Shown here: in pieces, positions 1 through 35,705 of the stretch
Layout: each line of letters starts with the position of its first letter
Position numbering within the stretch: the stretch's first letter is position 1
Assembly: GCA_949286245.1 (NCBI GenBank)
Contig: CASECF010000074.1
Span: forward strand, 1-35,705
Reading direction: 5' to 3'
DNA: 35,705 nt
Origin: an uncultured Alphaproteobacteria bacterium
Lineage (GTDB): Bacteria > Pseudomonadota > Alphaproteobacteria > CAAHEQ01 > UBA3637
Notes under the pieces: model-generated
The model's database searches: none
Told to the model about the DNA's origin: nothing
What the model saw: only the letters and a program-made list of their open reading frames with translations
Position numbers and translations under genes: made by a program

Positions 1-279
1 GAGCGGAAGATTGCTTAATTGAACATCAGCACCTTCATTGTTAATCATTTGGGTTGCAATATCTACGGCATATAAACTGAGTTCTGCAATTGTCTCATTG
101 GCTTTGTGTTTGTTCATGCCGTATCGATAGCCGGCGATTCCCCCTAAAGATAAAATTCCCATAATGACCAAGACACCGAGCATCTCTGTCATGGTTCTGC
201 CCGATTCGGCTGAACCGCTGTTTTGTTGATCTTTCACTTGAGCCTTGAGTTTTCCCTTCAAAAACAAGTCTTTTAACAT
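1..279 (-). CDS. Type IV pilin-like (prepilin) protein, 3' end beyond window
   Basis: This is a partial gene: 93 codons are visible from the ATG at 279-277 and the frame is still open at position 1. A GGGAGGCGAGAG ribosome-binding stretch lies just upstream. After a hydrophilic leader of about 27 residues comes a class III prepilin signature, GRTMTEMLGVLVIMGILSLG. It has Gly at -1, Glu at +5 and a long hydrophobic helix, the pattern cut and N-methylated by a prepilin peptidase. The residue after the cleavage site is Arg instead of the usual Phe or Met, as in the two related genes at 34161-34604 and 35319-34846. It may be a pilus, pseudopilus or secretion-system subunit; assembly genes are not in view. 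Its upstream promoter cassette points away from it (see 297-400). Confidence 0.8.
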   Translation of the reverse strand, partial: MLKDLFLKGKLKAQVKDQQNSGSAESGRTMTEMLGVLVIMGILSLGGIAGYRYGMNKHKANETIAELSLYAVDIATQMINNEGADVQLSNLPL

Positions 280-296
280 CTCTCGCCTCCCAAACT

Positions 297-400
297 GTTT
301 CAAAAAAAGGATCGTTTTTTTGAAACAATTTTAAGGAGTAAAAAAAGCTTGATTTTCCGTTATCCTTTGGTGTATAAAAAAAAGGATCCTTTTCTTGCGA
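297..400. promoter_or_regulatory. Candidate invertible promoter cassette of pilin gene 1, OFF orientation
   Basis: Two A-tract/GGATC/T-tract repeats bound this segment. The gene-proximal one (297-326) is itself a near-perfect palindrome beginning GTTTC and ending GAAAC. The distal one spans about 376-398. Between them, on the plus strand, lie TTGATT (349-354), an 18-bp spacer and TATAAA (373-378), a good sigma70-type promoter reading away from the pilin gene. No plus-strand gene lies ahead of it. The same cassette is found before the gene ending at 34846, and in inverted form before the gene at 34161-34604. Inversion between the repeats would turn the promoter toward the pilin. The phase-variation role is inference. 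Confidence 0.65.
349..378 (+). promoter_or_regulatory. Sigma70-type promoter inside pilin-1 cassette, pointing away from the pilin
   Basis: TTGATT at 349-354 and TATAAA at 373-378 are separated by 18 bp. The hexamers, the spacer length and the CTTTGGTG stretch just before the -10 are shared with the cassettes at 35396-35425 (same relation to its gene) and 34651-34680 (opposite relation to its gene). Confidence 0.6.
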
Positions 401-742
401 CAGTTTTCTGTTATATAATAACTTGATTTTATTTAATATTCTTTTTAAAAATACATTTGTATGCAATATCTCCTTTTTTTATCCTATACATATTGATTTA
501 TTAAAGAATTTTCTGCGTGTTTTCTTTATTCTTTTAGTGCATTTAATGATTTTTATATGAATATTTTTCTTCTTTTTTAGGTATACCAAATAGGTGCTAC
601 GAAAGAGATTCTCAAAAAATGATTGTTTTTAATTCATTTAATCATATTATAAAAAGTGAAAAGAAGGATGTTTCCAGTTAATATAGGGATATTTCTTTCT
701 GCCTACTGGTTGTTTTTTTTAAAATTTTGTATGCTGGATAAA
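401..742. other. AT-rich intergenic stretch without a recognised gene
   Basis: About 340 bp between the pilin-1 promoter cassette and the tRNA terminator. It is very AT-rich. I see no convincing reading frame, no ribosome-binding site plus start combination, and no clear hairpin. Confidence 0.5.
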
Positions 743-767
743 TAAAAAACCTCGTTTTAAAACGAGG
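743..767 (-). terminator. Rho-independent terminator of tRNA-Thr
   Basis: Read on the minus strand, a CCTCGTTTT/AAAACGAGG self-complementary hairpin (750-767) is followed by a run of six T (749-744). It lies directly downstream of the tRNA 3' end. Confidence 0.85.
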
Positions 768-772
768 CTTGA

Positions 773-848
<76 letters not shown>

Positions 849-857
849 AGTAGTTTT

Positions 858-886
858 CTTATATCCTTTTTTACTCAAAAAATCAA
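858..886 (-). promoter_or_regulatory. Promoter of tRNA-Thr
   Basis: On the minus strand, TTGATT (886-881), a 17-bp spacer and TATAAG (863-858) end 10 nt before the tRNA 5' end. Confidence 0.75.
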
Positions 887-906
887 GAAAAAAAATAATG
901 AATCTT

Positions 907-2823
907 TTATTTATCGTTCTGCAAAGAGCAATTGAGCTCCTCATCACAAACAAATGTCTCTTTTCCCCAAAGATCCCAGTTGACTTTGAGAATGTTGTCC
1001 TTAAAAGAAATAACCGTACCTGTGTCTTGTGGATTGGATTTTCTATGAAACTTTTTCTTTTTCAAATTAACAATCAACTTATCTTTCCAAAAGCGGTGTT
1101 TAACCGTCAGGATTTTCTCTTCAGCCGTATTTTTAGAGGATTGCTCTTTATTTTGAATATATCGTTTTTTTGTTTTATCCCAAACAAATCGCTCTTCTCC
1201 CCATCGATCCCATTTAATCTTTAAAAGATCACCCTTTTGATAAAGAACTTGACCTTGTTCTCGTGGTTCAAATAAACGATAAACCCATTTCTCCGTTGGA
1301 TGAATCACTAAAAAATCTTTCCACAACGAATGTTCGGTTTGATATAAATTTGCTTTTTTAGAAGAAAAAATATCTTTATCCGATTTCGTGAAAGATGTTT
1401 TTGGCCTCTGAGAAGATAAAATATCTTTCTCCTCATCCTTTGTAGTTTTCTGAGCGATGAACGTATTTGTTGCCGGATCATAAATAAAAAGCTCTTCCCC
1501 CCAATATAACCATTTCAGTCTTAATTCGTTATTTGACCAAGATAGAATACTTGCTGTTTCTCTTGGATGATTTTGTCGATATAGTCGGGAATGATCTTTT
1601 GAAATAACAAAATAATCGTCCCAAATTTTGTTCTTCGCCTTATATATTTCAACGTCTTTTAAATTAAAAGGGCCTTCATCCACCGCCTCTTTATGGGTAT
1701 CTTTTCGTAATCGGCAGTTGTGTTGTAAATCGCAGCTAAAAGCTTCTTCTCCCCATCGATCCCACTTAACCTGTAAAATATTGTCCTGAAACGAAATTAT
1801 CTTCCCTTGTTCCAGAGGAAGAGAAAATCGATAAAATGTTTTCTTTTCTGGATCCGTAATAATATAATCCCTCCAACCGGTATGTGATAGAAAAAAAGAA
1901 TTGGGTTTTTGGATTGTCGAAGGGCAAGCTTCTTCTTTCACACTTTCCAAAATATTCTGATCCACGTATCGAACGGATTTGTTTTTTTCAGAGACCAGTT
2001 TGAGTGCATCACATTTGGATAGATTATCTCTTTTCTGCGGATCATCCGAAAATAAACGCCATAACAGATTCTTGATGGATCGAGCGCTTTTGGATTGGTC
2101 TATATAAAAAAGAAACGGATTATCCCCTTTGCGAGAGTAGACCATTAACGGTTTGGGAAAGCAGGAAATAATTCCCCGATTAAAAATAACCTGCCTATAT
2201 AAATCATAGTCCTCAGCCCCTTTAAAGCGAAAGTCATATTGAAGGTGATGATCTTCCAAAAATGATTTTCGAATCATAATGGTCGGGTGTGCTAATATAT
2301 TTTCAAATAAGAGATCAAGGAGAATGCGATCAGAAGGGATCGGACAACTGACCGGAATGGGTTTCATCTCCGGTCTTTTGCGATTTTTGTAGTAATATCC
2401 GGTTGCTAAAATGCTTGTTTGCGGAAACGCCTTCATAAATCTGACTTGATGTTCAAGTCGATTGGGAATCATAACATCATCATCATCCATTCGAGCAATA
2501 TATTTACCCCGAGCCGCCTTTAATCCTCTGTTTAGGCTAAAAATCAATCCTTGATTGGGTTTGTTCGTTAAAATAACAATACGATGATCCCGTTCCGCAA
2601 ATTTTTTGAGAATTTCCGGTGTCTCATCCGTTGAACCGTCATCAATAATGATAAACTCAAAATCTTGATACGTTTGCTTTAAAACAGATAGAATCGCAGT
2701 CGGTAAAACGTCAGCCCGATTGTAGGTAGACATCACGACAGAGACAAGAGGGGGTCTACCCAACAAAAAACATATAACACCCAAAAGGAGGGCAAAAACA
2801 AAAAATAAAAATACCTTTCTCAT
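907..2823 (-). CDS. Membrane-anchored family 2 glycosyltransferase with four C-terminal WG repeats
   Basis: The 638-residue protein starts with one hydrophobic segment (residues 3-22), probably an N-terminal anchor. It is followed by a GT2 (GT-A fold) domain of about 220 residues: SVVMSTYNR near 28, IIIDDGSTDETP near 58, the metal-binding DDDD at 113-116 and the AEDYDLYRQ motif near 203. It therefore probably transfers a sugar from a nucleotide-sugar donor. Residues 314-375, 397-459, 498-559 and 576-636 are four copies of an approximately 60-residue unit with the pattern W-x-D, then YR, then KWDRWGEExF. I do not recognise the repeat family; a carbohydrate- or wall-binding role is only a guess. 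The start directly abuts the stop of the 62-residue gene upstream (TAAATG), so the two are probably translated together. Confidence 0.8.
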   Translation of the reverse strand: MRKVFLFFVFALLLGVICFLLGRPPLVSVVMSTYNRADVLPTAILSVLKQTYQDFEFIIIDDGSTDETPEILKKFAERDHRIVILTNKPNQGLIFSLNRGLKAARGKYIARMDDDDVMIPNRLEHQVRFMKAFPQTSILATGYYYKNRKRPEMKPIPVSCPIPSDRILLDLLFENILAHPTIMIRKSFLEDHHLQYDFRFKGAEDYDLYRQVIFNRGIISCFPKPLMVYSRKGDNPFLFYIDQSKSARSIKNLLWRLFSDDPQKRDNLSKCDALKLVSEKNKSVRYVDQNILESVKEEACPSTIQKPNSFFLSHTGWRDYIITDPEKKTFYRFSLPLEQGKIISFQDNILQVKWDRWGEEAFSCDLQHNCRLRKDTHKEAVDEGPFNLKDVEIYKAKNKIWDDYFVISKDHSRLYRQNHPRETASILSWSNNELRLKWLYWGEELFIYDPATNTFIAQKTTKDEEKDILSSQRPKTSFTKSDKDIFSSKKANLYQTEHSLWKDFLVIHPTEKWVYRLFEPREQGQVLYQKGDLLKIKWDRWGEERFVWDKTKKRYIQNKEQSSKNTAEEKILTVKHRFWKDKLIVNLKKKKFHRKSNPQDTGTVISFKDNILKVNWDLWGKETFVCDEELNCSLQNDK

Positions 2824-3012
2824 TTAACGAGAATTAGATTGGAAATTCTTTCGATCAATTCGTTTAAATTTTTTAGATCCTAACTCACCTTCCGCAAGAG
2901 AAATCCCTTTGGCGTGAAGGTTCATCTGCATCCGAAATTGTTCTCCACTCTCGTAATCAACAGTATTTTTGTTGTTTAAAAAATCTAAAGCTGTTAATTT
3001 TTTTTCAGTCAT
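2824..3012 (-). CDS. Hypothetical 62-residue protein preceding the glycosyltransferase
   Basis: A small hydrophilic, basic protein with no membrane segment or recognisable domain. The AAAAGGACACAAAATG context supplies a ribosome-binding site. Its stop codon abuts the glycosyltransferase start and a strong promoter lies about 40 bp upstream, so it is the first gene of a two-gene unit. The sequence MTEKKLTALDFLNNKNTVDY is reminiscent of short leader or adaptor proteins, but I assign no function. Confidence 0.6.
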   Translation of the reverse strand: MTEKKLTALDFLNNKNTVDYESGEQFRMQMNLHAKGISLAEGELGSKKFKRIDRKNFQSNSR

Positions 3013-3053
3013 TTTGTGTCCTTTTTATTTGTCAACAATTTTTTCATATCTCA

Positions 3054-3082
3054 AGTATACAATATCTAAAAATAGAAGTCAA
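3054..3082 (-). promoter_or_regulatory. Sigma70 promoter for the 62-aa/glycosyltransferase unit
   Basis: On the minus strand, TTGACT (3082-3077), exactly 17 bp and TATACT (3059-3054), about 42 bp before the ATG at 3012. It lies in the gap after the PAS gene and separates the two transcription units. Confidence 0.8.
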
Positions 3083-3099
3083 GAGACATTTTTATCTTT

Positions 3100-4209
3100 T
3101 CACATCTTCTCGGACGAAATATTTTGTATTTCATCAACAATTAAAATACCGCCGGCCGCATATGGAATCATGAGATGTCGAATAATTTGACCATTGGGAA
3201 AGTACAGAAATTCTTCCGTTGTTTTTGTTAATTGAGCAAATAGATTTTTTTGAATTTTCTTATATTGGGAAAAATCTTTCACTTGCGGTAAAAATCCGTT
3301 TTCTTGTATCTGATCCAAAAAATCTTCATATCCTGAATCTTTTTTTAGAAAAGAAGTATCCAATTTCCATAGCGAATTAAAAGATTTATTAGAAAAAATA
3401 AGTTTTGTTTTGGCATCAAAAAGAGCAATCGGGGTTGATAGTTCTTTAAATGTTTTTAATTGAGCTCGATTTGTATCCGCCAAAAGTGCTTTTAACCCTT
3501 CTTCCGTCGTTTTATCCTGCCCATACTTTAACAGATATTTATTTTGTTCATCCATCAGAGAAAGCCGTGTTTCAAGCCAGTGCATATCTCCGTTTTCATC
3601 CGCTTCTTTTTGATAAGATTTGTTGGAAAAACAAATTTCTTCATTTGAATCCAAGACAACAATCGGGAAGGGAAGTGTATTTAAAGTTTGTGTTAAAATA
3701 TCTCTTTGTGCTAAAACCGTATCGTATTTTTGACGCTCTTTTAAATTAAATTCTGTTATGGCCGAAATATCTTTGAACCATAAAATAAACGCTTTTTGCC
3801 GAGAATCATAAGAAGGAAGAAGACGCCCCGACACATTGAAATGTGTTAGCCCCAATAAAGAGGAAACATTTATTTCAAATGTTTTATTCTCCTCCTTTAA
3901 AAGACGAAAAGAATCAGAAAGCAATACGCTATCCTCAGGCTTAAAACAAGCTAATAATTGATCAAAAGAGATATTTTGATCAACAATATTCAAAAAAAGA
4001 CATAGGCGTCTCGATGAAAGAGATAAAATCTCTTTCCCGTCCGTTATTTCGTAAAAAAAACCGTCAAATGCCGATTCTAAAATATCTTCATATTGATGAG
4101 TGGTCTGAACAGTCGATTCCATTTCTTTTTTATAGGAACGAATCAAAATATAAAATAAAGCCCCACCGCATAAAAAACAAAAATAAAAAAGAATCAGCAA
4201 AAAATTCAT
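3100..4209 (-). CDS. Membrane-anchored PAS-domain protein resembling the sensor half of a DivL-like kinase
   Basis: The 369-residue protein has an N-terminal transmembrane segment (about residues 3-24). Three PAS-like modules follow, around 40-150, 170-235 and 255-360. The last one, with LFDAKTKLIFSNKSFNSLWK, a following FLPQVKDF stretch and a final FPNGQIIRHLMIPYAAGG, matches my memory of the last PAS domain of alphaproteobacterial DivL-like histidine kinases. The frame stops about ten residues later, where the dimerisation/phospho-acceptor helix and ATPase domain would normally follow. No H-box or N/G-box is present and no kinase reading frame follows. It is either a natural stand-alone sensor/scaffold or a truncated kinase. 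It sits 2 nt after comM in one operon. Confidence 0.6.
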   Translation of the reverse strand: MNFLLILFYFCFLCGGALFYILIRSYKKEMESTVQTTHQYEDILESAFDGFFYEITDGKEILSLSSRRLCLFLNIVDQNISFDQLLACFKPEDSVLLSDSFRLLKEENKTFEINVSSLLGLTHFNVSGRLLPSYDSRQKAFILWFKDISAITEFNLKERQKYDTVLAQRDILTQTLNTLPFPIVVLDSNEEICFSNKSYQKEADENGDMHWLETRLSLMDEQNKYLLKYGQDKTTEEGLKALLADTNRAQLKTFKELSTPIALFDAKTKLIFSNKSFNSLWKLDTSFLKKDSGYEDFLDQIQENGFLPQVKDFSQYKKIQKNLFAQLTKTTEEFLYFPNGQIIRHLMIPYAAGGILIVDEIQNISSEKM

Positions 4210-4211
4210 GT

Positions 4212-5720
4212 CTAATTTCTCCGTAACGGATTACGGAATGAAAGTGCCTCGGAAATATGATAATCCGAAACCTCGTCAGAGAAAGATAAATCTGCAATCG
4301 TACGGGCAACACGTATAATGCGATGATATCCTCTGGCAGAAAGCATATATTTTTCTGCTGCTTTTTGAAGAAGGGAAATCGCTTTATTTGTCAAATGAGC
4401 GGTCTCTTCCAAAATAACGCCGTCCGCATCCGCATTGCGATCAATCCTTTTCCCTTGATATCGGTGACGTGAAAACTCGCGCGCTTCCAACACTCGTTTT
4501 AAGACCTCTTGAGATGTCTCGGCTTCTTTCTTTTGCGAAAGCTCCCAAGGAGCGACCGCCGGTACCTCTATTTGTAAATCAATGCGATCCAACAGGGGAC
4601 CCGATATTTTGGCTTGATATTCTTCCGCACAACGAGGAGCTCTCGAACATTCATGTCCTGATGTTCCCAAATAACCGCATCGACAAGGATTCATGGCGGC
4701 CACTAGTTGAAATCGTGCCGGATATGTCACATGAGAGTTGGCTCTTGAAACGGATATCACGCCTGTCTCTAAAGGCTGACGAAGTGCTTCTAATGAACTA
4801 CGATTAAATTCCGGAAGCTCATCTAAAAACAGGATCCCTCGATGGGACAAAGAAATTTCTCCCGGTTTAGCTTTTAATCCCCCTCCCACTAAGGCAGGCG
4901 TTGATGCCGAATGATGTGGTGCACGAAAAGGCCGTTGACTCACTAAATGACCGTCTTTTAACAAACCGGCAATAGAATGAATTTGACTCACCTCCAAAAT
5001 CTCTTCACTTGTCATCGCTGGCAAAATGGAGGGAAGACGGGATGCTAACATGGATTTGCCGGAGCCCGGGGGGCCCATCATCAACAGATTATGTCCGCCG
5101 GCTGCTGCAATTTCTAAAGCTCTTTTGGCCGATTCTTGACCTTTAATGTCTTTTAAATCCAGATATGACGTTTCTTGAAGCGGTGAACATGGAGTCGGAA
5201 GCGGTAAAATTTGACGTCCTTTAAAATGATTCATTAAATTTAAAAGAGATCCGGCTGCCAAAATATTCTGATTTCCCGACCATAATGCCTCGCTTCCTTG
5301 ATCTTTGGGGCAAATAAATCCTAATTGAAAACGATGAGCGGCAACACTCCCCGGTAAAATGCCGGATACGGGACGAATAGATCCGTCCAAACCTAACTCC
5401 CCCATAACTAAATAAGGAAAAATAGAATCAATCGGTATGATATCCATCGCCGCCATCAAAGATAAAGCAATCGCTAAATCATAATGCGTTCCCTCTTTGA
5501 CAACATCTGCCGGAGCTAAATTGACTGTGATGTGTTTGGATGGTAAGGATAATCCCATAGAGTGAAAAGCGGCTCGAACCCGCTCTCGACTTTCGGCAAT
5601 TGCCTTATCGGCAAGTCCGACAATTGTAAATGCCGGCAAGCCATTGGTTAATTGTACTTCCGTACTAATCTTAAGCGCATGGATGCCGGCAAATGCAACG
5701 GTATGTGTGGTCGAAATCAT
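4212..5720 (-). CDS. comM: YifB/ComM family Mg-chelatase-like AAA+ ATPase
   Basis: The 502-residue length is normal for the family. The N-terminal Lon-protease-like fold begins MISTTHTVAFAGI and contains the conserved ITVNLAPADVVKEG stretch near 64. The AAA+ module has Walker A GPPGSGKS at 216-223, the FRAPHHSAS signature near 265 and Walker B GILFLDEL at 295-302. CRCG (346-349) and further Cys at 358 and 364 form the family's cysteine cluster. In naturally transformable bacteria ComM is a hexameric helicase that extends branch migration during DNA uptake. The family is also widespread in non-transformable species, so competence cannot be inferred. The start directly follows the lipoprotein stop codon and the stop is 2 nt before the PAS gene. 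Confidence 0.92.
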   Translation of the reverse strand: MISTTHTVAFAGIHALKISTEVQLTNGLPAFTIVGLADKAIAESRERVRAAFHSMGLSLPSKHITVNLAPADVVKEGTHYDLAIALSLMAAMDIIPIDSIFPYLVMGELGLDGSIRPVSGILPGSVAAHRFQLGFICPKDQGSEALWSGNQNILAAGSLLNLMNHFKGRQILPLPTPCSPLQETSYLDLKDIKGQESAKRALEIAAAGGHNLLMMGPPGSGKSMLASRLPSILPAMTSEEILEVSQIHSIAGLLKDGHLVSQRPFRAPHHSASTPALVGGGLKAKPGEISLSHRGILFLDELPEFNRSSLEALRQPLETGVISVSRANSHVTYPARFQLVAAMNPCRCGYLGTSGHECSRAPRCAEEYQAKISGPLLDRIDLQIEVPAVAPWELSQKKEAETSQEVLKRVLEAREFSRHRYQGKRIDRNADADGVILEETAHLTNKAISLLQKAAEKYMLSARGYHRIIRVARTIADLSFSDEVSDYHISEALSFRNPLRRN

Positions 5721-6392
5721 TTACCACCGCGGAATATTATTGTTTTCACGCCATCTTTCGGCAGGATAGTCTTGCTCGGATTGAACATCTTTGGATCCGG
5801 CAAATTGCGGTGTGTTAAATAATTGAACATATCCTTGTTGCTCGTAGGTGGCAATGCAAGATTGATCCGTTCCGACACATTTGACTAAATCACGATTGAG
5901 AGGATGTTGTAAAACAACTAAAGAAACCTCTTCCGTCACTGTCGGAAGAACAACCGGAGCCGGTTGAAAATTTGGAACAATCGGATTTTGAACAGAGTCA
6001 GCCAACGCTATCCCTTGAACCGGAACATAAGTGGAATAGGTAAGATCAGATGTCGCAACCGGCGTTTGAACATATACCTCTTGTGTATAGGTTGGAAGCG
6101 GTTGAACAACCGAGGAAGACGCTAACGAGGCTTCCGGTGACGGCGTAACATAATAAGAGGATGTTTCCGGAGCGACTGCTTCCGGTTGAACATCTTGAAT
6201 CGCCGGCTCTTCATCAATCTTCACAAGTGTATTTTCCGGAGTTGCAACCGGTGCCATTCTGGGTGTACCCTTGGTGCGAGTTTCCGTCGGTCTGATCTCT
6301 TCTCGGACAATGGTGTATTCCGTTTGCTTGGATGCACAACCAAGTAAAAGCGTAAAAGCAAAAAGGGAAGCAATGATTTTTTTCATTTTCAA
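5721..6392 (-). CDS. Putative lipoprotein, Pro/Thr/Val-rich
   Basis: The 223-residue protein begins MKMKKIIASLFAFTLLLGC, a lipoprotein signal peptide with lipobox LLGC and Cys19 as the lipidation site. The mature part is low-complexity and rich in Pro, Val, Thr and Glu up to about residue 155, suggesting a flexible stalk. A more ordered C-terminal 60 residues carries two Cys (CVGTDQSC) that could form a disulfide. I do not recognise a domain. It is the first gene of the lipoprotein-comM-PAS operon, and its stop codon abuts the comM start. Confidence 0.75.
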   Translation of the reverse strand: MKMKKIIASLFAFTLLLGCASKQTEYTIVREEIRPTETRTKGTPRMAPVATPENTLVKIDEEPAIQDVQPEAVAPETSSYYVTPSPEASLASSSVVQPLPTYTQEVYVQTPVATSDLTYSTYVPVQGIALADSVQNPIVPNFQPAPVVLPTVTEEVSLVVLQHPLNRDLVKCVGTDQSCIATYEQQGYVQLFNTPQFAGSKDVQSEQDYPAERWRENNNIPRW

Positions 6393-6420
6393 AATCCTCT
6401 GTTAAATTGAAACTGTCGTC

Positions 6421-6449
6421 AGTATAACAAAAAGTTAAAAAAAAGAAAA
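6421..6449 (-). promoter_or_regulatory. Possible promoter of the lipoprotein-comM-PAS operon
   Basis: On the minus strand, a consensus-like TATACT (6426-6421) is preceded by 17 bp and a weak TTTTCT (6449-6444). It lies about 30 bp before the lipoprotein start. The -10 is good and the -35 poor. Confidence 0.45.
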
Positions 6450-6477
6450 CACTTTTTTACTAAATTTTAACATTTTT

Positions 6478-7653
6478 TTAACGATTGTGTATTTCTGCTA
6501 TTGTTGATGCTAAGTTTTTCAATTCATTGATGGCTTCTGCCGTCGGTGTTCCCTTGCATAAAACAGGATCTAAAATCGGGGTGTTTTTGTGATTTGTTAA
6601 AAGAGCCGTTATTTGATTCGCAATCAAGGTTCCCCAACTGTAAGATCCGATTAACCCGATATAATGAACGGTTGGTTTCAAGACATTGAGGAGAAAAACA
6701 GGCTCTATAACGGCCGGATGAGGACCTGTTAAAACGGTTGGTGATGCCACGATAATACCTTGGCAATCTACCAAATCTTTTGCCAATTCCGTTGTTTTTA
6801 AATGAACGGCGTCATAATGTTTAACCGTTATACCTTTGTTTTCCAATTCCTCCTTTAAAAGAGAAACCATCTTGTCTGTTGATCCGTACATGGAGACGGA
6901 GACAATGACTGTTTTGTTTTCTTTCGGCCCTTCTGCCCATTGTCTGTAGAGGTTAATGACAAACGAGGGGTCTTTGTAGGCGGGACCGTGGCTGGGCGCG
7001 ATTATTTGGGGGTGGAGCGATTCGATTTTATCTAAATATTTGATCCATATTTTTGCAAAAGGCATCATAATTTCGGCATAATATGCTTTTGCAAGAGAGG
7101 CGATGTCATATTTCCCGTCCCAAAAAACATCATAGTTTGTCGCATGCGCTCCGAAAAAGTCGGTCGAAAATAAAATTTGATCCTCTTTTAAAAACGAAAA
7201 CATTGTATCCGGCCAGTGAACCCACGGAGCCATCATAAATCGGATGGTTTTGTCCCCTAACGAAAGCTCTTCTCCGTCTGCCACAACCTGATATTTGTTT
7301 TCTTGAAGGGGAAGGAAACCCATGGTTATTTCTTTGCATTTGGCATTGGTGACGATTTTTGCCTCCGGAAACAGTTTGAGAAGTTCCGGAAGTGTTCCCG
7401 TATGGTCTTGTTCGCCGTGATTAGCGATAATATAATCGATTCGATCAATATGAAGATCTTTTAGTTTTTGAATGAGCTCTTGATGACAAGGCGGATAAAC
7501 CGTGTCTATCAAGGCTGTTTTTTCGCTTCCTTTGATTAAATAGGCATTATAGCTGGTTCCTTCCGATAAGGGCATCAGCTGATCGAATAAAGCACGATGT
7601 TGATCTTTTGATCCGACACAAAAAACAGAGGGGGCGAGTTGTTGGATGCTCAT
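6478..7653 (-). CDS. Flavodiiron protein (oxygen/nitric oxide reductase)
   Basis: The 391-residue, two-domain protein has the standard length. The N-terminal metallo-beta-lactamase-like domain carries the diiron ligands H79, E81, D83 and H84 (NHGEQDHTG), H146 (WVHWPD), D165 (STDFFG) and H222 (APSHGP), all present. The C-terminal flavodoxin domain starts near 248, with the FMN loop SMYGSTDKM and SPTVLTG near 304. Such enzymes reduce O2 to water or NO to N2O in the cytoplasm, fed by rubredoxin or a similar donor. No fused rubredoxin or reductase is present and none is adjacent. I chose the ATG at 7653 over one five codons upstream because AAAGGA lies 6 nt before it. The gene is transcribed alone. 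Confidence 0.9.
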   Translation of the reverse strand: MSIQQLAPSVFCVGSKDQHRALFDQLMPLSEGTSYNAYLIKGSEKTALIDTVYPPCHQELIQKLKDLHIDRIDYIIANHGEQDHTGTLPELLKLFPEAKIVTNAKCKEITMGFLPLQENKYQVVADGEELSLGDKTIRFMMAPWVHWPDTMFSFLKEDQILFSTDFFGAHATNYDVFWDGKYDIASLAKAYYAEIMMPFAKIWIKYLDKIESLHPQIIAPSHGPAYKDPSFVINLYRQWAEGPKENKTVIVSVSMYGSTDKMVSLLKEELENKGITVKHYDAVHLKTTELAKDLVDCQGIIVASPTVLTGPHPAVIEPVFLLNVLKPTVHYIGLIGSYSWGTLIANQITALLTNHKNTPILDPVLCKGTPTAEAINELKNLASTIAEIHNR

Positions 7654-7692
7654 GTAATTTCCTTTCATTAAATAAAAAAAACAATTTTCCTA

Positions 7693-7721
7693 AAAATATA
7701 AATTTTCTTGTTTATTGTCAA
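7693..7721 (-). promoter_or_regulatory. Promoter of the flavodiiron protein gene
   Basis: On the minus strand, a perfect TTGACA (7721-7716), a 17-bp spacer and TATTTT (7698-7693), 40 bp before the chosen start. Confidence 0.75.
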
Positions 7722-7808
7722 TAAAGAGATTGTGTCCTTTATAAATAATGATTAACGAATGTCCGTTTTAAAAATGTTCTTAAAATTTTAAGCTCAATTA
7801 TGAATAGT

Positions 7809-8009
7809 GTATGATTTTTCATTAAAATCAAAAATGAATGTATATGAGCGATCAATAAAATTATGCCGGTGTGATCCTGCCTTATGAGAAGAAACCCACT
7901 ACTCCTAAGCCAAATGAATGCACAATTTCCGAAAATTATACGTGGAGCAGGCTTAATAACACAGTAGAGCATATAAATTGTGATGAGCCCTCATACACAA
8001 ATCATAATG
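7809..8009 (+). repeat. 200-bp dispersed repeat, copy 1
   Basis: This stretch is matched, in reverse orientation, by 35504-35705. The two align without obvious gaps and most positions are identical; identical blocks include AATGCACAATTTCCGAAAAT and CATACACAAATC. Both copies contain a 27-codon frame with ATG and TAG at equivalent positions (here 7884-7967), encoding a peptide with the shared core MNAQFPKIIR. A longer frame over this copy (7871-8101) is broken by a stop in copy 2, so it is probably not coding. No transposase is nearby. It may be a non-autonomous element, the remnant of a larger element, or a structured RNA repeat. Confidence 0.75.
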
Positions 8010-8052
8010 GCACCAAATTTTATAAGAGAGAAGCTCTTTTGAAGAGAGGACA

Positions 8053-8101
8053 CATACGGTTTTGTGTTTTAGCTTGTTATTCATACGGATTTGTGTTATA
8101 G
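8053..8101 (+). repeat. Short tandem direct repeat overlapping the aas promoter
   Basis: Two 20-nt near-copies, CATACGGTTTTGTGTTTTAG (8053-8072) and CATACGGATTTGTGTTATAG (8082-8101), are spaced 29 nt apart. The second contains the -10 region of the promoter at 8074-8102. GATTTGTGT in the second copy is also complementary to ACACAAATC at the end of the 200-bp repeat. Confidence 0.5.
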
Positions 8102-8102
8102 A
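8074..8102 (+). promoter_or_regulatory. Candidate promoter for aas-gpsA
   Basis: TTGTTA (8074-8079), a 17-bp spacer and TATAGA (8097-8102), 34 bp before the ATG. It lies between the dispersed repeat and the gene. Confidence 0.5.
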
Positions 8103-8136
8103 AAAAAATATTTAGAAGTCATATAAAGGAGTTTTT

Positions 8137-11100
8137 ATGTTTGGACAATTACTTAAAAATCGTCATTTTTGGCCGTTATTGGGGTCTCATTTTTTGTCGG
8201 CCGTTAATGAAAGTTTTATTCGAACGGTTTTTTTATTTTTTGTTACCTATAAGATGACGGTTTCTAATCCGTTTTTTACAATTCTGGCTGTCATTCTTTA
8301 TGCTTTGGCGTTTTGTTTCGCCGCTGTTTATGCTGGGCAAGTCGCCGACCGTATTTCAAAAACTCGATTTTTACAGATTTTGAGACTCTTCGAAATCGGT
8401 ATTATGATTTTGGCTCTGATTAGTCTGTCGTTGGATTCACCGTTGCTTCTAACACTTATTTTGGCTTTTGAGGGTTTTTTGGGAGCTTGTTTGTTGGTTG
8501 CTGATCACTCACTGGTCCCAACCCTGTTAAAGCCCACAAAATATAATGCTGCCAATACTTGGATGAAATTATCAACCATGGTTGCCGTTGGGTGTGCCAG
8601 TTTGTTGATGACGTCCATTCTTAAATTTGATGTGGCATATTTTGTTATTTGCGGTTTAGGATTTATTTTGTCTGTTGTCAGCTTTTTAATAACGCTTAAA
8701 TTACCTCAGACGGAGCCGGCCGATCCGGAAATCGTGTTGTTAAAAAATCCGTTCCATGTTTTTGATACCGTCTTACAATCTTTAAAACATCAGTTTGATA
8801 CTTGGTCCTATTTGGTCGGAATCGCTTGGTTTTGGATGCTCTCCGCCGTTGTCTTTTTATTCTCAGCCGAGTATGGTCGGACGATTTTGTATGCCCGTTG
8901 GTCTGTTGTTATGTTTTTATCGGCGGGTGTATTTACACTGGGATATATTGTCGGATCATTTATTTACGCCTATTTGTCTCGCAGAAATAACATGGGGGCT
9001 TATACCTCAATCGTTGGTATTCTGATTTCCGCGTTCTTGTTGGATTTTATTTTTGCCAGTTATGGATTTGGCGGAATAAAAACAGAAAAAGGGATGACGG
9101 TTTTTGAATTGTTGACAACGAACTGGTGTGGATGGCGAATTGTTTTTGATGTCTTTGTTTTGGGCGGATTGGCTGCTGTTTATATTATTCCGTTTTATAC
9201 ATTACTTCAGATGAAGACGCCGAAACATTTAATGGGACGTATGATGTCTTTTTCCAATGTGGTTAATGCAATCGCCGTTATTATCTGCTTTATGTTGGTG
9301 ATGAGCCTTCGCTCTTTATCTTTCGGTATTTTGGAAATTTTACTCATTTTTGCAATTACTAATGTTTTGATTGCCGTTTATATGGTTCGGTTATTGCCGG
9401 CTCGTTCTCGAAGAAAGGTGTTTCAATTTATTTTTAAAACACTCTTTGATGCACGAATCGAGGGATTGGAAAATTTAAAAAAAGCCGGTTCTCGAGCCTT
9501 GATTATTACCAATCACACGTCTTATTTGGACGTCTTGTTGATTTCGACATTTATCGATAAAAAGATTGTTTTTGCCGTCAGTGATCGGTTAATTGAAAAA
9601 ACACTCGTTAAATTTATGACGAATTTGGTAGATGTTCGACCGCTTGATCCACATAGTCCGTTTGCCGTCAAATACATGGCGGAACAACTTCAGGCAGATC
9701 AATTATGCATGATTTTAACGGAGGGAATTATTGATGGCGGAAACACACGTATGAAAATTTATGAGGGACCTGCCATGATGGCCGTTAAGGGGGAGGCTCC
9801 GATTTTGCCAATTCGAATCGATGGTGCCGCTTATACTTTCTTTTCTCGTGTTTTGGGGAAAAAGGCCGATTTCCGATTCTTCCCAACAATTAAATTAACA
9901 ATTCTTCCTCCCGTTTCTTTTGAGGCTTGTCAAAACTTAACGACACGGGAATGCCGTGAGAAATCAAGCTCGATGCTTTATGATATTTTGTCAGACATGA
10001 CGTTTGACAGCTATGAAAAAGACAGGACACTGTTTGATGCGTTAATTCATTCGATGAAAATGGCAGGTCGGTTTAAACCCGTTTTGGAAGATACGGATAG
10101 AAAACCGATCAAGTTTATGGCTCTGTTTTTAAAGGTGTTTGTTTTGGGAAGATTGCTTCAAAAAGCACTTCCGAATGAGAAATATCTCGGCGTTATGTTG
10201 CCGACATCTAATGCTTGTGCTTTGACGGTCTTGGGGTTGCATGCGTTTGGTAAAATTCCGGCCATGATTAATTTTACATCAGGACCAAAGCAAGTTATTG
10301 CAACCTGTCAAACAGTGGGTTTAAAAACGGTTATAACAGCTAAAAAGGTTGTTTTGTTAGCTAAATTAGAACCACTTGTAGAGGCTTTGGAGAAAGCGGA
10401 AATTAAAGTCTTATATTTGGAGGATTTAAAAGAGTTATTAACGTTGAAAGATAAATTATTCGGTGTTTTCGGAGCCTTGATGCCCTTTAAAGCTTATCAG
10501 AAAACGACGAATCTTCAGGTATCTTCAAAAGATCCTGCCGTTATTTTGTTCACGTCCGGATCCGAGGGTTTCCCAAAAGCTGTCTTTTTGACGCATAGCA
10601 ACATCTTATCCAATTGCTATCAAATTCCATCACGTATTGATGTTTTACCGACAGATGTTTTCTTGAACTGTTTGCCGATGTTTCATTCTTTCGGATTAAG
10701 CGCCGGAACATTTTTACCGTTGCTGGTCGGGGTAAAAACGGTTTTATATCCAACACCACTCCATTATCGAATTATTCCTGAGATTTGTGCCTCTACAAAG
10801 GCAACTATTTTCTTTGGAACGGATACGTTTTTAGCCGGATATGCAAAATGTGCCAATCCATATGATTTTAACAGTCTGCGAGTCGTCGCTGCCGGAGCCG
10901 AAAAAGTTAAAGAGGAAACTCGAAAAATTTGGTCGGAAAAATTCGGTGTGCGGATTTTAGAGGGGTATGGAGCGACGGAATGTTCTCCTTTTATCTCCGT
11001 GAACACCTTTTTGCATCAACGAAAAGACTCGGTGGGTCGTTTTTTGCCGGGAATTGAATATAAATTAAAGCCGGTAGAAGGCATTAAAGAAGGACAAGAA

Positions 11101-11562
11101 TTGTGGGTAAAGGGGCCCAATATTATGCAGGGCTATATGAGACATGATAAGCCTCTTCAATTAGATCCGCCTCAAGATGGTTGGTATGATACGGGAGATA
11201 TTGTGACAGTTGATGAAGATCACTATATCTTTATAAAGGGACGTTGTAAACGATTTGCCAAAATAGGGGGAGAAATGGTTTCTTTATTGGCAGTTGAAAT
11301 GATTGTTGAAAAAAGGTGGCCGGGATTTGTATCTGGCGCCGTTAACATTCCCGATTCCAAAAAGGGAGAACAAATTGTGTTGATTACAACGTGTAAAGAT
11401 GTTAATAAAGAAGAACTCATTTCGGCATTTAAATCAGCAGGTGCGACCGAACTTGGAATTCCGTCTCGCATTATTGTGACGGATCATCCGCCATTGTTGG
11501 GAACGGGTAAGTTTGATTATGTGTCGGCTAAAGAATTTGCATTAAAAGAAATAGGAAAATAA
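8137..11562 (+). CDS. aas: Fused LplT-like transporter / PlsC acyltransferase / acyl-ACP synthetase
   Basis: The 1141-residue protein has three modules. Residues 1-425 form a major-facilitator-type membrane domain with about 12 hydrophobic segments, similar to the lysophospholipid flippase LplT. Residues 430-620 form a PlsC-type glycerolipid acyltransferase with the HX4D motif in NHTSYLD (459-465); the usual EGTRS block is replaced by EGIIDGG near 529. Residues 640-1141 form an AMP-forming acyl ligase with FTSGSEGFPK (805-814), EGYGATE (942-948) and GWYDTGD (1015-1021). The likely role is uptake and re-acylation of lysophospholipids at the inner membrane. In E. coli LplT and Aas are separate proteins; the triple fusion is known in other proteobacteria. 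AAAGGAG precedes the ATG. gpsA follows after 12 nt. Confidence 0.88.
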   Translation: MFGQLLKNRHFWPLLGSHFLSAVNESFIRTVFLFFVTYKMTVSNPFFTILAVILYALAFCFAAVYAGQVADRISKTRFLQILRLFEIGIMILALISLSLDSPLLLTLILAFEGFLGACLLVADHSLVPTLLKPTKYNAANTWMKLSTMVAVGCASLLMTSILKFDVAYFVICGLGFILSVVSFLITLKLPQTEPADPEIVLLKNPFHVFDTVLQSLKHQFDTWSYLVGIAWFWMLSAVVFLFSAEYGRTILYARWSVVMFLSAGVFTLGYIVGSFIYAYLSRRNNMGAYTSIVGILISAFLLDFIFASYGFGGIKTEKGMTVFELLTTNWCGWRIVFDVFVLGGLAAVYIIPFYTLLQMKTPKHLMGRMMSFSNVVNAIAVIICFMLVMSLRSLSFGILEILLIFAITNVLIAVYMVRLLPARSRRKVFQFIFKTLFDARIEGLENLKKAGSRALIITNHTSYLDVLLISTFIDKKIVFAVSDRLIEKTLVKFMTNLVDVRPLDPHSPFAVKYMAEQLQADQLCMILTEGIIDGGNTRMKIYEGPAMMAVKGEAPILPIRIDGAAYTFFSRVLGKKADFRFFPTIKLTILPPVSFEACQNLTTRECREKSSSMLYDILSDMTFDSYEKDRTLFDALIHSMKMAGRFKPVLEDTDRKPIKFMALFLKVFVLGRLLQKALPNEKYLGVMLPTSNACALTVLGLHAFGKIPAMINFTSGPKQVIATCQTVGLKTVITAKKVVLLAKLEPLVEALEKAEIKVLYLEDLKELLTLKDKLFGVFGALMPFKAYQKTTNLQVSSKDPAVILFTSGSEGFPKAVFLTHSNILSNCYQIPSRIDVLPTDVFLNCLPMFHSFGLSAGTFLPLLVGVKTVLYPTPLHYRIIPEICASTKATIFFGTDTFLAGYAKCANPYDFNSLRVVAAGAEKVKEETRKIWSEKFGVRILEGYGATECSPFISVNTFLHQRKDSVGRFLPGIEYKLKPVEGIKEGQELWVKGPNIMQGYMRHDKPLQLDPPQDGWYDTGDIVTVDEDHYIFIKGRCKRFAKIGGEMVSLLAVEMIVEKRWPGFVSGAVNIPDSKKGEQIVLITTCKDVNKEELISAFKSAGATELGIPSRIIVTDHPPLLGTGKFDYVSAKEFALKEIGK

Positions 11563-11574
11563 AAGGAGGAAAAA

Positions 11575-12564
11575 ATGGCTTCAATCACTATTATCGGAGC
11601 GGGAGCTTGGGGAACAGCTTTGGCAATGACGGCTTGTCGTGCCGGCAATTTTGTGCGTATCTGGGCCAGAGAAGATGAGGTGGTTCATTGCATTAACAAT
11701 CAACATAAAAATCCTTTTTTGCCGGACGTGATGTTGCCGACAACTTTAAAAGCAACCGGTTCTTTAGAGGAGGCTCTTGCAAACGCCGAAACGGTTTTAT
11801 TGGTGGCACCTGCTCAATTTACACGATCTGTTTTTACGGATATGCTCCCGTATTTTAAATCGAATCAGACTTTGGTTTTGTGTGCTAAGGGAATAGAATT
11901 AAAGACGGGTCTTTTATTGAGTGAGGTTATTCATTCATTAAAGCCGGATCTAAAGCCGGCCGTCTTATCCGGACCGAACTTTGCGGCCGAAGTGGCACGT
12001 GAATGTCCGACGGCCGTGACGATCGCTTCCGAAACGGAAGGAGAGGCAGATCGTTTGTGCCAAATGTTAAGAACGGATCGGTTCCGTCCTTATTCTTCAA
12101 TGGATATTATTACCCCTCAGGTCTGCGGATCCGTGAAAAACGTAATGGCGATTGCCTCCGGAATTATTGAGGGGTGCTCTTTGGGTGATAATGCGAGGGC
12201 TGCTTTAATCGCCAGAGGGTTGACGGAGATGAAGCGATTGGCGGTTGCTTTGGGCGGATTACCGGAAAGTATTTTGGGATTATCCGGAGTCGGTGATTTG
12301 GTGTTGACGGCAAGCAGTAAGCAGTCTCGCAATTTTTCGTTCGGTTTTGAAATCGGAGAAGTGGGAGCTGCTGAGCCGGTTTTAAAAACATGCTTGAAAA
12401 CGGTGGAAGGTGTTCCGACCGCAGCAGCTGTTATGGAACGTGCTCAAAAGCTCAGTGTGGATATGCCGATTTGTGCTGCCGTGAATGCGGTTCTTTATCA
12501 CCAGAAACCGATTCGAGAAGCTATTTTTGAACTATTAGCCCGACCGCTTAGGTCAGAAAAATAG
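11575..12564 (+). CDS. gpsA: Glycerol-3-phosphate dehydrogenase [NAD(P)+]
   Basis: The 329-residue length is normal. The Rossmann motif GAGAWGTALA at 8-17 binds NAD(P)H. LSGPNFAAEVA near 131 and CGSVKNVMAIASGI (Lys188 as the expected catalytic lysine) are family signatures. It reduces dihydroxyacetone phosphate to sn-glycerol 3-phosphate, the backbone for phospholipid synthesis. This fits its position 12 nt after the phospholipid-repair fusion protein. A strong AGGAGG sits 5 nt before the ATG. Confidence 0.96.
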   Translation: MASITIIGAGAWGTALAMTACRAGNFVRIWAREDEVVHCINNQHKNPFLPDVMLPTTLKATGSLEEALANAETVLLVAPAQFTRSVFTDMLPYFKSNQTLVLCAKGIELKTGLLLSEVIHSLKPDLKPAVLSGPNFAAEVARECPTAVTIASETEGEADRLCQMLRTDRFRPYSSMDIITPQVCGSVKNVMAIASGIIEGCSLGDNARAALIARGLTEMKRLAVALGGLPESILGLSGVGDLVLTASSKQSRNFSFGFEIGEVGAAEPVLKTCLKTVEGVPTAAAVMERAQKLSVDMPICAAVNAVLYHQKPIREAIFELLARPLRSEK

Positions 12565-12620
12565 ACATGGTAGTGATTTTTTAAAGCCATCGGATAGAAC
12601 CAAAGAGAAGGAGTTTTTCG

Positions 12621-14168
12621 ATGATACCGTCTCTTCAAGAGCGTTTAGATGCGGAGTTGATCAATCAGGTACGATACGGTGCTTTTAGTGATGTGCGATT
12701 GTTGTTGGTGGCAGGGGCCGATCCGAATACGACCTTTCGGATCGGGCACAAAAAAATATCTCAGGAAAAAACGGCTCTTTTTTTTGCCATTGAAAGCAAA
12801 ACGGAAAGCTATCGAAAAACAAAAGAACTTCTAAGAGCAGGAGCTTGCGTTGATGCGACATTTTCATTGACGGGCCAAACGCCGTTAATGATCGCCTTAT
12901 CAAAAAAAAGATTTGGAGCTGTTCGGTTGTTGGTGGCTTCGGGAGCTCATTTAAATTCTGTTGATCGTGATGGTATGAGTGTTTTATCGTATGCCATAAA
13001 ATATGCCTCTCCTTCTGTTTTTAAAATGTTAATGGATGCGGGATTACCGCTTTTCTTATCAAACGGACAAGGCGTTTTAACGGAAGCCGTTCGTCTGAAA
13101 CGATCAGACTTGATGCCTCTTTTGGCAGGTGTATATGATGTCAAGGAACAACATTGGCGTCAAGAATTGTCAAAAGCCCGTCTGGAGGCTTCGGAGGATC
13201 CGGAATCACGTCGAATTTTGTTGGGTTTTTGGGAGGCTAAGAAAAGATCGGAAGAGATGACCTCAATGGATCTTTTCAGTTTAAAATTAGATTTAACACA
13301 AGAAGAAAAAGAGAGACTTTCCGTGTTGTTAAATCAGCAAACGAAAGAAGATCTTTCCGAAGAGCAACAAAACGAGATTTTAATCAATCAGGTGAAACGC
13401 GGTACGGCGACGGATCTGGCTCTTCTTTTAAAAGCGGGGTTTTCACCGCTTATTTCTGATTCGTTTCAAACGCCGTTGCTACATTTGATTTTAAAATCAC
13501 CTCAAAGCCAAGATAAGTTAACAGAGGTGTTGCCCTATTTATCGGATGTGAACATCGTGTCTTCCGATCGAGGAAAAACGCCGCTGATGGTCGCTTTGGA
13601 AGAACATGAGACGGATATTGTCAAGGCATTGGTTCAATCGGGAGCCGATATTCACGGGGTTGATCGATATCAGGATCCTGTTGTTATTTATGCCGCTCGA
13701 TATGCAGATGCCGAATGCTTGGATTTTTTGGTTCGAAACGGAATGGAATTGTCTATGAAAGATCATGCGTCTCAAGGCGTTTTATATAACGCCGCATATA
13801 CCAAAAATCGGGAGGGATTATGTTATTTGTTGGATCAAATAAAACCGGATCCTCAAACGGATCAGGATTTTAGAGCCACCCGTCATCTGGCCTTGCGAAA
13901 TAAAGATGTCGGATTGATACGCCTATTGAATGGTTGTACCGTTTCGAGATCAAGTTCGGAGCAACCCACGGAATTTGAAAAAAGAATAGAGGGGTTGTTG
14001 CCCGAAGAACAAAGACGACTTTATCGATTGGTCGGAGAAACGGATTTAAGTCAAAAAGAAACAGATATACACTGTCTTCCAGATCAACCGATCAAGATCG
14101 GAGAACAGAATATTCAATCGATGAAATGTCGGGGTTTTGTTTCAGATATTCAGCGTATCTCCGAATGA
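12621..14168 (+). CDS. Ankyrin-repeat protein with two homologous halves
   Basis: The 515-residue protein has no signal peptide or membrane segment. Ankyrin-type helices occupy about residues 12-175 and 250-435. Examples are GQTPLMIALSKKRFGAVRLL near 85 and GKTPLMVALEEHETDIVKAL near 318. The two arrays look like an internal duplication: AELINQVRYGAFSDVRLLLV (11-30) resembles NEILINQVKRGTATDLALLL (251-270). A Glu/Lys-rich linker of about 75 residues separates them. Ankyrin arrays bind proteins; in host-associated alphaproteobacteria some are effectors, but nothing here shows export. The ATG follows AGAAGGAG and lies 56 nt after gpsA. A terminator follows it. Confidence 0.82.
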   Translation: MIPSLQERLDAELINQVRYGAFSDVRLLLVAGADPNTTFRIGHKKISQEKTALFFAIESKTESYRKTKELLRAGACVDATFSLTGQTPLMIALSKKRFGAVRLLVASGAHLNSVDRDGMSVLSYAIKYASPSVFKMLMDAGLPLFLSNGQGVLTEAVRLKRSDLMPLLAGVYDVKEQHWRQELSKARLEASEDPESRRILLGFWEAKKRSEEMTSMDLFSLKLDLTQEEKERLSVLLNQQTKEDLSEEQQNEILINQVKRGTATDLALLLKAGFSPLISDSFQTPLLHLILKSPQSQDKLTEVLPYLSDVNIVSSDRGKTPLMVALEEHETDIVKALVQSGADIHGVDRYQDPVVIYAARYADAECLDFLVRNGMELSMKDHASQGVLYNAAYTKNREGLCYLLDQIKPDPQTDQDFRATRHLALRNKDVGLIRLLNGCTVSRSSSEQPTEFEKRIEGLLPEEQRRLYRLVGETDLSQKETDIHCLPDQPIKIGEQNIQSMKCRGFVSDIQRISE

Positions 14169-14180
14169 CTGTCGGGGAGA

Positions 14181-14208
14181 TAACCCCCAAGGAGGGTTAT
14201 AATTTTTT
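14181..14208 (+). terminator. Rho-independent terminator after the ankyrin gene
   Basis: TAACCC pairs with GGGTTA around a short interior, followed by TAATTTTTT. It lies 13 nt after the ankyrin stop codon and just before the rpsB promoter. Confidence 0.7.
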
Positions 14209-14210
14209 CC

Positions 14211-14239
14211 TTGATTTTTCTGAAAAAAAAGAGTATGGT
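14211..14239 (+). promoter_or_regulatory. Promoter of rpsB-tsf
   Basis: TTGATT (14211-14216), a 17-bp spacer and TATGGT (14234-14239). It lies about 150 nt before the rpsB start, leaving a long leader. Confidence 0.65.
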
Positions 14240-14245
14240 GTCAAA

Positions 14246-14388
14246 ACCGCTTTAAAGTGAGGTGACACGGAGAGGCGGTATAACACATGCGAATAAAGCG
14301 TTTTCTCCGTTTGGAAAAACCGCTTCCGGTGTAGAGGAATCTATATCTCATTCGCAGAGGATTAACCGGAAAAAGAAAGGATTAACAA
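14246..14388 (+). promoter_or_regulatory. Structured 5' leader of rpsB, probable S2 autoregulatory RNA
   Basis: About 140 nt of untranslated leader show several long-range complementarities. CGGAGA (near 14269) pairs with TCTCCG (near 14306), GCGGT with ACCGC, and ACACGG with CCGGTGT. The elements nest or interleave, suggesting a compact fold with a possible pseudoknot. In other proteobacteria ribosomal protein S2 binds the rpsB leader and represses rpsB-tsf; the same role is inferred here. Confidence 0.45.
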
Positions 14389-15192
14389 ATGACACTTCCG
14401 ACAATTACGATGCGTCAGCTTATTGAAGCGGGCGTTCACTTCGGTCACAATGCACGTCGTTGGAACCCGAAAATGAAATCTTATATTTACGGAACCCGTG
14501 AAGGTGTTCACATTTTGGATTTGGGTCAAACCGTTCCCATGCTTTATCAGGCTCTCGAGGCCGTACGGGATGTTGCTGCCAAAGGCGGTAAGATCTTGTT
14601 TGTGGGAACAAAACCGCAAGCTCAAGAACCGGTTGCGGCTGCTGCCAAACGATGCGGACAATATTATGTCAATCACCGTTGGTTAGGTGGTATGTTGACC
14701 AACTGGAAAACAATCTCTTCCAGCATTAAACGTCTGAAAGAAATTGATTCTAAAATTGAAAAAGGTGAATTGGACGGATTTACAAAAAAAGAGAAGTTAA
14801 ACATGACGCGTGAACGTGAAAAATTGTTTGCTTCTTTGGGCGGTATTCAAGATATGAACGGTCGTCCGGATCTTGTTTTTGTAATTGATGTTCCTAAAGA
14901 AGAATTGGCCGTTTCGGAAGCCAAAAAATTAGGTATTCCCGTTGTGGCTATTTGTGATTCAAACGCTAATCCGGATGGCATTACCTATCCGATTCCCGGA
15001 AATGATGATGCAATCAGAGCCATCAATTTATACTGTGATTTGGTCTCTGGTGCCGTTTTGGAAGGTATTCAAGCAGAATTAAAAGCTGCCGGTGTTGATT
15101 TGGGGGCGGCTGAAGTTGTTGTTGAAGAAACGAGTGCTTCTTTGACACCCGCCGAAGAAACATCTGCTGAAGAAACACAAAAAGACGCATAA
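14389..15192 (+). CDS. rpsB: 30S ribosomal protein S2
   Basis: The 267-residue protein has the family signatures [20 protein letters not shown] near 7, [13 protein letters not shown] near 67, [13 protein letters not shown] near 97 and [20 protein letters not shown] near 184. The last 25 residues are an acidic Glu/Thr-rich tail. S2 sits on the back of the small subunit and is needed for S1 binding. GAAAGGA lies upstream of the ATG. tsf follows in the usual order. Confidence 0.98.
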
Positions 15193-15211
15193 CAGAAGCA
15201 GTTGTTATTTT

Positions 15212-15253
15212 GGGGGCGGGAGGTATCTGATGATCCCCCCACCCCTTTATTTT
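15212..15253 (+). terminator. rpsB-tsf intergenic hairpin, possible attenuator
   Basis: A G-rich arm (GGGGGCGGGAGG, from 15212) can pair with CCCCCCACCCC (15235-15245) with two mismatches. It is followed by a T-rich run (15246-15255). It lies directly before the tsf ribosome-binding site and may set the S2:EF-Ts ratio by partial termination. Confidence 0.55.
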
Positions 15254-15270
15254 TTACAAAGGAGATAAAA

Positions 15271-16188
15271 ATGGCAGAAATTACAGCAAGTTTGGTAAAA
15301 GAACTTCGTGAAAAAACAGGCGCCGGTATGATGGAATGTAAAAAGGCTTTATCCGAAGTAGGAGGCGATTTGGAACAGGCAATTGACTTTTTGCGTAAAA
15401 AAGGATTGTCCGTTGCCGAGAAGAAATCAGGTCGAGCCGCTACACAAGGATTGGTCGGTGTTTGTGTTAAAGGAACGGAAGGAACAATTATCGAATTAAA
15501 TTCTGAGACCGATTTTGTTGCTCGAAACGGTGAATTCCAAGGATTTTTAACAAAGACATTGGCTGTTTCTTTGGCACAAAAGGGTGATATGGATGCGATT
15601 AAGACGGCTGATTTAGAAGGAAAAACAGTCGAAGCTTCCTTGACGGAGTTGATTGCCAAGATCGGTGAAAATATGAATTTGAGACGATCCGGATATGTTT
15701 CTGTTGATCAAGGTGTGGTTGTTCCGTATATCCATACGGCGATGGTTCCGAATTTGGGAAAAATTGGTGTTTTGGTTGCATTGGAAAGCAATGCTTCCGC
15801 TGATCAGTTAACGGAGTTTGGAAAGAAAATTGCGATGCATATTGCGGCAACGGCTCCTCGTTTTTTGAGTATTGCAGACGTTGATGCGGAGACATTGGCT
15901 CATGAAAAATCGATTTACGAAGAGCAAGCTAAAGCTTCCGGAAAGCCCGCTAACATTATTGAAAAAATGGTAGAGGGTCGTATTCGTAAGTTCTATGAAG
16001 AAGTTGTTCTTCAAGAACAAGCCTTTATCATGGATCCGGATAAAAAGATTAAAGACATTTTGGCAGAAGCCTCCAAAGAGTTGGGTCAGCCGGTTGTTTT
16101 GAAATCGTTTGTCCGATTTGGATTGGGTGAAGGTTTGGCTAAAAAAGAAGAAGATTTTGCTGCTGAAGTTTCAAGTTGTCTTAAATAA
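15271..16188 (+). CDS. tsf: Translation elongation factor Ts
   Basis: The 305-residue protein starts MAEITASLVKELREKTGAGM and continues MECKKALSE, the conserved N-terminal module that contacts EF-Tu. The core motif GTIIELNSETDFVARN lies near 70-85. It exchanges GDP for GTP on EF-Tu in the cytoplasm. The frame is open upstream to 15202, but AAAGGAGAT 7 nt before the ATG at 15271 and family alignment fix this start. In most alphaproteobacteria pyrH follows; here a terminator and a dead transposase follow instead. Confidence 0.97.
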   Translation: MAEITASLVKELREKTGAGMMECKKALSEVGGDLEQAIDFLRKKGLSVAEKKSGRAATQGLVGVCVKGTEGTIIELNSETDFVARNGEFQGFLTKTLAVSLAQKGDMDAIKTADLEGKTVEASLTELIAKIGENMNLRRSGYVSVDQGVVVPYIHTAMVPNLGKIGVLVALESNASADQLTEFGKKIAMHIAATAPRFLSIADVDAETLAHEKSIYEEQAKASGKPANIIEKMVEGRIRKFYEEVVLQEQAFIMDPDKKIKDILAEASKELGQPVVLKSFVRFGLGEGLAKKEEDFAAEVSSCLK

Positions 16189-16218
16189 TTTGAAATTTAA
16201 AACTCAAAAATATTTGAG

Positions 16219-16256
16219 GGGATTTATTGTTCGAAAGAGCTTTAAATCCCTTTTTT
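16219..16256 (+). terminator. Rho-independent terminator of rpsB-tsf
   Basis: GGGATTTA (16219-16226) pairs with TAAATCCC (16243-16250), followed by six T. It ends the rpsB-tsf unit 30 nt after the tsf stop codon. Confidence 0.88.
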
Positions 16257-16329
16257 ATGATTCGAGGAACACTACCTGTGTAAGTAGATTGATGAAGATA
16301 TACCCATATCTTCGCACTATAAAGAAGAG

Positions 16330-16840
16330 ATGGAACAGCTAATATATAGAAAACAGAGTAATTGTGTGTATCACTGCCATTATCATTAGTGATAGTGACA
16401 AAATACCGTAAGAAGATATTTAAGGCAGGCGTATGTGGATTTTTTAAGAAATGGGTGGGAGAAATTCATGAACACTACCCATAAATAGAGTTCATGGAAC
16501 AAAACCATGATAAAGATCATATACATCTTCTGGTATCTTTTTCGCCAAAGATGAGGGTGGATAGTGTTATTTGTATAATTCCGCCAAAGATGAGAGTAGA
16601 TAGTGTTATGCGTATAATTAAATCTAATACGGCACGATGAAGAAGGTGTATCCGTTTCTTAAAAATGTTATTTTGGCATGAAAAGTGTTTGATCGGATGG
16701 TAATTTTGTCGGTACTGTTGGTATCAACGAGGCAGTGATGTGACGGGTATATTGAACACCAAGGGTGCGAAGATATGGGGTAAACTTGGTTTGATCTAAA
16801 ATGATACCACCGGCACATTAGATGGTGGAGTTTCATAGGG
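16330..16840 (+). pseudogene. Decayed IS200/IS605-family TnpA transposase
   Basis: No frame is intact, but reading across frames recovers the characteristic Y1 transposase order. A CVYHCHYH start near 16360 comes first, then DKDHIHLLVSFSPKMRVDSV near 16507-16566, IIKSNTARR near 16613, and FVGTVGINEAVM near 16710, followed by remnants of the C-terminus. At least three frameshifts or stops separate these blocks, and a 39-nt tandem duplication interrupts the middle. No TnpB gene is present and I cannot define the element ends. It occupies the place where pyrH is usually found between tsf and frr. Confidence 0.72.
16543..16619 (+). repeat. 39-nt tandem duplication inside the tnpA pseudogene
   Basis: Two adjacent near-copies, each starting CGCCAAAGATGAG and ending GTATAATT (16543-16580 and 16582-16619), differ at a few positions. 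The duplicated stretch encodes PKMRVDSV...II. The period is 39 nt, so the duplication itself would add 13 residues without shifting frame. Confidence 0.8.
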
Positions 16841-16962
16841 GTATGCTCAAAAGAATGAGCGCTTATTTGTAAAAACGATATTTTAAGATGAGTATGTGAG
16901 GAGTGGATTATAAGGGTTTGTTTTTTGAGGGACAGCTTTGATTTCCTCAGTTGAAAAATCAG

Positions 16963-16990
16963 TTGCAATTTTTATGAAAGGTTGTATAGT
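16963..16990 (+). promoter_or_regulatory. Promoter of frr
   Basis: TTGCAA (16963-16968), a 16-bp spacer and TATAGT (16985-16990), 42 nt before the frr start. It lies at the downstream edge of the IS remnant. Confidence 0.55.
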
Positions 16991-17032
16991 ATAAAACACA
17001 GTTTTATTAAAGAAAGAAGAAAGGATAACAAG

Positions 17033-17593
17033 ATGAGTTTTGCCGATATTAAAGCGGATATGCAAACCCGATTAGCCAAGACAGAGGAGGCTCTTAAAAA
17101 AGATTTTTCCGGTTTGCGGACGGGACGAGCGACAACAGCTCTGTTAGATGATATTAAAGTTGAGGCTTACGGAGCAATGGTTCCCTTAAATCAAATCGGA
17201 AATGTCAGTGTTCCGGAGGCTCGAATGTTATCTGTTCAAGTATGGGATAAAACTATGTTGAAAAAAGTTGAAAAGGCCATTATTGAATCGGGATTGGGCT
17301 TGAATCCCATGAATGACGGTGTGGTTATTCGGATTCCGATTCCGCCTCTTTCCGAGGAGCGACGGATTGAGTTAATTAAAATTGCCGGACGTTATACGGA
17401 GACGGCACGGGTTTCGGCCAGAAATATTCGGCGGGATGCTTTAGACGCAGTTAAGAAATTAAAACAAGCCAATGAAATTTCCGAAGATGATCAAGATCGG
17501 TATGAAGACGAGATTCAAAAAATGACGGATACGGCCATTAAAAGTTTGGACGAGTGTCTTAAAGCTAAAGAAGTTGAAATTAAACAAGTCTAG
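17033..17593 (+). CDS. frr: Ribosome recycling factor
   Basis: The 186-residue protein has the standard length. Signatures are LKKDFSGLRTGRATTALLDD near 22, NQIGNVSVPEARMLSVQVWD near 58, and VVIRIPIPPLSEERR near 99. It splits post-termination ribosomes together with EF-G. The ATG at 17033 is preceded by AAGGA; an upstream in-frame ATG at 16982 would add 17 residues not found in the family. It is transcribed separately from tsf and ends at a strong terminator. Confidence 0.97.
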   Translation: MSFADIKADMQTRLAKTEEALKKDFSGLRTGRATTALLDDIKVEAYGAMVPLNQIGNVSVPEARMLSVQVWDKTMLKKVEKAIIESGLGLNPMNDGVVIRIPIPPLSEERRIELIKIAGRYTETARVSARNIRRDALDAVKKLKQANEISEDDQDRYEDEIQKMTDTAIKSLDECLKAKEVEIKQV

Positions 17594-17631
17594 GCGATTG
17601 AGGAAAAGATAAGTTTAATCAGACGTGAACG

Positions 17632-17663
17632 GGCGTTTCATCTGACGGATGAGACGCCTTTTT
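17632..17663 (+). terminator. Rho-independent terminator of frr
   Basis: GGCGTTTCATC pairs perfectly with GATGAGACGCC around a 5-nt loop, followed by TTTTT. Confidence 0.92.
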
Positions 17664-17704
17664 AGTTTGAAAAGTCGGAAGAGATGGGAGATCTTGGATT
17701 TTTA

Positions 17705-17733
17705 TTAAAACAAGGGTTGATTTTTTTTATAAT
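17705..17733 (+). promoter_or_regulatory. Possible promoter of uppS
   Basis: A perfect TATAAT (17728-17733) sits 17 bp after a weak TTAAAA (17705-17710), about 65 nt before the uppS start. A second TATAAA lies just downstream, so the exact -10 is uncertain. Confidence 0.4.
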
Positions 17734-17797
17734 TTCTATAAAGTAAACAATAAAAAGATATGTTTAAAATGAAGAAACCTTAAAAGGATGGAAACAG

Positions 17798-18499
17798 ATG
17801 AAGATTCCTTCACATATTGCGATTATTATGGATGGGAACGGACGGTGGGCGCAAGTGCGGGGGTTGCCGAGAACCATGGGACATAAAAAAGGATCGGAGA
17901 CCGTTCGTCTTATTTTATCTCATGCTCAAAAAAGGGGAGTCCGTGTTGTCACGTTGTTTGCGTTTTCTTCCGAAAACTGGGGGCGTCCTAAAGAAGAGGT
18001 TGATACCTTGATTTCTTTGTTTCGTCAATATTTAAAAGAAGATGTGGAGGAGTTGAAAAAAAGACGTGTTCGTATACGGTTTATCGGAGATCGATATCGG
18101 TTTCCGAAAGATCTTGTTGAACGGATGAATGAGTTGGAGGATCAAACGGCGTTGAATGAGAATTTTCAAGTTGTTTTGGCTCTCAGCTATGGGTCTCGAG
18201 ATGATATCGTGCGAGCCGTTCAACATGTTGTGCAAGATGTTCAAGAAAATAAATTAACGGTAGATCAAATTTCTACATCTATTTTTTCGGATTATTTATC
18301 CACAAAAGATATTCCGGATCCGGATTTAGTTATTCGAACCAGTGGAGAAAGTCGAATTAGCAATTTTTTGCTCTGGGAAATAGCCTATGCTGAATTTTAT
18401 TTTACAAAAGTTTATTGGCCGGATTTTAACGAGGAAGAATTTGATAAGGCATTGCAATCCTATGGACAAAGAGAGCGACGCTTTGGAAAACTTTTGTAA
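17798..18499 (+). CDS. uppS: Undecaprenyl diphosphate synthase (cis-prenyltransferase)
   Basis: The 233-residue protein shows all conserved regions: HIAIIMDGNGRWA with the catalytic Asp12, GHKKGSE near 28, TLFAFSSENWGRP near 52-65, ALSYGSRDDIV near 127, and DPDLVIRTSGESRISNFLLW near 176 with AEFYF after it. It adds isopentenyl units to farnesyl diphosphate to make the C55 carrier for peptidoglycan and surface glycans. It precedes cdsA in the usual order, but here a metallopeptidase gene with its own promoter lies between them. Confidence 0.96.
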   Translation: MKIPSHIAIIMDGNGRWAQVRGLPRTMGHKKGSETVRLILSHAQKRGVRVVTLFAFSSENWGRPKEEVDTLISLFRQYLKEDVEELKKRRVRIRFIGDRYRFPKDLVERMNELEDQTALNENFQVVLALSYGSRDDIVRAVQHVVQDVQENKLTVDQISTSIFSDYLSTKDIPDPDLVIRTSGESRISNFLLWEIAYAEFYFTKVYWPDFNEEEFDKALQSYGQRERRFGKLL

Positions 18500-18556
18500 T
18501 TTGATATAAAATCGAGATTGTTAAATCTTCTTTTCGGAATTGATTTTAGGAATTGA

Positions 18557-18585
18557 TTGACAAAAATCAAAAAAAAATGTATGAT
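18557..18585 (+). promoter_or_regulatory. Strong sigma70 promoter of the metallopeptidase gene
   Basis: A perfect TTGACA (18557-18562), an A-rich 17-bp spacer and TATGAT (18580-18585). The next start codon is 131 nt downstream, leaving a leader with nested stems. Confidence 0.8.
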
Positions 18586-18625
18586 GTTCCTCGAAAAAGA
18601 AATGTGTCTTGTAAAAGAGTCAATA

Positions 18626-18687
18626 GGTTATCACGGGAAACCGATATGTTTCTGAAAATTTTGGATCGGTTTGGTGTTGTGATAATG
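18626..18687 (+). promoter_or_regulatory. Nested-stem RNA element in the metallopeptidase leader
   Basis: TTATCAC (18628-18634) is perfectly complementary to GTGATAA (18679-18685). Inside it, AACCGAT (18639-18645) is perfectly complementary to ATCGGTT (18665-18671) with a 19-nt apical loop. The two 7-bp helices are separated by small internal loops, giving one extended hairpin. It ends about 30 nt before the ATG and leaves the AAGGGGGA ribosome-binding site free. It matches no riboswitch class I know. A regulatory role is inference. Confidence 0.5.
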
Positions 18688-18716
18688 GCTTTTGGGAAGA
18701 CCACTTAAGGGGGAAA

Positions 18717-19889
18717 ATGAAAAAGAGAAAATATTTGCCGTTGAAGAAAAAAATATTTCCTCAAGGGGGGCGTAGACATCCTTATTATTTAAATGTTCGA
18801 GGAAGTATTTTTGAAGTTCGAAATGCAACGATCGAGCAACGAGAAAAGCTATATCGACTTTTAAAACAGATCGGGGATACTTCAATCGGATCAAAGCTGA
18901 TAGATCAAGCGGATACGCTTTCTTTTATTTTTGGTGAAAAAAATGGTGACGGGCATGAAAAAGCTTCTTATGACAGCTATCGCATTTATTTGCCGAATGA
19001 GGTGATGTTTCCTGTTTTGATTCATGAATTATTTCATCATTTTCAGTATAAAAACGGTCGATTATTCATAAACGAACACTCAACTTCTTATCTTGAATTG
19101 CTTAACGAGGCTATTCAAAAAGATCCGAAAAATTGGCAAGATCAACTTTTGTCTATTCGAGAGTTCTATCTATTGAGAATGATTGCCGAAGCGGAGGCAA
19201 CTGCTTATTCCTATGAAATAACACGACAGATTTATGAAAAAAGAGGTGTTTCTTTTGGTCGAGTTTCTTTGCCGATGCTTCATCATAATTCTAAGTATTG
19301 TTTCCGTTTACTAGGGATTCCTTCAATAGATCCCGAGTTTTTGTCTTATGTGTATAAGTATAATAAAATAAGCCAACGGTTGGAAATGAAAGCAGATAAG
19401 ACTGTTCGTCTGGATAAATTGTTTTATGCACGGGAAGTTTGTGGATTTTTTGTTATGAGATGTATGGTAAAAAGAGCTAAGTCTGAGATTTACCCTTTTT
19501 TAAAAGATCATAAAGAATATGTCAGTTGGTTTTCAAAATATCATGAAAGTTGCTTGAAGGCAGCTACTTCTTTTTATTCCTTAAAAGAAGGCTTTAGACC
19601 GTTTCGATTGTGTCACCAAGAGCGACAAGAGTATTTGTTTTCTTTGGTGTTAAATCGGTTTTCGGAATATTTGTCCGCCAAATCTGTTTTAGCCCTGAAA
19701 TCATTGAAATTATCAGCGGATCAATTACGAGATGTGCGTTGTTTGGAAGAGACATATCTGGATAAAAGAGAAAAAATAGGCGGGTTGTTAACAGCCAATT
19801 CCCTGAAATTACAGAGACTCTGCACTGATCAGAGAACGAAACATGTTCTAAATGAGTTTTCTCAAAACACTCGTGTGCGGGAGCAATAA
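18717..19889 (+). CDS. Zincin-like metallopeptidase-domain protein of unknown role
   Basis: A 390-residue protein without signal peptide or membrane segment and very basic at its start. LIHELFHHFQ contains the HExxH zinc motif (His103, Glu104, His107). About 50 residues later AEAEATAYSYE (158-167) offers a Glu as third ligand, a gluzincin-like arrangement. This resembles uncharacterised alphaproteobacterial putative metallopeptidase domains. The C-terminal 200 residues are helical and charged, with no recognised domain. It lies between uppS and cdsA, two genes normally adjacent, and has its own promoter and structured leader. AAGGGGGA precedes the ATG. The substrate is unknown. Base composition looks like its neighbours. 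Confidence 0.65.
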   Translation: MKKRKYLPLKKKIFPQGGRRHPYYLNVRGSIFEVRNATIEQREKLYRLLKQIGDTSIGSKLIDQADTLSFIFGEKNGDGHEKASYDSYRIYLPNEVMFPVLIHELFHHFQYKNGRLFINEHSTSYLELLNEAIQKDPKNWQDQLLSIREFYLLRMIAEAEATAYSYEITRQIYEKRGVSFGRVSLPMLHHNSKYCFRLLGIPSIDPEFLSYVYKYNKISQRLEMKADKTVRLDKLFYAREVCGFFVMRCMVKRAKSEIYPFLKDHKEYVSWFSKYHESCLKAATSFYSLKEGFRPFRLCHQERQEYLFSLVLNRFSEYLSAKSVLALKSLKLSADQLRDVRCLEETYLDKREKIGGLLTANSLKLQRLCTDQRTKHVLNEFSQNTRVREQ

Positions 19890-19932
19890 ATTTTAACGGA
19901 TGAATTTCATTTTGGTCAACTGCTTTAAGTTC

Positions 19933-19961
19933 TTGACAGAATGTTGAAAATTTGCGATATT
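19933..19961 (+). promoter_or_regulatory. Promoter of the cdsA-lpxB operon
   Basis: A perfect TTGACA (19933-19938), a 17-bp spacer and GATATT (19956-19961), 31 nt before cdsA. It would drive the closely packed genes downstream. Confidence 0.65.
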
Positions 19962-19992
19962 CTACAACAATTAAAGAAGAAAGGATCAGAAG

Positions 19993-20838
19993 ATGCATTC
20001 AAATTTGGTTTTGCGTATTTTATCGGCGGCGGTTTTGGCTCCGATCGTTTTTTGTACGATTTGGTTTGGTAAGAGTATTTATGAGGATTATTCCATTCCC
20101 CTTTATCCGATTTTATTGGCGGTTTTCGGAACCGGCTTGGCATGGGAATGGGAGAATATGTTCAATAAAAAATTAACGGCAGGTGGTTTGTTAATTGCTT
20201 TAACGGCGTGTTTAACAGCCTTTTTAACAGAGGGAAATCCGAGCTTTGCGCTTTGGATTATTTTGCTCGGAACGACGGTTGTTTTTTGGAAAACGTCGTG
20301 GCTTTCATTTTCTTTGGGAACGTTGTACATTTGTTTGCCGATTTTATCGTTAGGATATATTTATTATATTAACGAAAATGTCAGTCGGGAAATTGTTCTT
20401 TGGCTGTTTTTTGTTGTATGGGCAACGGATATTGGTGGGTATATTGTCGGTAAAACCGTTGGAGGACCCAAGCTTGCGCCGAAGATCAGTGCCAAAAAAA
20501 CATGGTCCGGATTGGTGGGCGGTATTGTATTTGCCATGACGGTTGCGTACGTGTTTGCCCTGTATTTGAAAGCGTATGAATATATTCCCGAAAATGATGA
20601 GACTATTTTTGGACGATTGGTTCTTGTGCTGGTTATTTCTGCCGGTATTTTGGCGGTGATCTCACAGATTGGCGATTTCTTTGAATCATTTATCAAAAGA
20701 CATTTCAGTTTAAAAGATTCCAGCAATATGATACCGGGACACGGAGGATTGTTTGATCGGGTTGACGGATTGTTGTTTGCGTCTGTTGTAACGGCATTTA
20801 TTTTGTTTTTGTTTAATCAGGGATTAGGGGGATACTGA
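19993..20838 (+). CDS. cdsA: Phosphatidate cytidylyltransferase
   Basis: The 281-residue integral membrane protein has about eight hydrophobic segments. The C-terminal CdsA signature is complete: FIKRHFSLKDSSNMIPGHGG followed by LFDRVDG. ATDIGGYIVGK near 143 and the PKISAKKTWSG stretch near 162 are further family blocks. It converts phosphatidic acid and CTP to CDP-diacylglycerol in the inner membrane. AGAAAGGATCAGAAG precedes the ATG. rseP starts 2 nt after its stop; dxr, often found between these two genes, is absent. Confidence 0.96.
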   Translation: MHSNLVLRILSAAVLAPIVFCTIWFGKSIYEDYSIPLYPILLAVFGTGLAWEWENMFNKKLTAGGLLIALTACLTAFLTEGNPSFALWIILLGTTVVFWKTSWLSFSLGTLYICLPILSLGYIYYINENVSREIVLWLFFVVWATDIGGYIVGKTVGGPKLAPKISAKKTWSGLVGGIVFAMTVAYVFALYLKAYEYIPENDETIFGRLVLVLVISAGILAVISQIGDFFESFIKRHFSLKDSSNMIPGHGGLFDRVDGLLFASVVTAFILFLFNQGLGGY

Positions 20839-20840
20839 TT

Positions 20841-21938
20841 ATGTTGACGACACTTGTTTATTTGTTGGCATTTGTATTTGTCCTTTCACTTGTGGTGGTT
20901 GTCCATGAGGGAGGACATTTTATGGTCGCACGAGCGTGCGGTGTTAAGGTGACCGATTTTTCGATTGGATTTGGAAAAGAATTGTGGAGCCGTGTTGATA
21001 AGCGGGGAACACGCTGGAAAGTGTGTGCCGTTCCGCTCGGGGGATACGTTAAGATGTTGGGAGATGAAGATGCTGCCAGCGCTAAGTCTTCAGATGAGGG
21101 TATTCCGGAAGAGGAGAAGAAGTATACGTTTTTATGCCAACCATTGTGGAAAAGAGCCTCGATTATTTTTGCCGGACCGGCCATGAATTATATTTTTGCG
21201 ATTTTTGTGCTGACGGGAATTATTTGGACTATGGGAGAAATTGTACGTCCTCCGGTCGTTGGAGAGTTGGTGCCGAATATGCCGGCCGAAAAGGCGGGGA
21301 TTTTAAAGGGAGATCGTTTTTTATCGATTAACGGAAAAGACATTAAGGAATATGCCGATATTCAAAGAGCTATTCGATTAACGGAATTCGGAAAGGTTTT
21401 GAATATTGTTTTGGATCGAAACGGGGAGCAAAAAGAAATTCGCGTTTTGCCGGAGGAACTATCAGATTCCGGAATTCCGCAACTCGGTATTAAATCATCG
21501 ATAGAATTAACGGTTTTAAATGAAAATTTGAGTTTGTGGGCTTCATTTAAAAAAGCCTCTTTGAGTGCTTATCAAATGACGGTTGATACGCTGATTTATT
21601 TGAAACAAATTTTGGTAGATCATCGTTCGCCCAAGGATATGCGCGGACCTTTGGGTATTGCCGAGGCCTCCGGAGACGCTTTAAAAGGGGGGCTCTTGTC
21701 TTTACTTGTTTTTATTGTTCAAATTTCGATTGCCATCGGTTTTATGAACTTATTGCCGATTCCCGTTTTGGATGGAGGGCATTTGGCTTTTTATGCGGTT
21801 GAAGCCGTCCGAGGAAAGCCGTTGTCGGATCGAACGCAAAATATGTTGCTGTTTTCGGGTTTAAGCATTCTACTGGTTTTGTTTGCTTATACGATGTTTT
21901 TAGATGTGCCCCGTATTATGCAAAGGATCTTAGGATGA
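20841..21938 (+). CDS. rseP: Site-2 intramembrane zinc metalloprotease RseP/MmpA
   Basis: A 365-residue membrane protein. HEGGH (22-26) in the first membrane helix and PVLDGGH (308-314, Asp311) in a later one are the zinc ligands of the site-2 protease family. One PDZ domain occupies about 140-205 (PNMPAEKAGILKGDRFLSIN), where the E. coli enzyme has two. Such enzymes cut membrane-bound anti-sigma factors (RseA) or polarity proteins in alphaproteobacteria (MmpA cutting PodJ in Caulobacter). The stop overlaps the bamA start by 4 nt (ATGA), indicating translational coupling. Confidence 0.95.
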   Translation: MLTTLVYLLAFVFVLSLVVVVHEGGHFMVARACGVKVTDFSIGFGKELWSRVDKRGTRWKVCAVPLGGYVKMLGDEDAASAKSSDEGIPEEEKKYTFLCQPLWKRASIIFAGPAMNYIFAIFVLTGIIWTMGEIVRPPVVGELVPNMPAEKAGILKGDRFLSINGKDIKEYADIQRAIRLTEFGKVLNIVLDRNGEQKEIRVLPEELSDSGIPQLGIKSSIELTVLNENLSLWASFKKASLSAYQMTVDTLIYLKQILVDHRSPKDMRGPLGIAEASGDALKGGLLSLLVFIVQISIAIGFMNLLPIPVLDGGHLAFYAVEAVRGKPLSDRTQNMLLFSGLSILLVLFAYTMFLDVPRIMQRILG

Positions 21939-24202
21939 AAAAACCGATTATTTTTTTACTGACAGGCGTGTTTTTTTCTTTAAGCGTCTCAGCAGAGGAG
22001 TTGACTGATATTTCAATCAGCGGAACGGCCCGCATAGAAAATGCAACGATTTTGAATTATTTGCGATTAAAAGAGGGAGATGATGTATCGGCGTCCGATT
22101 TGGATACGGCAACCAAAACACTATTTGCTACCGGTTTGTTTTCGGATGTTCAGGTCAAAATGAACAAGGGGCGGATGACAATTACGGTTGTTGAAAATCC
22201 GATTGTTCATACGGTTTACTTTGAGGGAAATAAAAAACTGGATGATGATGTTTTAAAAACCGAAGTTCGATTAAAATCACGATCTGTGTACACACAGAGT
22301 TTAGCCCAAGGGGATGCAGATCGGTTGTTGGAGCTTTATAAACGAAGCGGACGATTTGGTGCCACGGTGACGCCCAAAATTATTCAGAAAGATCAAAATC
22401 GAGTAGATGTTGTTTTTGAAATTGATGAAGGGGAAAAGACGGTTGTTAAAAAAATCAATTTTATCGGAAACAAACGATTTTCGGCTTCTGATTTAAAAGA
22501 TGCCTTAATGACAAAAGAGAGTGTTTGGTATCGCTTTTTTGCAACGACGGATACATATGATCCGGATCGGTTGAATTACGATAAGGAATTGTTAAGACGA
22601 TTTTATTTGCAAAAGGGATATGTCGATTTTGAGGTAAAAAGTGCTGTTGCCGAGTTGATGCCGGATAAAGAGGGTTTTATTATAACAATTGAGGTTTTTG
22701 AGGGAGAGAAATATCGATTTGCTCAACCGGAGATCAAGGTAAGCTTACCGGAATATCATGATCAGGCTCAAACAAAATTACAAAAGTTGATAACATTTAA
22801 GAAGAATGATTTGTTTAATGTTGATCAAATAGATGAAAGTATTGAAATTTTATCAAATGAGTTTGCAGATGAAGGATACGCTTTTGTGGAAATTATACCT
22901 GAGTTTATAAAAAATGATCAAGACAGAACGGTTCAGATTATTTTTAGAGTTCAAGAAGGTGAGAAAGTTTTTATCAATCAAATTAATATTTTTGGAAATG
23001 ATCGAACAAAAGACAAGGTTATCCGGCGAGAGTTTCGCATAAAGGAGGGTGATCCGTTTAATGCGGCAAAATTGAGACGCTCAAAGCAGAGAGTGGAGGA
23101 TTTGGATTATTTTGAGCGGGTTGATTTTAAAACAGTTCCCATATCGGATGATTCCGGTCGAACAAACATAGATGTTTCCGTTGCCGAAAAATCAACCGGC
23201 GCATTTAATATCGGTGTCGGTTGGTCGTCTTATGACGGTTTGTTGTTTGAAACGGGGATTGTGGAAAGGAATATTTTAGGAACGGGAAATACCGTTAATT
23301 TAAACGCTCTTATTTCACAAAAAGAAACACAGTATTTGATTGGGTTGACGGATCCGTATTTTATGGATAAGGATTTATTGGCGGGAGTTGATATTTTTAG
23401 AAATACGCGGGACAATGAGGATTCCAGCTCTTATAATTATACGACAGTCGGTGCCACGGGTCGATTGGGATGGAATTACACGGAGGCCTTCCGTCAGTCT
23501 GTTCGCTACACACTTCGTCAGGACGATGTTCACGATGTTGATGAAGACGCATCCATTTATATTAAAGATCAAGAAGGAAAAACGGTTGTTTCTTTGATTG
23601 GTCAGGAGATATCTTATGATAAGCGGGATAGTCGCATCAATCCGACCGAGGGGTATTATTTGTCTTTAGGAACAGATATTGCAGGTCTTGGCGGAGATAC
23701 AAAATTTTTCCGTGTTAATGTGATGGGTATTCAATATTTTTCGGTCGCCGAAGAAGTTGTTCTTTCTCTGCGGGGAGACGGCGGACGTATTTGGGGATTG
23801 GACGGACAAGATGTTCGTGTTAATAACAGATATTTCTTGGGCGATATGTCTTTACGTGGGTTTGAGTATGGCGGCGTTGGGGCCAGAGACCGGTATACGG
23901 GAGACGCACTGGGCGGAAATTGGTATGTGACGGCGTCTGCCGAGTTAACTTTCCCTCTTGGAATTCCCCGTGAATTCGGTATTAAGGGAAAGGTGTTTAC
24001 GGATGCCGGATATATTGGAAAACCGGATGAGTTCAATGCGGATATTATTGAATATTCGAGTTCGATTCGAGCAGCTGTCGGAACCGGTATTTTATGGCAA
24101 TCACCGATGGGCTTAATCAATTTAGATTTTGCATTCCCGATTTTGAAAGAAAAAGAGGATGAAACGCAAGTATTTCGGTTGAATTTCGGAAAGGCTTTTT
24201 AA
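21935..24202 (+). CDS. bamA: Outer membrane protein assembly factor BamA
   Basis: The 755-residue protein starts with a Sec signal peptide (MKKPIIFLLTGVFFSLSVSA). About five POTRA domains follow, to roughly residue 415, with recurring patterns such as VYFEGNKKLDDDVLKTEVRL near 94 and INIFGNDRTKDKVIRREFRI near 351. The C-terminal 16-strand beta-barrel contains the lid-loop block FLGDMSLRGFEYGGVG near 640 and ends in the expected terminal Phe (NFGKAF). It inserts outer-membrane beta-barrel proteins. The start overlaps rseP. Confidence 0.97.
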   Translation: MKKPIIFLLTGVFFSLSVSAEELTDISISGTARIENATILNYLRLKEGDDVSASDLDTATKTLFATGLFSDVQVKMNKGRMTITVVENPIVHTVYFEGNKKLDDDVLKTEVRLKSRSVYTQSLAQGDADRLLELYKRSGRFGATVTPKIIQKDQNRVDVVFEIDEGEKTVVKKINFIGNKRFSASDLKDALMTKESVWYRFFATTDTYDPDRLNYDKELLRRFYLQKGYVDFEVKSAVAELMPDKEGFIITIEVFEGEKYRFAQPEIKVSLPEYHDQAQTKLQKLITFKKNDLFNVDQIDESIEILSNEFADEGYAFVEIIPEFIKNDQDRTVQIIFRVQEGEKVFINQINIFGNDRTKDKVIRREFRIKEGDPFNAAKLRRSKQRVEDLDYFERVDFKTVPISDDSGRTNIDVSVAEKSTGAFNIGVGWSSYDGLLFETGIVERNILGTGNTVNLNALISQKETQYLIGLTDPYFMDKDLLAGVDIFRNTRDNEDSSSYNYTTVGATGRLGWNYTEAFRQSVRYTLRQDDVHDVDEDASIYIKDQEGKTVVSLIGQEISYDKRDSRINPTEGYYLSLGTDIAGLGGDTKFFRVNVMGIQYFSVAEEVVLSLRGDGGRIWGLDGQDVRVNNRYFLGDMSLRGFEYGGVGARDRYTGDALGGNWYVTASAELTFPLGIPREFGIKGKVFTDAGYIGKPDEFNADIIEYSSSIRAAVGTGILWQSPMGLINLDFAFPILKEKEDETQVFRLNFGKAF

Positions 24203-24206
24203 TCTC

Positions 24207-24908
24207 ATGAAAGTGGAAAAAGTGAAAAGTATTTTGTTTCGAATGGTCTTGTTTTTGAGAAAGAGCCTTTTACTGATTAAAGAGATGGGGAAGGGATTCT
24301 TTTTTTATTCCAAGGATTGGATTGTTCATCACAAGAAAGAAACGAGCATTGTGGGATTTATTGTTTTGTTTCTTGTTTTATTTTTTATGAATTTGACCCA
24401 TCAACCGGTTGTGGTTGTTATTGATTCAAACAAAGTATTTGAACAGGCGGATGTTTATCGGTTAATACAAGAGGAGCGAAAAAAGTATGATGCCTTATGG
24501 GAGGCTCGTTTTTTGGCTGAAAAAAAAGTGTTGGATCAAGAAGATCGAGCATTGGCCGGCAAGCAGAAGAAAATGACAAAATCCCAATTTAGAAAAGCTT
24601 TGAATGAATTACAACAAAAAACGGTTGCATTGCAGAAGAAATATCAAGAGCAGGCACTTCAAATTAACAAAGCGTCACAATCAGTATTGGATCAGGTGTC
24701 TGAAATTATTCGTCAGACGCTTCAAAGGGTTGCGTCTCGGGAAGGGTATCAAATTGTTTTAGATGGAGAAGGACTTATGTATCATGATTCGGATTTGGAT
24801 GTGACGGATTTGTTTATTGAGGAACTCAATAAACAAACGATACAAATTGTTTTTCCGGATCCGGATGAATTGATAACAATGACACAAGGAGAAGTAGATG
24901 GCAGATAA
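24207..24908 (+). CDS. OmpH/Skp-family protein with an N-terminal membrane anchor
   Basis: The 233-residue protein lies at the usual skp position between bamA and lpxD. The OmpH-type body runs from VVVVIDSNKVFEQADVYRLI (68-87) through a long charged coiled coil (85-170) to a C-terminal beta segment containing YQIVLDGEGLMY. Unlike classical periplasmic Skp, there is no cleavable signal. A basic segment of about 46 residues precedes one transmembrane helix (about 47-64), so it is probably anchored in the inner membrane with the coiled coil in the periplasm. The start is uncertain: an ATG at 24285 would shorten the tail to 20 residues. It overlaps lpxD by 11 nt. Confidence 0.75.
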   Translation: MKVEKVKSILFRMVLFLRKSLLLIKEMGKGFFFYSKDWIVHHKKETSIVGFIVLFLVLFFMNLTHQPVVVVIDSNKVFEQADVYRLIQEERKKYDALWEARFLAEKKVLDQEDRALAGKQKKMTKSQFRKALNELQQKTVALQKKYQEQALQINKASQSVLDQVSEIIRQTLQRVASREGYQIVLDGEGLMYHDSDLDVTDLFIEELNKQTIQIVFPDPDELITMTQGEVDGR

Positions 24909-25923
24909 ACGATTTTTTCATAAGGTGAATGGGTTGACACTGAAAGAGATTGCTAGCATCGGAGAGGTTTCTCTTCCGAAGGGAATTGATGAGACGCTTG
25001 TTTTTGAGGATGTATCTTCTTTGGAACAAGCAGGAGAAAAGGATATTTCGTGGGCTTTTATTCCTTCGGTACGAGAGGCATTATCTCAAACGAAGGCAGG
25101 AGCCGTCATTGTGCCTGAGAAATTTTTGTCGTATGTTCCAAAGGGGTGTATTCCTCTTGTTTCCGCCGATTCGCATCGGTCATACGGCTTAATTGCTCAA
25201 GCATTTTATCCGATGACGGTTGAGTCGTTTATTTCTCCTCGGGCTTATATAGATCCGACTGCCGTTTTAGGTGAGGGGTGCCGAATTGAAGCGGGGGCTT
25301 ATATCGGACCTCATGTCGTGTTAGGACGCTCTTGTTATGTTCATCCGAACGCCGTGATTGAAGAGGGGGTTCAGATGGGTGATTTTTGTACGATCGGAGC
25401 GAATGCAACGATTTCACACAGTTTAATCGGTCATAAAGTTTATATTTATCCGGGAGCGCATATCGGTCAGGATGGATTTGGGTTTGCTATGTCAGCCAAG
25501 GGTCCTGTTAAGGTACCACAACTTGGTCGAGTTATTATTGAGGATGATGTTGAGGTTGGGTCATCCACGACAATAGATCGGGGGGCTATGGGAGATACGG
25601 TGATCGGCGCCGGTACGCGAATTGACAATTTGGTTCAAGTGGCTCATAATGTCAAGCTTGGAAAGTGTAATATTATGGTTTCTCAAGTCGGCATTGCGGG
25701 TAGTTGCGAGTTCGGAGATTTTGTTGTTGCGGGGGGACAAGTCGGTTTTGCGGGGCACTTAAAGGTTGGAACAGGTGCTCAAATTGCAGCTCAATCCGGC
25801 TTAATGAATGATGTTCCGGCCGGAGCTGTTTTGATGGGCTCACCGGCATTGCCACGTGTTGAGTATATGCGCCAATTGGTTGCCTTACAGAGACTCACAC
25901 AAAAGAAAACAGAAAAAAAATAA
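24898..25923 (+). CDS. lpxD: UDP-3-O-acylglucosamine N-acyltransferase
   Basis: The 341-residue protein has a uridine-binding N-terminal domain to about residue 105. A left-handed beta-helix of hexapeptide repeats (about 110-300) follows and a short helix closes the protein. The catalytic His is His250 in RIDNLVQVAHNV, and IGQDGFGFA near 189 is the family signature. It adds the second 3-hydroxyacyl chain in lipid A synthesis. AAGGAGAAG precedes the ATG, which lies inside the skp-like gene. Confidence 0.97.
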   Translation: MADKRFFHKVNGLTLKEIASIGEVSLPKGIDETLVFEDVSSLEQAGEKDISWAFIPSVREALSQTKAGAVIVPEKFLSYVPKGCIPLVSADSHRSYGLIAQAFYPMTVESFISPRAYIDPTAVLGEGCRIEAGAYIGPHVVLGRSCYVHPNAVIEEGVQMGDFCTIGANATISHSLIGHKVYIYPGAHIGQDGFGFAMSAKGPVKVPQLGRVIIEDDVEVGSSTTIDRGAMGDTVIGAGTRIDNLVQVAHNVKLGKCNIMVSQVGIAGSCEFGDFVVAGGQVGFAGHLKVGTGAQIAAQSGLMNDVPAGAVLMGSPALPRVEYMRQLVALQRLTQKKTEKK

Positions 25924-25959
25924 GACAGAATATCAATAAGAAAAAGAAGAGGAAAAATA

Positions 25960-26445
25960 ATGATGGAAGAACAAACAGAAGTAAAACCGGAAAATATGAT
26001 TGAGGAAATCAGAATTGGGGATATCTTAAAGATGTTGCCGCACAGATATCCGTTTTTATTGGTGGATCGTATGAAAAACGTGATTCCGGGAGAATCGGGA
26101 ATTGGGTTTAAAAATATGACAATGAACGAGGAATTTTTTCAGGGACATTTTCCGGGGAATCCGATTATGCCCGGCGTCTTGCAGATTGAGGCCATGGCTC
26201 AAACGGCCGGAATTATTGTTTTGACCTCCTTTCCGGAAGAAGAACGCTCCGGAAATAGTGTTTATTTTATGACGGTGGATGAGGTTAAATTCAGAAAGCC
26301 CGTTTTGCCGGGAGATGTTTTGGAGTTTCACGTCAAAAAAGAGCAATCGGTACGGAATGTCTTTAAGTTTCGGGGGGAAGCGAAAGTAGACGGAAAATTG
26401 GTTTCACAAGCCATTTTTAGTGCTATGGTTTTTAAAAAATCTTAA
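25960..26445 (+). CDS. fabZ: 3-hydroxyacyl-[acyl-carrier-protein] dehydratase
   Basis: The 161-residue hot-dog-fold enzyme contains MLPHRYPFLLVDR (25-37) and the active-site block GHFPGNPIMPGVLQIEAMAQ with His63 and Glu77. It dehydrates 3-hydroxyacyl-ACP in fatty acid synthesis, competing for the same substrate pool as LpxA and LpxD. This is why the genes are commonly clustered. The N-terminus is about 15 residues longer than the E. coli protein. Starts at 25960 and 25963 are both possible; GAGGAAAAATA lies upstream. Confidence 0.96.
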   Translation: MMEEQTEVKPENMIEEIRIGDILKMLPHRYPFLLVDRMKNVIPGESGIGFKNMTMNEEFFQGHFPGNPIMPGVLQIEAMAQTAGIIVLTSFPEEERSGNSVYFMTVDEVKFRKPVLPGDVLEFHVKKEQSVRNVFKFRGEAKVDGKLVSQAIFSAMVFKKS

Positions 26446-26461
26446 GTTAGGAGATTTTTAA

Positions 26462-27262
26462 ATGGTTAAAATACATCCGACGGCACTTGTCGATTCTCAC
26501 GCCGAATTGGCGGAGGATGTGGAAATAGGTCCCTTTTGCACGGTTGGACCGAATGTCAAGATAGATTCGGGAACTCGATTGATCTCTCACGTTGTTGTAG
26601 ACGGCTATACGACTATGGGAAAGCGTAATTTGGTATATCCGTTTGCGACATTGGGATTGCTTGCTCAACATAAAAGAAGTAATGCACCGGATGCTTTATT
26701 GGTTATTGGAGATGACAATACGTTTCGAGAGCATGTGACGGCACATGTCGGATCGGAGGTGGATCATAAAATAACAACAATCGGAAATCGGAATTTGTTT
26801 TTGGTGGCCAGTCATATTGCACACGATTGTGTTTTGGGAGATGATATCGTGATGAGTAATAATGCAACATTGGCAGGACATGTTCGGGTTGATAACCGTG
26901 TTACGATAGGCGGGTTGTCTGCGATTTTACAATTTACCCGTATTGGTGAAGGAGCCATGATTGGAGGAATGTGCGGTATTACGAGAGACGTGATTCCATT
27001 TGGGATTGTAATGGGTGGACCGAGATCCGGATTAGGCGGATTGAATTTAATCGGATTGCAACGTCAAGGGTATGAAAAAGATCAAATTTTGGTTTTGCAA
27101 AAGGCGTATAAAGACTTGTTTATGAACGAGGATAAGACTTTTTCGGAACGAATAGATCAGATAAAGACAGATCCGGTATATCAAAAGAATGCATTGGTTC
27201 AAAAGGTTATTGCATTTGTTGAGAATCCCTCTAAGAACAATATCTTACAACCGGACAAGTAG
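26462..27262 (+). CDS. lpxA: UDP-N-acetylglucosamine O-acyltransferase
   Basis: The 266-residue hexapeptide-repeat acyltransferase carries out the first step of lipid A synthesis. HIAHDC (118-123) contains the catalytic His121. The substrate-binding loop usually written QDLKY reads QHKR here (near 69), so the position of the E. coli Asp74 is His. The usual THRGT-like block reads TAHVGS (93-98), keeping the His. These differences are unusual, but the overall pattern and position leave the identity clear. AGGAG precedes the ATG, 16 nt after fabZ. Confidence 0.94.
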   Translation: MVKIHPTALVDSHAELAEDVEIGPFCTVGPNVKIDSGTRLISHVVVDGYTTMGKRNLVYPFATLGLLAQHKRSNAPDALLVIGDDNTFREHVTAHVGSEVDHKITTIGNRNLFLVASHIAHDCVLGDDIVMSNNATLAGHVRVDNRVTIGGLSAILQFTRIGEGAMIGGMCGITRDVIPFGIVMGGPRSGLGGLNLIGLQRQGYEKDQILVLQKAYKDLFMNEDKTFSERIDQIKTDPVYQKNALVQKVIAFVENPSKNNILQPDK

Positions 27263-27272
27263 AGGATTTTAT

Positions 27273-28091
27273 ATGAAAAAATTAGGAATCGTCGCCGGAA
27301 ACGGAGCTTTGCCAAATAGCTTGATACAGGAGTGCCTAGCCAAAAAGAGACCTTTTTTTGTGTTGGCACTAAAGGGTCATGCGGATCCGGCTTTGTTGCC
27401 CGACGGCATTCCGATGAAATGGATTCGTTTGGGTGATGTCGGATCGGCTTTTGCTGAGATGAAGAAGCAGAAAGTTTCGGAAATTGTTTTGATCGGAGGA
27501 GTCAGACGCCCCGGCCTTTTGGAATTATGTCCGGATTGGCGTGGAATGAAATTCTTTACTAAAATCGGTCTCAAAGCCTTGGGAGATGATGGATTACTAC
27601 GGGCGGTTATTCGGGAAATTGAAGCAGAGGGGTTTCGGGTTATCGGTGTCGATGAGATTCTCCCTTCTTTATTGGCTCAAAAAGGCGTGTTTGGTTCTGT
27701 TTCTCCCGCAAAAGAGGATTGGCGTGACATTGAGCACGGTTTTCAAGTTGCGGATGTGTTAGGTCAGGCGGATGTCGGGCAGGCGGTTGTTATTCAGCAG
27801 GGATTGGTTTTGGCGGTTGAAGCGATTGAAGGAACCAAGGCCTTGATTGAGAGGGCTGGACTTTTAAAGCGAAAAGGATCGGGCGGTGTTTTGGTTAAAG
27901 CCTCTAAACCGCAACAAGATCATCGGGTTGATTTACCGACGATCGGACCGGATACCGTTCAATCTGTTTTTAATGCAGGGTTAAGGGGAATTGCCGTCCA
28001 GTCGGGAGGCGTGTTGGTTGCTGAAATTGAAAAGACAGTTTTATTAGCCAATCAACTGGGTGTTTTTATTGTGGGGGTGGATCATGAGTGA
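27273..28091 (+). CDS. lpxI: UDP-2,3-diacylglucosamine pyrophosphatase LpxI
   Basis: The 272-residue protein begins MKKLGIVAGNGALPNSLI, typical of the LpxI (former DUF1009) family. Later conserved blocks are LIGGVRRPGL near 76, LGDDGLLRAVIREIEAEGF near 104, VVIQQGLVLAVEAIEGT near 172, and LPTIGPDTVQ near 223. LpxI hydrolyses UDP-2,3-diacylglucosamine to lipid X and UMP. It replaces LpxH in alphaproteobacteria. The frame is open to 27189, but GAGGATTTTAT before the ATG at 27273 and family alignment support this start. The stop overlaps lpxB by 8 nt. Confidence 0.94.
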   Translation: MKKLGIVAGNGALPNSLIQECLAKKRPFFVLALKGHADPALLPDGIPMKWIRLGDVGSAFAEMKKQKVSEIVLIGGVRRPGLLELCPDWRGMKFFTKIGLKALGDDGLLRAVIREIEAEGFRVIGVDEILPSLLAQKGVFGSVSPAKEDWRDIEHGFQVADVLGQADVGQAVVIQQGLVLAVEAIEGTKALIERAGLLKRKGSGGVLVKASKPQQDHRVDLPTIGPDTVQSVFNAGLRGIAVQSGGVLVAEIEKTVLLANQLGVFIVGVDHE

Positions 28092-29238
28092 CTTAAAAGT
28101 ATATTTGATTGCGGGAGAGCCGTCCGGAGATTTATTGGGGTCTCGTTTGATGAGGGCTCTTAAAGAGCAGACAAAGGGGCATGTCGTCTTTTACGGAGTC
28201 GGCGGAGAAACAATGGAAGAGGAGGGCCTTCATAGTCTGTTTGATATCTCTGATTTGTCTGTGATGGGTTTGATGGAAGTTGTGCCGAGTATTCCTCGTA
28301 TTTTAAAGCATATGAATGAAATTATTGAAGATATTCGGGTTAAGAATCCGGATATCGTGATGACGATTGACAGTTTTAGTTTTTCGGCTCGCATTCATAA
28401 GCGTCTTAAAAAGGAAGGGTTTGTCATTCCTCATGTTCATTGTGTTGCTCCGCAAGTTTGGGCGTGGAAGAAGGGAAGAGCTAAAAAAATAGCAAAATAC
28501 GTTGATCATTTATTTTGTTTATTACCTCATGAGGAGGATTATTTTAAACCGCACGGAATGAAAACAACGTATATCGGACATCCGGTTGTTGAGGGAGGAG
28601 CTAAGGACGGAGATGGTCAAAGATTTAGGAAACAACATGGTATTCCCGATGATGCGATTGTTTTGTGTGTCTTACCTGGGAGTCGTAAAAACGAAATTAA
28701 ATATTTATTGCCGACATTTATGGAATCGGCGGAGCAATTACAAAAACAAGTGCCTCATTTATTTGTTGTTGTTCCGACTGTTAAGACGGTTTCGGATCGG
28801 GTGAAGCGTGCACTTAAGGGGTGGACTGTTCCTCACGTTGTTGTGGAAGGAGAAAAGAACAGATATGATGCTTTTTCGGCCTCGACAGTCGCATTGGCGG
28901 CCTCAGGGACAGTGAGTTTGGAATTATCCATGGCAGGGGTTCCGCATTTGATCGCCTATAAGGTCAGTCCGATCACGGGATATATTGTTAAACGATTATT
29001 GAATGTTCGGTTTGCCAATTTGTTGAACATTTTAACGGATAAAGAAATTATTCCGGAACTTTTACAAGATGATTGCACGGTTGACAATGTCTTAAAAGTT
29101 TTAAAAGAATTGTTGAAAAATCCCAAACAACCGGTTGAAGAGGGCCTTTCTTTATTGGGGTTGAACGATGATTTAAAGCCATCTGAAAAAATGGCAAAAG
29201 TGTTGAAGGAGATCGCTAAAAAAAATGACAGAGCGTAG
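28084..29238 (+). CDS. lpxB: Lipid A disaccharide synthase
   Basis: The 384-residue GT19 enzyme shows LIAGEPSGDLLGSRLMRALK near 8, FYGVGGETMEEEGL near 37, HCVAPQVWAWKKGRAKKI near 117, VLPGSRKNEIKYLLP near 192, and the donor-site block AASGTVSLELSMAGVPHLIAYK in the last third, near 272. It joins lipid X with UDP-diacylglucosamine. AGTGGGGGTG precedes the ATG, which lies inside lpxI. The stop overlaps the next gene by 14 nt. Confidence 0.96.
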   Translation: MSDLKVYLIAGEPSGDLLGSRLMRALKEQTKGHVVFYGVGGETMEEEGLHSLFDISDLSVMGLMEVVPSIPRILKHMNEIIEDIRVKNPDIVMTIDSFSFSARIHKRLKKEGFVIPHVHCVAPQVWAWKKGRAKKIAKYVDHLFCLLPHEEDYFKPHGMKTTYIGHPVVEGGAKDGDGQRFRKQHGIPDDAIVLCVLPGSRKNEIKYLLPTFMESAEQLQKQVPHLFVVVPTVKTVSDRVKRALKGWTVPHVVVEGEKNRYDAFSASTVALAASGTVSLELSMAGVPHLIAYKVSPITGYIVKRLLNVRFANLLNILTDKEIIPELLQDDCTVDNVLKVLKELLKNPKQPVEEGLSLLGLNDDLKPSEKMAKVLKEIAKKNDRA

Positions 29239-29902
29239 GACTTTATATCATTATCCGTTGTGTCCGTTTTCTCGCAAAATTAGGTTGGTTTTGTATGAAA
29301 AGGGGATGCCGTACGGTTTGATTTTTGAAACGCCTTGGGATCGTCGAGCGGAATTTTTGAAATTAAACCCGTTTGGGGATGTTCCTGTTTTAATAGAACC
29401 GGATGGTCATGTTTTGACAGATCATGTAGCGATTACGGAATATTTGAACGAGTTGAAGACGATGCCGAATTTATTGGGAGAAACGCCGAGAGGACGAGCA
29501 GAGATAAGACGGATTACGAATTTATTTGATTCCTCTTTTTATATGGATGTTTTTAAACCGTTGGTGGGAGAACGAGTCATTAAAGCGTTAAAGACGGGTG
29601 GATCTCCGGATTCTGTTTTGATTCGAGCGGGACGAGAAAATTTAAAGAGGTATTTGGGGTATGTGGATTGGTTGGCAGCCAGACGGAGTTATTTGGGGGG
29701 GCGTAATCTCTCTGTTGCTGATTTGGATGTGGCGGCTCATATCTCTGTTTTGGATTATTTGGGGGAAGTTGCCTGGGAAGATTATCAAGATGCGAAGCTT
29801 TGGTATGCAAAAATTAAGTCTCGTCCTTCATTTAGTTCTTTACTTCAAGATAAATTAGCGGGTATAATACCGTCAGATACGTATGCCAATTTAGATTTTT
29901 AA
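29225..29902 (+). CDS. fzlA: Glutathione S-transferase-like protein, probable FtsZ-binding FzlA
   Basis: The 225-residue protein has an N-terminal thioredoxin-like GST domain (LYHYPLCPFSRKIRLVLYEK, 7-26, and DVPVLIEPDG near 52) and a helical C-terminal domain (DSVLIRAGRENLKRYLGYVDWL, then SVADLDVAAHISVLDYLG). It ends YANLDF. The overall layout, with PFSRK, PDSVLIRAG and the short C-terminal tail, fits what I recall of Caulobacter FzlA, a GST-fold protein that binds FtsZ filaments and supports constriction. A general SspA-like GST is the alternative. The start lies 14 nt inside lpxB, linking lipid A synthesis and division genes in one transcript. Confidence 0.7.
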   Translation: MTERRTLYHYPLCPFSRKIRLVLYEKGMPYGLIFETPWDRRAEFLKLNPFGDVPVLIEPDGHVLTDHVAITEYLNELKTMPNLLGETPRGRAEIRRITNLFDSSFYMDVFKPLVGERVIKALKTGGSPDSVLIRAGRENLKRYLGYVDWLAARRSYLGGRNLSVADLDVAAHISVLDYLGEVAWEDYQDAKLWYAKIKSRPSFSSLLQDKLAGIIPSDTYANLDF

Positions 29903-29912
29903 GGAGAAGCGC

Positions 29913-30323
29913 ATGAGCCGAAAATTGACACTTTTGATATTGAGTTTTTGTTTGTTGGGATTAACTGCTTGCGGTGGTGACGGACAACGCATTTATTATT
30001 GGCAACGACCCAATACGGGGGCGGTTTGGTTTGCAAGAGATCATAATCAATGTTTGGCGGAGGCGGATATGTGGCCGTATGAATGGCCCGGTATGCCGTG
30101 GGGTTGGGGAACGCCGCCTGATTTGGACTTGCGGTTTGATAATGATTCGGATCATGGTATTTGGGCTCAATTTGTTCCGTATCCGGGGGCACAACCCGTG
30201 TATGTGAATTCGGTTGCAGCGGATTGGTCCATGAGTTATGATGATTATGAAGCTTGTATGAAACGCAGAAATTATACGTTAAGACGGCCGACCAAAGAAG
30301 ATCGACAGGTTTTTTATCAATAA
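29913..30323 (+). CDS. Small Trp/Tyr-rich putative lipoprotein
   Basis: The 136-residue protein begins with a lipoprotein signal peptide (lipobox LTAC, lipidated Cys20). The mature 117 residues are rich in aromatic residues, with a WPYEWPGMPWGWG stretch near 54. Cys48 (NQCLAEAD) and Cys115 (DYEACMKRRNY) probably form a disulfide, and both occur in a context common in small lipoproteins with an xxCxxxA/E spacing. No domain is recognised. TAAGGAGAAG, overlapping the stop of the gene before it, is the ribosome-binding site. It is co-transcribed with lpxB and the fzlA-like gene. Confidence 0.7.
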   Translation: MSRKLTLLILSFCLLGLTACGGDGQRIYYWQRPNTGAVWFARDHNQCLAEADMWPYEWPGMPWGWGTPPDLDLRFDNDSDHGIWAQFVPYPGAQPVYVNSVAADWSMSYDDYEACMKRRNYTLRRPTKEDRQVFYQ

Positions 30324-30331
30324 GGTTTTAA

Positions 30332-31516
30332 ATGACATCCCAAATGATCCTTTTACAGATTTTACCAAGGGGGGGGAGTGGTTTAGAATGTCAGGTTACG
30401 GAGACGGCCACTGCTTTGCAGGAGGCAGGTATTTCCAACTACGTTGTTTCTGTTGCTCCTTCTTTCCAATTAACGGTTGCCTTAAAAAAAAGGGGGGTTG
30501 AACATCTGGTTTTGTCGTTGGATTCCGCTAATCCGTTTAAAAAATATCGGGCATTTCATGCGTTGATATCGTTTATTAAAGAGAAACGGATTGATTGTAT
30601 TCATTTGCGGGCGCCTTCTTTGAAGGGAGGGCTTCAAAAGATAGCCAAAGAACTCGGAATTCCACTGATTATTTCGTTTGACGAGATGATTATAAAAGAG
30701 AAGGGAATTAAGGGAATATACCAGAGGAAAACTCTTCAAAAAGAGACGTTTTTAATGACTGTTTCATCTGCCATGAAAAGGGTTTTGGTTGATGACTATC
30801 AGATATCTCCGTCACGCGTTTTTGTCTCTTATCCTTTTATTGATTTAAGACGATATCAATTAGATCAAGTCAGGCAAGATCGAATAACGGCGGTTATGGA
30901 GAAATATCAGATTTCACCCGAAAAACCGATTTTAACCGTTATGGGATCGGTTTCTCAAACAAGCGGACACAGACTTCTGTTAGAGGCATTGAAGTGCGTG
31001 AAAGAAACGGAAATCAGTTGTTTGTTTGTCAAGACAAAAGATGAAGAAGAGTTGAGGGGGGAGAAAGAAAATGTCCTTTTGTTGCAAGATCAGATTTCGG
31101 ATCTTCCCAAAACGGTGACGGTTCAACAGATTGAGATATCTCCGGAAATGAAGCCGTTGTTTTATCAGTTAAGCGATATTGTTGTGTGCCCGACAATGGT
31201 TCCGCTTTCTTTTGATCGAACAATTGTTGAGGCACTTTCTTTAGGGAAACCGGTTGTCGCCAGTGATATTCCGTCCAATCAAGAAGTGATTGAAAATGAG
31301 GAGAGCGGTTTTTTGTTTAAAACAGGAGATGTCACTTCTTTGGTTCGATCGTTGGATCATGTGTTATCGTTATCTCTCGGACAACGCAAAAAATTGCAGT
31401 GTCAAGCCGAAAAAACGGTTGAAAACCTTTTCTCGATCAGACAAGGACAAAAAAAGGTTTTGGACATTTATCAAAAAGTGATTGGTTTATATGAAACAGG
31501 AAAGGGAAAGAAATGA
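30332..31516 (+). CDS. GT4-like glycosyltransferase paralogue lacking donor-site residues
   Basis: The 394-residue GT-B-fold protein is clearly related to the next gene: both share the GVEHL/I stretch near 55, NPFK, LI-IKEK and the overall order. Yet three positions that bind the nucleotide-sugar phosphates in GT4 enzymes are changed. The GRLSRIKGH block of the neighbour reads GSVSQTSGH here (205-213), losing the Arg and Lys. The E-x7-E motif reads LSFDRTIVE (292-300), losing the first Glu. The N-terminal GGVERG loop reads GGSGLE. It may be a non-catalytic partner of the next gene's product, or use an altered mechanism. The stop overlaps the next start (ATGA). Confidence 0.75.
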   Translation: MTSQMILLQILPRGGSGLECQVTETATALQEAGISNYVVSVAPSFQLTVALKKRGVEHLVLSLDSANPFKKYRAFHALISFIKEKRIDCIHLRAPSLKGGLQKIAKELGIPLIISFDEMIIKEKGIKGIYQRKTLQKETFLMTVSSAMKRVLVDDYQISPSRVFVSYPFIDLRRYQLDQVRQDRITAVMEKYQISPEKPILTVMGSVSQTSGHRLLLEALKCVKETEISCLFVKTKDEEELRGEKENVLLLQDQISDLPKTVTVQQIEISPEMKPLFYQLSDIVVCPTMVPLSFDRTIVEALSLGKPVVASDIPSNQEVIENEESGFLFKTGDVTSLVRSLDHVLSLSLGQRKKLQCQAEKTVENLFSIRQGQKKVLDIYQKVIGLYETGKGKK

Positions 31517-32670
31517 GCGAAAAACAAGTTATTATGCAAGTGATTCCGGCGCTTAATCAGGGTGGGGTCGAAAGAGGAACCATAGAAATTGCGGAAGCGT
31601 TGCAAAAGGCTGGTATGCCGAATATTGTTGTTTCTTCGGGTGGGCCTATGGTTAAGGAATTAGAGGCGTTGGGTGTGGAGCATATTACACTCCCTGTTCA
31701 AACAAAAAATCCGTTTAAAATGTGGTTAAACGAGTACCGCCTGATTCGATTGATTAAGGAAAAGAATGTAGCGCTGATGCATGTTCGGTCTCGTGCTCCC
31801 GCATGGTCGGTTAAATGGGCTTCTCAAAAGACGGGTGTCCCGTATATTGCAACCTTCCACGGATTGTACGGGACGAGTCCTGCTATTTTTAAAAAAGCCT
31901 ATAATCGGGTGATGACACAAGGTCGATTGGTCATTGCGGTTTCTGCTTTTATTAAACAACACTTGATTAAGGAATATGGTATTTTGGAACAACATATTCG
32001 GTTAATTCCAAGAGGAGCGGATACGACCAAATTCAGACCGGAATTGGTCTCGAAAGAACAAGTGTTGGCATTGGCTAAAAAGCAAGGTATTTCTTTAGAA
32101 AAGCCGATTATCACGTTGGTTGGACGGTTGTCTCGAATTAAGGGTCACAGCGTTGTATTGGAAGCGGTTCAACAAATGAAGCATAAGGCGGTGACACTCT
32201 TGTTTATCGGCGGTAATCCGAAGGGGGATTATGAGGAAGAATTGAAACAAAAAGTCAAAGAGTTGCCGGCAGAGACAGAGATTAAATTTTTTAAATTGCC
32301 GGGGGATCAAATGCCGGTTGCCTATGCTCTTTCCGATATTGTGGTTCAACCGACACTCAAACCGGAATCTTTCGGACGTGGAATTGCTGAAGCGCAGGCA
32401 ATGGGAAAGATTGTTGTTGCTTCTAATCATGGCGGAGCGACCGAATTGATTTCGAATGGTCGTACGGGCTTTTTGACAGCTGTTGGAGATGTTCAAAATT
32501 TAGCCGGTGTTTTAGATCAGATTTTGGATATGCCGGAATTGAAACGACAAGAAATTGAGGTGGCGGCCATGAAATCCGTTCAAGATAATTTTTCAATCCA
32601 AAAAATGTGTGATCGGACACTGGCGATGTATCGGGAAATTCTTAAAAATGAAACTCAAAAGAACAAATAA
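31513..32670 (+). CDS. GT4-family glycosyltransferase
   Basis: The 385-residue retaining GT-B enzyme has an intact active site. NQGGVERG (15-22) is the N-terminal glycine loop, VGRLSRIKGH (203-212) holds the donor-phosphate Arg and Lys, and ESFGRGIAE (285-293) is the E-x7-E motif, followed by ASNHGGATELI. It probably adds a hexose or related sugar to a lipid-linked or lipopolysaccharide-core acceptor on the cytoplasmic side of the inner membrane; neither donor nor acceptor can be read from the sequence. The 4-nt overlap with its degenerate paralogue upstream suggests the two are made together. Confidence 0.85.
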   Translation: MSEKQVIMQVIPALNQGGVERGTIEIAEALQKAGMPNIVVSSGGPMVKELEALGVEHITLPVQTKNPFKMWLNEYRLIRLIKEKNVALMHVRSRAPAWSVKWASQKTGVPYIATFHGLYGTSPAIFKKAYNRVMTQGRLVIAVSAFIKQHLIKEYGILEQHIRLIPRGADTTKFRPELVSKEQVLALAKKQGISLEKPIITLVGRLSRIKGHSVVLEAVQQMKHKAVTLLFIGGNPKGDYEEELKQKVKELPAETEIKFFKLPGDQMPVAYALSDIVVQPTLKPESFGRGIAEAQAMGKIVVASNHGGATELISNGRTGFLTAVGDVQNLAGVLDQILDMPELKRQEIEVAAMKSVQDNFSIQKMCDRTLAMYREILKNETQKNK

Positions 32671-33055
32671 GACGGCAAATGGAGATCCCTCAAGAGAGTT
32701 GACTGAAACGGAAAAAATCAGCCAGTTGCAGAAAGTTGCCGATCGAATTGACAAGATGAAGCTGGGAGATTATGTCAATTATGTGAATAGACCGGGGCAT
32801 ATTATTTGGGTCAATTTGCTGGGGGGGATCGCAAGAGGAGTCGGTTTAACGATTGGAGCGACACTGGTTATTGCCGTTTTATTTAAGATTTTAAGTATTT
32901 TGATTTCCATGAATATTCCGTATTTGACGGAGATTTTGCAAGATATTGTTCAAATTGTCAAAACGACTCCGGGAGTGGAGAAAATTCATGGGATCGGGGA
33001 TATGGAGCCGATCGGAAATACAGTGATTTCATCGGATATAGGGATAAAGGAGTAA
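32648..33055 (+). CDS. DUF5665-like small membrane protein
   Basis: The 135-residue protein has a charged N-terminal third with a short helix (TEKISQLQKVADRIDKMKL) and then the conserved-looking YVNRPGHIIWVNLLGGIARG. A hydrophobic stretch, VGLTIGATLVIAVLFKILSI, follows. This matches the DUF5665 pattern of NLLRGIARGVG plus a membrane helix; function is unknown. I chose the ATG at 32648, 13 codons inside a longer frame, because it lies in the end of the glycosyltransferase gene (23-nt overlap) and aligns with the charged start. It is translationally coupled to the glycosyltransferases. Confidence 0.65.
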   Translation: MKLKRTNKTANGDPSRELTETEKISQLQKVADRIDKMKLGDYVNYVNRPGHIIWVNLLGGIARGVGLTIGATLVIAVLFKILSILISMNIPYLTEILQDIVQIVKTTPGVEKIHGIGDMEPIGNTVISSDIGIKE

Positions 33056-33057
33056 GT

Positions 33058-33846
33058 ATGTTAACACAAGAACAAATAAAAGTTGGAATTATTGGATACG
33101 GCGTTATCGGAATGACGTTTGGGCGTTGGCTTAAGGAATTTACCAAATGTCAAATGGCAATTTCCGATCCACCCAAGGGGATCAATGATGATATTTCTGA
33201 CTGTACGGTTTATTTTATTGGGATTCATATTCCGACAGAGGATGATGGGACACAGGATTTGACGCTGTTGAAATCCATTATTCGGGATTTACCGGGGAAA
33301 GCGCCGATTTTTATTCGAACGACTATTTTACCTGGGACGGCGGATAAATTGACGGAAGAATTTGAGCGTCCGATTCATTTTATGCCCGAATTTTTAACGG
33401 AGAGAACGGCATATGATGATTTTTGCCATCAAGACTTGATTGTGACGGGAGAGCGAGAAATTATCGACGAGATTTTCAAGTCTAAAAAACTTATTTATAT
33501 GAGCAATATTGAGGCAGAAATTACCAAATATGCACACAATGTTTTTGGTGCGTTGGCAGTCACTTATTTTAACGGTGTGTATGAGCTCTGTCAAAAAATG
33601 GGAGCGGAATATAATACGGTTCGAGAAGGATTTTTATTGAGCGGGTATTTAAGTCCGACACATACCCATGTTCCAGGACCGGATGGTCGGTTTGGATATG
33701 GGGGTAAATGTTTCCCGAAAGATGTGAATGCTTTTGCGATTTTTAATAAGAAAAATCATTTGGGAAAATTGTTGGACGTGACGATGAAATCCAATCAATA
33801 TTTCCGAAATGAGGATTTATCTCAAATCAAAAAGGAAACAGAGTAA
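33058..33846 (+). CDS. Short UDP-glucose 6-dehydrogenase-like protein lacking the C-terminal domain
   Basis: The 262-residue protein contains the N-terminal Rossmann domain (VGIIGYGVIGMTFG, 9-22) and the central domain of nucleotide-sugar 4-electron dehydrogenases. Lys157 and Asn161 are in EITKYAHNVFGA, and Cys218 in GYGGKCFPKD is the thioester-forming residue. Typical UDP-glucose or GDP-mannose dehydrogenases have about 430 residues; the C-terminal sugar-nucleotide-binding domain is absent here. The first domain is also short, with few residues between the Rossmann loop and the second half. The protein ends in a normal stop, followed by a strong terminator, so this is not a window effect. 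It could be an active minimal enzyme on another substrate, or a decayed one. Confidence 0.7.
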   Translation: MLTQEQIKVGIIGYGVIGMTFGRWLKEFTKCQMAISDPPKGINDDISDCTVYFIGIHIPTEDDGTQDLTLLKSIIRDLPGKAPIFIRTTILPGTADKLTEEFERPIHFMPEFLTERTAYDDFCHQDLIVTGEREIIDEIFKSKKLIYMSNIEAEITKYAHNVFGALAVTYFNGVYELCQKMGAEYNTVREGFLLSGYLSPTHTHVPGPDGRFGYGGKCFPKDVNAFAIFNKKNHLGKLLDVTMKSNQYFRNEDLSQIKKETE

Positions 33847-33870
33847 AGCGTCTTTCAAAATACAAGAAAA

Positions 33871-33903
33871 AAGGGGGCTCTTATTATGAAGAGCCCCCTT
33901 TAG
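33871..33903 (+). terminator. Strong rho-independent terminator, probably bidirectional
   Basis: AAGGGGGCTCTT pairs perfectly with AAGAGCCCCCTT around a 6-nt loop. A-rich sequence precedes it and a short T run follows. It ends the long plus-strand envelope operon. Confidence 0.88.
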
Positions 33904-34091
33904 GGTATTTAAAAGACCGAAAAAGGACTTGAGAGAGAAAGTCGGACAGATATGATGAGAGAAGAGGAGAAAAGAATTCCAGGTGTGGGATGAACAGATT
34001 TATAAAGATTTTTCTCATCCGGTTGTCTCTGTTTTTGGACTTTTTTTAAAAGAGCATGGCGATCAACAGATCATTTGACAATTCGAAATAT
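33904..34091. other. Intergenic stretch; contains one weak 31-codon frame
   Basis: About 190 bp between converging transcription units. The only candidate is GTG at 33983 to TGA at 34078 on the plus strand, 31 codons, with AGAGGAG about 11 nt upstream. The peptide looks protein-like (DEQIYKDFSHPVVSVFGLFL) but has no promoter and is preceded by the terminator at 33871-33903. It may be the tail of a lost gene. Confidence 0.3.
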
Positions 34092-34117
34092 AAAAAAGAC
34101 ACCCGATGCATCGGGTG
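34092..34117 (-). terminator. Rho-independent terminator of pilin gene 2
   Basis: CACCCGATGCATCGGGTG (34100-34117) is a perfect palindrome. Read on the minus strand it is followed, after one base, by a six-T run (34097-34092). The same CACCCGAT/ATCGGGTG stem ends pilin gene 3, so gene and terminator were duplicated together. Confidence 0.88.
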
Positions 34118-34160
34118 CCTTTTGAGATTTAGCACACATACAAGTTTTAAAGATTTCTTC

Positions 34161-34604
34161 CTAATATCTGTCAAAGTTTAATATCATCTCAGAGCTTTCC
34201 AGAGTTCCTCTAATAAATTTATTTCCGGCAATAGTCTTGATAGCATTAAAGGTTCCAGCATCTACAAACTCAGTAAACATAGAAACAGTTCCATTATCAT
34301 ATCCCGTCATAGAAGTTACTCCGGCCACATTATCGCGTTCGGTTACTTCATCCATGGTTGCGTAAATTGAAAAGTCAACAGAATATTGCTTAGACATGGC
34401 AATGACGGCAACTTTAGAAGCGGTATCGATGATTTCATTGGCACGATAGCGGTTCATTGCCATGGTGTATCCGGCAATCCCGCCGATCGATAACACACCG
34501 ATAATGGCAAGGACACCGAGCATCTCTACCATGGATCGACCGTCTTCAGCGTCTTTTTTATTTGGGGTTATTTTTTGTTTTACAAAGAACTCTTTTAGTT
34601 TCAT
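34161..34604 (-). CDS. Type IV pilin-like protein, gene 2
   Basis: The 147-residue protein has a hydrophilic leader of 23 residues and then GRSMVEMLGVLAIIGVLSIG, a class III prepilin signature with Gly(-1), Arg(+1) and Glu(+5). The hydrophobic helix leads into AGYTMAMNRYRANEIID, which is followed by a variable middle and a conserved end (FNAIKTIAGNKFIRGT...LNFDRY). The leader and helix are almost identical to gene 3 (34846-35319), while the middle differs. GGAGGGAGAG precedes the ATG. This is the only one of the three pilin-like genes whose cassette promoter points into the gene. It is probably a minor pilin or pseudopilin displayed at the surface. Confidence 0.82.
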   Translation of the reverse strand: MKLKEFFVKQKITPNKKDAEDGRSMVEMLGVLAIIGVLSIGGIAGYTMAMNRYRANEIIDTASKVAVIAMSKQYSVDFSIYATMDEVTERDNVAGVTSMTGYDNGTVSMFTEFVDAGTFNAIKTIAGNKFIRGTLESSEMILNFDRY

Positions 34605-34629
34605 TTTTCTCTCCCTCCGGTTCTTGTCT

Positions 34630-34710
34630 GTTTCAAAAAAGGTTCCTTTTTTTATACACCAAAAGATAACGAAAAATCAAGCCGTTTTAAGCAAAAATTT
34701 GTTTCAAAGA
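34630..34710. promoter_or_regulatory. Candidate invertible promoter cassette of pilin gene 2, ON orientation
   Basis: Compared with the cassettes of genes 1 and 3, the inner segment is in the opposite orientation. The gene-proximal boundary is a hybrid repeat: GTTTCAAAAAAGG (34630-34642) matches the fixed flank of the other cassettes, and the following CCTTTTTTTATACACC matches the far end of their inner segment. The change of partner occurs inside the GGATC-like core (GGTTCC here). At the distal side GTTTCAAA (34701-34708) is kept, but the A/T-tract repeat is lost and replaced by AGAAGAAT/ATTCTTCT. This copy may therefore be locked. Confidence 0.65.
34651..34680 (-). promoter_or_regulatory. 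Promoter of pilin gene 2, inside the cassette
   Basis: On the minus strand, TTGATT (34680-34675), an 18-bp spacer and TATAAA (34656-34651), 46 bp before the ATG at 34604. It is the same promoter as at 349-378 and 35396-35425, but facing its gene. Confidence 0.7.
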
Positions 34711-34730
34711 GAAGAATATCCCATTCTTCT
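34710..34730. repeat. Small inverted repeat at the distal edge of the pilin-2 cassette
   Basis: AGAAGAAT (34710-34717) and ATTCTTCT (34723-34730) are perfect inverted repeats separated by 5 nt. They occupy the place of the A-tract/GGATC/T-tract repeat found in the other two cassettes. Confidence 0.55.
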
Positions 34731-34775
34731 AAGAGAATAACGTATATTTAAAAATCTATTTGCCATAAAACACAA

Positions 34776-34810
34776 AAAAACACCCGATCTGAGTGAGATC
34801 GGGTGTTTTT
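34776..34810 (-). terminator. Rho-independent terminator of pilin gene 3
   Basis: ACACCCGATCT pairs perfectly with AGATCGGGTGT, flanked by A and T runs on both sides. On the minus strand it ends in seven T. It resembles the terminator at 34092-34117. Confidence 0.9.
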
Positions 34811-34845
34811 AGAGATTTAGTACCACTACAAACTTTAAAGATTTT

Positions 34846-35319
34846 TTAATACATCTCAAAATTTAATAAAATAGCACTATATTCGGGGCTGTAATAAGTA
34901 CCACTTATAAATTTATTTCCCGCAATCGACTTAATAGCATTAAACGTTCCTTCACTGAGAGGTCCTGTAATACTCACACATCCGTTTTGATATCCATTCA
35001 TACTGGTTGCTCCACTAACATTATTACTCCTTGTCACTTCATTCATCCGGGCATATACATTCGTAACTGGAACACCGGGCTGGGGCTCCCAAAGAGGCTT
35101 TTGTTTGGACATAGCGATAACGGCGACTTTAGAGGCGACATCGATGATTTCATTGGCACGATAGCGGTTCATCGCCATGGTGTATCCGGCAATACCACCG
35201 ATCGATAACACACCGATAATGGCAAGAACACCGAGCATCTCCACCATGGAACGGCCTGATTCAGCGTCTTTTTTATTTGGGGTTATTTTTTGTTTTACAA
35301 AGAACTCTTTTAGTTTCAT
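34846..35319 (-). CDS. Type IV pilin-like protein, gene 3
   Basis: The 157-residue paralogue of gene 2 has a near-identical first 70 residues, including GRSMVEMLGVLAIIGVLSIG and AMNRYRANEII. The middle has diverged (a Pro/Val-rich KPLWEPQPGVPVTNVYARM insertion after MSKQ) and the end is conserved (FNAIKSIAGNKFISGT...LNFEMY). The SD stretch GGAGGGAGAG is the same as in gene 2. The Cys in NGCVSITG is the only Cys, so there is no C-terminal disulfide loop as in classical type IVa pilins. Its cassette promoter points away, so it is predicted silent in the assembled orientation. Confidence 0.82.
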   Translation of the reverse strand: MKLKEFFVKQKITPNKKDAESGRSMVEMLGVLAIIGVLSIGGIAGYTMAMNRYRANEIIDVASKVAVIAMSKQKPLWEPQPGVPVTNVYARMNEVTRSNNVSGATSMNGYQNGCVSITGPLSEGTFNAIKSIAGNKFISGTYYSPEYSAILLNFEMY

Positions 35320-35344
35320 TTTTCTCTCCCTCCGGTTCTTATCT

Positions 35345-35448
35345 GTTTCAAAAAAAGGATCGTTTTTTTGAAACGGTTTTTAGATCAAAAAAACCTTGAT
35401 TTTGTGTTATTCTTTGGTGTATAAAAAAAAGGATCCTTTTTTTGCGAC
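35345..35448. promoter_or_regulatory. Candidate invertible promoter cassette of pilin gene 3, OFF orientation
   Basis: The gene-proximal repeat (35345-35374) is the same GTTTC...GAAAC palindrome as at 297-326. The distal repeat, with A-tract/GGATCC/T-tract, spans 35423-35443. In inverted alignment the two share CAAAAAAAGGATC plus seven T with a single mismatch. The inner approximately 50 bp carries the promoter facing away from the gene. Confidence 0.65.
35396..35425 (+). promoter_or_regulatory. Sigma70-type promoter inside pilin-3 cassette, pointing away from the pilin
   Basis: TTGATT (35396-35401), an 18-bp spacer and TATAAA (35420-35425) on the plus strand. It reads toward the 200-bp repeat at the window end, not toward the pilin. 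Confidence 0.6.
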
Positions 35449-35503
35449 AAAAAATACTCATATAAGTATTTAATTTTAAATGATTTTATAATATAAAAGG
35501 CTT

Positions 35504-35705
35504 CATTACGATTTGTGTATGACATCTTATCACAATTTATATGTTCTATTGCGCTATTAAGCCTGCTTCACGTATAATTTTCGGAAATTGTGCATTCATT
35601 AGGCTTAGTGGTGGTAGATTTCTTCTCATAAGATAGTATCACACCGGCATAATTTTATTTATCTCTCATATATGTTCATTCCTGATTTTAATGAAAGATC
35701 ATACG
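35504..35705 (-). repeat. 200-bp dispersed repeat, copy 2 (runs to the window end)
   Basis: This is the reverse complement of 7809-8009 with scattered substitutions. The 27-codon frame is kept on the minus strand (35629-35546), with ATG and TAG at the same places and the shared core MNAQFPKIIR. The longer frame of copy 1 is stopped here. It lies about 55 bp beyond the pilin-3 cassette; the true outer end may be outside the window. Confidence 0.75.

Follow-up and report, generated by a model that had tools for sequence, protein, structure and literature searches.

Putative Mpi-type invertible promoter cassettes at the type IV pilin-like genes of an uncultured Alphaproteobacterium

Cells of an uncultured Alphaproteobacterium very probably switch pilin-like surface proteins by turning short pieces of DNA, although the flipping is inferred from comparison and not from reads. 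The window, a stretch of 35,705 nucleotides, belongs to a 1.47-Mb genome (G000), which was compared with a sister species of the same genus (G001) and with members of other genera, including G002, G005 and G011. The system is, with high confidence, a global promoter inversion of the Bacteroides Mpi type, in a new form and acting on type IV pilin-like genes; here too, flipping is an inference from comparison. The evidence consists of MAG consensus sequences; no reads were mapped and no experiment was performed.

In the proposed mechanism, each cassette would be a short invertible promoter of the sigma-70 type, lying between two near-palindromic inverted sites of the form A-tract / (C or G)GATC(C or G) / T-tract, with the centres of the two sites 74 bp apart. 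A small Mpi-family serine recombinase would turn the segment by cutting each site at its two central bases. In the ON state, transcription beginning near the gene-side site would cross a leader of about 40 bases and a GGAGG-type ribosome-binding site before reaching the pilin-like gene, whereas in the OFF state the promoter would run outward into non-coding DNA. One or two genome-wide invertases could set many pilin-like genes independently through about 25 cassettes with the same site, so that the population would display different mixtures of surface proteins, and some cassettes, including that of gene 2, would have lost a site and become fixed ON. This explanation as a whole is considered very likely; promoter activity and frequent flipping remain inferred.

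Cassettes and pilin-like genes of the window

The window contains three pilin-like genes with upstream cassettes, whose parts are as follows.

1-279, minus strand: gene 1, pilin-like protein; N-terminal 93 aa, MLKDLFLKGKLKAQ..SGRTMTEMLGVLVIMGILSLGGIAGY, the gene being cut by the contig end
297-326, no strand: cassette 1, putative gene-side recombination site, GTTTCAAAAAAAGGATCGTTTTTTTGAAAC
349-378, plus strand: cassette 1, promoter TTGATT-18-TATAAA, facing away from gene 1 (OFF)
373-402, no strand: cassette 1, putative distal recombination site, TATAAAAAAAAGGATCCTTTTCTTGCGACA
34161-34604, minus strand: gene 2, pilin-like protein of 147 aa; prepilin motif G22, E27; GRSMVEMLGVLAIIGVLSIGGIAGY
34630-34656, no strand: cassette 2, gene-side boundary, a hybrid of both sites, GTTTCAAAAAAGGTTCCTTTTTTTATACACC; core GGTTCC, changed from GGATCS
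34651-34680, minus strand: cassette 2, promoter TTGATT-18-TATAAA, facing gene 2 (ON)
34701-34708, no strand: cassette 2, distal-site remnant GTTTCAAA; site lost, no inverted-repeat partner above chance
34846-35319, minus strand: gene 3, pilin-like protein of 157 aa
35345-35374, no strand: cassette 3, putative gene-side recombination site, GTTTCAAAAAAAGGATCGTTTTTTTGAAAC
35396-35425, plus strand: cassette 3, promoter TTGATT-18-TATAAA, facing away from gene 3 (OFF)
35420-35449, no strand: cassette 3, putative distal recombination site, TATAAAAAAAAGGATCCTTTTTTTGCGACA

This anatomy is shown by direct reading. Cassettes 1 and 3 each consist of two inverted A-tract/GGATCS/T-tract sites, gene-side GTTTCAAAAAAAGGATCGTTTTTTTGAAAC and distal TATAAAAAAAAGGATCCTTTTYTTGCGACA, with the promoter between them. 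Cassette 1 has its -35 TTGATT at 349-354, an 18-bp spacer, its -10 TATAAA at 373-378 and the distal GGATCC at 384-389, while the corresponding elements of cassette 3 lie at 35396-35401 (-35), 35420-35425 (-10) and 35431-35436 (core), ending at 35449. Cassette 2 reads on the minus strand, TTGATT (34680-34675), 18 bp and TATAAA (34656-34651), towards gene 2. The original prediction had described these cassettes, with promoters facing away from genes 1 and 3 and towards gene 2, together with a hybrid proximal boundary at gene 2; both points held, GTTTCAAAAAAGGTTCCTTTTTTTATACACC combining the two sites.

Within the 341 bp upstream of genes 1 and 3, the top-scoring inverted repeat has a score of 18, a value attained by 0 of 100 dinucleotide shuffles. 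At gene 2 the best score was 10, attained in 30 of 100 shuffles, and the test for two intact inverted sites failed there, the outer site being lost. The test for a promoter between inverted repeats was passed, most clearly in G011 with its repeats of 30-32 bp. An Rfam scan around cassettes 2 and 3 gave no match near the gathering score.

That the products are surface pilins is an inference drawn from the prepilin motif and a modelled helix. G22 and E27 of the motif are invariant in nine sequences, meeting the criterion of G(-1), E(+5) and a hydrophobic N-terminal helix, and the modelled structure has a long N-terminal helix at residues 21-71. No Pfam or NCBIfam family scored above its cut-off on the pilin-like proteins, Pfam N_methyl reaching 12.8-12.9 bits, under its cut-off. 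Fold comparison of the small pilin placed Clostridioides difficile PilW and PilA1 among the top matches, with non-significant E-values above 0.1.

Genome-wide extent and evidence for inversion

The window's cassettes belong to a much larger set. Dispersed sites with a common sequence, as expected for global inversion of the Mpi type, are present: the 20-mer GTGTATAAAAAAAAGGATCC occurs in 22 copies at no more than 2 mismatches in the 1.47-Mb genome, against 0 for a reversed-pattern control, and searching with the half-site brings in C59 together with two defective copies, one incomplete (C54) and one broken (C41). The total is about 25 cassettes, nearly all at pilin-like genes, and this copy number is shown. 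Wherever a contig includes the gene side, the cassette adjoins a gene for a pilin-like protein whose start is of the GRSMVEMLGVLAI..GGIAGY type and which is either small (145-157 aa) or large and Cys-rich (about 450 to more than 650 aa). The multi-locus pilin switch originally proposed for three genes is supported, and it extends genome-wide, well beyond them.

Both orientations are shown to exist within the genomes. In G000, 21 cassettes are OFF, 3 are ON (window gene 2, C81 and C82) and 2 are undetermined, while cassettes with intact sites in G001 comprise 8 OFF and 2 ON. These counts are the majority states of the assemblies, and the preponderance of OFF cassettes counts against the proposed explanation. 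Conservation of the promoter motif is not independent evidence, as the motif formed part of the orientation search pattern. No consistent reading frame was found downstream of OFF promoters.

Comparative evidence for inversion comes from one orthologous locus adjoining nusG/rplK, at which the cassette is ON in G001 (C5, 22487) and OFF in G000 (C20); comparison of cassette orientation between related genomes, proposed originally as a check, was passed on this pair. The distal flanks, which contain nusG and ribosomal protein genes, are 92% identical over nearly 2 kb. Once inverted in silico at the two GATC centres, the G000 segment matched the G001 arrangement at almost every base, including both hybrid junctions, whereas without inversion it failed to align with G001 column for column. 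The two orientations at this locus and the hybrid junctions are shown, between two species of one genus and not within a strain. A second candidate pair lies beside fabI (G001:C77 ON, G000:C61 OFF); its flanks have diverged and it is weaker. Other loci are OFF in both species, namely window gene 1 (G001:C21), C78, C54, C73 and C44.

Gene 2 requires a different reading. The description of one gene ON and two OFF holds for orientation, but not if gene 2 is taken as one phase of a live switch. Its syntenic counterpart G001:C71 and the nearly identical cassette of G001:C38 are both ON with decayed sites; since the outer site is gone, the core is altered and the relatives are alike, gene 2 is probably locked ON, a former switch rather than a live one, as inferred from sequence comparison. 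C81 and its G001 counterpart C34 are likewise both ON with decayed sites. C82 is ON in G000 and retains both sites intact there, the outer one having been lost in its G001 counterpart C28. By the same kind of inference, gene 2, C81 and C82 together probably represent former switches fixed ON. Gene 2 (34161-34710) is also a mosaic: its C-terminal half matches the syntenic G001:C71, while its 5' end and ON cassette are almost exactly those of G001:C38, as might arise if gene conversion exchanges pilin 5' ends.

An additional reading, regarded as unlikely, holds that besides local flipping, recombination between loci swaps the promoter or upstream flank among pilin genes, in the manner of a shufflon or of mycoplasma vsa/vpma. 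It is favoured by a palindromic AT centre common to nearly all intact G000 and G001 sites, by the many contigs that terminate in or near cassettes, by a half-site joined to a different pilin gene's body (G000:C41) and by the nusG-side locus, where the flank is more conserved than the pilin gene. Against it, comparing G000 with G001 revealed no large inversion bounded at both ends by cassettes, and the single broken synteny examined is equally explained if a pilin module was lost or gained.

Several individual contigs deserve mention. A large inter-cassette inversion was rejected as an explanation for the break in synteny at C76/C22; G001:C7 instead lacks the pilin module and keeps a relic site. 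At about 20640-20690 of G001:C7, the locus of the G000:C76 pilin module, there is no pilin gene, only the relic GTTTCAAAAAAGG; pilin modules are gained or lost. In G000:C41 (about 680-695), the gene-side half-site GTTTCAAAAAAACGAT runs straight into the coding part of a different pilin gene, a fusion that may be a recombination product or an assembly chimera. G000:C54 opens (positions 1-26) at AAAAAAAGGATCG, the exact point where the ON and OFF arrangements part; such a start would be expected if the sample held both states, and is possibly a hint of this.

Candidate invertases and known inversion systems

The presence of Mpi-family genes is shown: the search for a recombinase, also proposed originally, was passed, Mpi-family site-specific invertases being encoded in the genome. 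G000 encodes two small serine recombinases, on C6 and C68, each 98-99% identical to G001 genes. The C6 protein, whose gene lies beside dnaJ, scores 308 bits against NCBIfam NF009949 (master DNA invertase Mpi family; cut-off 272), and the C68 protein scores 263 bits, just under that cut-off. The single Mpi-type gene of G011, a genome with GATC cassettes, matches C6 best (67%, vs 55% for C68), which makes C6 the more likely enzyme. Inversion of the cassettes by an Mpi-family enzyme, most plausibly C6, is a likely inference, made without a recombination assay.

The closest known system is that of Bacteroides fragilis, in which Mpi acts on 13 invertible regions, 7 of them capsule promoters (PMC4747536; system: Coyne et al. 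2003), through the site ARACGTTCGTN (PMC8375218). Both systems combine one small serine recombinase with many dispersed promoters and surface structures, and many sites here contain the comparable half AAACG, after which come two central bases and a C. However, the central bases are only TT in B. fragilis and AT, TT/AA, GA or TA here. The present host is an Alphaproteobacterium, type IV pilin-like genes take the place of capsule operons as targets, and about 25 cassettes, with A-tract arms and an inner segment of down to 74 bp, occupy a 1.5-Mb genome.

The E. coli fim switch of type 1 fimbriae also places a fimbrial gene under an invertible promoter, but it is one locus with a 314-bp element inverted by a tyrosine integrase (PMC9993118). 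The fim fimbriae are of the chaperone-usher class, not type IV pilins. Among type IV pilins, Moraxella Piv inverts pilin coding sequence, and Neisseria pilS donates coding sequence by gene conversion in pilE/pilS antigenic variation. These systems share with the present one the variation of type IV pilins through DNA rearrangement, and pilin 5' ends look mosaic here too; unlike them, it is the promoter that would invert here, each gene retaining its own cassette.

A search of the available literature found no paper linking invertible promoters with pilins in Alphaproteobacteria, and prior mention in a 2019 Science survey of invertible promoters is not excluded. Genome-wide promoter inversion of the Mpi type is known mainly from Bacteroidales capsules, and here it would serve a pilin-like surface family in small-genome, uncultured Alphaproteobacteria. 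A gut association of the organism is inferred from the habits of such small-genome lineages. For any metagenome of these organisms, the ON or OFF state of the surface genes could be predicted from cassette orientation alone.

Analogous cassettes and the central dinucleotide

Analogous cassettes, with different promoters and arms, occur in three further genera, two of which show both orientations; this brings the total to at least four genera of the family. G005 has 145-bp segments with promoter TTGACA-17-TAACTT, arms TGTCTAAAAAAAA and core GATC (6 OFF, 2 ON, with hybrid junctions), as well as a second site class with core GGTTCC/GGAACC. G011 has 30-32-bp repeats, TGTCACAAAAAAASGATCCTTTTTTTGTGACA, and promoter TTGACA-17-TAAAAA, with 1 cassette ON and 2 OFF between the same outer flanks. 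G002 has 25 cassettes with A-tract GGnnCS sites, the centre being GA in 22, TA in 2 and AA in 1; no clear -35/-10 pair was found in them, so promoter orientation could not be assigned.

In G002, the central dinucleotides of partner sites are compatible in 25 of 25 cassettes (permutation p about 0.0001), and this matching is shown. It meets the expectation for the 2-bp overlap of a serine recombinase, albeit indirectly and in another genus of the family; matching of two variable central bases within cassettes is probably the signature of such an overlap. In G005:C8, both cassette sites carry GGTTCC in the same direction, and this cassette should not invert if central bases must match.

Alternatively, inversion might be real but carried out by XerC/XerD or a phage-type integrase instead of an Mpi-family serine recombinase. 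Such enzymes are encoded in G000, whose only tyrosine recombinases are XerC- and XerD-like genes and a phage-type integrase (C51), and the fim switch is operated by tyrosine recombinases. This is very unlikely, however: XerC and XerD have housekeeping roles and are to be expected in all genomes of the family, cassette-free ones among them, and the matching of exactly two central bases corresponds to a 2-bp serine overlap, not to the 6-8 bp overlap of tyrosine recombinases. A tyrosine recombinase gene next to a site in G005 (C11:4627) was considered and dropped as a lead, as it adjoins an apparent priA and is probably XerC.

A more conservative reading dispenses with flipping altogether: the repeats would be palindromic operator or nucleoid-protein sites at a fixed divergent promoter, with opposite orientations due to ancient rearrangement or gene conversion. 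In its favour, the gene-side site is itself near-palindromic, 5' ends do get exchanged among pilin genes, and three ON cassettes appear fixed in both species. It is nevertheless very improbable, for an operator would not account for three observations: clean inversions, their hybrid junctions lying at one point, in three genera whose inner sequences are unrelated; central dinucleotides that match within but not between cassettes; and OFF promoters without a downstream gene.

One observation counts against the preferred reading, inversion by an Mpi-family enzyme: Mpi-type genes are present in G003 and G017, yet the pilin genes sampled there have few cassettes or none (0 of 6; one cassette found in G017), so that enzyme and cassette are not strictly coupled. 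In G016, which is without an Mpi-type gene, no cassette-like repeat was found at 8 pilin genes.

A bolder reading, put forward only as a possibility, treats the central two bases as an address code, in which cassettes with the same centre (AT, TT/AA, GA or TA) recombine only among themselves. If true, several Mpi-family enzymes and several centres would give many mutually insulated pilin switches per lineage, and single centre mutations would gain, lock or re-address a switch, alongside gene conversion of pilin 5' ends. The cassettes provide a natural experiment on how switches are insulated from each other by the central dinucleotide. The pilin family itself is very greatly expanded in G002, whose 1.8-Mb genome gives 102 matches to the N-terminal region of the pilins.
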